From IMG/VR virus record IMGVR_UViG_3300023096_000010, positions 1 to 41,591 of that record: a DNA stretch of 41,591 bases; one strand, 5' to 3'. Source of the DNA: a virus. The notes under the pieces are model-generated. The model was not told where the DNA came from and searched no databases. It saw only the letters and a program-made list of their open reading frames with translations. Below are positions 1 to 41,591 of the stretch, one piece after another (position 1 is the stretch's first letter; each line of letters starts with the position of its first letter). The position numbers were made by a program, and so were the translations under genes.

Positions 1-377
1 TGGCACTATTTGATTCCAGAGTATTTCAGATTCCCGAAAAAGAAGAAGTTGTAAACTGTTTGATTTGGAGACAAAGGGATGCCGAAAAGAATTCAATTTC
101 GATGCTCGCCCAATCTTTATATTCCCACTCAGAATTACACAAAAAGAACAGTAGTGCTATGCAGGAAATGTGTTTTCAAAAAGGACATAATTGGAATGAT
201 CTGCATTTCTCTAAGAAGAGAGGGAGTTTTATTGTAAAGAATACCTATGTAAATGGACAACTTTATAAGAATGACAATCCCGAAGCATTAAAAACAGAAG
301 TAGTTAGAAGTAAATGGGAAGTTGTTGAAACGCCATTTTTCGGAAAAGACAGAAACTCAATTTTAGATTTGATATAA
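1..377 (+). CDS. thg1: Thg1-like tRNA-His guanylyltransferase, C-terminal part (cut by window edge)
   Basis: The frame is open from position 3 and runs to TAA at 375-377; the N-terminus with the catalytic metal-binding aspartates lies outside the window. The visible 124 residues match the conserved C-terminal half of Thg1 and Thg1-like proteins: FDSRVFQIP, then IWRQRDAEKNSISMLAQ, HSELHKKN and MQEMCFQKGHNWNDL. Thg1 enzymes add nucleotides in the 3'-5' direction to the 5' end of tRNA: G-1 on tRNA-His in eukaryotes, 5'-end repair for bacterial and phage-like members. The next gene starts directly after the stop, so the two are probably co-transcribed. Which activity this phage copy has cannot be told without its N-terminus. 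Identification is confident from the motif series. Confidence 0.88.
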   Translation, partial: ALFDSRVFQIPEKEEVVNCLIWRQRDAEKNSISMLAQSLYSHSELHKKNSSAMQEMCFQKGHNWNDLHFSKKRGSFIVKNTYVNGQLYKNDNPEALKTEVVRSKWEVVETPFFGKDRNSILDLI

Positions 378-1472
378 ATGCTACCAAAAAACGCAAAAAT
401 AATATTCAGAGGAATTGTAGGGAGCCAAAGTTACGGTCTTGCAACAGAAACATCCGACACTGATTATAAAACAATTTATATTCAGTCTAATGAAGATATA
501 TTATCTAATAATTACGTTGCTCAAGTAGATATAAATAAAGATGATGTTGCTTATGAAATCAGGCGATTTTTAGAACTTGTTTCTACCGGAAATCCAAATG
601 TGCTTGAACTTTTGTTTTTGCCCGAAAATTGTATTATAGAAAGTTCACAAGAATATAATTATTTAAAAGCAAATAGAGACGTATTTCTGACTAAAAAATG
701 TTATGAAACTTATTCTGGATATGCAAAAACACAGTTGATTAAAGCTTCTGGATTAAATAAAAAATACAATTGGGAAGAAAGCAGAATAGTAAGAAAAGAC
801 ATTCTAGACTTTTGTAAAATTATTGATAGACAAGAAGGCCAAACACATTTATTAAAAGAATGGCTTAAAAATAACGAGTATACTCAGGATCAAATTGGTC
901 TGGCTGGTATTGAAGGATTTAGAGACAGTTATAGAGTTTATACAGATGATATTAAATGGGTTAATGACACTAGAGATTTAAAATTTGAACATAGGAACTA
1001 TAAAGGAATTGGGGATATCAACTCTAATGAACCTAGAAAATCTGAAATTGAAAAATATAGAATTAACGATTGGAAGGGAGTAATTTACTGGAACAGAGAA
1101 GCTTATAGCACACACTGTAAAGAATACAAAGAATATTCTGATTGGTTAAAGAATAGAAATGAAGCGAGAACCGCAACAAATAAAAAACACGGACAGCAAC
1201 TAGATTCTAAAAATCTATTACACTTAGTTCGTTTAATTATGACAGCTCAGGAAATACCAACAGAAAATATTATCAATGTAGACAGAACTAAAAATAGGGA
1301 ATATCTACTTAGTATTAAAAGAGGAGATGTAGATTTGAAAGAAGTTATTGAAGAGTGGACGCAAAAGACAAAAGATCTAGCAGATCTATACAAAAATAGT
1401 AATTTACCTGATAAAGTAGATCCTGAATACACTAAACAATTAGAACTAAAAATAAGAAAAAATGAATTATAA
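378..1472 (+). CDS. RlaP/YcgL-type predicted nucleotidyltransferase (polymerase beta superfamily)
   Basis: 364 residues. The N-terminus carries the polymerase-beta-fold nucleotidyltransferase signature: GSQSYG at 15-20 and SDTDYK at 26-31, supplying the two metal-binding aspartates (27 and 29). The C-terminal half has the KHGQQLDSKNLLHLVRL stretch near residue 270, typical of the COG3541 family. These proteins (RlaP) were described as part of predicted bacterial RNA repair pathways. The ATG directly follows the stop of the Thg1-like gene, and the 3' end overlaps the next ATG by 11 nt, so the three genes look translationally linked. The inferred role is nucleotide addition or sealing on damaged RNA. 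Family call confident; biochemical role inferred. Confidence 0.82.
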   Translation: MLPKNAKIIFRGIVGSQSYGLATETSDTDYKTIYIQSNEDILSNNYVAQVDINKDDVAYEIRRFLELVSTGNPNVLELLFLPENCIIESSQEYNYLKANRDVFLTKKCYETYSGYAKTQLIKASGLNKKYNWEESRIVRKDILDFCKIIDRQEGQTHLLKEWLKNNEYTQDQIGLAGIEGFRDSYRVYTDDIKWVNDTRDLKFEHRNYKGIGDINSNEPRKSEIEKYRINDWKGVIYWNREAYSTHCKEYKEYSDWLKNRNEARTATNKKHGQQLDSKNLLHLVRLIMTAQEIPTENIINVDRTKNREYLLSIKRGDVDLKEVIEEWTQKTKDLADLYKNSNLPDKVDPEYTKQLELKIRKNEL

Positions 1473-2172
1473 AATAATTAAGGACGAAAAAGAGTTAAAG
1501 AAATTTATTGATTGGTTGCCTCAATTAGAAGACGGTCAGAAATTTTATATTAGTTTATTTGCGCGCAAAAAGTATGGAGCTACAGAAGGATTAAAAGCAG
1601 ATAAAGGGCAGTTGAAACGTTTTACAGCGTCTAAAGAACAAATGATTAATAAGATTAAAAAACTTGAAGTAGAACTGGGTTCTTATGAGTGTGATTCAAT
1701 TCCTGTAAATCAAGATAGCTTAGTTTTATATATTACACCAAATCCTAGAGATATGCATAAAGCAGGATTAAAAACTATACAAGAACTCACTAAGTTTCTA
1801 GTTGATGGTAAAAAGATATACAATGCGCAATCAACTGCTTTGAATATGATTCAAGTATCGGGAGTTAAAAAATATTTTGACATGGATATTGATTTTAGAG
1901 AAGGAAAGGGATGTTCTTTAGAGACTTTTTATATGTGGTTGTGGGATAATGATATTATTAACGGAGCAGCAGTAATAGGAAATATTGTAAAAACTAAAGG
2001 TGGTTTCCATGTTTTAGTAGAACTAGACCAGATATCAGAGAATTATAAAAAGAAATGGTATAGTAATTTTACAAATACTAGATCTGAAATATTCACTGTT
2101 ATGGCTAACTCTGATAATATGATTCCTGTTCCTGGTTGCGTACAATCTGACTTTTCACCAATACTCGTATAA
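1462..2172 (+). CDS. Possible archaeo-eukaryotic primase-fold protein linked to the RNA-repair cassette
   Basis: 236 residues with no signal peptide or membrane segment. Two blocks are spaced like AEP (primase-polymerase) motifs: DMDIDF near residues 139-144 as a DxD-type metal site, and TKGGFHVLV near 178-186 as a (S/G)xH-like nucleotide-binding motif. An FARKKYG stretch near residue 33 and NPRDM near 95 are also conspicuous. It overlaps the RlaP-like gene by 11 nt, and AEP-fold proteins are known partners in predicted RNA repair operons. The motif match is by eye, so this could be another DxD enzyme. A strict T-run/CpG-core/A-run site (1558-1572) lies inside the gene. Confidence 0.45.
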   Translation: MNYKIIKDEKELKKFIDWLPQLEDGQKFYISLFARKKYGATEGLKADKGQLKRFTASKEQMINKIKKLEVELGSYECDSIPVNQDSLVLYITPNPRDMHKAGLKTIQELTKFLVDGKKIYNAQSTALNMIQVSGVKKYFDMDIDFREGKGCSLETFYMWLWDNDIINGAAVIGNIVKTKGGFHVLVELDQISENYKKKWYSNFTNTRSEIFTVMANSDNMIPVPGCVQSDFSPILV

Positions 2173-2174
2173 AT

Positions 2175-2774
2175 ATGAAAGAACAAATAATTAAAAAAGC
2201 TTGGAAAATATCTATCAAAAACTTAGAAGAGCCTTGGCACTATAATGATGTTATCACAATTGCCGAAACACGAGGAGAAGCAAGAAGTAAAGGCCTAACA
2301 GAAATGCGCAATCTTGGCGCTACTAAACTAGTAGATTACAAATACGATGATACAGAAGTTTATTATACAGACATCATAGCACATAGAGTAAAAGACTATG
2401 ACACTATTTTATTTGAAGGTAAAGAAATGAAACGTCATGCCATTGAAAAACATATTTGGTGTAGAGAACGTGATCAAAAAGCTTTAGATTTAACTGTTTC
2501 TAATCCAAATGATTTAGCTGTTGTATGGGCGGGATGTTATAGAGGCTATTGGGGCGCAAACAGATCAGGGTATTCAGATGATATTATCTTTGCAGGAAAA
2601 TACGACGTAAAAGAGGCTTATGATATTGTTAAAGGTTCAGAGTATGGCCGACAAGAAACAGTTAGACTTTTGAATATTGAGGAATTTAATACAAATATTG
2701 ACACAGAAGTTGAAAAGCTACAGAAACAAATGGATAGATTATTAACTTATAAAGTGAACCATGAAACGAAGTAA
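2175..2774 (+). CDS. Unknown phage protein, 199 aa
   Basis: Not recognised. Soluble, mixed charge, with a Trp/Gly-rich central stretch (WAGCYRGYWGANRSGYSD, near residues 118-135) and a coiled-coil-like C-terminal tail. It starts 2 nt after the preceding stop, and its 3' end overlaps the next gene by 14 nt, so it belongs to the plus-strand operon led by the RNA-repair genes. No catalytic motif is evident. Confidence 0.7.
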   Translation: MKEQIIKKAWKISIKNLEEPWHYNDVITIAETRGEARSKGLTEMRNLGATKLVDYKYDDTEVYYTDIIAHRVKDYDTILFEGKEMKRHAIEKHIWCRERDQKALDLTVSNPNDLAVVWAGCYRGYWGANRSGYSDDIIFAGKYDVKEAYDIVKGSEYGRQETVRLLNIEEFNTNIDTEVEKLQKQMDRLLTYKVNHETK

Positions 2775-2946
2775 AATAACACCAATCGGCGCGAAAAGAA
2801 AACTAATAAAATATTTCAACTTTAAACCTTCAGATTTTTATGACAATATATTAATTTGTCAAGACTGTGTAGAACTAAGTTCAGTGGACATATTAGAAGA
2901 AATACAATTAACATATAAAGAACAATTTGAAAATGAAGCAATATAA
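2761..2946 (+). CDS. Unknown small protein, 61 aa
   Basis: Not recognised. Basic N-terminus, acidic C-terminus, and a CQDC pair mid-protein. The start overlaps the 3' end of the previous gene by 14 nt and the stop overlaps the next ATG by 14 nt, which supports a real, co-translated gene despite its size. Confidence 0.6.
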   Translation: MKRSKITPIGAKRKLIKYFNFKPSDFYDNILICQDCVELSSVDILEEIQLTYKEQFENEAI

Positions 2947-3121
2947 ATTAATAAAAAATTATCCAGAAAATAGATTTCCTCTAGAAGGATTGGTATTTGA
3001 AAGAGATGGCATGTATTATAATTATCCTAATGGAGTTGATTACTATTTCAGGACAAAAGATATTGAGGAATTCCCAGAATTTTGGCAAAAATTAGAATTA
3101 AAAGAACATAAAACATGGTAA
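2933..3121 (+). CDS. Unknown small protein, 62 aa
   Basis: Not recognised. A TTG at 2927 is available, but the ATG at 2933 is preferred. Rich in Tyr, Phe and Pro (YYNYPNGVDYYF in the middle). It overlaps both neighbours slightly, as is usual in this operon. No domain could be assigned. Confidence 0.6.
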   Translation: MKQYKLIKNYPENRFPLEGLVFERDGMYYNYPNGVDYYFRTKDIEEFPEFWQKLELKEHKTW

Positions 3122-3294
3122 CAAGATACGTAATAACAGACATTGACGGACATGGTTATTGGGCAACCGATTATAGGCGTTTTAAAAGTTTTATTTTCGC
3201 CGACCAATTTTAATTTGAAGAAAAGGCCTTAGAAGTAGCACAAAAGGAGAATGTAGGCGTTTTTAAAATAACTAAAATATATGATACAAAATAA
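3115..3294 (+). pseudogene. Small gene interrupted by an in-frame TAA
   Basis: ATG at 3115 opens a 32-codon frame that stops at TAA 3211-3213. The same frame then continues without a stop for 26 codons to TAA 3292-3294. The second half reads like the end of one small protein (EEKALEVAQKENVGVFKITK) and has no start codon of its own. Both flanks overlap neighbouring genes (2933-3121 and 3281-3517), so the whole span behaves like one gene slot. A recent nonsense mutation is the simplest reading; stop readthrough or a sequencing error are alternatives. Confidence 0.5.
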
Positions 3295-3517
3295 ACCAAT
3301 TATATGGCAAATGAGTAAGGACTATAAACCAGGAAAAGAAATAGTTGTATTTGAGACAATTTTAGACAAAGAATTTCCAACCTATAACTATATTTGTGGT
3401 TTTGACGATTATTTACCAGAAGAGCCTTTAAATTTCTGGAATAAAATAAAAAAGAAGCTCGGCTTAAAATACAAAGTAAAAGAAAGAAAGAATGATGGAT
3501 GCGGTGGAGCAACTTAA
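3281..3517 (+). CDS. Unknown small protein, 78 aa
   Basis: Not recognised. Aromatic-rich first half, then a Lys-rich stretch and a short Gly/Cys-containing tail (DGCGGAT). It overlaps the end of the interrupted gene upstream by 14 nt. A purine-rich AAGGAG at 3244-3249 lies too far upstream to be its ribosome site. Confidence 0.6.
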   Translation: MIQNKPIIWQMSKDYKPGKEIVVFETILDKEFPTYNYICGFDDYLPEEPLNFWNKIKKKLGLKYKVKERKNDGCGGAT

Positions 3518-3562
3518 AAAACAAGGACATTTAGTGTTATAAAACTAATTTAAATTAAAAAT

Positions 3563-3913
3563 ATGTACGCACCAGTATTAGATATAGAATTAAAAAAAGC
3601 TGAAGAGTTCATACTAGGAAAAGACTACTATATTAAAAACGGTAATGGTTGTTGGTATAAAGGACAACTTAAGAATCTTGATACGCTACACACTGTACAC
3701 AATTATAGAGGCACTGAGAAAAAATCAGGTAGGTGGATAGAAGGAGAGGGTATTCATCAAGAGCAAGATATATTTGAACTCGATGAAAGCAGTAGTTTAG
3801 AATTACCAGCTTTTCCTGAGTTTTTTATTTTCGGCGAAAAAGAAATAAAAACAGAAGATTTAAAAGAACGAGAAATTGAATTAATACTACGCAGATGGAA
3901 AGAGATAAAATAA
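3563..3913 (+). CDS. Unknown phage protein, 116 aa
   Basis: Not recognised. Soluble protein with an N-terminal helix and aromatic beta-rich centre (YYIKNGNGCWYKG near residues 22-34). Start ATG at 3563 follows a 45-nt spacer, the longest in this operon. Its 3' end overlaps the next gene by 19 nt. Strict motif site 3828-3842 lies inside the gene. Confidence 0.7.
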   Translation: MYAPVLDIELKKAEEFILGKDYYIKNGNGCWYKGQLKNLDTLHTVHNYRGTEKKSGRWIEGEGIHQEQDIFELDESSSLELPAFPEFFIFGEKEIKTEDLKEREIELILRRWKEIK

Positions 3914-4167
3914 TAACAGAGTTAGAACAGTTAAAAATAAGCTCAAAACCAGGATATCGAATCTATCTAAATGAAGAGCTCCTTGTAATGAATTCAGGAA
4001 AATTTGTCTGGGCGAAAAAAGGAGAAGCAAAAAACGCTTTAATAGGTTCTCTAAAATATACTTTAGGATATCATGAATATTATGATCTAAAAACTTATGA
4101 GGTATTAGAAGAATGGTTAGATTCAGGATTAATTAAAATTGAGTATTATGACGGACAAACAACGTGA
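3895..4167 (+). CDS. Unknown protein, 90 aa, distantly like the 28455-28712 product
   Basis: Not recognised. The layout of an N-terminal helix, a beta hairpin, a (W)AxxGxAKNAL segment and a C-terminal helix ending in LEEWLDSGLI resembles the protein encoded at 28455-28712 (SWASIGAAKNAL, then LKELEAEGII). Overlap with the previous gene is 19 nt. The two may be diverged paralogues. Confidence 0.65.
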   Translation: MERDKIITELEQLKISSKPGYRIYLNEELLVMNSGKFVWAKKGEAKNALIGSLKYTLGYHEYYDLKTYEVLEEWLDSGLIKIEYYDGQTT

Positions 4168-4336
4168 ACAAATGAAAGTATTTGAGGAGTTAGGATTTTC
4201 TACCCGCCATTTAGATTACTATGAAATCGTGGACGAATTAATTCACAGATATATTGAAACTTCTTCAGCTTGTGAATGGACAGAATACGAAAGATTTAAA
4301 GCAGACTTAAAAAGATTACAAACCAAAACTAATTAA
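4148..4336 (+). CDS. Unknown small protein, 62 aa; last gene of the plus operon
   Basis: Not recognised. A TTG start at 4139 is possible, but ATG at 4148, overlapping the previous stop by 20 nt, is preferred. The protein is helical and charged. Its stop lies just before the hairpin at 4341-4372, which separates it from the convergent minus-strand genes. Confidence 0.6.
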   Translation: MTDKQREQMKVFEELGFSTRHLDYYEIVDELIHRYIETSSACEWTEYERFKADLKRLQTKTN

Positions 4337-4340
4337 ACGC

Positions 4341-4372
4341 AAAAAATCCCCAACCAATTAAGGAAGGGGATT
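4341..4372 (-). terminator. Rho-independent terminator of the leftward transcript
   Basis: Read on the minus strand: a 7-bp stem AATCCCC/GGGGATT with a 14-nt loop, running into six T. The stem overlaps the last codons and stop of the gene at 4358-4888. On the plus strand the stem lacks an immediate T-run, so termination is best supported for the leftward transcript. Confidence 0.72.
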
Positions 4373-4888
4373 CATCATTTTATGTCTAATCTTCATTTCT
4401 AATTCAAACTCTGATCTAAAAGCTTCTATTTCCCATTCACGCTCCCAATAAGGATAGTTAAAAGTGTACCATAAACCTTCAAATTGTATACAAAAAGGAA
4501 GCATTTTTAATCGTCCTGAATAAATTTGTGATAGATGTTTGAGCTCATGTGCCAGAATAGTCAAGTAATAATCTTTATATAACCCAGGTTTTAATTTGAT
4601 TAAATAATAAGTTTGATAGTCTTCTATATAACCTAGTAAAGTCTCATCTTCTTCCACTTCTTTTTCCGTCAAATTAACAATAACGATTTTAAGGTCTTTT
4701 AAGCCTAGTTGTGATACTCCGATAGAAGTTATTGTGTCTAAGCCTATTTCTCCGCTTAGATTAACTGTTTTGATGCTTGGATCGAGTTTTGGTTGTCTTT
4801 TGTCTTTTACTTTCGGCGCAAAACAAGAAATAGCAGAAGTAAATAATACAACTGTTATCGTTCCTAATATAGTATTTTTATAATTCAT
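4358..4888 (-). CDS. Putative lipoprotein with a zinc-metallopeptidase HExxH motif
   Basis: 176 residues. The N-terminus has a short basic region, a hydrophobic stretch at about 7-20 and Cys22 preceded by AIS, compatible with a lipoprotein signal cleaved before Cys22. An HELKH motif (114-118) sits in a hydrophobic helix context typical of zincin metallopeptidases, and Glu155 in WEIEAF could be the third zinc ligand. If secreted, it would be anchored in a host membrane, which is unusual for a gene next to early phage genes. Last gene of the leftward transcript. Substrate unknown; SprT-like and other small zincins are alternatives. Confidence 0.6.
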   Translation of the reverse strand: MNYKNTILGTITVVLFTSAISCFAPKVKDKRQPKLDPSIKTVNLSGEIGLDTITSIGVSQLGLKDLKIVIVNLTEKEVEEDETLLGYIEDYQTYYLIKLKPGLYKDYYLTILAHELKHLSQIYSGRLKMLPFCIQFEGLWYTFNYPYWEREWEIEAFRSEFELEMKIRHKMMNPLP

Positions 4889-4994
4889 CTTTATGTATTA
4901 TTTCAATATGTTGATAATCTGTCATTGGTTTGCCCTCTGTCAAATTAAGAACAATTTTGAATTCTAAACTTGAATGTGAATTAATCTTTTCCAT
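4878..4994 (-). CDS. Unknown very small protein, 38 aa
   Basis: The frame could extend to 5072, but that part lies inside the next upstream gene. The internal ATG at 4994 is preferred because it is preceded by an A/T-rich leader (AAAATAAAT), as for most genes here. The stop overlaps the ATG of the lipoprotein gene by 11 nt. No homology recognised. Confidence 0.45.
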   Translation of the reverse strand: MEKINSHSSLEFKIVLNLTEGKPMTDYQHIEIIHKDEL

Positions 4995-4998
4995 ATAT

Positions 4999-5223
4999 TT
5001 ATTTTTTACAATTTCTACAACCATCACTAAACAATTCATAACCACATTTTTGGCATATATCAAACCATTCAAAAGAAATTACATCTTCTTTAGGTATTTC
5101 ATAAGTATAAGCCATATCTAAAACATACTCAGTTTCTGTTTCTGAGAAGTCACTATAGGTTAATGGATCATAAAAATCATCTGTTCCGTCTTTTAAAATA
5201 AATCTTATTCCTTGTTTTTTCAT
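4999..5223 (-). CDS. Unknown protein with C-terminal zinc ribbon, 74 aa
   Basis: Acidic, aromatic N-terminal two thirds followed by CQKCGYELFSDGCRNC, a pair of CxxC knuckles that can bind one zinc ion. Directly adjacent to the gene at 5224-6315 (no gap), so co-transcribed. Small single zinc ribbons in phages often bind nucleic acid or host proteins; nothing more specific can be said. Confidence 0.65.
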   Translation of the reverse strand: MKKQGIRFILKDGTDDFYDPLTYSDFSETETEYVLDMAYTYEIPKEDVISFEWFDICQKCGYELFSDGCRNCKK

Positions 5224-6315
5224 TTACCAACCATTAGGAGTTAATACTTGTTTAGCGTCTGCTGTTTTAGGATAATCTTTTAATCCTGGTTTTGTATCTG
5301 TTAGATTATATCTTAGATCTATATTCTTAGTAACACTCTCTTTTAGATCGGCTGGAACACTAGTATTTTTTCTACCATAAAATTGACCTACACTACCATT
5401 AGAATATATTTGAATTTCATAATCTTTACCTTCCTGACTAAAAGAGTAGAAGGCATTGCGGCCTAAATTTCCAGCATAATTTGTTCCAATACAATGAATT
5501 TGTTTAATACCTTGTGAATACATTTCATACGGTGTTTCCAATCTTCTGAAAGTCAAACCTCTCTCTATCCAAACTTTTGTAAAATTTTCTTCAATATCAT
5601 ATCGATATTCTTTAGAATAACAGTCCATACTCTGCTTATTGATTTCCCACATCGTAGAGTCATGTAATTCTTCTAATTTATTTTTTCCTGCGGGAATTTC
5701 AACAGGCATATTATGATCTTGACACATATTAATGTAATCATTTAAAGAATCTCTGGTGTCCGAACCCATATCTTTAAATAGTCTAACAACATTTTTCTTG
5801 TCTTTCGCTAAGATGACAGGTGTTAAAAAATCAAACCATTCATCTTTAAATAAATTACTAAACTCTTCATCTGATATAAACGAATAACCTAGAAACTTTT
5901 TAGCTTCACTCAATGAATTGAATCCTTGAAAGAATTTGTAAGGAAACATGTTAGGATAATTACCAAGCCATTCATATTTTTTACCTATGAAGAAAGTATT
6001 AGTCAAATCCGAGTTTTCAGTTCTAAGCGCTTTTAAAGTGACACTTCTAAAGTTACCACCCTCTTTACTCATCATAAGTTTTCCAGCAGGACTTAGTAAG
6101 TATACAAATCTGGCTTTACTTTGTTTCCATTCTTGAAACTGGCCTAATTTTTTTACAGTTCCTTTTGTAATAGCTCTTCCATTGTATTTAATCTGTTTCG
6201 TACTTTCTGTTACGCCGATTCTAATATACATAGAACCTGTTTTCTTGGAAATTTTAAACTCTGGGAAATCATTTTTGAACTGCTCGATTCTTTTCTCTGT
6301 AATTTTCTTTAACAT
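5224..6315 (-). CDS. PcfJ-like domain protein
   Basis: 363 residues. The C-terminal part contains EMYSQGIKQIHCIG, followed by about 30 residues rich in Phe/Tyr beta strands (NAFYSFSQEGKDYEIQIY). This resembles the PcfJ-like family signature (M.HCVG..Y, then IYS/R strands). PcfJ-like proteins occur on plasmids and in phages; their function is unsettled. The N-terminal 200 residues are not recognised. ATG at 6315 overlaps the tiny membrane-protein frame upstream by 7 nt. Assignment is from one motif region. Confidence 0.5.
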   Translation of the reverse strand: MLKKITEKRIEQFKNDFPEFKISKKTGSMYIRIGVTESTKQIKYNGRAITKGTVKKLGQFQEWKQSKARFVYLLSPAGKLMMSKEGGNFRSVTLKALRTENSDLTNTFFIGKKYEWLGNYPNMFPYKFFQGFNSLSEAKKFLGYSFISDEEFSNLFKDEWFDFLTPVILAKDKKNVVRLFKDMGSDTRDSLNDYINMCQDHNMPVEIPAGKNKLEELHDSTMWEINKQSMDCYSKEYRYDIEENFTKVWIERGLTFRRLETPYEMYSQGIKQIHCIGTNYAGNLGRNAFYSFSQEGKDYEIQIYSNGSVGQFYGRKNTSVPADLKESVTKNIDLRYNLTDTKPGLKDYPKTADAKQVLTPNGW

Positions 6316-6395
6316 CCTGTAAAATATTTATATCCAAAAAATAATAATGCTATCCAAAGCAAAACATCTAAACAAATAATCAATTTTCTTTTCAT
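6309..6395 (-). CDS. Tiny single-span membrane peptide, 28 aa
   Basis: ATG at 6395 opens a 28-codon frame with a basic start (MKRK) and one hydrophobic stretch (LLWIALLFFGY) long enough to cross the membrane. It sits 20 nt downstream of a consensus promoter and its stop overlaps the next ATG by 7 nt. Position and composition favour a real small membrane peptide or leader peptide. Confidence 0.5.
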   Translation of the reverse strand: MKRKLIICLDVLLWIALLFFGYKYFTGC

Positions 6396-6414
6396 AGTTT
6401 CTAATTTTATTTTA

Positions 6415-6446
6415 CAAATTTAAGGAATGTTTTTGAGACTGCCAAA
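6415..6446 (-). promoter_or_regulatory. Bacteroidota-type promoter
   Basis: Minus strand: TTTG (6446-6443), 20 nt, TAAATTTG (6422-6415), an exact fit to the TTTG / TAnnTTTG consensus. It lies between the terminator of the A1-like gene and the ATG at 6395, so it should drive 6395 down to 4358. Confidence 0.7.
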
Positions 6447-6447
6447 C

Positions 6448-6475
6448 AAAAAAGGAGAAACTTTCGAATCTCCTT
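6448..6475 (-). terminator. Rho-independent terminator after the A1-like gene
   Basis: Minus strand: stem AAGGAGA/TCTCCTT with a 10-nt loop and a following T-run (TTTTTTG). It starts a few bases after the stop at 6482 and directly precedes the promoter at 6415-6446, giving a clean transcript boundary. Confidence 0.75.
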
Positions 6476-6481
6476 ATATTT

Positions 6482-8065
6482 TTAATAAAATGTTGTGTAT
6501 TTCCCTCTTGTAATATGAATATGTTGTGCTTTACCATTAGGATAAATGACTAAATTAGATACTGACCATTGTGACATCCCAAGATTGTACCCCATACGAA
6601 GTTTAGTCAATGTTCCCACACAATGATGACCATCTGTTTTTGACGCGGAATGGCTGTGGGCTGTAACGGTTTTTACATTTAGGTTTTTAAACTGTGTTAT
6701 GGAACCACGTGATCCTGATGCTCCCCGATCTCCATGAAGACCTAGTTCAAAATCTAAAACATTATATGACTCATCTACACCTAAACATTTAATATGATCA
6801 AACTCCGACTCTAAAATATAAGCTATAATTCCTTTAGGAGCTAACCCTTGAGCAGTTATATTAGCGTATTTAAGATATAAAGCCTTGTTTCCTTCTTTCC
6901 TCCAATCTTCGTTTTGTAACCACCTGTCTATAAAATCGTTATGATTAGCTGAAGGAACTACATAGTTATATTTAGGCTTGTTTTTAAACCAATCAGTTAT
7001 ATATTTCAATTCACGTTCTAATGAGTTGGAACCATCTTGTTCTCTTCTTAGTAATTGAAATGGGTTTCTTTTTTCATGGTGGGAAATGGAACTCATGTCT
7101 GCAATGTCATGGAGAATAACATGATTCGGTTTAAATCTCTCTAGGATCTCAAATGAAACATCTACATTATTCTTTTCTTCTGATGTCAAGTGAATGTCTC
7201 CTAAAACAGCAACTTCAATTTTATCATTATTATAGATATTACCATGTTCCACTTTATAATTCAAATCATAGAAATCCCCCTTTTTATCAGCAATTATTTG
7301 TCTAATATGAAAAATATCTCCATCTAGTTCTACAATTACACATCCAATTTGATGATTAAACTCACTTTGTTTACCAATTTTTGTGTCTGTGTAGTTTTCA
7401 ACAGTGATTGCTCCAGTAGTAAGTAAAACTTTGCTTGGATAACCTTCTAAAACTGGCAAAAACTTTAAGTGAGATCTAGGATGGCCTATAATGCAACTTT
7501 CAAGCCCTGTAAGACCATTCATTGAAGATAATGGAGTAGAAGCTGTCGGTTGAATTTTAACGTCTGATAACACCACTAAATGTTTATGTAAATTATGACG
7601 GTTAGCGTCCAAATAAGGTAGTACTTCTTTAGCCCAAGTATTTTTAATGTTCTTTTCTTTTTCTTCTAAGCTTTTACTAGATGATAGGGATGATGGATTA
7701 CGGTAACGGCCAGCTATTACAAGTATGTCTGCATCAATATATTCCGCATAATTCTCTATATTTTTAAGAAAGCCTTTATGTACAGGTGTATCACTTTGAG
7801 CCCAGGTTATAAGAAAACGTTGTTTAGTTTTATCATGCTCTTTTTTCTGCGCTTCTTTAAATACATCTGTATCTTCAACAGTTTGTACATTATTTGTAAC
7901 TCCTTTGTCTTGCATTTTTTTGCGGAAAATTCTAGTTGTGGATTCTGTACATTCTAAATTGAATTGATCGCACATTAATCTTGTGGCTGGTGAAACACCG
8001 TGTCCTTTTTCAACTAAGTCTTTGACAAAATTAAACTGTTCTTTTGTATATTTTCTTTTTTTCAT
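6482..8065 (-). CDS. T5 A1-like protein: HTH-type N-terminus plus metallophosphatase domain
   Basis: 527 residues. The first 60 residues are basic and helical, like a DNA-binding helix-turn-helix. The rest carries a calcineurin-type metallophosphoesterase motif series: VLGDIHL (GDxH), SANHNDFIDRW (like GNHD), ELGLHGDRG and TAHSHSA (like GHxH). The middle (TPVHKGFLKNIENYA, VLSDVKIQPTA, IIGHPRSHLKFLPVLEG) matches homologues of the phage T5 pre-early protein A1, which is required for second-step DNA transfer and host DNA degradation. The role as a nuclease acting on host DNA is inferred from T5. It is followed by its own terminator. Confidence 0.72.
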   Translation of the reverse strand: MKKRKYTKEQFNFVKDLVEKGHGVSPATRLMCDQFNLECTESTTRIFRKKMQDKGVTNNVQTVEDTDVFKEAQKKEHDKTKQRFLITWAQSDTPVHKGFLKNIENYAEYIDADILVIAGRYRNPSSLSSSKSLEEKEKNIKNTWAKEVLPYLDANRHNLHKHLVVLSDVKIQPTASTPLSSMNGLTGLESCIIGHPRSHLKFLPVLEGYPSKVLLTTGAITVENYTDTKIGKQSEFNHQIGCVIVELDGDIFHIRQIIADKKGDFYDLNYKVEHGNIYNNDKIEVAVLGDIHLTSEEKNNVDVSFEILERFKPNHVILHDIADMSSISHHEKRNPFQLLRREQDGSNSLERELKYITDWFKNKPKYNYVVPSANHNDFIDRWLQNEDWRKEGNKALYLKYANITAQGLAPKGIIAYILESEFDHIKCLGVDESYNVLDFELGLHGDRGASGSRGSITQFKNLNVKTVTAHSHSASKTDGHHCVGTLTKLRMGYNLGMSQWSVSNLVIYPNGKAQHIHITRGKYTTFY

Positions 8066-8066
8066 A

Positions 8067-8417
8067 CTATTTAATTAGATCAATATATGTAGGTGCGGGG
8101 CACAAAGCTAAAGTAAACTCATCAAATTCATCGTATTCTTTACCTACTTTCAGATAATCTTTGTTCTCAATACCATAGATTTCATCATACTCAGCAAATA
8201 ATTCTTCTGTAGTAAGTCCACCTCCATTATCAGTTAATTCTTCGGAATGCATGACCCACCAAAATGTTGTTTCTAATTTTTCGCAAGAATCATACAATTC
8301 AAGACTTTCTTTTAAGGGTAAGAAATCTAGTTTCTCATCTAACATTTTTTGTGCAAATCTGAATTTAAGATTATTGCAGGCAATACTTTCCATATTTTCC
8401 ATTTCTAAATTATCCAT
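8067..8417 (-). CDS. Unknown acidic protein, 116 aa
   Basis: Not recognised. Strongly acidic, mainly helical, with a WWVMHSEEL stretch in the middle. Its stop is 1 nt before the ATG of the A1-like gene, suggesting a shared transcript. Acidic small phage proteins are sometimes DNA mimics or inhibitors, but no sequence feature here proves it. Confidence 0.65.
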   Translation of the reverse strand: MDNLEMENMESIACNNLKFRFAQKMLDEKLDFLPLKESLELYDSCEKLETTFWWVMHSEELTDNGGGLTTEELFAEYDEIYGIENKDYLKVGKEYDEFDEFTLALCPAPTYIDLIK

Positions 8418-8419
8418 TT

Positions 8420-8581
8420 TTATTTATTTTCCGCCAATTCTAAAGCATCTTTCCAAGCTTTTAATTCCTCTCTTAGCTTATTTCTTTCATCTCGCATTTC
8501 ATGAAAAGCTATACAATACATTACAGCTATTATAGATACCATTATAAATGGAAATATAAGTTTGTCTTTATTTTTACTCAT
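8420..8581 (-). CDS. Small membrane-anchored coiled-coil protein, 53 aa
   Basis: ATG at 8581, stop at 8420-8422. Short basic N-terminus, one hydrophobic segment (IFPFIMVSIIAVMYCIAF, about residues 9-26), then a charged heptad-like helix rich in Glu, Lys and Arg. The start overlaps the preceding gene's stop by 4 nt and the end is 2 nt from the next ATG, so it fills an otherwise empty slot. Typical of small spanin-like or inhibitor proteins, but unassigned. Confidence 0.6.
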   Translation of the reverse strand: MSKNKDKLIFPFIMVSIIAVMYCIAFHEMRDERNKLREELKAWKDALELAENK

Positions 8582-8769
8582 AACGCTTGTTTATATCTTC
8601 TTATTAATTCACACACTAACATATCAAAATCGTCTATTCTTGGAGGAACTGTCATTGTTAAACTTTTTCCGCCTGTTTTACAGAGAAGTCTTAATTTGTC
8701 TTCAACTAATTTTACTAAAGTTCCGTCACGCATATTTGCTTGATCTTCTTCGAATTTATCTGTTGTCAT
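8578..8769 (-). CDS. Unknown small protein, 63 aa
   Basis: Not recognised. Charged N-terminus, a predicted beta stretch (KSLTMTVPPRIDDFDML) and a C-terminal helix. Overlaps its upstream neighbour by 14 nt and the membrane protein downstream by 4 nt. Confidence 0.6.
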   Translation of the reverse strand: MTTDKFEEDQANMRDGTLVKLVEDKLRLLCKTGGKSLTMTVPPRIDDFDMLVCELIRRYKQAL

Positions 8770-9001
8770 ATTTCCTTATTAATTTAAAAATCTCTTTTGT
8801 ATTTGTAAAATTTGTTTCTCCGCGCGCATTATGAAATGCTATGGTAAAACCCCAATCGGCTAAGTATTTCTCAGTAACTGGCTTTCCTTGAATCCTAGTA
8901 GCATAAACCCACGGCCAATTGGCTCCCAATTCAATGTCTATTCCTATTTTCTTTAGTCGCTTTTGAAAAATACCTAATTTAATTAGTGAATCACTTTTCA
9001 T
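8756..9001 (-). CDS. Conserved small phage protein, 81 aa
   Basis: The stretch KRLKKIGIDIELGANWPWVY followed by TRIQGKPV is a pattern I recognise from small uncharacterised proteins of Flavobacteria and their phages. No function known. Overlaps both neighbours by a few bases (4 nt upstream, 14 nt downstream). Confidence 0.65.
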   Translation of the reverse strand: MKSDSLIKLGIFQKRLKKIGIDIELGANWPWVYATRIQGKPVTEKYLADWGFTIAFHNARGETNFTNTKEIFKLIRKYDNR

Positions 9002-9222
9002 AACTCTATTCTTTTAGCGCCATGACTTTCTAAATAATCAACTATATCATTGATTTCTTTTATTTCCCAATATTTATAGTATAAAATATATCCACCACAA
9101 TCTTGGCCCAAAACAGTTTTAAACTGATCAATCCATTTAACTTCAAAATAACTCCCATCAAATGGTTCATATTTAATAAACTGATAAAAATCTCTAAAAT
9201 AAGGTGTTACTATTGCTATCAT
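8998..9222 (-). CDS. Unknown small protein, 74 aa
   Basis: Not recognised. Aromatic-rich and probably beta-rich (YILYYKYWEI), with a C-terminal helix DIVDYLESHGAKRIEL. The ATGA-type 4-nt overlaps on both sides indicate translational coupling. Confidence 0.6.
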   Translation of the reverse strand: MIAIVTPYFRDFYQFIKYEPFDGSYFEVKWIDQFKTVLGQDCGGYILYYKYWEIKEINDIVDYLESHGAKRIEL

Positions 9223-9425
9223 GACCGTATAATTTTAATTATTTCTTCGTTACTTCTGTAATCTAAATTTGGATTATCATCGCCGTAAAATGCATCTAAA
9301 CGGCCTAATTTATAAGCTGGAGATTTTAATGGATGATCACCTAAATAAAATTTAATATCCTCCTTTCCACCTAATTCATCTGTAAATCCTAACATGTAAG
9401 TGGCGTATAATTCTTCGTTTGTCAT
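9219..9425 (-). CDS. Unknown small protein, 68 aa
   Basis: Not recognised. Sequence of the type NEELYATYMLGFTDEL...YKLGRLDAFYGDD, a pattern of two short helices each ending in Gly/Asp, seen in small phage proteins. Coupled to both neighbours by 4-nt overlaps. Confidence 0.6.
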   Translation of the reverse strand: MTNEELYATYMLGFTDELGGKEDIKFYLGDHPLKSPAYKLGRLDAFYGDDNPNLDYRSNEEIIKIIRS

Positions 9426-9619
9426 AAAATTCTATATTTATATAGCACTTTACCTTCTATTTTATACCTCTCCACCCAATTTTCTTCTATTAATTGTTTA
9501 AGAGCCTTACTTACAGATGAAGACGCTTGATTGTAGTCTTTTCCTAAAGCAATTCCTATTTCGGTGGGGGTTTTCCCAACTTCTTGATTAAATAGATATG
9601 TTAAGACTTTTTCTTTCAT
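9422..9619 (-). CDS. Small winged-helix DNA-binding protein, 65 aa
   Basis: The whole protein fits a MarR/GntR-like winged helix: helix 1 EKVLTYLFNQ, a TPTEIGIALG / SSSVSKALKQLIEE helix-turn-helix, then a two-strand wing WVERYKIEGKVLYKYRIL. It has no other domain, so it could be a compact regulator of phage or host promoters. A second such protein is encoded at 33525-33716. Coupled to the membrane protein upstream. Confidence 0.6.
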   Translation of the reverse strand: MKEKVLTYLFNQEVGKTPTEIGIALGKDYNQASSSVSKALKQLIEENWVERYKIEGKVLYKYRIL

Positions 9620-9620
9620 A

Positions 9621-9869
9621 TTAATTATTTTCTGATTTTAAATAAGCATAATTCACTAATAAACTAAACGCAAAACTCATCCAGAAATATAGGAGTTGAA
9701 TTTCATTTACCCAATACTGTTTTACAAATTCTATATAAGGTTTAGTGGAAAATGCGCCAAAAAAACTTAAAAATAGGAACAGTAATACATTTAAACCTAA
9801 TAGTTTTAATACACTTAGCATTACTGATAAATAAAATTTAATCGTTTTGTTATTTAGTAGTTTTATCAT
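9621..9869 (-). CDS. Small membrane protein with two spans, 82 aa
   Basis: Two hydrophobic segments (about residues 12-38 and 58-74) separated by a polar loop with KPYIEFVKQYW. No signal peptidase site. It overlaps the zinc-knuckle frame upstream by 20 nt. Unassigned; holin is possible only by topology and is not supported by context. Confidence 0.6.
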   Translation of the reverse strand: MIKLLNNKTIKFYLSVMLSVLKLLGLNVLLFLFLSFFGAFSTKPYIEFVKQYWVNEIQLLYFWMSFAFSLLVNYAYLKSENN

Positions 9870-10017
9870 AATCTTTTACTTCAATTTTCTTTTCCCGCGG
9901 AATTTGCTCTTCAACTTTTCTTATTAGAGGTTCTGTACAATCTCTACAATAAAGCTTAATCTTTGAAATGTAATCTTTAGGTTGTAGTAAGCTAATTAGT
10001 TTTTGCGTATTTGTCAT
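9850..10017 (-). CDS. Unknown small protein with CxxC, 55 aa
   Basis: ATG at 10017, stop at 9850-9852. Basic protein with a CRDC pair in the middle and a Lys/Glu-rich tail. It overlaps the primase-like gene by 26 nt and the membrane-protein gene by 20 nt. It fills the gap between them, which supports it. Confidence 0.5.
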   Translation of the reverse strand: MTNTQKLISLLQPKDYISKIKLYCRDCTEPLIRKVEEQIPREKKIEVKDYDKTTK

Positions 10018-10924
10018 TTTCTGGAAGTGCTACAGGATTTAAAAGGCCTTTATTATATAATGTTTTAGCAGTGGTGAGATAATTTTTAACATCTTTACTT
10101 AAATAGGCATTCTCGCTAATCCTATCTTCAATTAAGCCCCACATTTCATCTTGATCAAGCCCATAGTAAGCTGTAACTCCACCCCCGACTATTGCCGAAC
10201 TTCTAACCTGCGGATGACCATTTTCTTCAATCTTATTAATCATTCTTCTCACCATATCAAAACAACGTTGTTTGTCTTCATCACTTACGTCTTCTGATAC
10301 TTCAAATTCTCCTTCAAATGGGGTAAAACTACCTTCTTTGTAACCTCGTTTAGTCCAAACAGTAGGTGTTTCCCTAATTCGAGCATTTTCATCCCAACTG
10401 ACAAAAAGAGGCAGTACACAGTTAGCTCCCGACAAGTCAAGATTTTTAAATTTATCTAATTCGTATGCAAGGCCAAAGAACAGTTCTTTAAAAGCTGGTG
10501 TGTTATTTACTTTAGGGATTCTAAAAATGAATTTACAACCTCCTTTACTCGGCGAAACAAAAGCAAAAATACAACTATCAAATTTATCAAAAATATAGTC
10601 TCTTAATATTTCTGCATTTTCAATACCATCGTATTCTATAACAAGTATTTCATTGTAAGAAATAATAGACTCATAATTACGGACACCTTTTACTTTCACA
10701 CATGGAGTAACTGCAAATAACCCTTTTTTTAATTCTGCTTTTAATTCTTTATTCCCCGCTAAAGAAGCTTCTTCAATTTTATTAAATGTTTCCTTTAGAG
10801 ACTCTTTAGGTTTAATAACTGAGTTTATAAATTGTCTGAGTGTTATGTCTCCTTTAGGTTTTATTTTTTTTATGTCAGCTTCGTACCAGGGGAAAACTAT
10901 ATTATCTATTGAAAAATCACTCAT
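9992..10924 (-). CDS. BT4734/VirE_N-type primase-like protein
   Basis: 310 residues. The N-terminal 200 residues fit the BT4734-like/VirE N-terminal domain, a member of the archaeo-eukaryotic primase superfamily common in Bacteroidota: LKKGLFAVTPCVKVKG (66-80), a strand ending in IEYDG (96-100) and SPSKGGCKFIFRI (124-136). The tail has an HxQ/S-rich helical region as in PriCT-like extensions. The usual DxDG is reduced to ExDG here, so the metal site may differ. With the family A polymerase and DnaB-like helicase it would supply priming for phage replication. It overlaps the gene upstream by 8 nt. Confidence 0.65.
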   Translation of the reverse strand: MSDFSIDNIVFPWYEADIKKIKPKGDITLRQFINSVIKPKESLKETFNKIEEASLAGNKELKAELKKGLFAVTPCVKVKGVRNYESIISYNEILVIEYDGIENAEILRDYIFDKFDSCIFAFVSPSKGGCKFIFRIPKVNNTPAFKELFFGLAYELDKFKNLDLSGANCVLPLFVSWDENARIRETPTVWTKRGYKEGSFTPFEGEFEVSEDVSDEDKQRCFDMVRRMINKIEENGHPQVRSSAIVGGGVTAYYGLDQDEMWGLIEDRISENAYLSKDVKNYLTTAKTLYNKGLLNPVALPENDKYAKTN

Positions 10925-11144
10925 TATCTCCCTCCCATAAAATTAAGTGTTTCATATTTTCTATTTCTTCTAAAATGTATTTAGCTTTCTCTTTAAATAG
11001 GCCATAATGTAACATACCATTTTTCTCATAATAACTTTGTTTTTGAATAGTGTTTATGAAATTAGGATCGTTGATTAAAGTATTCTTTATAAGAGTAACT
11101 AAATTATTGTAGAATACCTCTTCTGCTTTAAGTCGTTTTCTCAT
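10917..11144 (-). CDS. Unknown helical protein, 75 aa
   Basis: Not recognised. Basic N-terminus and otherwise helical. It overlaps the primase-like gene by 8 nt and the zinc-binding gene by 17 nt, so it is probably expressed with the primase. Confidence 0.6.
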   Translation of the reverse strand: MRKRLKAEEVFYNNLVTLIKNTLINDPNFINTIQKQSYYEKNGMLHYGLFKEKAKYILEEIENMKHLILWEGDNE

Positions 11145-11322
11145 CTGTTTCTATTTTATTTCCGCAACTTTGGCATAATCCTGTTTCTTCTGAACATTTC
11201 AAACATAGCCTTTCAACTGGAATGTGAGGTGTACTTATTTCTTCGCGACAACTATAACAATTTCCAAAAGAAAAAGCATGCATTACTACCATATTTTTAC
11301 AATTCTTACAATAATTTCTCAT
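11128..11322 (-). CDS. Small protein with four CxxC knuckles, 64 aa
   Basis: CKNC, CYSC, CLKC and CQSC pairs are evenly spaced, giving two possible zinc ribbons. The C-terminal pair follows RLCLKCSEETGLCQSCG. Such tandem ribbons usually bind nucleic acid or act as protein adaptors. Overlaps both neighbours. Confidence 0.65.
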   Translation of the reverse strand: MRNYCKNCKNMVVMHAFSFGNCYSCREEISTPHIPVERLCLKCSEETGLCQSCGNKIETDEKTT

Positions 11323-11858
11323 AATTTACTAAAATTATCAAGTGCATCCTTTACTTTAATACTCTTATTATAGCAGTCGGCAAAATAGTGGACATTATTC
11401 AAGACTTTTATAGGATCATAACTGTAGTTGTTTAAGCTTCTTCCAACAGATATTAAGTATTGGTGTAAAGATGGCTTATTTTTCTGGCGAAATTCAATTT
11501 CTTTTTTAATTACATCTAAGTGCCATTTCTCTGCTCCATACTCTAAAACAGCTTTTAAATGATCGTCTGTCATATCACAAATCTTAATCCAGTGTAAAGG
11601 CTGATCACTATTTATACCTCTCGACCCTCTAACAGCAACAGTTCTTACTAATTCAAAGTCGTCATCTGTATAAACTGATAAATCTTCAGCTGGAATAACA
11701 TTTACACTTCTTCTGACATATCCTCCTGTACCTCCATCTGTTAGATAGGTTTCTTTAGTTATCGAATCTACATGAGTTACATAATCATGTCTGTATCTAG
11801 AAATAAGAACTGTTCCATCTGGTGTTTTAATTGCGTTGTAAGCTACTATTCTATCCAT
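11319..11858 (-). CDS. Conserved phage protein of unknown function, 179 aa
   Basis: The N-terminus AIKTPDGTVLISRYRHDYVTH followed by VDGG-like TDGGTGGYVRRSVN resembles a family found in many phages of diverse hosts; no function is known to me. A helical C-terminal half contains KPSLHQYLISVGRS. Overlaps the downstream gene by 4 nt and the upstream one by 13 nt. Confidence 0.65.
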   Translation of the reverse strand: MDRIVAYNAIKTPDGTVLISRYRHDYVTHVDSITKETYLTDGGTGGYVRRSVNVIPAEDLSVYTDDDFELVRTVAVRGSRGINSDQPLHWIKICDMTDDHLKAVLEYGAEKWHLDVIKKEIEFRQKNKPSLHQYLISVGRSLNNYSYDPIKVLNNVHYFADCYNKSIKVKDALDNFSKL

Positions 11859-12133
11859 TTTAAAAGTTCTGTTTTTAATTCTTTTTCCGCCGAATCATCT
11901 AACGTAATCAAGTCTTCACCTAAATACACCTCTAAAATCTCAATTTCCAAATTTAATATTTCAATTGACTTCTGAGTTTCATCATAGAAAGTTGCGCCAA
12001 TATTATCTGATACAATAACTTCAGCCGTAATATTAAAAATAACATCATAACTGTTATCTAAAGTTACTTCATGTGTTTGATCAATGAATTGTAAAGGTTC
12101 AAGGTAGTCAATTCCAAGTTCTATTTTTTCCAT
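11846..12133 (-). CDS. Unknown acidic protein, 95 aa
   Basis: Not recognised. Very acidic, mostly Ile/Leu/Glu/Asp, with regular beta-like then helical segments. Ends by overlapping the next ATG. Strong negative charge is the only clear property. Confidence 0.6.
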   Translation of the reverse strand: MEKIELGIDYLEPLQFIDQTHEVTLDNSYDVIFNITAEVIVSDNIGATFYDETQKSIEILNLEIEILEVYLGEDLITLDDSAEKELKTELLKWIE

Positions 12134-12138
12134 AAATA

Positions 12139-12297
12139 TTAAGCTTTAAAAATTATATAAAATTTTCTTTTACCGCGCCAAGTAAACCAGATTATCCAAT
12201 CACCATATATAGTTTTGAATAGCCTGGGTCTTAATCGATTTTCGGCGAAAAGAACTAAAAACAAAGCAAACAATATCCAATTAACTGTATAGTTCAT
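12139..12297 (-). CDS. Small membrane-anchored basic protein, 52 aa
   Basis: ATG at 12297, stop at 12139-12141. One hydrophobic segment near the N-terminus (WILFALFLVLFA), then a basic, Trp-rich cytosolic tail (IYGDWIIWFTWRGKRK). The start overlaps the previous gene by 17 nt. A strict motif site (12239-12252) lies inside, encoding the FAEN turn after the span. Confidence 0.55.
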   Translation of the reverse strand: MNYTVNWILFALFLVLFAENRLRPRLFKTIYGDWIIWFTWRGKRKFYIIFKA

Positions 12298-12553
12298 GAG
12301 TATCAATATTACAATATGTCTTAATCAATTCTCTTAAATCTCCTCCTAACTTCAAAGCCATATCCATTTTAATTTCATTTGGAATGTCTTCATTTGTTTG
12401 AAGAGTATACATTTTATCCATCAAAGCAGATTGAAAGATATATAGTGCAGCCTTGAATCCTTCTAAAGTGAACTCAGGTTTAGTTTCGTAATTTTCTAAA
12501 AGAGCATCTGCTATTTCTTCTAGTATTGGTGAGAATTGTGTTCCTAAAGCCAT
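12281..12553 (-). CDS. Conserved phage protein of unknown function, 90 aa
   Basis: Helical protein. The pattern FKAALYIFQSALMDKMYTLQ...DLRELIKTY is one I know from Flavobacterium and other Bacteroidota phages, always hypothetical. It starts 2 nt after the Cys-rich gene, so both should come from the promoter at 12857-12888. Confidence 0.65.
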   Translation of the reverse strand: MALGTQFSPILEEIADALLENYETKPEFTLEGFKAALYIFQSALMDKMYTLQTNEDIPNEIKMDMALKLGGDLRELIKTYCNIDTHELYS

Positions 12554-12555
12554 AA

Positions 12556-12840
12556 TTATTGTACTTTAAACGTTACTTCATTTCCATGAAAATATAAATT
12601 GCCTTTGTTTTTGCATTTTCCGCGTCCCGATTTAGATTCATAGGAAGGGCATAAAGATTTTTTGCAATTAGATCTTTCTACACAATCATATAATTGACAC
12701 CAAATGTATTCTGATGCATCATTATCCAAATCCGCTTCTAAAACAGTTACTTCTGTCAAATCATCAAGTTTTGCATCATGTAGAATATCTTCTATAGTTT
12801 CTACATTGGTTGAATCTTCATTTCTAAAATATAGTTTCAT
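12556..12840 (-). CDS. Conserved Cys-rich phage protein, 94 aa
   Basis: Acidic first half, then five Cys between residues 48 and 75 (WCQLYDC, CKKSLC, SGRGKCKNKG) ending in a beta strand LYFHGNEVTFKV. This arrangement recurs in Bacteroidota phage hypothetical proteins and looks like a zinc site. First gene behind the promoter at 12857-12888, with a leader of only about 10 nt. Confidence 0.65.
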   Translation of the reverse strand: MKLYFRNEDSTNVETIEDILHDAKLDDLTEVTVLEADLDNDASEYIWCQLYDCVERSNCKKSLCPSYESKSGRGKCKNKGNLYFHGNEVTFKVQ

Positions 12841-12856
12841 AATTATTTATTTTTTG

Positions 12857-12888
12857 TAAACTTACGTATTTATTCTGAGACTAACAAA
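12857..12888 (-). promoter_or_regulatory. Bacteroidota-type promoter (near-consensus)
   Basis: Minus strand: TTTG (12888-12885), 20 nt, TAAGTTTA (12864-12857), one base off TAnnTTTG. It overlaps the 3' end of the gene at 12870-13133 and sits just upstream of the ATG at 12840. Confidence 0.55.
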
Positions 12889-13133
12889 CTTTTTAATTCT
12901 TTTTTCACGGCGCGGAGAGAATTAAGTTTAAAACTTGTCTTCATAGATCCATCTGATAACTCTTTTATTTCTGCTGTTATCTCGTCAATACGTTTCTGAA
13001 TCAATTCATTTTTAGCTTCGTATCCAGCTTTGAATAAGTCTTTATTACGAATACAAGTGTTATCATAATTAGAAATTACATAGTCCTCTTGGTTAAATCC
13101 GTGTGTAAGAAAAAAGATGTCTAGCGCTTTCAT
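12870..13133 (-). CDS. Unknown protein with coiled-coil tail, 87 aa
   Basis: Not recognised. N-terminal globular part (FFLTHGFNQEDYVIS) and a long charged helix ELIQKRIDEITAEIKEL with heptad character. Overlaps the upstream gene by 4 nt. A promoter for the next genes is embedded in its 3' end. Confidence 0.6.
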   Translation of the reverse strand: MKALDIFFLTHGFNQEDYVISNYDNTCIRNKDLFKAGYEAKNELIQKRIDEITAEIKELSDGSMKTSFKLNSLRAVKKELKSLLVSE

Positions 13134-13390
13134 AGTATTTTATATTTACCAGTGATTTTATTATTTTTTACACGGATTTTTAAATCAAAGTACCCGCTTA
13201 CATCTTTCCGTTCCTTACAATTATCACAGTCGGTTATAGCAAAAAGCCATTTTTCATCAGTTTTAACTATATCTCCTTCATTGTATATTTTTAAAATACA
13301 GTCTAAATTTTTAGTTTGGCACTCTCTTATAGTTTCCTTACCACAATAAGGGCATTCCGTGTTTAGCATTATACTATCAAACATTCCCAT
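13130..13390 (-). CDS. Small zinc-ribbon protein, 86 aa
   Basis: CPYCGKET near the N-terminus and CDNCKER near residue 58 form a split CxxC...CxxC zinc ribbon around a beta-rich centre. N-terminus MGMFDSIM resembles phage and bacterial zinc-ribbon proteins of unknown role. A second in-frame ATG at 13384 is also possible. Confidence 0.6.
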   Translation of the reverse strand: MGMFDSIMLNTECPYCGKETIRECQTKNLDCILKIYNEGDIVKTDEKWLFAITDCDNCKERKDVSGYFDLKIRVKNNKITGKYKIL

Positions 13391-13409
13391 TATCTATTTA
13401 TAGTTTTAA

Positions 13410-13562
13410 TTAATATTCTAAAGACCAACGGTTCCAATTACCTTCTCCATACTCTTTATTTATAGCTTTTACAATGTCTTGTTTTGTTAGAAGGTAATCT
13501 CTGTGCTCGTAAAAAGAGCCTACAAAACTGTTATAGTTAAAAACGGATATATTTGCCCACAT
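13410..13562 (-). CDS. Unknown small protein, 50 aa
   Basis: ATG at 13562, TAA at 13410-13412. Aromatic N-terminal half and helical DIVKAINKEYGEGNWNRW. It fills the gap between two longer genes without overlap. The composition looks coding, but length limits certainty. Confidence 0.5.
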   Translation of the reverse strand: MWANISVFNYNSFVGSFYEHRDYLLTKQDIVKAINKEYGEGNWNRWSLEY

Positions 13563-13570
13563 AATTTTTA

Positions 13571-13882
13571 TTATTTACTACTAATTAAAATTTTTCTATT
13601 TTTAAATTTCCCACGTTCAAAAGGTATCCAGAAAAAACTCAGCTGGTCTTTTTCCTTCATACTACTCATGATATAAATAACGTCTTTATTATTAGGTAGA
13701 AACTTTTCTGTTTTAAGTATAAATTCAGATGTCCATTTATCATATTCTTTCTTAGTCCCCGCAATTAAAAACTCATTATCCCTAAAAGCATGAAAATATA
13801 TTTCTCTTTGCGTGCAGTTGATTAATAAATGAATAACTCTGTTTGGTAATTCTTCTACCCAATAACTTTCAACGTATTTCAT
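13571..13882 (-). CDS. Unknown protein, 103 aa
   Basis: Not recognised. Beta-rich with a helical centre (KKEYDKWTSEFILKTEKF) and basic C-terminus. Separated by short A/T-rich spacers from its neighbours. No motif. Confidence 0.6.
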   Translation of the reverse strand: MKYVESYWVEELPNRVIHLLINCTQREIYFHAFRDNEFLIAGTKKEYDKWTSEFILKTEKFLPNNKDVIYIMSSMKEKDQLSFFWIPFERGKFKNRKILISSK

Positions 13883-13885
13883 AAT

Positions 13886-14059
13886 TTAAAAATAACTTGG
13901 TGAACATTTGCTACAAGGGCAACTAATAAAATGAAAACACTCTGACCCGTTTTCTTTTATACCTTTTCCATTACAAGATCTACAAGTATCATGTAAACAT
14001 TTCTTTTTTAACTCTCTATTTTTCTTCAACCAATTCGAAATAATACTATCTACTTTCAT
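13886..14059 (-). CDS. Small protein with a DnaJ-type CxxCxGxG knuckle, 57 aa
   Basis: ATG at 14059, TAA at 13886-13888. Helical basic N-terminus, then CRSCNGKG, exactly the CxxCxGxG repeat of DnaJ zinc domains, followed by CFHFISCPCSKC. Eight Cys in 57 residues suggest two zinc sites. It may bind unfolded protein or nucleic acid; there is no J-domain. Confidence 0.55.
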   Translation of the reverse strand: MKVDSIISNWLKKNRELKKKCLHDTCRSCNGKGIKENGSECFHFISCPCSKCSPSYF

Positions 14060-14069
14060 ATCTTTTATT

Positions 14070-14318
14070 TTAAAATAATGACCACTCTAATTCTCCATCC
14101 TTTAATTCAACATACCATATTTGCCTTTTACCAGTTCTGTAAGCTTTTCTATAAATAAGATTTTCATCCTCTTCATTAGGTTTTTGCCAGTCTTTGTCTT
14201 TTATTAAAATTAATAAATTTGTAGAGTCTCCATCTACAATTGCAAATTTTTCGTTATCTGTAAATTTTAAATTTCTAAGGTGATTTCTCTTACACCAATT
14301 TTCAATTAGCTCTTTCAT
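14070..14318 (-). CDS. Unknown small protein, 82 aa
   Basis: Not recognised. Helical N-terminus, then beta strands with KRQIWYVELKDGELEWSLF at the end. Follows the next gene by 3 nt in the same transcript. No motif. Confidence 0.6.
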   Translation of the reverse strand: MKELIENWCKRNHLRNLKFTDNEKFAIVDGDSTNLLILIKDKDWQKPNEEDENLIYRKAYRTGKRQIWYVELKDGELEWSLF

Positions 14319-14321
14319 AAT

Positions 14322-14597
14322 TTACATATCAAATGAATCATTTCTTTTATATACTCCGTCCTTATTTGGCGCATTAAATTGAGGTTTCGCGGAAAAAGAA
14401 TTTAAAAAGAGTTCTAAAACCCACTCCAACTCCACTATCTTATTAGTATAAATAACTTCCTGTTCCTGATAATACCCATAAGTAGTAGAGCCCTCCTCTT
14501 TTTCTTTAGCTGACCAACGATATTGTTTTTGTTTAGTTATCCAAGCTTCTTTTTCCTCTTTGTAGCCAGCTAATCTTTGTTCTATTTTTTCTTTCAT
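14322..14597 (-). CDS. Unknown coiled-coil protein, 91 aa
   Basis: Not recognised. Two charged helices (KEKIEQRLAGYKEEKEAW and a second near residues 47-68) with a short disordered tail (APNKDGVYKRND). A strict motif site at 14385-14398 lies in its 3' part, encoding NSFSAK. Confidence 0.6.
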   Translation of the reverse strand: MKEKIEQRLAGYKEEKEAWITKQKQYRWSAKEKEEGSTTYGYYQEQEVIYTNKIVELEWVLELFLNSFSAKPQFNAPNKDGVYKRNDSFDM

Positions 14598-14600
14598 GAT

Positions 14601-15011
14601 CTAGAAACTATTTAATAAGTCTTTAATACTATTACTTTGATCTCTAAGTAGAATAGAAGATAAATCCCAGTTATCAATCAGGGTCTTCTTGATTTTGGCT
14701 TTTTCTGAACCATTAAATAATTTAACTACATTGGAAGCACTTTGATCTGTAATAAAAAATATATTTAAGAACTCTAAAACATCATTTAATTTAATCTCAA
14801 AACCTAATAATTCTAAGTCTTTTGGATAATAATTATCTCTAGGAAGCCCTTGATCTTCGTCAAAACCGTACACAGAGTATTTATTGTTTCCGTGATCTGT
14901 GATATTTGTTGCAGTGATAATACCATAATAAGGGGACAGGAATCTTTGGCCTCTTTTCACTTCTTGTAATCTTGGTAAAACTTCTCTAATTTTGTTTTCT
15001 AATTCTTTCAT
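14601..15011 (-). CDS. Unknown protein, 136 aa
   Basis: Not recognised. N-terminal helix MKELENKIREVLPRL, a beta-rich middle (YYGIITATNITDHGN) and helical C-terminus. The start MKELEN is shared with the gene at 18178-18423, as in several small phage proteins here. First gene behind the promoter at 15072-15103. Confidence 0.65.
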   Translation of the reverse strand: MKELENKIREVLPRLQEVKRGQRFLSPYYGIITATNITDHGNNKYSVYGFDEDQGLPRDNYYPKDLELLGFEIKLNDVLEFLNIFFITDQSASNVVKLFNGSEKAKIKKTLIDNWDLSSILLRDQSNSIKDLLNSF

Positions 15012-15071
15012 TTTTATGTTATTTTTTAGTTTTTCGCCGCAAAAAGAGTGAAAAAACAGTTAATTTTAATG

Positions 15072-15103
15072 CAAATATAAATGATATTAATTTACTGTGC
15101 AAG
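15072..15103 (-). promoter_or_regulatory. Bacteroidota-type promoter with shared upstream box
   Basis: Minus strand: CTTG (15103-15100), 20 nt starting CACAGTAAAT, then TATATTTG (15079-15072). The 13-nt string CTTGCACAGTAAA is identical to the promoter at 24492-24523. It lies between the polymerase stop and the ATG at 15011. Confidence 0.72.
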
Positions 15104-15126
15104 GAAACATACAGATATTTGAAATT

Positions 15127-17109
15127 TTAATGTACGTCTCCATAAGATTTTGCAAACTCTGGCGAAGATTCAAATTGAATTGGTTGATTAAATGCCCTAT
15201 TAACTTTATCCATACTTTCTTGAATAATCTTTCTAGTTTTCTCCTCCTCTCCCTCATTAATATACCAGGAGGCCTCGTCATGTACCGTCATTATTGGCTT
15301 CACACCTGCTTGAATTAAATACCATAAAAAAGTATCAAACACACAAGACCCGAAATTCTGATTACATGCTGAAAATTTAATATGATCCGCAGTTAGTAGT
15401 AGCCATAACTTTGTGAAAGGGTTGTAGATCCAATTCTTACCTTCTACAGTTTTAACAGTTAAATTATCAGTATACTTTTTAACACTCCAGTTAAGATCCC
15501 AATAAGTTTTATGTAAAGCTTGCCCAACTTTTAAAGCTACCCCTGCTGTTTCTGCAATTTTCTTAGGAGATGCTGAATATGTGGCACTGTAGTTAGTGGT
15601 CTTACATGTGTGGCGAACTTTAGATAATCTATTAAACTGTTCATATAGTTCTGTAATATTGTAAATTTTAAAACTTTCTGGAATTTCTTTATATAATTCT
15701 TCTGTATTTTTTTCCTCTTTTTTTGACCACTTACTATAGATTTTATAAAAATCTATCTCATCTTCTGACATAAAATTTCCTAAAAGTGCAATTTTCAAAT
15801 GGGCATCATATCCAGGAGTATTTAGTGTTTCAACATACTCTTTATCATAAGGATAAATGGAACATTGCTTAGTCTTATCTTCAAGGCTTGATAAATCTGC
15901 GTTTACTAATAATTTCTTTTCTGGAGCAATTAGACACTTTCTAACTAACTCTCCATATTGTGAATTATTTGAAGGTAAGTTAACAATTGGTTTTATATGT
16001 TTTACGCGCCATGTTTTTGCCATTCCAGACCAAGATGCTGTAACATAACCATCTTCTGTCATAGTGCTTAAAAATGCCTTTAAATAGCCTGCTCTATGTT
16101 GTGCAACGCTTAATCCATCAAGTGATTGTAATTCAGGATTTTTTTCTATTAGTTTTTGTATACTTTTACACAAATTTTTCTCATCATCTCTTAATTGAGG
16201 AACTTTTCCATTTGCTCCATCTTTAAATAATTTTGGCTCCCATCCAAGTGATAGTAAGTAATCTTTCATTTGTTTAGTGCTCTGACAATTAGGTTCAGTG
16301 TATCCTGTAGTAACATTTATTTGACCATCATAATCTTCTGGTAAATTGCAAGCTTTAACCATTTCAAACCACTTCTTTCCACTTTCACTTAAATCTCCTG
16401 TTTTTTTATAGAGTACTTTTGGTTTATTTCTTGTTGATACTATAGGAATCTTTGGTAAGATAGAGTTGAGTTCAGTCTCTTTTTCAGATATAATTTTTTC
16501 AAGATAAGCTAAGTTTTTTTTACATAGCTCTACATCTAGTTTTATCTTATTATTTTCTTGAATATGTTGTAATTCTATTTTAAAATTAGCTCTTGATATT
16601 GGAGAATGAATTTCATCATCAGTTTCGTATAATTGTCTTAATAAAGCCAACTGTTTATCCCATAATAAGGCGTTTATTAAACAATCTCGTTCACAACGTT
16701 CAACAGCTTTATCATAAGATAGATTTGCCCACTCTTCTGGAGATATTTTTACTTTTTCATACCCCATCTCGATACCCCATTCTTCAAGACCGTGTTTTAA
16801 TCTATCATTGTATAGGTAATGACTTAACGATAGAGAATCAATTATTTTAGCTTGGAAATTAATTTCTGGAAACATAATCTTAAGAGCTGGCAAATCATAT
16901 CCCAGAAAAAAATGTCCTACAATAGTATTATCAGGATTTTCAAACAGTTTTTTTATATCTTCCTCTTTATTTGTTGATTTTATTTTCCATTCTTCCTCAA
17001 CTTTCCAAGCTACAGATAATACGTGAAGATCCTCCTTAGATTTAATTACATCTAAAAGTCCCGTAGTTTCTATATCGGTTACGTATACATTATCTAGGTT
17101 ATATTTCAT
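15127..17109 (-). CDS. Family A DNA polymerase with 3'-5' exonuclease domain
   Basis: 660 residues. The exonuclease domain has DIETTG (12-17), a GHFFLGYDLPAL segment and a DSLSLSHYLYN-type motif. The polymerase domain shows motif A NADLSSLED (near residue 405), motif B RHTCKTTNYSATYSA (near 500; the usual YG is YS) and motif C MTVHDEAS (near 609). This is the layout of T7-like phage replicative polymerases, without a 5'-3' exonuclease. The 5' end carries a tandem 14-bp repeat next to an HNH endonuclease gene, so the start region was probably remodelled by its insertion. It likely works with the DnaB-like helicase and VirE_N primase. Confidence 0.9.
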   Translation of the reverse strand: MKYNLDNVYVTDIETTGLLDVIKSKEDLHVLSVAWKVEEEWKIKSTNKEEDIKKLFENPDNTIVGHFFLGYDLPALKIMFPEINFQAKIIDSLSLSHYLYNDRLKHGLEEWGIEMGYEKVKISPEEWANLSYDKAVERCERDCLINALLWDKQLALLRQLYETDDEIHSPISRANFKIELQHIQENNKIKLDVELCKKNLAYLEKIISEKETELNSILPKIPIVSTRNKPKVLYKKTGDLSESGKKWFEMVKACNLPEDYDGQINVTTGYTEPNCQSTKQMKDYLLSLGWEPKLFKDGANGKVPQLRDDEKNLCKSIQKLIEKNPELQSLDGLSVAQHRAGYLKAFLSTMTEDGYVTASWSGMAKTWRVKHIKPIVNLPSNNSQYGELVRKCLIAPEKKLLVNADLSSLEDKTKQCSIYPYDKEYVETLNTPGYDAHLKIALLGNFMSEDEIDFYKIYSKWSKKEEKNTEELYKEIPESFKIYNITELYEQFNRLSKVRHTCKTTNYSATYSASPKKIAETAGVALKVGQALHKTYWDLNWSVKKYTDNLTVKTVEGKNWIYNPFTKLWLLLTADHIKFSACNQNFGSCVFDTFLWYLIQAGVKPIMTVHDEASWYINEGEEEKTRKIIQESMDKVNRAFNQPIQFESSPEFAKSYGDVH

Positions 17110-17126
17110 AATTTATATTTCATAAT
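17099..17126. repeat. Tandem 14-bp repeat at the endonuclease-polymerase junction
   Basis: TTATATTTCATAAT occurs at 17099-17112 and again at 17113-17126, followed by half a copy. On the minus strand each copy contains ATGAAATATAA, the start of the polymerase gene. The upstream copy lies in the HNH gene's last codons and gives a decoy start that stops after five codons. This looks like a footprint of the endonuclease gene insertion. Confidence 0.7.
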
Positions 17127-17863
17127 TTATATTCTTCAATTATTTCCTCTATAGACATTCCTTTTCGTATTCTGTATCTAAATGCATTTGCATCAACCTT
17201 AATTAGATTAGCTAATTCTTTTCCATTGTATACATTTCCCTTATATTCAAGTTCAAATTTACCTACACCCTCTTTACCATACACCATCTCTTCTATAGAA
17301 TATCCACTATTTCTTCTTTGTTGTATAGTAGTTCTACTCACTCCCGTTTTTCTTGCTAATTGTGCCTCAGTATAATACTCTCCCTCAAATAGTAGTTTTA
17401 ATGAATCTCTTTTATTATTCGCTTGCTCTTCTGTATTTGCCCATCTGCAATTTTCAAAACAATAGTTACCATTAACATTTTCTCTATCTAATGACAATCC
17501 TTCTTGAAATGAATTATACATGTCTTCTACAAATAAATCAAAATTTTCCCATCTTTCGCATACTCTGATACCTCGTCCTCCATAGCTACTATAACAGGCT
17601 CTATTAGGATTACTGCATCTAGATTTCATATTTTTCCAAATAGAATATAGTCGGTGATCTTCTTTTTTAGGTCTAGATTTTCTTAAAGTTAAACTACAAT
17701 CTCTGCAACTTTTAGATTTGTTAGTGGTTAAATTATCTTGGGTGATATTTTTAGTCTTCCCACATTCACACAAACATTTCCATACTCTCTTGTTATGTTT
17801 ATCCCTTTCAACTTCTTCTAAAACTAACCAACTATTAAAATAACTACCATTTAAATCTAACAT
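17120..17863 (-). CDS. HNH homing endonuclease with NUMOD-like repeats
   Basis: 247 residues. An N-terminal zinc module (CLCECGKTKN, CRDC) is followed by the phage HNH family core: RLYSIWKNMKSRC, YGGRGIRVCERW, SLDREN, then CRWANTEEQANNKR. The C-terminal part holds two helical DNA-binding repeats (EAQLARKTGVSRTTIQQRR; ELANLIKVDANAFRYRI). Free-standing HNH genes of this type insert beside essential phage genes and cut phages lacking them. Here it abuts the polymerase start (10 nt apart) with a tandem repeat at the junction. Confidence 0.82.
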   Translation of the reverse strand: MLDLNGSYFNSWLVLEEVERDKHNKRVWKCLCECGKTKNITQDNLTTNKSKSCRDCSLTLRKSRPKKEDHRLYSIWKNMKSRCSNPNRACYSSYGGRGIRVCERWENFDLFVEDMYNSFQEGLSLDRENVNGNYCFENCRWANTEEQANNKRDSLKLLFEGEYYTEAQLARKTGVSRTTIQQRRNSGYSIEEMVYGKEGVGKFELEYKGNVYNGKELANLIKVDANAFRYRIRKGMSIEEIIEEYKL

Positions 17864-17865
17864 TC

Positions 17866-18114
17866 TTATTCCTCCAATTTAAATTTTTCAAAAAACTCAG
17901 TTTCTTCTCTTGCAAACAACTTCTCTCCGCCTTCCCAACAATATAAAATAGCATCTACCCACTCATCATTTATTTGTATCATACAGCTTCCTTTGATTAT
18001 GTAATATTTTTTATTTTTGTAGTGTCTGTATAGTTTTGGTTTAGGCAGTTGTGCTTTAAGCTGTCTTAGATCCTCTTCCATCCATTGTATTTGAGACTTT
18101 AACTCTTCTTCCAT
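17866..18114 (-). CDS. DUF1653-like protein with coiled-coil N-terminus, 82 aa
   Basis: N-terminal charged helix (about 25 residues) followed by YRHYKNKKYYIIKG, a beta region and LFAREETEFFEKF. The YRHYK...(V)Y...(F)AR...FF pattern is that of DUF1653 domains, small beta barrels of unknown function widespread in bacteria and phages. Lies 2 nt upstream of the HNH gene. Confidence 0.6.
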   Translation of the reverse strand: MEEELKSQIQWMEEDLRQLKAQLPKPKLYRHYKNKKYYIIKGSCMIQINDEWVDAILYCWEGGEKLFAREETEFFEKFKLEE

Positions 18115-18177
18115 AATCTAATTTTTCTGTCTTGAACTTTCGTTCTTTGTTTATTCTTTTTCCCCGCGAAATCCACA

Positions 18178-18423
18178 TTAATTATACAAATAATTATAAC
18201 AATCGATAATTTTATCCACATTTTTAAATGAAATACCATTCTTTAGAGAAATTTCTTCTGTAGAAAATCCTTGTAAATATTCATCAATGATTAGTTCATT
18301 ACTTTTAAGATCAATCATTAACTCCATCTCAGAAGGTTGTCTTACTATTCTCTTCGGCTTTACAGTTGCTTTAGCTCCTAATGATGTTAAGAAGTTTATT
18401 AAACTGTTTTCTAATTCTTTCAT
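18178..18423 (-). CDS. Unknown protein with possible HTH, 81 aa
   Basis: Not recognised. The C-terminal half (IIDEYLQGFSTEEISLKNGI, FKNVDKIID) has the helix-turn-helix rhythm of small resolvase-like DNA-binding domains, preceded by a basic linker. No other domain. Weak call. Confidence 0.55.
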   Translation of the reverse strand: MKELENSLINFLTSLGAKATVKPKRIVRQPSEMELMIDLKSNELIIDEYLQGFSTEEISLKNGISFKNVDKIIDCYNYLYN

Positions 18424-18429
18424 TTTTTA

Positions 18430-18774
18430 CTATTCTTTTTCCGCCCGTTTCACAAACCATTCTCCAGTAGCCCACATAACAAAAGTTAAAATATTTGTCT
18501 CATTAATATCTTTATTTTCCGAAACTAAAATTCTATTTCTTTGCGGGTTCATTCTCACTTCTACATTTCCATAGCAAGCGTGACGGTATTGTAAAAGCTT
18601 ACCGTTATCTAAATGGAATAAAATGAGTTCTGCATTTCCTATATTAAAGAAACCAATCATTTTCTCTCTAGTACTATCATCTGTTAGTTTTGTCCATTGA
18701 TGATAGTTTTTAGAGTCTTCTAGCTCTTTCTCAAGTTTTTCAATGTCTTTACTAACTTCTTCTGGTGTTCTCAT
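18430..18774 (-). CDS. Unknown protein, 114 aa
   Basis: Not recognised. A longer frame reaches 18825, but its first 17 codons lie inside the next gene; ATG at 18774 with the leader AAACATAAAATT is preferred. Coiled N-terminal helix, a beta segment LILFHLDNGKLLQY and a helix ending FVKRAEKE. Confidence 0.6.
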   Translation of the reverse strand: MRTPEEVSKDIEKLEKELEDSKNYHQWTKLTDDSTREKMIGFFNIGNAELILFHLDNGKLLQYRHACYGNVEVRMNPQRNRILVSENKDINETNILTFVMWATGEWFVKRAEKE

Positions 18775-18784
18775 AATTTTATGT

Positions 18785-19117
18785 TTAATACAAATCCTCA
18801 CTATACAAAGTTCCTTTACCACCACTCACCATAATAATCTGATTAGCTTTTTCTGCTATATCCCAAGCTTCTTGTCTGTCTACAAATCGATTTAAGTTAG
18901 TTAAGAATCCTTGAATACTTTCTCCAGCTTCAGCATCTCTAAGTCCTGTAACCGCACTTTTTGTATAGATGCATTGTCCATGTCTTAAACCCGTAAATAC
19001 TAATCCTGATTCACAGTTTTTTGGTAGATATCTGTTTAACGGCACTTCTTTATTTTTTATATGCGGAAATTCTTTATACCAAACGGCTGCACATAATATG
19101 TATTCGTTATCTTTCAT
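18785..19117 (-). CDS. Conserved bacterial/phage protein of unknown function, 110 aa
   Basis: The pattern YILCAAVWYKE, TGLRHGQCIYT, QGFLTNLNRFVDRQEAWDIA and GTLYSEDLY matches a family I recognise in Flavobacteria and in tailed phages. The invariant GLRHxxC, NRFVDRxEA and LxSEDLY blocks suggest a conserved enzyme or binding site; its function is unknown to me. Overlaps the upstream gene by 11 nt. Confidence 0.75.
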   Translation of the reverse strand: MKDNEYILCAAVWYKEFPHIKNKEVPLNRYLPKNCESGLVFTGLRHGQCIYTKSAVTGLRDAEAGESIQGFLTNLNRFVDRQEAWDIAEKANQIIMVSGGKGTLYSEDLY

Positions 19118-19328
19118 ACTCCACTATATTTGGATTGAATACTCTAATTTGTTTATCTTCTAAAATAGCTGTGTAACACATCGGAATATTACCCCCTGGC
19201 AACCATTCTTGTATTTCTATAACGCCATTCTTTCCTACTTCAAATACATCATAGTCTTCTCCTGCTCCGTCTCTGTCTGATGTTGAACCTACTTGTCTCC
19301 AATTGTATTTTAGTTTTTTGACTTTCAT
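19107..19328 (-). CDS. Unknown small protein, 73 aa
   Basis: Not recognised. Beta-rich, with GSTSDRDGAGEDYDVFEVG and EIQEWLPGGNIPMCYTA. Overlaps the conserved gene downstream by 11 nt, so the two are co-translated. Confidence 0.6.
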   Translation of the reverse strand: MKVKKLKYNWRQVGSTSDRDGAGEDYDVFEVGKNGVIEIQEWLPGGNIPMCYTAILEDKQIRVFNPNIVEYER

Positions 19329-19340
19329 AATTTTCTGTTT

Positions 19341-19616
19341 TTAACTGTTTTTCGCCGATTTAGGTAATCCATTATTATCCAATTCTTTTTGAAGTCTAAT
19401 TTTAAACTGTTCTTCTGTTTCATCTGGATTACGTTTAACACTAAAATCACCAATGGTTACTTCAAAAATTCCTTCAACTATTCTAGTATCACTAACGGCT
19501 TTTAAACTTTCTTCCCACTTATCAACTTTGTCTTCATACCAATATTTATGACTGTCAGCATTAAAGCTTTCAATTAGTCTTATTATGTCTTCTTCTGTTA
19601 TTATGTATGTTTTCAT
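19341..19616 (-). CDS. Unknown protein, 91 aa
   Basis: Not recognised. Charged, helical N-terminus (EEDIIRLIESFNADS) and C-terminus (ETEEQFKIRLQKELDNNG). Separated by short spacers from both neighbours. Confidence 0.6.
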   Translation of the reverse strand: MKTYIITEEDIIRLIESFNADSHKYWYEDKVDKWEESLKAVSDTRIVEGIFEVTIGDFSVKRNPDETEEQFKIRLQKELDNNGLPKSAKNS

Positions 19617-19628
19617 TAAACTGTTGTT

Positions 19629-20141
19629 TTAGTTTTTTTCTTTCGCGGATTTTACTAATTTCAACGCATTAAACAATCCTTTCTCAAAAGCTTCTTCATA
19701 AGATTTGAAATCTATTCCATGCCAATTACTAGGATGCTTTATATCCGCTATAGGACTTTTAAATATTTTTATATCATTCCAGTTTGAAACTTTAACTATC
19801 CACTTAGTCTCGTCTTTAAAATGGACTTCTGAATCTCTAAAAACATCTACATCAATATTATGTACTTCTCTCAGCCATTTTTTCAATAAACTTTGAGTTG
19901 GAAATTGTATTTCTAAGTATTTTTTACCCTCTTTAAATACTTCTTTAAACTCCTCTAAATTATATTCAAAATCCTCATAATAATTTCCATTTAAAAATAC
20001 TTTTGGTTCAAAGGGAATCTTAGTTTTATAATCACAATCTTTACTCCACATTACATATACGGTTGTGGCTTCATCAAATCCTGATATATTTAAATCATGT
20101 AATATTTTTGCTGTTTCTATACTTATTAGTTTTTCTCTCAT
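19629..20141 (-). CDS. Member of a repeated phage protein family, 170 aa
   Basis: Architecture: N-terminal IETAKILHDLNI, a linker, FPTQSLLKKWLREVHNIDV, and a C-terminal YEEAFEKGLFNALKLV. This arrangement is repeated in the proteins at 20145-20576 and 22293-22622 and is one I recognise as abundant but uncharacterised in Bacteroidota phages. The ETAK helix, KWLRE helix and YEEA..GL helix probably form one compact fold. Confidence 0.7.
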   Translation of the reverse strand: MREKLISIETAKILHDLNISGFDEATTVYVMWSKDCDYKTKIPFEPKVFLNGNYYEDFEYNLEEFKEVFKEGKKYLEIQFPTQSLLKKWLREVHNIDVDVFRDSEVHFKDETKWIVKVSNWNDIKIFKSPIADIKHPSNWHGIDFKSYEEAFEKGLFNALKLVKSAKEKN

Positions 20142-20144
20142 CTT

Positions 20145-20576
20145 TTATTTCGCTAATTTTACCATATTTAAACCTTCATACAAACCAATTTCAAGTGCCT
20201 CTTCATAAGAATCAATCCACTTTTCCTCTTTATTCTTACTGATACCAGATATGCCTTTATCTGGATGTAATATTTCTACTTCCCACACTACAAAGTCAGT
20301 TGTTGGTGTGATTATTATAGGTGTAGGTAATTCTCTTAAATACTGCTGTAAAAAAGCTTTAGTATAAGCAGGAGCAATTTGAGGTTGATTTTTCCTCGTT
20401 CTTACTACCTGAAGCATTGTGTCATGGTAATCGTCAGGAACTGCATTTTTCTTTAATTGTCCATCGGCTTTAAATGCTGGTCTAAAGGGATAAATATAAT
20501 AATGAGTGTGAGGTAAATCTATACCTAATTCTTTACATAGTTTTGCTGTTTCGTAGGATATATGTTGTTCTTTCAT
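20145..20576 (-). CDS. Member of the same repeated phage protein family, 143 aa
   Basis: Shares SYETAKLCKELGI, FLQQYLRELPTPIII and YEEALEIGLYEGLNMV with the neighbouring 19629-20141 product, in the same order. The two genes lie 3 nt apart, which suggests tandem duplication followed by divergence. Function unknown. Confidence 0.7.
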   Translation of the reverse strand: MKEQHISYETAKLCKELGIDLPHTHYYIYPFRPAFKADGQLKKNAVPDDYHDTMLQVVRTRKNQPQIAPAYTKAFLQQYLRELPTPIIITPTTDFVVWEVEILHPDKGISGISKNKEEKWIDSYEEALEIGLYEGLNMVKLAK

Positions 20577-20719
20577 GATTCAATTATTATTGATAGTACT
20601 CCTGCACCTATTATTCCGAGAAATATAAGCCCCACTTCCCCCACCTGGACTGATATACTTAAGCAACATAACCCTAAATAACCTACAGCAAGTACCAATT
20701 TCTTTATAAATTTTTTCAT
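20573..20719 (-). CDS. Small two-span membrane protein, 48 aa
   Basis: ATG at 20719, TGA at 20573-20575. Basic start (MKKFIKK), a first span (LVLAVGYLGLCCLSI) and a second (VGLIFLGIIGAGVLSIII). Its stop overlaps the next ATG (20576) by 4 nt and its start overlaps the previous TGA by 4 nt, classic ATGA coupling on both sides, which strongly supports it. Confidence 0.65.
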   Translation of the reverse strand: MKKFIKKLVLAVGYLGLCCLSISVQVGEVGLIFLGIIGAGVLSIIIES

Positions 20720-20856
20720 AATTTCTTTTCAAAATTAAATCCTTTCCTAATTATATACAATTGTGCAATCCTTTTTTCATGAGTGCCAAATAAATTGCTG
20801 TAAAGTTTGCATAAATATAAGTCTTCTTTATTTACTGTTTGCCACCATTCTTTCAT
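20716..20856 (-). CDS. Unknown small basic protein, 46 aa
   Basis: ATG at 20856, TGA at 20716-20718 coupled to the next ATG. Trp/Lys-rich (MKEWWQTVNKEDLYLCKLY) with a basic C-terminus. Not recognised. Confidence 0.55.
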   Translation of the reverse strand: MKEWWQTVNKEDLYLCKLYSNLFGTHEKRIAQLYIIRKGFNFEKKL

Positions 20857-20859
20857 AAA

Positions 20860-21309
20860 CTAAATATAAGATATGTCTGAAATTTTTAAACCTTCAAAAA
20901 GGTATTGAAAATCTTCTTCTACAGTTTCACCGAATTGTTCTATTAATTCTACATTGTATAGTCCAGATATTAATATACTGTATTCTAATGTAGCTTCTTT
21001 AAAATATTTTAGATTTGCTTGTGGAAATTTCTCTTTTATTAGTTTTTTCTTTTCCGCGAAAAACTCAGTAATCTCAACTTCTAACAGTTCTTTTGCAACA
21101 TTCTGTAATAAATCTAGCTGACGAACTAAACTACTCAAAGCTTTTTGTCTAAAATGCTCTTCTCCCTCATCACTACTCCAAGCATAAATATTTGGTAATA
21201 ATATTCCTTCTTGATATCCATCATTTTGGTATTGAAGACTGTTATACTCATTACTGTTTTCTAATCCTGCGTTAAACTCTCTTACGAATTCTAGTATTTT
21301 GTTTTCCAT
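20860..21309 (-). CDS. Unknown helical protein, 149 aa
   Basis: Not recognised. Acidic, helical throughout, with a long central helix QKALSSLVRQLDLLQNVAKE. A strict motif site at 21050-21064 encodes its TEFFAEKKKL stretch. One nt from the gene upstream. Confidence 0.65.
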   Translation of the reverse strand: MENKILEFVREFNAGLENSNEYNSLQYQNDGYQEGILLPNIYAWSSDEGEEHFRQKALSSLVRQLDLLQNVAKELLEVEITEFFAEKKKLIKEKFPQANLKYFKEATLEYSILISGLYNVELIEQFGETVEEDFQYLFEGLKISDISYI

Positions 21310-21310
21310 T

Positions 21311-21499
21311 TTATTTTAATATTTCAATTATTTTTACTTTTCCTTGCTCGCCAAATAAAATACTACCTTTTTCGAAACCATCAAAATCATCATTTAAGAT
21401 AAGTGTGAATGTAGGTAAAGCAGGAATTAATTTAATCCATCTAAGTACTTTCTTCCAAAGAGGTGTTTTTAGTTCTGTTGTTACTTTGTATCTCGCCAT
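21311..21499 (-). CDS. Unknown small basic protein, 62 aa
   Basis: Not recognised. Basic N-terminus with an amphipathic helix (PLWKKVLRWIKLIPALPTF) and a beta-rich C-terminus. It directly abuts the next small gene. Confidence 0.6.
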   Translation of the reverse strand: MARYKVTTELKTPLWKKVLRWIKLIPALPTFTLILNDDFDGFEKGSILFGEQGKVKIIEILK

Positions 21500-21679
21500 T
21501 TATTCAATATTTTTAAACCAAAGTGGCTCGTTTTCTACTATTTTCGCGGCGATTCTAAAATTATCATAAATATCGGAATAATAACTAAATCCAAAAATAG
21601 GGGAGTACCTAATTAAAACTGTTCCTTTTTTGAAATAATCTGGACATCCTGGATATCTATCTTGTAGTTCGTAGTTCAT
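21500..21679 (-). CDS. Unknown small aromatic protein, 59 aa
   Basis: ATG at 21679, TAA at 21500-21502, ending exactly where the next gene begins. Rich in Tyr and Phe (DRYPGCPDYFKKGTVLIRY), probably a small beta barrel. A long enough frame in otherwise empty space supports it. Confidence 0.55.
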   Translation of the reverse strand: MNYELQDRYPGCPDYFKKGTVLIRYSPIFGFSYYSDIYDNFRIAAKIVENEPLWFKNIE

Positions 21680-21744
21680 TGCAATAAATATTTTTGTTTA
21701 TATTAAAGTTAGCTTCGTGTTCTTTGGAGTCTTGTAAGAAGGTG

Positions 21745-21987
21745 TTATTTTGCATATTCTGTAATTATAGTCCATTTATCGTAGTCTTCTATATTTTCTT
21801 TGATAAATAATTCAGCGTCTTCTAAAGTATGAAACCCATTTTGTAATTTATCTGACTTATCCCAATCAGAGTGATCTGTAGTTCTTAATAAATAAGATCT
21901 ATAATAAAGTCTGTCATAAGCCAATAATTCCGTTTTAGATTCTAAAGAGGTTTCAATTAACTCATAAATTTTATATATCTTCTCCAT
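21745..21987 (-). CDS. Unknown protein, 80 aa
   Basis: Not recognised. Helical start, beta centre (LYYRSYLLRTTDHSDWD), then FHTLEDAELFIKENI, an arrangement resembling small phage proteins with a TLEDAE-type helix. Overlaps the upstream gene by 17 nt. Confidence 0.6.
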   Translation of the reverse strand: MEKIYKIYELIETSLESKTELLAYDRLYYRSYLLRTTDHSDWDKSDKLQNGFHTLEDAELFIKENIEDYDKWTIITEYAK

Positions 21988-22291
21988 AATCTTTATTTAA
22001 CTGTTCTAAGACTGCTTTAACTTTTTCTTGCGGTAATTTATTAAAAGCTTGATATATTAATTCACTTGTATCGAAATCTCTTTTTCTGTAGTATAATAAT
22101 TCTTCTATTAATTGCGTAAACTGTTCAATTACTTCATCGGTAATATCTTCTAACTTCAATCTTTTGAAATCTGTTTTACCATTTTCATCTTTCTCATATA
22201 TCCCCTCTGAAATATTCTCTTCTACTTTTATGTTTTCTGCCGTGTAAATTATATCTTTACGTGAATAATTTGCTTTTATTTCTATGTTCAT
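21971..22291 (-). CDS. Unknown acidic protein, 106 aa
   Basis: Not recognised. Beta strands in the first 30 residues and helices after residue 50 (TDEVIEQFTQLIEELLYYR; KVKAVLEQLNKDYG). Follows the next gene by 1 nt. Confidence 0.6.
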   Translation of the reverse strand: MNIEIKANYSRKDIIYTAENIKVEENISEGIYEKDENGKTDFKRLKLEDITDEVIEQFTQLIEELLYYRKRDFDTSELIYQAFNKLPQEKVKAVLEQLNKDYGEDI

Positions 22292-22292
22292 T

Positions 22293-22622
22293 TTACTTCT
22301 CTTTTAGTATTTGTTTTATTCCCGACATTAAAGCTTCTTCATAACTGATAAACATTTCTCCAAATAACTCTGTACTTATCACATTATCAGAAGAATTAAC
22401 TATCATTACCTCGAATTTACCACTTTTATGATAGAAAACTTGAATATAAATTTCAAACTCGTCTCTTATCCACTTCTGAATCTCACAAAGTAATAGATAA
22501 TCACAAGTATCGTTTATTAGTAAGTTCTTTCCTTCTCCTAAATGGTATTTTAGTGTTACGGAAGTAGAAACTGTTTTTGCTTTAAATCCTTTTTCGCGCG
22601 CTAATTTACTAATATTCTCCAT
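22293..22622 (-). CDS. Third member of the repeated phage protein family, 109 aa
   Basis: SKLAREKGF, LLCEIQKWIRDEFEIYIQV and SYEEALMSGIKQIL reproduce the helix order of the products at 19629-20141 and 20145-20576. It lacks their longer middle region. Overlaps the upstream gene by 14 nt. Function unknown. Confidence 0.68.
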   Translation of the reverse strand: MENISKLAREKGFKAKTVSTSVTLKYHLGEGKNLLINDTCDYLLLCEIQKWIRDEFEIYIQVFYHKSGKFEVMIVNSSDNVISTELFGEMFISYEEALMSGIKQILKEK

Positions 22623-22812
22623 GTAAATAATATTCTAAATCGTTTTTTAGTGTGATAGCTTGTTCTGTAGTTAAAAATACATCTACAAATTCAAACTCTT
22701 TTTGATCTTTAGTAAATGTTAGCATTAACCGTGTATTAGTTTTCTTTGTGCCTAGACACTCTTCTATTACTTTAAAGTCCTTTACTATAACTTCATTATT
22801 TTCTAGTTTCAT
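22609..22812 (-). CDS. Unknown small protein, 67 aa
   Basis: Not recognised. Beta-rich (TRLMLTFTKDQKEFEFVDVF) with a C-terminal helix TEQAITLKNDLEYYL. Overlaps the repeated-family gene downstream. Confidence 0.6.
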   Translation of the reverse strand: MKLENNEVIVKDFKVIEECLGTKKTNTRLMLTFTKDQKEFEFVDVFLTTEQAITLKNDLEYYLHGEY

Positions 22813-22841
22813 GGTTATTCTTTTTCTTAATTTTCCTGGAC

Positions 22842-23084
22842 TTAATTAAAACTTGAAGTCTCATCAATCATTATTTTTTCTATTTTCGCGCAATAATAAT
22901 CGTAAACAGCCTCACTTTCATCAGAGCCTTCCATTTCTCCTTCATAGTTAAAAGTAACATGGCCTTGGTAATTAGTTATAACTAGTCCATTATCATACAC
23001 TGTAACTTTCTCTCCACTACTATTACGATTTTCATATTCAAATGAATAACCACATTCTACTAATTTACTTACAATCTTTTTCAT
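22842..23084 (-). CDS. Unknown acidic protein, 80 aa
   Basis: Not recognised. N-terminal helix ending VECGYSFEYENR, then beta strands and an acidic C-terminus (GSDESEAVYDYYCAKIEK). Four nt from the gene upstream. Confidence 0.6.
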   Translation of the reverse strand: MKKIVSKLVECGYSFEYENRNSSGEKVTVYDNGLVITNYQGHVTFNYEGEMEGSDESEAVYDYYCAKIEKIMIDETSSFN

Positions 23085-23088
23085 AAAT

Positions 23089-23316
23089 TTATTTTAAACA
23101 GTTTAATATACTCTCTTTGTCTACCATTTTCCTAGAAAAATCCATATGATTTCCTTTTTGATAGGTTGTTAATTTAGCTTTTTCCGCCGCAATTTTAAGT
23201 ACTTCTTCGCCATACTTTTCCATAGATTCTATAGTTGCAACATATGTATCATTATAAGGAAAATCAGCAAATTTGTTTTTATTAAATACTTCTCTTAGAA
23301 TATCTTCTGCTTTCAT
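23089..23316 (-). CDS. MKAED-family small phage protein, 75 aa
   Basis: Starts MKAEDILREVFNKNK and contains ATIESMEKYGEEVLKIAAEKA. The MKAED start and central MExY helix are shared with the 23546-23785 product, and more loosely with 33799-33996. Such proteins are common and uncharacterised in Bacteroidota phages. Confidence 0.65.
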   Translation of the reverse strand: MKAEDILREVFNKNKFADFPYNDTYVATIESMEKYGEEVLKIAAEKAKLTTYQKGNHMDFSRKMVDKESILNCLK

Positions 23317-23327
23317 AGTGTGTTATT

Positions 23328-23543
23328 TTATTTTATATTCTGGAAAACTAAATTATAATATTCTTCTCCTCTTTCTTGCATTGTTTCTTTTCCGTGCATC
23401 CCGAATTCTATAGCTGTATCAATTATGTTTTGTTTTTCCAAATGTAATAGATTCTGTCTATTTTCGTCCAGCCATTTTATAAATTTATTTGCATCGAAAT
23501 TCTTATCTCTGTTGTCTAATATTTGTTTTACTGCTGTTTTCAT
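23328..23543 (-). CDS. MKTAV-family small phage protein, 71 aa
   Basis: Starts MKTAVKQILDNR, then HLEKQNIIDTAIEFG and a terminal EEYYNLVF. The same MKTA start, EKQxIID-like helix and E.YYN.(V/T)F end occur in the 33993-34205 product. A widespread uncharacterised phage family. Confidence 0.65.
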   Translation of the reverse strand: MKTAVKQILDNRDKNFDANKFIKWLDENRQNLLHLEKQNIIDTAIEFGMHGKETMQERGEEYYNLVFQNIK

Positions 23544-23545
23544 AT

Positions 23546-23785
23546 CTATTTATTTTTAATACTTTGTAAAATCTCGTCTTTATAATCACTAAGATTTATG
23601 AACCTATGTAGATCTTGAAAGTGTTTAACATTAATAGATTCATTAAATATTTTATCTATCTTGTAATTTGCATACTCTTCCATAGCTTTTACAACTTCGT
23701 CACTATAACAACACATTTTATCATACTTATCATTATAAAAATGACTTATTGAAATACTATCTTGTAAAAAATCTTCTGCTTTCAT
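23546..23785 (-). CDS. MKAED-family small phage protein, 79 aa
   Basis: MKAEDFLQDSISISHF start and SDEVVKAMEEYANYKI helix mark it as a paralogue of the 23089-23316 product. The two are separated only by the MKTAV-family gene, suggesting local duplication. Confidence 0.65.
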   Translation of the reverse strand: MKAEDFLQDSISISHFYNDKYDKMCCYSDEVVKAMEEYANYKIDKIFNESINVKHFQDLHRFINLSDYKDEILQSIKNK

Positions 23786-23803
23786 ATTATTTTGCTTTTA
23801 TAA

Positions 23804-24028
23804 TTAATAAGGTATTTCCATCCATCTGATAATTTCTGTATTTATATCATAATCGTTATTGTTGTACCAGTCATTAAACTCGGAACCGTCTATAAATCCG
23901 CTATAAACAACTGCAATATATCTTTTTCCATTTATATCTTCTGCTAAGACTTCATCACTTTTCTTTCCGTCAAAATTACCTGTCATATATGCATAAGGTA
24001 ATTTATCTTTTGTGTATATCCAACTCAT
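23804..24028 (-). CDS. DUF551-like protein, 74 aa
   Basis: WIYTKDKLPY at the start, VLAEDINGKRYIAVVY in the middle and IIRWMEIPY at the end match the WIs...LP / VL / W(M)xxP layout of DUF551 proteins, small phage and enterobacterial proteins of unknown function. Confidence 0.65.
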   Translation of the reverse strand: MSWIYTKDKLPYAYMTGNFDGKKSDEVLAEDINGKRYIAVVYSGFIDGSEFNDWYNNNDYDINTEIIRWMEIPY

Positions 24029-24039
24029 AATATTTATTT

Positions 24040-24468
24040 TTAGCTTATTAATTTTTCTAGCTGTTTTGAAATCTTATCGTATTTACTCATATATGATTTA
24101 TGTTCTAATTCACATATGACTTCCATTGCTCTCAAATCTTTTTCTGAAAACTTTTCATTTATTAATGAACGATAGTTGACATCTCGGCGGGAAAAAGAGA
24201 GTTTAGTGCCAACTACTGTATATATTAAGCTCCATTGATCAGTTCTTTCTTTATGTGTCAATTCTTCAATGTGATACACTTCTAAAGTTTTTCCATAAAT
24301 TGGACATTTATAAAATCTCTTCAAACAAATATTTTTAAATTCATTCTTAATACTGCTAAAGGTTTCTTCCTCCTTATTTTTAATAGCTTCTTCTTTGTGC
24401 TTTATAACTTGTTTGAATTCAGCTAAAGTTAAATTCTCATCGTATTTTTCTAAATCTTTTATCCACAT
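24040..24468 (-). CDS. Unknown protein, 142 aa
   Basis: Not recognised. Lys/Glu-rich N-terminal helix (FKQVIKHKEEAIKNKEEE), a basic middle with CPIYGKTLEVYHIEELTHKE and a helical C-terminus. First gene behind the promoter at 24492-24523. Confidence 0.65.
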   Translation of the reverse strand: MWIKDLEKYDENLTLAEFKQVIKHKEEAIKNKEEETFSSIKNEFKNICLKRFYKCPIYGKTLEVYHIEELTHKERTDQWSLIYTVVGTKLSFSRRDVNYRSLINEKFSEKDLRAMEVICELEHKSYMSKYDKISKQLEKLIS

Positions 24469-24491
24469 AATGTTTTGCTTTTTTGTTTCTA

Positions 24492-24523
24492 CAAATCTAC
24501 AATGTATTTATTTACTGTGCAAG
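24492..24523 (-). promoter_or_regulatory. Bacteroidota-type promoter with shared upstream box
   Basis: Minus strand: CTTG (24523-24520), 20 nt starting CACAGTAAAT, TAGATTTG (24499-24492). Exact TAnnTTTG fit. It should drive the small-gene block from 24468 leftward. Confidence 0.75.
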
Positions 24524-24556
24524 AAAAAACTGTTTTTATTTGTTTTTCGCGGAAAT

Positions 24557-24946
24557 TTACTCTTTTAATATACTTGCAACCCACTTTAAAAAGTTCTCTG
24601 ACTCTTTCATAATACCTTTAAATGTTTCCAAGTGTCGTGTATCAAAACTATCTAAATCTATACCTTTATCTCTAAATATTTTTGAGTATTTATGATATAA
24701 GTCTTCACCAGTACTGTCTGGATTATACTTCTCTTTTATTTGATTGTAAACGTCCATTTGTTTCTCAGAGAATTTCAATTTATTATCTCTATTAGCTGAA
24801 TGAAAAATATCATTAGGTATAAGTCTTGGAGAGCAGTATTTAGGAGCATTCTTCACTAAACTACTTATAAAGTCTTTTTCAAATTTAGTTGCTTTGTCAC
24901 TTTTTCGACATTTATTATATGTTGTTATTAATGAAGCTACTTTCAT
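24557..24946 (-). CDS. Unknown basic protein, 129 aa
   Basis: Not recognised. Basic and helical, with MKVASLITTYNKCRKSDKAT start and a helix LETFKGIMKESENFLKWVAS at the end. Its ATG overlaps the last base of the PAPS-reductase-family stop, so it is translated with that gene and may be its partner. Confidence 0.65.
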   Translation of the reverse strand: MKVASLITTYNKCRKSDKATKFEKDFISSLVKNAPKYCSPRLIPNDIFHSANRDNKLKFSEKQMDVYNQIKEKYNPDSTGEDLYHKYSKIFRDKGIDLDSFDTRHLETFKGIMKESENFLKWVASILKE

Positions 24947-25893
24947 TATTCTGGTAATTTAATATTTAAAAATGATAACGCTCTTCTGAAACCTAATTTA
25001 TCCATAAAAGATAAAAACCGTTTCGGTTCTCTTTTGGCCAGCCTGTGGAATTTATTATTTTCAGGATCTTCATATTGTATTCCAAACGCACAATAAGCAC
25101 ATCCAGTTCTTTCTTCTCCTTTAACTATCTCACCGTCAATAACCATATCGTAATAGATTGGACAAATTTCAATGTTAAATTTATCTATAATAGCCCAAAT
25201 ATCTTCTTCTGTAAATATTGATAATGGTTTGCACATATTACGTACTCCATATACATTACAAGTTCCTGTTTTATTATATTGCTGTTTTCTCAATGATGAT
25301 TCAGAAGCCATTACTCCAATAATAGGGCTTAATCCTGTCTCTTTTTCGAATTTTTTAACTGGAGCTTTCTTTAAAATATCACAACACTTAGAAGTTATTT
25401 CCACATCTTCATAAACTAAGTACATCCACTTTTCAGATATCTTACCTGATACATACTCTCTTTTAGTTTCTTTTGAAGTTCTTTTTGTGCCGAAAATTCT
25501 AATATTTCTAAGTTTATCACTTTTAGTGTGTTTCGCTTCGCTAATTCTTTGTGCTTGTTCTTTACTTACTAAAGGAAACCCATTAACTTCTAATGATTGT
25601 GCAAAAGTCATTTTAGGTCTTAACCAAGTAACTCTATCTCCATATCCTTTTACAAATGTTAATATATCTGCATACTCATTAGTTGTATTATTGAAAACTA
25701 ACTGTATTCTAGGATAGCCCATCATATCAGTCCACTTATCGCAAAGTGTGTGCATTACTGTACTATCTTTTCCGCCAGAAAAACCTATGTAAACTTTACC
25801 TTCCATTTTATGATAAAATAAATCAAGTGTTTCAAAGAAATGAAATATCTTTTGATCTAAAGTCCACTTTTGTTTTTCTTCTATTGTTTCCAT
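24946..25893 (-). CDS. Phosphoadenosine phosphosulfate reductase (PAPS reductase) family protein
   Basis: 315 residues. VYIGFSGGKDSTVMHTL (35-50) contains the SGGKDS PP-loop of the PAPS reductase/ATP sulfurylase/DndC group, which activates a substrate with ATP. Further conserved parts are NTTNEYADI, a GVMASESSLR segment, and a C-terminal ERTGCAYCAFGIQYED with Cys residues that could bind metal or carry sulfur. Phages often encode such proteins; roles in sulfur metabolism, nucleic-acid thiolation or base modification have been suggested. No dnd partner genes are nearby. Driven by the promoter at 25912-25943. Confidence 0.82.
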   Translation of the reverse strand: METIEEKQKWTLDQKIFHFFETLDLFYHKMEGKVYIGFSGGKDSTVMHTLCDKWTDMMGYPRIQLVFNNTTNEYADILTFVKGYGDRVTWLRPKMTFAQSLEVNGFPLVSKEQAQRISEAKHTKSDKLRNIRIFGTKRTSKETKREYVSGKISEKWMYLVYEDVEITSKCCDILKKAPVKKFEKETGLSPIIGVMASESSLRKQQYNKTGTCNVYGVRNMCKPLSIFTEEDIWAIIDKFNIEICPIYYDMVIDGEIVKGEERTGCAYCAFGIQYEDPENNKFHRLAKREPKRFLSFMDKLGFRRALSFLNIKLPE

Positions 25894-25911
25894 TTATTAG
25901 TTTTATTTCAG

Positions 25912-25943
25912 CAAATCTAAGTATTACTTTTGATTCCTACAAG
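25912..25943 (-). promoter_or_regulatory. Bacteroidota-type promoter
   Basis: Minus strand: CTTG (25943-25940), 20 nt, TAGATTTG (25919-25912), 19 nt upstream of the PAPS-reductase-family ATG at 25893. Confidence 0.72.
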
Positions 25944-26093
25944 CTTTTTGTTGATTATTTTTAAATTGGGTATAATTAGGGCTTCTAACAGTGACTTTAT
26001 ATTAACTTCCGTTTCTTTTTTTCAACTGTTCTTAACTCTTTTACGCGCGAAGATTGGCAAAACTGTTAAATAAATATGTGCTATTGATTATAG

Positions 26094-26150
26094 TGGCGGA
26101 AACTCTGTAGACAAAGAGTGTCAAAAACAGTTATTTTAATTATTCCGCCA
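26094..26150 (-). repeat. Inverted repeat with nested hairpin
   Basis: Perfect 8-bp arms TGGCGGAA (26094-26101) and TTCCGCCA (26143-26150) enclose a second hairpin ACTCT/AGAGT (26102-26106 with 26115-26119). No T-run follows on either strand, so a simple terminator is unlikely. It may form the 3' border of the structured RNA or be a protein-binding site. The rest of 25944-26199 shows no gene. Confidence 0.55.
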
Positions 26151-26199
26151 AGAAAAGTAAAGCACAAGAAGTAAAGAATAATGTAGATTGATTAAGTAA

Positions 26200-26711
26200 T
26201 TCTGGGGCATAGGAAACCCCTTTGAAGATTTTTACATCTCCTGACAATCCAATCACTTGGTTGCGATTTTAACTTTTACTTTCATTGAATGCCGTACGTT
26301 GAGGCTGTATTAATTCCTCGTTCACCTAAAAGATTGCGTAACTACCCTTTTCAAAATGTTACGTCTAACAATCCCCATCCAACTATGTTAAAGCACTTTC
26401 CGTAGACTATTGGAGAAAATCTCATCGCTATGTTTAGATATTATTTCAATCCTGCAATTACCAATCCAACTTCGAGCCCACATAACTGGTTTCCTATACC
26501 GTGTCCTAGCGGGCGAGACATACTTCTATGCCATCTACTGTAACAAAAAACTCCTGTAATAAAAAAGAACTCAAGATGACAATTCGTAGTTATCATTTCA
26601 AGTTCAGCTTATACAGGAGTAATTCCTTAATATTATAATCTTGATTTCCTACGAAAAAATCTTATGTCGTGTCTTATGTGAGAGTTCAGAAAAGCGTTAC
26701 TTCTAATCTGA
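26200..26711 (-). ncRNA. Candidate large structured RNA
   Basis: No convincing frame exists in this stretch. Read leftward from the promoter at 26716-26747, many helices form, several with G-U pairs that pair only in minus-strand RNA: a 5' hairpin (26711-26686); a 7-bp hairpin with loop TCGTA near 26640-26660; a 16-position hairpin (26605-26590 with 26582-26567); CGTAAC/GTTACG around a GAAA tetraloop stem (near 26365-26338); CCAA/TTGG with a GUGA loop (near 26262-26245); and a long-range 13-bp pairing GGTATAGGAAACC (26500-26488) with GGTTTCCTATGCC (26217-26205). The class is unknown; ROOL/GOLLD-like phage RNAs are the obvious comparison. Whether it is one RNA or a short RNA plus a second one depends on the hairpin at 26544-26620. 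Confidence 0.5.
26544..26620 (-). terminator. Long hairpin followed by T6: terminator or RNA domain
   Basis: Minus strand: outer stem ACTCCTGTA (26620-26612) with TACAGGAGT (26558-26550), an inner long hairpin, then TTTTTT (26549-26544). The shape fits a rho-independent terminator about 160 nt after the predicted start at 26716-26747. It would define a short RNA, or act as an attenuator in front of the rest of the structured region. Confidence 0.55.
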
Positions 26712-26715
26712 GCTA

Positions 26716-26747
26716 CAAATATACAACAATAAGACTTCTTTAGCAAA
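26716..26747 (-). promoter_or_regulatory. Bacteroidota-type promoter in front of the structured RNA
   Basis: Minus strand: TTTG (26747-26744), 20 nt, TATATTTG (26723-26716), an exact consensus fit. No protein-coding gene follows for 800 nt, which argues that it drives a non-coding transcript starting near 26709-26712. Confidence 0.7.
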
Positions 26748-26805
26748 TCCCTTACTTTTAGACAACGGCTCTTAATTTCGGCGAAAAAAGAATAAAACAA
26801 CAGAA

Positions 26806-26843
26806 AATAAAAAACAGAACAAAGATTTCTCCTTATTCTGTTT
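26806..26843 (-). terminator. Terminator of the helicase operon
   Basis: Minus strand: AAACAGAA (26843-26836) pairs with TTCTGTTT (26819-26812) around a 16-nt loop and runs into a T-rich tail. It lies 127 nt after the last gene of the helicase operon and 60 nt before the next promoter. The stretch 26844-26969 shows nothing else. Confidence 0.6.
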
Positions 26844-26969
26844 AATATAAATAACATACAGCTGAAAATAACTCTAGTGGTGTAAAGTTCTTAAGTGTTG
26901 GAGATAAAATGAAAAACTCTCCGCAAGCTTTCTGTCTTTAATAAAAAATGTAATAATAAGATATATGAT

Positions 26970-27170
26970 TTAAAAGTGTAATACTCTTCCTCTCCCACTC
27001 TCATACCATTTTGTAAAACCGCCCGCTTCTGTTATTTGCTGATTACTTTCTGCTTCTACCTTTCTATATGAATCCCTCATTCTTTGTTTAGAATCTTCAT
27101 CTGGACAATCATAAAATGAATCTGTTTCTATTAGAAACTGTTCTAGTTCTTCGTTTGTTAGTGTGTACAT
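26970..27170 (-). CDS. Unknown small protein, 66 aa
   Basis: Not recognised. The frame could extend to 27248, but that part overlaps the helicase gene and the spacer palindrome; ATG at 27170 (MYTLTNEELEQFL) with an A-rich leader is preferred. Acidic helix, then ESNQQITEAGGFTKWYESG. Last gene of the helicase operon. Confidence 0.6.
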   Translation of the reverse strand: MYTLTNEELEQFLIETDSFYDCPDEDSKQRMRDSYRKVEAESNQQITEAGGFTKWYESGRGRVLHF

Positions 27171-27185
27171 AATGTTTTGTTTTAA

Positions 27186-27206
27186 TTGTTTTTCGCGCGA
27201 AAAAAG
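27186..27206. repeat. 21-bp repeat containing a 16-bp palindrome, copy 1
   Basis: TTG + TTTTTCGCGCGAAAAA + AG, with the perfect palindrome at 27189-27204. The same 21 bases occur at 33651-33671. This copy is in the spacer just after the helicase stop. Confidence 0.8.
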
Positions 27207-27207
27207 T

Positions 27208-28452
27208 TTAGAAAGGATCTTTAGATTTCTTAGTATCAGAAACATCAAAAGCAGAAGCTAAATCAAAATTAGGAGTTAGTTGCAACGGCTTCTCTACAGT
27301 GAAATCAACAGTATTGAATGATGGAATTTCTGTTGAAAATGTTGTTTTACTTTGTTGATATAGCTTATCTGCTATTTTCTCATATTCTGGGTTTAAAATA
27401 TCGCAAAACAATCGAGGATCATCGAATGAATTAAGTAAACGTATTTTCATAAAATTATAATAAATCCTATTACGTCCCTTTAAACGAACTGTTGTATTGT
27501 CTATGTTATCCGAAGCAAAATGCTCACTTAAATGTTCATTACGTTCTTTATAAACAGAGGCAAACTCTTCTAAATCATAAATCTGCGGTATAACCATGCC
27601 CACTACTATATCCGCAACTTGTTGAAGAACATCTGTTTGATAAATGTAAGTGGAGTTAGGTAACATGTTTTTAGGATTAATCTTCTTTTCTTTTGTATCG
27701 CGCCACATATCTTCAATGTCCCTTCGAAGTTGAAAGTATATAATAAAAGATAGATTCTTATCCTGCATTTTAAGTTCATTACAGATCAGTAATAAATTGT
27801 CAATCTCTTCCTTACTCCTGTAAATATGAAGATGATCAATTAAACATACTTTCTTAGTTTTAAAATACTCAAAATCCGTTCTTATTTTCTTATCTTTTTC
27901 CCCATCTCCAGTTAACAGACTTTGTAATTTAGGCTCATTTATTAAATTATCAGCATCATCAATCTCTTTTATGAAGGCCAATACAAACTTCTTAAAGTCA
28001 TTCCCCACTAAAGTTTTAGATATATTTTTAATCCTTTCGTCCATAAAAGCACTTACAATCTTTTTTATTATAGGCTTCTCTTCTTCTGAATAAGGCTGAT
28101 CTAACACTTCTTGTGGAGTTTTCTTCAGTGTTCTGGAAATCTGTTGTAATAATAACGTTCTGGTAGGCATTTCTAAATTGAAACGGCAAACTTTAGTTGG
28201 GGTGGGATTAAGTTCTCTATTTAATAAAGCATTGATAGTTTCACTACAATGATGAGTTTTGCCTCCTCCTGGGCGACTTCCAAAAAATAGGATCTTATTA
28301 TTAATCCCCGCAACAAGATTTTTATCTAACCACGGCTTCCCAAAAATAAGTAAAGAGGATTTATCTTTTTGTAAAGATACAATTTCTTTGTGAGCTTCTA
28401 ATACCTCATTGTTTTCTTCACTTAGTAAAAATTTAATCTCTTCATCTGTCAT
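27208..28452 (-). CDS. DnaB-like replicative helicase (RecA-fold ATPase)
   Basis: 414 residues, a single RecA-like domain with a short N-terminus. Walker A is GSRPGGGKTHH (58-68), FNLEMPTRTLL is the H1a-like region after it, Walker B is VCLIDHLHI near residue 200, a motif-3-like glutamine occurs in IIYFQLRRDIE, and STYIYQTDVLQQVADIVVGM corresponds to the C-terminal DnaB signature. It lacks the DnaB N-terminal primase-interaction domain, as some phage helicases do. The preceding gene (29701-30267) may be a loader or initiator. It probably unwinds DNA for the family A polymerase. Confidence 0.78.
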   Translation of the reverse strand: MTDEEIKFLLSEENNEVLEAHKEIVSLQKDKSSLLIFGKPWLDKNLVAGINNKILFFGSRPGGGKTHHCSETINALLNRELNPTPTKVCRFNLEMPTRTLLLQQISRTLKKTPQEVLDQPYSEEEKPIIKKIVSAFMDERIKNISKTLVGNDFKKFVLAFIKEIDDADNLINEPKLQSLLTGDGEKDKKIRTDFEYFKTKKVCLIDHLHIYRSKEEIDNLLLICNELKMQDKNLSFIIYFQLRRDIEDMWRDTKEKKINPKNMLPNSTYIYQTDVLQQVADIVVGMVIPQIYDLEEFASVYKERNEHLSEHFASDNIDNTTVRLKGRNRIYYNFMKIRLLNSFDDPRLFCDILNPEYEKIADKLYQQSKTTFSTEIPSFNTVDFTVEKPLQLTPNFDLASAFDVSDTKKSKDPF

Positions 28453-28454
28453 AT

Positions 28455-28712
28455 TTACAATTTAATATATTCAATTATTCCTTCTGCTTCTAGTTCTTTT
28501 AAAACTTCTAAATGTTTACCACCACTAATAGAAGGTATTTGAATTCTAAGGGCATTTTTAGCAGCACCTATTGAAGCCCAAGAAGATTTTCCAGAACCCA
28601 TCTTTAACCGCTTACCTTTGAAATTCACTGCATATACAAAGGCATCTACAGTTTTTATTTGTTCTAACCTATCTAAAACTTTCTTTCTATTTTCTTCTGT
28701 TGCCATCTTCAT
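28455..28712 (-). CDS. Unknown protein, 85 aa, like the 3895-4167 product
   Basis: Not recognised. Helical start, beta hairpin AFVYAVNFKGKRLKM, then SSWASIGAAKNAL and a C-terminal LKELEAEGIIEY. Shares layout with the 90-aa product at 3895-4167. Two nt from the helicase gene. Confidence 0.6.
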   Translation of the reverse strand: MKMATEENRKKVLDRLEQIKTVDAFVYAVNFKGKRLKMGSGKSSWASIGAAKNALRIQIPSISGGKHLEVLKELEAEGIIEYIKL

Positions 28713-29540
28713 CTAAATTAGTTCTCTTATTAATTTTCTAAATTGATCTGCGTTTTCAAATTTATCGATATTGTCTAATGTTAAATTTTTTATTTTCAAA
28801 GCTTCTTCTCTGGAATTAATTGCTTGTATCCTAAATCTTTTTCCTTCTATAAAAACTCTATATTGCCATTTACCTTTTCTTTTATCGAAATCAATACCTT
28901 TATAGATATATTTTTGGGAGTTACATCTTAAATTAGATATGTAATTACTATTTAAATAATCTTCTAAAAAACACCAATCTGTTGTATTAGTATTGTAACC
29001 ACCTAACATAGCTATTAATGTTGTATAATTAATAGCTAAAATCTCACTCAAAGTTAATACACATGTTAACTGTTCTAATGTTTTGAAGTTTATTACATAT
29101 TTTGATCTTGGATTTTTATCCCCTTTAGATATACCTTTCTCTTTAAATAACCTACTCATTTTAGCTGAAAAATTATCATCTTGATAGCGTTCTTTAGCTT
29201 TAGCACTTATTTTATTTATAGTTTCCTTAGAGTGTATTTGTTTTTCATCACCACATTTTGTCAATGTGCAATTTAGGCCGTTTTTGCCTGTAACATCATA
29301 GAAATCTTGCCAATATCTCTCTTTACATTTTAAATCTAATATATCACATTCTTCAATTATTTCAAAGACATGTTTATCCCATCCGTACTTATTGATTGAG
29401 TAGTTTAATCTTGGCTGTGCTTTACATCCTGAATTCTTGTATCCGTTTTTTCTATTATTGATATTTTTAGATTCCCCGATATAAATTTTTCCTGTTGGAC
29501 TTGTGATCTTATAAATACCACAAATAACTTCTTTTTTCAT
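28713..29540 (-). CDS. GIY-YIG homing endonuclease with NUMOD3-like motif
   Basis: 275 residues from ATG 29540, chosen because VICGIYKIT begins five residues later and the leader CTATTTAAT is A/T-rich; an upstream ATG at 29597 would add 19 residues without homology. GIYKITSPTGKIYIGES is the GIY-YIG signature, followed by NRKNGYKN and KERYWQDFY with the catalytic Arg and Glu context. HSKETINKISAKAKE is a NUMOD3-like DNA-binding repeat; the C-terminus has an AP2-like YKGIDFDKRKGKWQYRV stretch. Free-standing mobile gene inserted between replication genes, with its own promoter and leader. Confidence 0.85.
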   Translation of the reverse strand: MKKEVICGIYKITSPTGKIYIGESKNINNRKNGYKNSGCKAQPRLNYSINKYGWDKHVFEIIEECDILDLKCKERYWQDFYDVTGKNGLNCTLTKCGDEKQIHSKETINKISAKAKERYQDDNFSAKMSRLFKEKGISKGDKNPRSKYVINFKTLEQLTCVLTLSEILAINYTTLIAMLGGYNTNTTDWCFLEDYLNSNYISNLRCNSQKYIYKGIDFDKRKGKWQYRVFIEGKRFRIQAINSREEALKIKNLTLDNIDKFENADQFRKLIRELI

Positions 29541-29573
29541 ATTAAATAGAAACGCCCTACAAAATCTATGTTG

Positions 29574-29638
29574 GGTCTGAAGCAACATTTCATTCATAAG
29601 GCTAAGTTCTTTACTTGTTATCTTTTAGGTTTCAGACC
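29574..29638 (-). repeat. Inverted repeat in the endonuclease leader
   Basis: Minus strand: GGTCTGAA (29638-29631) and TTCAGACC (29581-29574) can pair around a 49-nt loop that contains the upstream ATG candidates. Such leader hairpins are known to restrict translation of phage homing endonucleases until late in infection; that role is inferred here. Confidence 0.5.
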
Positions 29639-29649
29639 ATAACAAGGTG

Positions 29650-29681
29650 TAAAGATACAACTCTATGTTTGAATATACAAA
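29650..29681 (-). promoter_or_regulatory. Near-consensus promoter for the GIY-YIG gene
   Basis: Minus strand: TTTG (29681-29678), 20 nt, TATCTTTA (29657-29650), one base off TAnnTTTG. It sits between the stop at 29701 and the endonuclease leader. Confidence 0.5.
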
Positions 29682-29700
29682 TTAATTATTTTTACTAAGC

Positions 29701-30267
29701 TCAATATTCTTCGAAAACGGACTTAAAATAATCTTCTTTCTTTAAGTAAAAACTATAAAGCCAGCTTTCCTCTATATCAAACCTAGTAGCAAAAACTGTT
29801 TTAGGATAATAAAATATAAATTCTAATTTATTAGATCGTTCTTCATTCTCCTTTAAAAATTCAACACACAGCTTAATTAAATTATTTTTCTGTATTCCGC
29901 TTTTTATACGGAAGTCTTTAATGTGACTTAATGTCTTCTTTCTATTTCCAATTTCTTTTCCCGCCGATTTATAATGATTAGAAAGCCAATCATATACTTG
30001 TTGATCTTCTGGTTCAATTGGCGCAGAATTAATCTCTTCTAATAATTGTAAACCTTTATCATTCAATCTAAGACTTACTAAGGCACTTTCATCCTTACGT
30101 TTAGCTTTGATATGTTTTATTAGAGAAAGTTCGTTAAAACGGCTGTAATTAACCTCTGTGAAACTTTCTTCAAGATATTTTAGTTCTGTTTGTTTGATTG
30201 CGGCCAAGAAAAGAACATCGGCAGGTAGCAAACTGTATTTTTCTAAAACTGTAAAATTTATATACAT
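29701..30267 (-). CDS. Possible winged-helix replication protein, 188 aa
   Basis: N-terminus MYINFTVLEKYSLLPADVLFLAAIKQ and the following helices resemble the winged-helix domain of phage replication initiator or helicase-loader proteins in Bacteroidota phages; ALVSLRLNDKGLQLLEEI looks like a wing plus helix. The C-terminal half is helical and basic. The position just upstream of a DnaB-like helicase supports a loader or initiator role, but no catalytic motif proves it. Confidence 0.5.
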   Translation of the reverse strand: MYINFTVLEKYSLLPADVLFLAAIKQTELKYLEESFTEVNYSRFNELSLIKHIKAKRKDESALVSLRLNDKGLQLLEEINSAPIEPEDQQVYDWLSNHYKSAGKEIGNRKKTLSHIKDFRIKSGIQKNNLIKLCVEFLKENEERSNKLEFIFYYPKTVFATRFDIEESWLYSFYLKKEDYFKSVFEEY

Positions 30268-30269
30268 AC

Positions 30270-30584
30270 CTACTTACATTTTATCCATTTAACTCGTTTA
30301 TTCATAACCAATTCGTATAAATTAATAAAAACTGGTGGCGCACTATCCATTCCATCACTGTTATCTGGCTCAGGAATATGAACACAAATATCATAAATCT
30401 CTGTATCACTTGTAGGCAAAGCAAAGAAATAACCTTCATCTGTAAATTCTCTTCCTTTCCATTTTATTTCTAGCTCTCCGCCAGGAATTGGATCACCATC
30501 TAATTTATCCCAATCTGAATCTGGAATATCTGTGTCTAAGAATGCTTCGTGTGCTTCTACTAATTTTTGTAATTCGTGACTCAT
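30270..30584 (-). CDS. Unknown acidic protein, 104 aa
   Basis: Not recognised. Very acidic with Pro/Asp-rich loops (DTDIPDSDWDKLDGDPIPGG) and beta strands. Overlaps the upstream gene by 4 nt. Confidence 0.6.
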   Translation of the reverse strand: MSHELQKLVEAHEAFLDTDIPDSDWDKLDGDPIPGGELEIKWKGREFTDEGYFFALPTSDTEIYDICVHIPEPDNSDGMDSAPPVFINLYELVMNKRVKWIKCK

Positions 30585-30865
30585 AATTCTTCTGTTGGTT
30601 TATACAATTCTTTTGCCGAATACTCTTTAAGGCCGTCTTCTGATAATTCTATTACTGTCCACGTAGAATCAATATTATTTTCCCACAAATTATAACCTCT
30701 AAAATTACCATCAATAACTTCGTACTTTCTATTACTGCAAAACTGTCTTAAATGTAATTTTAAAGCTTGAAAACTGCCCCAAGTTTTACCTCTTTTAGTC
30801 CATCTGGGATTATTACCTCCAGTACTAAATAAATCGTATTGGTTTTTTATTTTAAAGGCTTTCAT
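30581..30865 (-). CDS. Unknown protein, 94 aa
   Basis: Not recognised. Basic N-terminal half with KRGKTWGSFQALKLHLRQFC, then YEVIDGNFRGYNLWENN. The KTWGSxxAxKxHLRQ helix resembles small phage proteins with a single DNA-contacting helix. Coupled to both neighbours by 4-nt overlaps. Confidence 0.6.
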   Translation of the reverse strand: MKAFKIKNQYDLFSTGGNNPRWTKRGKTWGSFQALKLHLRQFCSNRKYEVIDGNFRGYNLWENNIDSTWTVIELSEDGLKEYSAKELYKPTEEL

Positions 30866-31221
30866 GATAAAACAATACTTACATTAGTAAATTCTCCCGA
30901 CACCAACTGTCTGATTTCCTCTAAATCTTCATAATGACGGCTAAAAATACATTTACCATTTGCAAATATCTGTAGTCTAGGATTTTCCCACAATACTCCA
31001 TCTATTTCAACAAAATCTGTAAATTCTGTAGTATCTAATCTTACACTATAAAATCCAGGTTTTCCCTCCCACCAAAAACCCTCTTCATACCCATATTGAG
31101 TAGTAATTCCTAACCAATTTTTCTTTTCTGGTATCTCGTTACACCAAATATAATCTGTTTTTACAGCTGGTGTTATTTTAATGTGAGATACGTGATTAGA
31201 ATTTATCCTTGTTTCTTTCAT
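30862..31221 (-). CDS. Unknown beta-rich protein, 119 aa
   Basis: Not recognised. Alternating beta strands with many Trp and Phe (YGYEEGFWWEGKPGFYSV), suggesting a small beta-sandwich. Coupled to both neighbours by 4-nt overlaps. Confidence 0.6.
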   Translation of the reverse strand: MKETRINSNHVSHIKITPAVKTDYIWCNEIPEKKNWLGITTQYGYEEGFWWEGKPGFYSVRLDTTEFTDFVEIDGVLWENPRLQIFANGKCIFSRHYEDLEEIRQLVSGEFTNVSIVLS

Positions 31222-31472
31222 AACTTTTCTAAATAAGGTTCGTAAGTATACACTGAATTGAGTGTTTTAAAAGTTTTTTCATCCATTATCTTAGTCACAG
31301 GTGATGTTGAAATACCTATGTTCTGAAAATCAATAGGATATAAATTAAATCTTTCCCCTACTTCTGGCTCTTTTGTGTATTCTCCTAAATGGAATGGCTT
31401 GCTAAATCCAAAATCGGAATTCTCGTGATATGGATTTTCCACATCGGCTATTTTTGTTATTTTATAAATCAT
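31218..31472 (-). CDS. Unknown protein, 84 aa
   Basis: Not recognised. Beta-rich with GERFNLYPIDFQNIGISTSPV in the centre and a short C-terminal helix. Begins 2 nt after the MazG-like gene. Confidence 0.6.
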   Translation of the reverse strand: MIYKITKIADVENPYHENSDFGFSKPFHLGEYTKEPEVGERFNLYPIDFQNIGISTSPVTKIMDEKTFKTLNSVYTYEPYLEKL

Positions 31473-31474
31473 AA

Positions 31475-31849
31475 TTAAAACTTTTTACCCCCATCTTTAA
31501 TTCTATTCTCTAGCTTGTGATCTTTACGATTTTTATTGTAGTCCATTTTTGCTACAAGCGCTCCTCCAATATCATAGCCCCATCTTCCAGCATAGTCCAT
31601 AATACGAATCACTGCATCGGCTAACTCGACTTCGGCCATTGGTCTATCAGGTAAATGGTCATCCATTAATTCCTTTCTTTCACCTTCCATAGCTTCTGAA
31701 ATTTCACTATGAATTAAACATAGCATCTCAGCCTTATTTCTTTCTAATAATTCTCCTGTTTCTAAGTTTGTGTGCCATCCTGCGTCGAAAGAAGCTTGAT
31801 AACAAATATCACGTAAACTATTAACTTCGTATTTTAAAGTATCTATCAT
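31475..31849 (-). CDS. MazG-like nucleotide pyrophosphohydrolase, 124 aa
   Basis: An all-alpha NTP pyrophosphohydrolase pattern: HSEISEAMEGERKE (48-60) supplies the first ExxE pair and AEVELADAVIRIMD (72-85) the second E..ED-type pair, the magnesium-binding residues of MazG/MazG-like enzymes. These enzymes cleave (d)NTPs to NMP and pyrophosphate; phage versions may adjust nucleotide pools or ppGpp-linked responses. Single domain, shorter than cellular MazG. One nt after the GHKL-like gene. Confidence 0.75.
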   Translation of the reverse strand: MIDTLKYEVNSLRDICYQASFDAGWHTNLETGELLERNKAEMLCLIHSEISEAMEGERKELMDDHLPDRPMAEVELADAVIRIMDYAGRWGYDIGGALVAKMDYNKNRKDHKLENRIKDGGKKF

Positions 31850-31850
31850 T

Positions 31851-33197
31851 TTATTTCTTTAGTAATTTTGTTATATATTCACTCATTGCTGTAATTACAT
31901 TCTCTTTCACTGTAAGATCCAGATATTGCACGATTAATTCTGGAAAATCAGTTTCTATATTAAAATCGTTATCTATAATTAAACAGTTGTTATATTTATC
32001 TGCAATGCACTTACTTCCCTTTAATTTAGCTTTAGTTACTTCTACATCTAATTCAAAGTTGTAATATTTTTTTATTTCCGCGGAAAAAGGACTAATTAGA
32101 ATCTCTCCTTCAATCTCAACAGCAGGTTCAGAACATGGCTCAGGAACAGATTCAACAGTTACTGTATTACTGTATTGCCACAAACTATCCCCAACATTGG
32201 TTATCTTTTTACCGCCTATTTTACAATTTTTAAGCTTTTTAATTCCATCAATAATCCATTCATAAGATTTAACTTCTCCATTGGCTTCATAAATTTCAAA
32301 AGCAATATCATGTATTAATTCACTTGGAGAATAATAAGGACTTCTATTAGCTAAAAACTCTTTATCTGAAGTTTGGAAGTCAGCAGATATAATCTCTCTT
32401 AGAAATTCTTCATTTTTAGTTCTCATTATAGCAGAAACAATTTCTCCTTCTACAGTGTAAATGTCTGAAAGTATTCTTCTTTCGTCTATGTTTCCGAACT
32501 TAATATTAAAAGCATATCTACTAGGTATATTCTCATCCTTGTAAACTAAAATATTCTGTTTGTAAATTCTCAAATAGTTCTCCTCATTTTCCAAGATATC
32601 TAAAGAATCAGAAATTTTAAATAAAGGCTCTTTTTCATTGATGTACAAATGACGGTTATTCCAAATCTCGGCAAATTCTGAATCTTCTGCAAAGTCTAAA
32701 GTAATTACTGTACCATGATCTACTTCTGGCTCACCCTCTTTTAAATACCCCCCTTCATCAAGCATGTTACTCCAAAGTTCTCTTAAAGCCATGTAAAGTT
32801 CCCAATTGTAACCTAAAGCTAAAGCAAACCCTGTTTCAATAGTATCGGACTCTGTTTCGGATGGATCGGCAAATGTTAAAGCTGAATCACAATTACCATG
32901 ATAATACTTAGCATAGTTAATTACAATTAAATCCTTCTCTTTTCCAGTAGAATCACATGATTTAGTAAAAGTTGAGAAAGTAAAATTTTCAGTGTACTTC
33001 TCTTCTGAATTATAGTCTTCCCCGCCATAAACATTCACAGAGAAACCTACATTATTTCTAAGCAACAGAGCAGTGGAATACGCTTGACCAGAAGAAAATT
33101 GACCTATTTTAGTGTCGTCTTCTCTTTTTTCACTGTCTCCAATCGTAGAAAGGTTTATTAGAGAAATTCTAGTAGGTGTTACAAATGATATTTTCAT
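31851..33197 (-). CDS. GHKL-like protein with permuted motif order, 448 aa
   Basis: IGQFSSGQAYSTALLLRNN (31-49) resembles the G2 box (GxFGxGxK) of GHKL ATPases, and RELWSNMLDEGG (139-150) has the N-box pattern E140...N144..D147. In canonical GHKL proteins the N box comes first, so this order suggests a circularly permuted or divergent ATP-binding fold. I have seen similar FGxGxKYA/REL.SNxLDEG proteins among phage hypotheticals. The C-terminal 150 residues are not recognised. A strict motif site (32075-32089) lies inside. Family inference only. Confidence 0.5.
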   Translation of the reverse strand: MKISFVTPTRISLINLSTIGDSEKREDDTKIGQFSSGQAYSTALLLRNNVGFSVNVYGGEDYNSEEKYTENFTFSTFTKSCDSTGKEKDLIVINYAKYYHGNCDSALTFADPSETESDTIETGFALALGYNWELYMALRELWSNMLDEGGYLKEGEPEVDHGTVITLDFAEDSEFAEIWNNRHLYINEKEPLFKISDSLDILENEENYLRIYKQNILVYKDENIPSRYAFNIKFGNIDERRILSDIYTVEGEIVSAIMRTKNEEFLREIISADFQTSDKEFLANRSPYYSPSELIHDIAFEIYEANGEVKSYEWIIDGIKKLKNCKIGGKKITNVGDSLWQYSNTVTVESVPEPCSEPAVEIEGEILISPFSAEIKKYYNFELDVEVTKAKLKGSKCIADKYNNCLIIDNDFNIETDFPELIVQYLDLTVKENVITAMSEYITKLLKK

Positions 33198-33207
33198 AAT
33201 TCTAATT

Positions 33208-33227
33208 TAAAAACCCTCCGAAGAGGG
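33208..33227 (-). terminator. UUCG-loop terminator or attenuator
   Basis: Minus strand: CCCTC-TTCG-GAGGG followed by TTTTT. It lies 7 nt after the stop of the 33235-33513 gene and only 10 nt before the next ATG (33197), so no room remains for a promoter in between. Partial termination that reduces expression of the GHKL-like gene is the likely function. Confidence 0.75.
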
Positions 33228-33234
33228 ATGATGA

Positions 33235-33513
33235 TTACTCTGCTAAAATCTCTGACTCAAATTGCTCATAAAGCTTTGTAGTTGCTTTTAGATCAATTAT
33301 TTTGGCAAATAAGACTTCAACTGTTGATTTGTCGAGTGGTGTGTTTGAAGCTAACCTTTCTTCCAAAGCTTCTTCTGCACTTTCAATGGCATCCTCGAGG
33401 TCTCTTTTTGCCTTTTTAATAAATTTAGCATCTTTTGCTAGTGTGTTAGTAACCACTGTTGTTGGGTTTTGACCTTCTGTTAATCCGCTTTCTAATAAGT
33501 CTTTTCTTTTCAT
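33235..33513 (-). CDS. Unknown coiled-coil protein, 92 aa
   Basis: Not recognised. A Thr/Asn-rich N-terminal segment, then a continuous charged helix KFIKKAKRDLEDAIESAEEA and a second helix near the C-terminus. Probably an oligomeric helical hairpin. The UUCG terminator follows it. Confidence 0.65.
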   Translation of the reverse strand: MKRKDLLESGLTEGQNPTTVVTNTLAKDAKFIKKAKRDLEDAIESAEEALEERLASNTPLDKSTVEVLFAKIIDLKATTKLYEQFESEILAE

Positions 33514-33524
33514 GTTGTTGGTTT

Positions 33525-33716
33525 TTAAATGGCTCGATGGCCGTGATTACTTAATTTAATTTTATTATCGTCTTTTAATTGCTCTAAAGCTATTCTCACA
33601 CTATATACAGAACAGTTTAATTGTTTTGCTATGTAATTTCTGTTTATTACTTGTTTTTCGCGCGAAAAAAGACTAAGAACAGCTTCTTTATTTATTTTGT
33701 TATATTTATGCGCCAA
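33525..33716 (-). CDS. Small winged-helix DNA-binding protein, 63 aa, TTG start
   Basis: KINKEAVLSLFSREKQVINRNYIAKQLNCSVYSVRIALEQL is a clear helix-turn-helix, followed by a short wing (IKLSNHGHRAI). The only available start in frame is TTG at 33714-33716, overlapping the membrane peptide upstream by 25 nt. The 16-bp CGCGCG palindrome (33654-33669) lies in its coding sequence, encoding LFSREK. It may be a small regulator. Confidence 0.6.
   Translation of the reverse strand: MAHKYNKINKEAVLSLFSREKQVINRNYIAKQLNCSVYSVRIALEQLKDDNKIKLSNHGHRAI
33651..33671. repeat. 21-bp repeat containing a 16-bp palindrome, copy 2
   Basis: Identical to 27186-27206, but located inside the winged-helix gene. Its palindrome is at 33654-33669. 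Confidence 0.8.
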
Positions 33717-33799
33717 ATTATAATTCCTAATATGATTAATGTTACAAAAACTGTTTTAATGAAAGTAATGTTTGCTTTCCGTTGTTCTTGGTCTGTCAT
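33692..33799 (-). CDS. Tiny membrane peptide, 35 aa
   Basis: ATG at 33799, TAA at 33692-33694. Polar N-terminus, one span (FVTLIILGIIIW) and a short basic tail. The start shares a base with the preceding stop and its end overlaps the winged-helix gene. Composition and placement support a real gene. Confidence 0.5.
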   Translation of the reverse strand: MTDQEQRKANITFIKTVFVTLIILGIIIWRINITK

Positions 33800-33996
33800 T
33801 ATTTAATATTTTCTAGTGGGTAGGCTTCTCTAAAAGTATTATTTGGGATATCCCAATCATGTCCTTCAATATTTTCATAAACTTTAGCTTCCGCAGCTTT
33901 TAATGCTTTTTCTACATGATATTCTGCAAATTTTTTAAATGCCTCAATTATCTCTTCTGGATCTTCACACTCTGTATACAAATTTAATGCTGTCAT
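33799..33996 (-). CDS. Small phage protein with AxYHVEKALKAA helix, 65 aa
   Basis: Contains EEIIEAFKKFAEYHVEKALKAA, a helix typical of the MExYA..xV..AL phage family that also includes the MKAED proteins at 23089-23316 and 23546-23785. Function unknown. Overlaps the gene upstream by 4 nt. Confidence 0.62.
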   Translation of the reverse strand: MTALNLYTECEDPEEIIEAFKKFAEYHVEKALKAAEAKVYENIEGHDWDIPNNTFREAYPLENIK

Positions 33997-34205
33997 GATT
34001 TAAATGTTTCTTTATAATAAGATTCTTTTTCATATTCTCCTTGATAATGATCATCATAACCTTTATGATAGGAGGTTTCTAATTGTTCTTCTTCAGTTTC
34101 TAGAAAAGAATGGCATAGTATTAAAACATCACTAGAACTGTTTAGTTGATTTTCTAAAAATGCATTTTCCATACATTCTATTAATTGTCGAATTGCTGTC
34201 TTCAT
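33993..34205 (-). CDS. MKTA-family small phage protein, 70 aa
   Basis: MKTAIRQLIECMENAF start, a central LETEEEQLETSYHKGYDD helix and an ESYYKETF end, matching the layout of the 23328-23543 product. Function unknown. Confidence 0.65.
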   Translation of the reverse strand: MKTAIRQLIECMENAFLENQLNSSSDVLILCHSFLETEEEQLETSYHKGYDDHYQGEYEKESYYKETFKS

Positions 34206-34207
34206 AC

Positions 34208-34390
34208 TTAATCTTTTGTTCGTTTACAATGACCATCTAATAAAAACCATACATTTCCAAAATCAACTGTTTCTTCGACAGCCTGTTTTAAGTTTTCAGC
34301 CAAGCACTCAATATGTTTCATATGGGTTATACTATTCTGATGACTTCCATGTTGGAAAAATTCTGCGTAAATGATTGTATATTTTTTCAT
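34208..34390 (-). CDS. Conserved small phage protein, 60 aa
   Basis: ATG at 34390 is preferred over 34411 because MKKYTIIYAEFFQHGSHQNS is the conserved N-terminus of small Flavobacterium and phage proteins that continue with a T..KHIEC motif. Function unknown. First gene behind the promoter at 34423-34454. Confidence 0.65.
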   Translation of the reverse strand: MKKYTIIYAEFFQHGSHQNSITHMKHIECLAENLKQAVEETVDFGNVWFLLDGHCKRTKD

Positions 34391-34422
34391 ATATTTTATT
34401 TGTGTTTTCAATTTGTACTTTG

Positions 34423-34454
34423 CAAACTTACAATTAATTTATTTATCTCGCAAG
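34423..34454 (-). promoter_or_regulatory. Bacteroidota-type promoter
   Basis: Minus strand: CTTG (34454-34451), 20 nt with ATAAATAAAT, TAAGTTTG (34430-34423). Exact TAnnTTTG fit, placed 33 nt upstream of the ATG at 34390. Confidence 0.75.
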
Positions 34455-34462
34455 AAAAACAG

Positions 34463-34813
34463 TTAATTTCTTTTATTTAATATTCTAAAGACATTCGCCT
34501 CCATTCCCGATCTGTCCTTACTCCAAGCCATTAAAAGCTGAGACATGGCTACTTTATCTGGAATATTCCGCGAAGAAAAAGACTCAATAGCAAACTGATA
34601 ATTTTGTTGAACCGTTATTAAAGTTTCCTCATCAAGACCAAATGCTTTATTATAGTCAGAGACAGTGTCTTTTTCTAGTTCTTTAATCAACGATTTAATT
34701 AAATTAACTTTCTTTTGTCTGTATTGTGGAGTTCTGGAGAATTGTTCGAGACTTTCTATAAGAAGTTGCTGGATTACTATTATATCTAACGCGAGTATTG
34801 TATTGTCTGTCAT
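34463..34813 (-). CDS. Unknown helical protein, 116 aa
   Basis: Not recognised. Long amphipathic helices (QQLLIESLEQFSRTPQYRQK; a second near residues 68-84) and a basic end (WSKDRSGMEANVFRILNKRN). Overlaps the gene upstream by 4 nt. Confidence 0.62.
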   Translation of the reverse strand: MTDNTILALDIIVIQQLLIESLEQFSRTPQYRQKKVNLIKSLIKELEKDTVSDYNKAFGLDEETLITVQQNYQFAIESFSSRNIPDKVAMSQLLMAWSKDRSGMEANVFRILNKRN

Positions 34814-35130
34814 TTTAATCCTTTATTCAAAAATAACCAAGTTCTTTCATACTCAGTAAAATCTTTGATATTTTGTATTATATTTCTATTTGTTTTAATC
34901 TTTTTTTCGCCAAAATCATTAAAAAGGTAATAAATATTAGGTAAATCTATACTTTTAACGAGATATAAAGGCTGTTTGATAGTAATTTCCTGCTTATATA
35001 GCTCAATTATAGTGTTAATCCAAGATAAATTAGCCCCCAACTCAATCGAAATAGATTCAGGATTTTGAAGGGGGTTGCTAACATATTTCTCTAATACTAA
35101 CTGCTTAAGTCTTTTTTTGGATAATTGCAA
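34810..35130 (-). CDS. Unknown protein with HTH-like N-terminus, 106 aa
   Basis: RLKQLVLEKYVSNPLQNPES and SIELGANLSWINTIIELYK form a helix-turn-helix-like pattern, followed by a basic beta/helix region. Possibly DNA-binding. A looser T-run/GC-core motif (near 34901-34910) lies inside. Confidence 0.55.
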   Translation of the reverse strand: MQLSKKRLKQLVLEKYVSNPLQNPESISIELGANLSWINTIIELYKQEITIKQPLYLVKSIDLPNIYYLFNDFGEKKIKTNRNIIQNIKDFTEYERTWLFLNKGLK

Positions 35131-35134
35131 AATA

Positions 35135-35377
35135 TTATTTTATTTCTGGATGCTGTTTAATCATTGTGGCCTCAGTGCAATAAAAATACCTGTACTTATT
35201 CTCCTTATACTCATCTTCAATGAAAGTGTTTTTATCTAGTCGGCGAAATGAGTACGAGGGATAGCAGGAATCACAACCAACAATTAAATTGTTATCACAG
35301 TACCCTACAATAATTCCTTCTACATTTCCTGGATACTCTACTTTCTTTCCGCGATATTTGTTATATATTATTTCCAT
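35135..35377 (-). CDS. Unknown beta-rich protein, 80 aa
   Basis: Not recognised. KYRGKKVEYPGNVEGIIVGY at the start looks like a small SH3-type barrel, followed by CDSCYPSYSFRRLDKN. Two Cys pairs could bind metal. Shares a base with the next gene's start. Confidence 0.6.
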   Translation of the reverse strand: MEIIYNKYRGKKVEYPGNVEGIIVGYCDNNLIVGCDSCYPSYSFRRLDKNTFIEDEYKENKYRYFYCTEATMIKQHPEIK

Positions 35378-35709
35378 TATGTAAATTGTAAAAACTCCTT
35401 ATTTAACTTCTCTAACAACTCAGTATTATAATCTACTTTTGAAATTAACTCTTCTAATGTTTTTGATTCATTTTGAGTCTTATCTACGAAATAGGTTAAT
35501 GCTTGGCAAATTCTCGTAAAATAGAGTTTTCCCTCATATAAATACTCCTCTGTCTTACCTGATTTTACTTTTTTGCCGTTCTTTGTTTCTAATTTTTCTC
35601 GCTCTCTTATTTCATGGAAAGTTAAAATTATTCCATTATCTCCGTCACTGGATAAATGATGGTTTGAGTCTAAACTTATTGTACTTTGTTTTTGAAATGA
35701 TTTATTCAT
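35377..35709 (-). CDS. Unknown protein, 110 aa
   Basis: Not recognised. Polar N-terminus, a Lys-rich hairpin (ETKNGKKVKSGKTEEYLYEG) and a helical C-terminus. Overlaps its upstream neighbour by 8 nt. Confidence 0.6.
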   Translation of the reverse strand: MNKSFQKQSTISLDSNHHLSSDGDNGIILTFHEIREREKLETKNGKKVKSGKTEEYLYEGKLYFTRICQALTYFVDKTQNESKTLEELISKVDYNTELLEKLNKEFLQFT

Positions 35710-35971
35710 CTTTCTTTTTCTCTAAATTAATACCCTGAATTTCATCGTCTCCCCAATCTTCTGAGTGTTGTCCAAATTGGTAAGATAACTCATATCCATC
35801 TCTTTCCCATTCCGCATCAAAATAAAAAATTGTGAATTTTGATCCTTCTCTAAAATAGCCATCTTCTTCTCTTGAAATTTCTTTCCAACCATCTTCGTCC
35901 TCATTCTCTAAGCTAAAACAGTATTTTTCTAATTCAGATGATGATAGTTTAATAACCTCTTCTATTTTCAT
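35702..35971 (-). CDS. Unknown acidic protein, 89 aa
   Basis: Not recognised. Rich in Glu, Asp, Trp and Tyr, with ENEDEDGWKEISREEDGYF and a Lys-rich end. Charge pattern is compatible with a nucleic-acid mimic, but this is not evidence. Confidence 0.6.
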   Translation of the reverse strand: MKIEEVIKLSSSELEKYCFSLENEDEDGWKEISREEDGYFREGSKFTIFYFDAEWERDGYELSYQFGQHSEDWGDDEIQGINLEKKKDE

Positions 35972-35988
35972 TTTATTTGTTTTTAAAT

Positions 35989-36231
35989 TTATAAATATCC
36001 AAAATATTCAGCAGCAAGTTCTCCAATTCCTATCAAATCTCCATCAGCGTCATCATACTCCCAATCATCTTCGTAATGATATTCTGGTTCTTGGTAAAAC
36101 TTACCAATTTCTTCATCTAGTTTATCCCACTTATCTGATACTTTCTGTAACTTATTTAATAAATCTACTATTTCAACTGTAGATAATACAACTCCGTTTT
36201 TTAAAATTAATCCGCCATCTCTCGTGTACAT
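35989..36231 (-). CDS. Unknown acidic protein, 80 aa
   Basis: Not recognised. Short beta start, helix VEIVDLLNKLQKVSDKWDKL, then an Asp/Glu/Tyr-rich stretch (YHYEDDWEYDDADGD). One nt from the gene upstream. Confidence 0.6.
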   Translation of the reverse strand: MYTRDGGLILKNGVVLSTVEIVDLLNKLQKVSDKWDKLDEEIGKFYQEPEYHYEDDWEYDDADGDLIGIGELAAEYFGYL

Positions 36232-36232
36232 A

Positions 36233-36769
36233 TTATTTATTTACAAAATTTTTAAATTCTTCACCTCTATCACAAAATGATTTCACCATTGAACAAACAA
36301 GTCCAAAAGACATTCCTGAATGACCTTGATCTTCAATTATATTTTTTGCTTTATCCAAAGTACAACCACTATTTAATTCTTTTACAATATCGAGACACAT
36401 CTCTAATTCCATTCCTCTATATAAATCACTTAATCTGATTGGAACACATTTACCCCAAAGTTCAAGGTATTTTTCATCTAATAATTCTTTACCTTTTTCA
36501 ATCCATTCTTTTGTTAATTCAGGAATAGATTCTTCATGTTTTCTTTTTTCTTCTGCATATTCCTCTGATCTTTTTCGCTCTAACTCGTCAAATTCTGATT
36601 TTGTTTTACCAGTTACTTTTTTATAAGCAGAGTCTAAATCATCAATATCAGAATATAATTTTACTCCATTAAATACTCCAAAAACTAGTTTATTATTTTC
36701 TTTATGCGCTTCTAACTCTTTAACGGCTGATTCAATATCTCCAAACTCAAATTCAATTTCTTTATACAT
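36233..36769 (-). CDS. Conserved phage protein with QGHSGMS motif, 178 aa
   Basis: A charged N-terminal half with a Glu/Lys helix (near residues 60-85) and a C-terminal domain DLYRGMELEMCLDIVKELN, then IIEDQGHSGMSFGLVCSMVK and GEEFKNFV. The QGHSGMSF block is one I recognise from many phage and prophage hypothetical proteins; its function is unknown. Confidence 0.68.
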   Translation of the reverse strand: MYKEIEFEFGDIESAVKELEAHKENNKLVFGVFNGVKLYSDIDDLDSAYKKVTGKTKSEFDELERKRSEEYAEEKRKHEESIPELTKEWIEKGKELLDEKYLELWGKCVPIRLSDLYRGMELEMCLDIVKELNSGCTLDKAKNIIEDQGHSGMSFGLVCSMVKSFCDRGEEFKNFVNK

Positions 36770-36772
36770 ATT

Positions 36773-36985
36773 TTATTGTTTTAATAATTTAATTCTCTCT
36801 TCTGCCTGAAATCTATCAAAGAAAGGCATTTGTCCCATGTATCCGTAGTCGTCATCCATTTTATAATCACCTATTACGCCGCAAGAAAAAGTAAAACCAA
36901 ACAGTTTAAATTCTCTTTTAATCCAATAAGTATTAGGAGCATCTTTATCATACGGGGGACTTTCTATAATTTTGTATGTTGTCAT
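36773..36985 (-). CDS. Unknown small protein, 70 aa
   Basis: Not recognised. Beta-rich, aromatic (YWIKREFKLFGFTFSCGVIG), with a short C-terminal helix ERIKLLKQ. Lies 2-3 nt from both neighbours. Confidence 0.6.
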   Translation of the reverse strand: MTTYKIIESPPYDKDAPNTYWIKREFKLFGFTFSCGVIGDYKMDDDYGYMGQMPFFDRFQAEERIKLLKQ

Positions 36986-36987
36986 AA

Positions 36988-37266
36988 TTAAGGTAATTTA
37001 CTATATAGTTCAACTTCATTTCCTACAACATTTACACTGTCTACTTTTTTAATCTTTGCAATATAGTCTTTTAATACTCTATTTTCTTTTTCTAATTCAG
37101 TTTCTATATGTCTTATCTTAGGCTCAGAAAGTGCGTGAGATTCATGTTCTGTGTATTCATACTCCATTTCAGAAACACTCATTATATCTTTCACTTCTTT
37201 ACTTGTTAAAAGCCTGTCAGGTAAAACTTCCCCTAAACTTTCTTTCCAATATTCAAAATTTTTCAT
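36988..37266 (-). CDS. Unknown acidic protein, 92 aa
   Basis: Not recognised. Helical with a His/Glu-rich centre (EYEYTEHESHALSEPKIRHI) and a coiled-coil stretch LEKENRVLKDYIAKI. First gene behind the promoter at 37327-37358. Confidence 0.6.
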   Translation of the reverse strand: MKNFEYWKESLGEVLPDRLLTSKEVKDIMSVSEMEYEYTEHESHALSEPKIRHIETELEKENRVLKDYIAKIKKVDSVNVVGNEVELYSKLP

Positions 37267-37326
37267 ATATATTTATTTTTTTTATTAAATTTCGCGGAAA
37301 AAGAATTAAAAACAGATTTTCCTCTG

Positions 37327-37358
37327 CAAACTTACAACTATTATTTTAATTAACCAAA
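37327..37358 (-). promoter_or_regulatory. Bacteroidota-type promoter
   Basis: Minus strand: TTTG (37358-37355), 20 nt, TAAGTTTG (37334-37327), an exact fit, beginning 3 nt after the stop of the nuclease gene. A strict motif site (37290-37303) lies in the leader. Confidence 0.78.
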
Positions 37359-37360
37359 GA

Positions 37361-38113
37361 TTAGGCGAAGTATTTTCTATATACTTTAAAATAGTTATCT
37401 ATCTTCAAACAAGTTTCAGCTATCTTTTTAATATAATTCTTAGCTTCGTCTCTATTATAAGGCCTATCAATTTCTTCAACTTCTCCGCTTAACCTAAGCC
37501 ATAAAGGATTACCAGCTTTACTCATTGCACCTTTATCTAAAGTATTACCTTTTCGCCCCAAACCAAAAACAGAAGTTTTATTAATTTTATAACCTAATTC
37601 TTCCAAACCAAATCCATAGGTGTTCAATTGTTGGTAATCATCCGACTCGTAAAATTCTCTTTTCTTATCTAAATTTAAAGTTTTGTAATCGTGAACATTC
37701 AATGTCATCTCACCCACCTCATATTGGATATCTGAGAAGCCTTGTAAGACAGTTTTTTCTAATCCGAATGGTTCTAGATCAATTAAAATTTCATATTCGT
37801 AAACGGCATGATTTGGTTGTTCTATTTTATCTAGAGTTGCCTTACACTCATCCAACAAGTATTCATCAATTCGTTGATCTTGGCGATTTAAGTAATCTCC
37901 ACACGCAGAACCAAAATAACTAAAAATATTCCCATCATCTTTGATACCCATGAAGTATCCTCCAATATAACTTCCTTTATACTCGTCGCTTAAAAAAGAA
38001 GTGATTTGAGAGTAACTTACTTTATTCCAACCTTCGTATTTCTTATATTCTGGTCTTGATTTTCCTTCTTCGTAATTATATTTTCTTGGGAGGTCTAGTT
38101 TACTTAATTGCAT
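37361..38113 (-). CDS. PD-(D/E)XK nuclease (RecB/Cas4-like exonuclease)
   Basis: 250 residues. GFSD (125-128) followed by NVHDYKT (139-145) forms the D...(D/E)xK catalytic core of PD-(D/E)XK nucleases, and YQQLNTYGFGLEELGY (near 159-174) is the QxxxY motif of the RecB/Cas4 family. No Cas4-type Cys cluster is evident. Related phage genes process DNA ends for recombination or recycle host DNA. Its start overlaps the exonuclease-like gene by 14 nt, and together with the DnaQ-like gene they form a nuclease block. Confidence 0.75.
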   Translation of the reverse strand: MQLSKLDLPRKYNYEEGKSRPEYKKYEGWNKVSYSQITSFLSDEYKGSYIGGYFMGIKDDGNIFSYFGSACGDYLNRQDQRIDEYLLDECKATLDKIEQPNHAVYEYEILIDLEPFGLEKTVLQGFSDIQYEVGEMTLNVHDYKTLNLDKKREFYESDDYQQLNTYGFGLEELGYKINKTSVFGLGRKGNTLDKGAMSKAGNPLWLRLSGEVEEIDRPYNRDEAKNYIKKIAETCLKIDNYFKVYRKYFA

Positions 38114-39044
38114 CTAATAGTTCTTTTATTTCTTGTTTTTTTACTTCTGTCGTTTTTTCTGTGTCTTTTTCCTTATGAAACATTTCAGTGTTTAAATAAA
38201 TACTTGTTAAAATATCATGCATCACTTCTTTGTCTTTCTTTAAAAGCTTTTTCTTTTTTAACTGATTAAGTAAGCCTTCTTTGATTTCTTTAGTTAGTTT
38301 TTTAGTTTTAAACAGTTCTTTTGCCCAATCTGTTGGTTTCTCTTCTATGACATCTTTAACTTGCTCTTCAACTAAAACGGTTTGGAGTTTAGGTAACTCA
38401 TTTAACTTTCTCCAAATCTCAGCTATAACTTCAACTTGTTTTATTGCGGAAAGTTTTAAAGCTTCTTGATTACCACTATTTACATAGCTGAATTCATCTC
38501 TATAGTTAATAATACCCTCACTATCGATATTTAAAATATATGCTATCTCCTTTAAAGAAAAACTGTACTTCCCACCACCTTTGTAGTAAGCTTTTAAATC
38601 ACACCCTGTAAAATTCCAGCTTCTAATTCCACCTTGATACTTTAAATTAGGGTGTGGAATATTAATAAAACCATTCTTATGAAGTCTGGTACCCAAAAAC
38701 GGCAATAAAATTTCTGAATCAAAATTAACTAAAGTATGTTCTTGAAAACTATTTCTTAATAAATTATTAAAATTCTGTAATAAATCTTTTTCTTCGCCCG
38801 TAATATACTTAACGCGCATTTCTCCTCCATTTTCAAAGGCTAAAATAATTGAAGTTATGGTAGACCATATTGGATTACGCCATGAATTGAGTCTAAACTT
38901 CTCTAAAAGCTCATCTCCTTCGTAGACTACATCCTGCTCGTAGTCTTCTTTATACTTAGTTTGAAATAATTCTAATTCTTGCTCTGTTGGTGTAACTGGT
39001 TGCGATGATTGTATCGCCCAATACAAATACTTCTTTTCTTCCAT
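38100..39044 (-). CDS. Degenerate DEDD-exonuclease-like protein, 314 aa
   Basis: Residues 55-110 (PIWSTITSIILAFENGGEMR, EKDLLQNFNNLL, LVNFDSEILLPFLGTRL) resemble the middle of predicted PolB-like 3'-5' exonucleases, where (L)VGHN..FDxPFL carries a catalytic residue. The N-terminus lacks the DxE of motif I, reading YWAIQSSQPV instead. The C-terminal 120 residues are Lys/Glu-rich helices. It may be an inactive or accessory subunit of the adjacent DnaQ-like enzyme, whose stop overlaps this ATG by 1 nt. Assignment is tentative. Confidence 0.5.
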   Translation of the reverse strand: MEEKKYLYWAIQSSQPVTPTEQELELFQTKYKEDYEQDVVYEGDELLEKFRLNSWRNPIWSTITSIILAFENGGEMRVKYITGEEKDLLQNFNNLLRNSFQEHTLVNFDSEILLPFLGTRLHKNGFINIPHPNLKYQGGIRSWNFTGCDLKAYYKGGGKYSFSLKEIAYILNIDSEGIINYRDEFSYVNSGNQEALKLSAIKQVEVIAEIWRKLNELPKLQTVLVEEQVKDVIEEKPTDWAKELFKTKKLTKEIKEGLLNQLKKKKLLKKDKEVMHDILTSIYLNTEMFHKEKDTEKTTEVKKQEIKELLDAIK

Positions 39045-39802
39045 TATAATTTATTTATTACTTGTTTTAGTTTGTCTTTACTCTCTTTTGCGAAATTCTG
39101 TTTTAAAAACCAATCATTAAATGAATCGTATTTCTTAACAGGTTCGTCTTTATTTTTAGAAAAGTTCCATCTGACTATCCCCTCAACATCTTCATATAAT
39201 TTACCTGAAATATCAACTCTTTTCTTATCTGCTTGAAGAAATAAATCCAAGTCTTTCACTGAATTAATTTCAATATCGGGTTGTTCCTCCTTTAGCTTGG
39301 CCAATAATATATCTCCTATTTCAATAGAGGCATTTACGTCGCTTTGTGCATTGTGGGCATCAATTAAATCCTTACCTGTTAATCTTTTATAAAGATCTGA
39401 TAATGTATTAGGAAATAATTTCTGATATAAAATCCTTACATCAAAAGTATTATAGTCCCAGTCTATTGGTTCAAGACCAGCACGTACCAGTTCGGCATTC
39501 AAGACTGGAATATCGTACTGATTGCCATTGAAAGTTGCCAAATCACATCCCTCATACCAGGCTCTTAAACTAACTGCTATCTGACGAAATACTGGAGAGT
39601 CTTTGACCATATCATCAGTAATTCCATGAACAGCTGTTGATTCTACAGATATTGGTTTTTCTGGGTTAATTAGCATTTCTTTTACTTCTTTTGTGCCGTC
39701 TACTTTAATCTTTGTTGCAGCAATTTGTATGATACGCGCAACCTCAGTATCAACGTCGTCGGTCTCAAAATCGAACCATATAATATCTTTTTCTAACTTC
39801 AT
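39044..39802 (-). CDS. DnaQ-like 3'-5' exonuclease
   Basis: 252 residues with a complete DEDDh set: FDFET (10-14; Asp11, Glu13), STAVHGIT (55-62), NGNQYDIPVL (92-101) and AHNAQSD (149-155; His150, Asp155). It is an epsilon-type exonuclease with an extra C-terminal 70 residues that may bind a partner. Since the family A polymerase has its own exonuclease, this enzyme probably serves repair or recombination with the neighbouring nuclease. Confidence 0.85.
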   Translation of the reverse strand: MKLEKDIIWFDFETDDVDTEVARIIQIAATKIKVDGTKEVKEMLINPEKPISVESTAVHGITDDMVKDSPVFRQIAVSLRAWYEGCDLATFNGNQYDIPVLNAELVRAGLEPIDWDYNTFDVRILYQKLFPNTLSDLYKRLTGKDLIDAHNAQSDVNASIEIGDILLAKLKEEQPDIEINSVKDLDLFLQADKKRVDISGKLYEDVEGIVRWNFSKNKDEPVKKYDSFNDWFLKQNFAKESKDKLKQVINKL

Positions 39803-39811
39803 ATTTACTAA

Positions 39812-40237
39812 TTAAAATTCTCTACTTTCTTTGAACACGTCTGGATATAACTCAATAGCCTCTAAAAGATCTTTTTTATTTTTATAACACAGGCGCGCAG
39901 GGACACGAGAATTAAACGAGCTAAAGTCCACATCGTTCAAACGGAATTCATCCATATAAAACCAAGCATAATGTTTTTCCTCATTGTTATTTTTCCAATT
40001 TGGACTCCAATTTTTATTATAAAAAGCAGCCAACATAACTTCTTTTTGATAAGCTTTTACATGAAAAGGTATTTCTGCATATTTTTTATCAAATTCTTCT
40101 TGATTTGTATTGTGGTATTTAAAAATTTTATCAAAATTATTAGAAATCTCTTTAAATACTATTTTTTCAAAAGTTGATTTTTCTTGATCAATTTGAAATC
40201 CTTTAGGTGCTTCAATCGTTAATTCTTGTGTTTTCAT
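39812..40237 (-). CDS. Retroelement variable protein 2, 141 aa
   Basis: N-terminus KTQELTIEAPKGFQIDQEKS is a segment I recognise from Bacteroidota phage proteins. The C-terminal part, KHYAWFYMDEFRLND then VPARLC, matches the fold segment of the partial variable protein at 41356-41591. Residues 98-117 are encoded by the variable repeat (39887-39946); those at adenine-mutated template codons are Asp102, Asp104, Phe105, Ser106, Phe108, Asn109 and Arg111. A constant tail of 24 residues follows. The gene overlaps the reverse transcriptase gene by 26 nt. Probably a small binding protein with a diversified surface; target unknown. Confidence 0.8.
   Translation of the reverse strand: MKTQELTIEAPKGFQIDQEKSTFEKIVFKEISNNFDKIFKYHNTNQEEFDKKYAEIPFHVKAYQKEVMLAAFYNKNWSPNWKNNNEEKHYAWFYMDEFRLNDVDFSSFNSRVPARLCYKNKKDLLEAIELYPDVFKESREF
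39887..39946 (-). repeat. Variable repeat VR2
   Basis: 60 bp aligning without gaps to the template repeat at 41277-41336. Twelve differences, 11 of them at template adenines (minus strand); the other is a C-to-G in the last part. The 3' GC-rich end (CCCTGCGCGCCTG) is shared with VR1 and probably includes the IMH. Confidence 0.88.
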
Positions 40238-41156
40238 ATTTATTTACTAAATTTTTACTGTTACAATGTACTAACCAACTATTATGGTTTCTCTTAACTT
40301 TATTTTTAATATACTTCCTTTTAATGGATTTTCTAATCAATGTATGTGTGTGGTAATGCTTGTAGCCAACCCAATCGATACTCCTAGCACTTACAGGAAA
40401 AACTTGATAATTCCCTTTTATTTCTAATTTTAATTCTGTTCTTAAATAATCCTGAATTTTATAAAACCACTCCCATAATTGTTCCTTATTATCAGATAAG
40501 AGTAAGATATCATCACAATACTTAAAGTAGTATTTTACTTTTAATTCTTCTTTAATCCAATGATCAAAATAAGTTAAATAATAGTTTCCGAAGAACTGAC
40601 TTGTAAAATTACCAAGTGGCACTCCTTTATGAGAATCTACAATATCATCTAATAAATATAATAAATCAAAGTCTTTAAATTTTCTCCTCAGCATTTCTTT
40701 TAAAATCTCATTGTTTATGCTCGGAAAGAATTTTTTAATATCTAATTTCAAACAGTACTGTGTGCCTTCAACATCTTTCAGAACTTTTCTTAGGTTGTAT
40801 GAGGCTTTATGAACACCTCTTCCTTTTACACAACTATATGTATCTGCTGTAAAAACAGAAACAAATATAGGTTCTAAGATATTTAAAATGGCGTGATGCA
40901 CTATTCTGTCAGGAAAATAAGGTAGTTGTGAAATCGTCCTTTCTTTTCCATCTGATATTGTAAACACATTATATTTAGAAGTTGTAAACTCTTTTGTTTT
41001 TAATAACTCATGTAATTTTAAAATATTTTCTTCTTCATTTTGTAAGTGTCTTATCACTCCATATTGCTTTGATTTTCCTCTTCTGGATTTTTTATCCGCC
41101 GAATTTAGGTTTTCAATGCTAATTACCTGTTGGTATAAGTTGTTGTGTCTTTTCAT
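40212..41156 (-). CDS. Diversity-generating retroelement reverse transcriptase
   Basis: 314 residues. Motifs: NVFTISDGKERTIS (63-76), LKLDIKKFF with catalytic Asp139, GVPLGNFTSQFFGN (178-191) with the LGxxxSQ hallmark of DGR enzymes, YCDD (213-216), and a thumb with IDWVGYKHYHTH. Length is usual for DGR reverse transcriptases. The template repeat lies 120 bp upstream of the start, and variable genes lie on both sides. It would copy the template RNA with adenine-specific errors and transfer the cDNA into the variable repeats. No accessory avd gene is visible; it may lie outside the window. Confidence 0.93.
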   Translation of the reverse strand: MKRHNNLYQQVISIENLNSADKKSRRGKSKQYGVIRHLQNEEENILKLHELLKTKEFTTSKYNVFTISDGKERTISQLPYFPDRIVHHAILNILEPIFVSVFTADTYSCVKGRGVHKASYNLRKVLKDVEGTQYCLKLDIKKFFPSINNEILKEMLRRKFKDFDLLYLLDDIVDSHKGVPLGNFTSQFFGNYYLTYFDHWIKEELKVKYYFKYCDDILLLSDNKEQLWEWFYKIQDYLRTELKLEIKGNYQVFPVSARSIDWVGYKHYHTHTLIRKSIKRKYIKNKVKRNHNSWLVHCNSKNLVNKYENTRIND

Positions 41157-41276
41157 TGCGCTAACGCTTTATTTCTCTGTGTATAGAAACTCGCTTTCAA
41201 TTGCTTTACTAACGAATTTTTAAGGCTTTTATTTGTTTTTTACCAAGAGGTAAAGTATTTCTGCTTATTAAAATTT

Positions 41277-41336
41277 ACAGATGTGCGTAGGGACATTAGA
41301 ATTATTCGAGTTATAGTTCACATTGTTCAAACGGAA
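41277..41336 (-). repeat. Template repeat TR of the retroelement
   Basis: 60-bp non-coding repeat between the partial variable gene and the reverse transcriptase, in the same direction. On the minus strand it begins TTCCGTTTGAAC and is rich in AAC/AAT codons: adenines occur exactly where VR1 and VR2 differ from it. Its 3' end CCCTACGCACATC differs from both variable copies at three adenines in the same way, as expected for IMH* versus IMH. A small hairpin (TTTACC/GGTAAA, 41239-41254) lies between TR and the reverse transcriptase. Confidence 0.9.
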
Positions 41337-41355
41337 GGGGCAGAAACACTTGTTT

Positions 41356-41591
41356 TTAATTCATATAATCTTTCCAGATGTCTTTAAATTGAGTTGCTGA
41401 GTAATTTCCTATTTCAATAGATTTTACACAGAGGCGCGCAGGGACATGAGAATAATTCGAGTAATAGTACACACCGTTCACACGGAAATTCTTGCCTAAA
41501 TACCACCAAGGAAAATATTTGTATTCATTATGGTCATCCCAGTCAAGTTCAGTTCCATTGTTTAAGGCTTTTGATATAACTACAAGTTCCT
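41356..41591 (-). CDS. Retroelement variable protein 1, C-terminal part (cut by window edge)
   Basis: Frame open from the right edge to TAA at 41356-41358; 77 complete codons are visible. It reads ELVVISKALNNGTELDWDDH, then a Trp/Tyr-rich stretch, FRVNGVYYYSNYSHVPARLC and a constant tail ending QFKDIWKDYMN. This is the C-terminal layout of a small-protein family abundant in Bacteroidota phages. VR1 encodes the FRV...RLC part; residues at mutated template codons read Gly, Tyr, Tyr, Tyr and His. First gene of the retroelement transcript as seen here. Confidence 0.82.
   Translation of the reverse strand, partial: ELVVISKALNNGTELDWDDHNEYKYFPWWYLGKNFRVNGVYYYSNYSHVPARLCVKSIEIGNYSATQFKDIWKDYMN
41428..41487 (-). 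repeat. Variable repeat VR1
   Basis: 60 bp aligning without gaps to the template at 41277-41336. Ten differences, nine at template adenines; the tenth is a T-to-G near the start. Located inside the partial variable gene, 69 bp before its stop. Confidence 0.88.

Follow-up and report, generated by a model that had tools for sequence, protein, structure and literature searches.

A probable two-target phage diversity-generating retroelement that apparently lacks Avd

Phage diversity-generating retroelements (DGRs) are usually explained as a means of receptor switching through tail proteins, and the accessory gene avd is common in DGRs but not universal. In Bordetella phage BPP-1, whose cassette consists of brt, avd, the template repeat (TR) and mtd, the inverted repeat after the initiation site (IMH) is important, though not essential. 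BPP-1 homing requires Avd, and it is the spacer of this cassette that recruits bRT-Avd and primes the synthesis of cDNA (PMC12875486). The C-type lectin fold is usual among DGR targets (PMC8144416). Two-target phage DGRs have already been published, as has the placement of one target in a counter-defence island (Quimbyvirus/LoVEphage); Benler et al. 2021 described this arrangement in Quimbyvirus, proposed a role in phage-host conflict and called both Quimbyvirus targets C-type lectins (PMC8008677). In further phages, second VRs were found near counter-defence genes (PMC12629997). Apart from these two papers, we found no literature on phage DGR targets that are early or intracellular. A single template with two hypervariable targets is also seen in the gut phages nd4 and nd12 (tentaclins, PMC10743442) and in the Bacuni phages (PMC8143477).

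The locus described here occupies one end of a viral contig of 41,591 nucleotides (IMG/VR record IMGVR_UViG_3300023096_000010), which is referred to as the window. Its features, all on the minus strand, are as follows.

41356..41591 (minus strand): target gene 1 (the VR1 gene), C-terminal 77 aa, PHROG 11581; the 5′ part lies past the contig end
41428..41487 (minus strand): VR1, 60 bp; 10 differences from the TR, 9 on TR adenines; IMH core CGCCT at the 3′ end
41340..41351 (minus strand): 5′ strand of the TR clamp stem, AAGTGTTTCTGC, 12 bp with 41253-41264
41277..41336 (minus strand): TR, 60 bp; IMH* core CACAT at the 3′ end
41253..41264 (minus strand): 3′ strand of the TR clamp stem, GCAGAAATACTT, pairing with 41340-41351
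41241..41252 (minus strand): spacer hairpin I (TTTACC/GGTAAA), covarying over 35 relatives
41188..41218 (minus strand): spacer hairpin II, covarying over 35 relatives
40212..41156 (minus strand): DGR reverse transcriptase (RT), 314 aa; LGNFTSQ at about 40596-40616, YCDD at about 40509-40520
39812..40237 (minus strand): target gene 2 (the VR2 gene), 141 aa, weaker PHROG 11581 match
39887..39946 (minus strand): VR2, 60 bp; 12 differences from the TR, 11 on TR adenines; same CGCCT core as VR1

Read along the coding (minus) strand, target gene 1 with VR1 comes first, followed by the TR, the RT and target gene 2 with VR2. The original prediction, made from the letters of the window, had described three 60-bp repeats, a DGR-type RT and a second variable gene overlapping it. 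The repeats were recovered exactly at 41277-41336, 41428-41487 and 39887-39946, and target gene 2 does overlap the 3′ end of the RT gene, by 26 bp. The RT assignment was confirmed as well: LGNFTSQ and YCDD are intact, the RT matches PHROG 1423 (RT; 3e-107), it is related to DGR RTs of other phages, and among solved structures it is closest to the reverse transcriptase of PDB 8ub7 (9 entries; 9e-49), which we take to be the BPP-1 bRT. The cassette had also been called complete, and this has to be withdrawn for the window, because the contig ends inside target gene 1 and leaves a 77-aa fragment. Extension to the right, which had been suggested for finding avd and the N-terminus of the first variable protein, was possible through relatives and succeeded in part: the closest relative, L005 (138.6 kb; RT 88% identical), has a whole VR1-gene homologue of 187 aa, but avd was not found. 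The contig end (41591) is about 105 bases from VR1; assemblies often stop at hypervariable loci.

Adenine makes up 18 of the 60 TR bases. Compared on the coding minus strand, the TR differs from VR1 at TR adenines in 9 of 10 cases (p = 2.8e-5, hypergeometric) and from VR2 in 11 of 12 (p = 9.7e-7, hypergeometric). The predicted figure of 20 of 22 differences on template adenines is thus correct as a count, but two of these adenines, counted in both VRs, are IMH marks, and five substitutions are shared. Because these five identical substitutions are common to VR1 and VR2, we counted distinct positions once: 14 of 16 are on A (p = 1.8e-8), and 12 of 14 when the two IMH marks are removed (p = 1.6e-7). 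The marks were recognized in a family comparison, where the core CGCCT is present in the VR of 233 of 259 distinct TR-VR pairs and never at that place in the TR. Because the core is near-fixed in VRs and absent from TRs, TR adenines 53 and 55, which belong to the window's difference between CGCCT (VRs) and CACAT (TR), are best read, on this comparison, as fixed IMH/IMH* marks rather than diversification. All 18 TR adenines fall at codon positions 1 or 2, and no A-to-N change yields a stop codon; such stop-proof placement of adenines is the usual design of a DGR template. No further TR copies were found in the window, the next-best site having mismatches at 18 of the 42 non-A positions.

The RNA between and around these elements has a recurrent structure. 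For the spacer hairpins in 35 relatives, 95.6% of cells are paired and 87 are compensatory (22.5 in shuffles); pairing in slid controls is at most 48%. The clamp stem that encloses the TR scores 8 or more in 67% of 81 loci, versus 17% with partners swapped; where the GGTTGT motif is clear (35 loci), pairing reaches 95.0% of cells, against at most 86.7% with swapped partners. For the window RNA by itself, MFE folding gave no significant result (z -0.86), so the case for RNA structure is built on covariation. Rfam gave no match at threshold in the window, and a tRNA search there gave none.

The window cassette resembles that of BPP-1 in its related RT, the TR upstream of the RT, the TR-RT spacer, the A-specific VR changes and the IMH/IMH* difference at the 3′ end. 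It differs from BPP-1 in having no avd that we could find and two targets instead of one, which are small and unlike the tail protein Mtd. The TR is also shorter (60 bp versus 134 bp), and the VRs end about 21-26 codons before the stop; with these constant codons following the VR, the IMH is coding, unlike that of BPP-1. The RNA has a clamp stem and two hairpins but, unlike BPP-1, no clear stem-loop after the IMH, where inverted repeats show a weak excess (15% versus 8.5% in shuffles).

The RT has 160 relatives in the viral and genome contigs searched, and those from named genomes are nearly all Bacteroidota, with a few Ignavibacteria, Clostridia and Bacilli. A TR/VR set could be detected in 154 loci: two VRs lie upstream of the TR in 108 of them, one in 31 and three in 12. 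Two VRs are therefore normal for this RT family (108/154), and the peculiarity of the window is the position of the second one; the relatives L006 and L007 likewise have one VR on either side of the TR and RT. Cassettes of Bacteroidota prophages (L008-L165) share with the window a homologous RT (mostly 49-61% identity), homologous paired targets, the clamp stem, the spacer hairpins and the lack of avd in the virus records tested. They differ in that both targets precede the TR and, in most, a gene of PHROG 19665 lies at the RT 3′ end. This conserved gene of about 98 aa, which has no Pfam match, overlaps the RT 3′ end in most relatives (L008:6950-7243 and about 100 further ones). A search at E<=10, run without a positive control, did not recover it from the window, L005, L006 or L007; in the window lineage, target gene 2 occupies its slot.

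The window is cut upstream of VR1, and the search for avd covered relatives. No match to PF05635 was found in seven virus records (L005, L006, L007 and four more, including the 138 and 143 kb relatives), a search that a diverged Avd outside PF05635 would escape. Copies of PF05635 do occur in bacterial genomes, without demonstrated linkage to a DGR. To judge from these records, the window DGR apparently lacks Avd; in the relatives that carry it, the PHROG 19665 gene is possibly a replacement for Avd. Because BPP-1 needs Avd, the argument for activity without it in the window lineage is drawn from comparative variation.

This variation is clearest between L006 and L007, which are near-identical and have the gene order of the window. 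Their TRs show 0 differences in 59 positions, and every difference in VR1 (10/10) and VR2 (16/16) is on a TR adenine; elsewhere, the RT has 14 differences in 939 positions and the VR2 gene outside the VR has 2 in 286. The original prediction had proposed that related phages be searched for variable VRs with a constant TR, and this pair has both; dead RTs, which it had named as the opposite outcome, were not seen, as the RTs of relatives are catalytically intact. Other pairs behave in the same way: L032 and L033 differ at 11 of 3,500 bases, all in one VR and all on A, and L011 and L089 differ at 21 positions in 3.5 kb, all within two VRs and all on A. Four non-A positions separate the TR of the window from that of L005; at these, the two VRs in either phage agree with their own TR, which is what repeated TR-to-VR transfer predicts. 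Because natural VR variation is confined to TR adenines while TRs stay constant, DGR activity is supported, and an active DGR acting on two genes is a well-supported reading of these sequences. The claim that one template serves two different small proteins is borne out by the adenine bias of VR1 and VR2 together with the variation in relatives. No further VRs were found outside the cassette in L005, L006 and L007; L006 (143 kb) has the TR and two VRs only. Target gene 2 of L005 (L005:6926-7352) has a +1 frameshift inside VR2. This may reflect an assembly error or else a dead variant, which homing could overwrite.

The target proteins were compared with PHROG 11581, a family of unknown function: the VR1 protein matches it at 9.7e-13, the VR2 protein at 1.8e-4, and 90 of 92 target-family members match it. 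The VR1 and VR2 proteins are also homologous to each other; the two proteins, expected to be different, are encoded by separate genes but belong to one family. Across this family the targets have 119-190 aa, and a hydrophobic stretch suggesting a membrane or signal segment was seen in 0 of 92. They have no Pfam domain and no PDB sequence match, a Foldseek search against PDB returned nothing significant, and hhalign comparisons with Mtd and with two further DGR targets gave no support for a C-type lectin. The AlphaFold model built with 92 sequences has a helical body (mean pLDDT 87.9) and a VR (residues 145-157) below 50; the model of the window VR2 protein is like it, again with the VR below 50 pLDDT, so that neither model gives a confident fold for the VR. 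Overall, the predicted structures and the profile results make a C-type lectin fold less likely in these targets; Benler et al. (PMC8008677) do assign it to both Quimbyvirus targets, one of which appears to be a homologue. The targets of nd4/nd12 and Bacuni have C-type lectin, Ig-like or pilin-tip-like domains, whereas those of the window have PHROG 11581 and nothing in Pfam; Bacuni also has an avd gene, unlike the window cassette as far as found.

A close described counterpart is LoVEphage, a culturable Bacteroides phage. Like Quimbyvirus (PMC8008677), it has one TR and two targets, and its distal non-structural target is homologous to the window targets (hhalign 99.7%); the Quimbyvirus defence-island target also appears to be a homologue of the PHROG 11581 targets. 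In the VR window of the LoVEphage homologue, all 22 variable sites (22/22, five genomes) are TR adenines, and the TR is identical in the four genomes compared. The gene lies about 16 kb from the RT, on the opposite strand, among methyltransferases and a Lar-like restriction-alleviation gene, and the other LoVEphage target, annotated as a tail protein, is next to the RT. In LoVEphage and BI-TP1 (L181-L185, L190, L191), one TR serves an annotated tail protein and a distant PHROG 11581 protein, whereas both window targets are of the non-structural type and flank the TR and RT. The RT is a single ORF in the window but split between frames in LoVEphage. Two reading frames were seen in all four LoVEphage genomes searched (L186-L189), and Benler et al. 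described overlapping frames for the Quimbyvirus RT (PMC8008677).

The neighbours of the cassette give some indication of when its targets may be used. The cassette of L005 is preceded by RNA ligase and PNKP genes, and that of the window is followed by a DnaQ-like exonuclease gene. Among 80 non-redundant target-family loci, MuB-like and other early genes lie upstream on the same strand in 28, and late (neck/head) genes lie downstream on the opposite strand in 23; in one more locus the cassette is between a RecE-like exonuclease and a helicase. Judged by gene content, the two-target cassette sits in the early/replication module of many Bacteroidota prophages, and in the neighbourhoods examined the targets appear to lie outside tail modules, the tail-gene scan having covered part of the relatives' flanks.

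Could the locus be a decaying DGR, inactive in the window phage, with the adenine bias as its fossil? The frameshift in VR2 of L005 would fit, as would the failure to find avd, and the contig is too short for the remainder to be examined. However, the RT motifs are intact and the RT gene is conserved, fresh A-only variation is present in both VRs of L006 and L007, which have the same gene order, and the VRs track their own TR; decay is therefore improbable. We give still less credence to an RT of another class (retron, DRT/UG or group II-like) accompanied by repeats that arose as paralogous duplications or by gene conversion. Profile libraries that contain no DGR model do match the RT to group II, retron and DRT models, but the NCBIfam matches are far under their curated cut-offs, the best solved relative is 8ub7, and conversion would not select template adenines, where 14 of the 16 distinct differing positions are found; the A-only variation of L006 and L007 speaks against this reading too. 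Taken as a whole, these sequences are best explained by an active, apparently Avd-lacking phage DGR with two targets, and we consider this explanation very probable.

What an active DGR of this kind would diversify is a separate matter. On the one hand, the targets could be virion adhesins, that is, small tail-attached receptor-binding subunits in ordinary BPP-1-like tropism switching. Viral DGR targets in clades 1, 4 and 6 are mostly annotated as tail proteins (PMC8144416), and crAss-like phage cr55_1 has a DGR target whose C-terminus shares the VR end motif GSRL. Moreover, because the LoVEphage TR diversifies an annotated tail protein besides the PHROG 11581 homologue, this type of VR is usable in receptor binding too. 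On the other hand, the targets are small (119-190 aa) and lie outside tail modules in early/replication neighbourhoods, the LoVEphage homologue is on the opposite strand by methyltransferases and a restriction-alleviation gene, and no second VR was found elsewhere in L005 or L006. On balance we regard the adhesin reading as unlikely. Better supported, and in our tentative view quite possible, is that the targets act inside the cell, in counter-defence or host takeover, and are not tail receptor binders; their expression timing and cellular location are read from gene position and composition only.

Comparison shows A-specific changes, a constant TR, natural variation in both VRs, covarying RNA, no avd found in near relatives and a position outside tail modules; beyond this, we infer the RNA-RT contacts, the retrohoming biochemistry and the target function as follows. 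A transcript through the TR and spacer would fold so that the 12-bp clamp stem holds the TR, with the two hairpins following. These spacer hairpins, by analogy with BPP-1, would recruit and prime the RT, here without Avd. Copying of the TR by the RT would then introduce errors opposite adenines, and the resulting cDNA would replace the homologous VR in either target gene, the difference between CGCCT (VR) and CACAT (TR) near the 3′ end presumably serving as the directional IMH/IMH* mark. The residues open to change would be encoded by the VR and followed by a constant C-terminal tail that is predicted to be helical. The targets would be soluble phage proteins of the early or replication phase, with a variable loop that may bind varying host factors.

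What is new is the combination: avd not found, a template RNA held in a clamp, two paralogous targets of non-tail type, and one of these in the slot that the ~98-aa gene fills in most relatives. A broader proposal, which we put forward with considerable doubt, is that Bacteroidota phages and prophages carry a widespread class of Avd-free DGRs with clamped template RNA and pairs of small cytoplasmic, replication-time proteins. If true, such a class would amount to an antibody-like library at work within infected cells, directed, for instance, at host defences that change. The single published exception of Quimbyvirus/LoVEphage here becomes a family: targets of this type are present in most of the two-target cassettes found with this RT, and many of them lie in early or replication modules. 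Diversifying selection may be acting on a variable protein inside the cell, or else a virion adhesin of unknown kind has been missed, and both are testable. The missing avd and the clamp stem also make this a smaller system, suited to asking what the minimum requirements of a DGR RT are.

A search for terminase with PF03237 found nothing in L005 and L006, and PHROG 2 gave weak matches. At 6482-8065 the window encodes an A1-like DNA transfer protein (PHROG 1745), 49% identical to those of Cellulophaga phages phi17:2 and phi4:1. The A1-like protein in common with phi17:2, together with the relatives, suggests a Bacteroidota host, and the window phage is probably a large virus of such a host; the hosts of L005-L007 we infer from relatives only. 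The largest target set among the relatives belongs to L123 (Dyadobacter), in which one TR (6813) is accompanied by four candidate VRs (2017, 6150, 6634 and 14080) over 12 kb.
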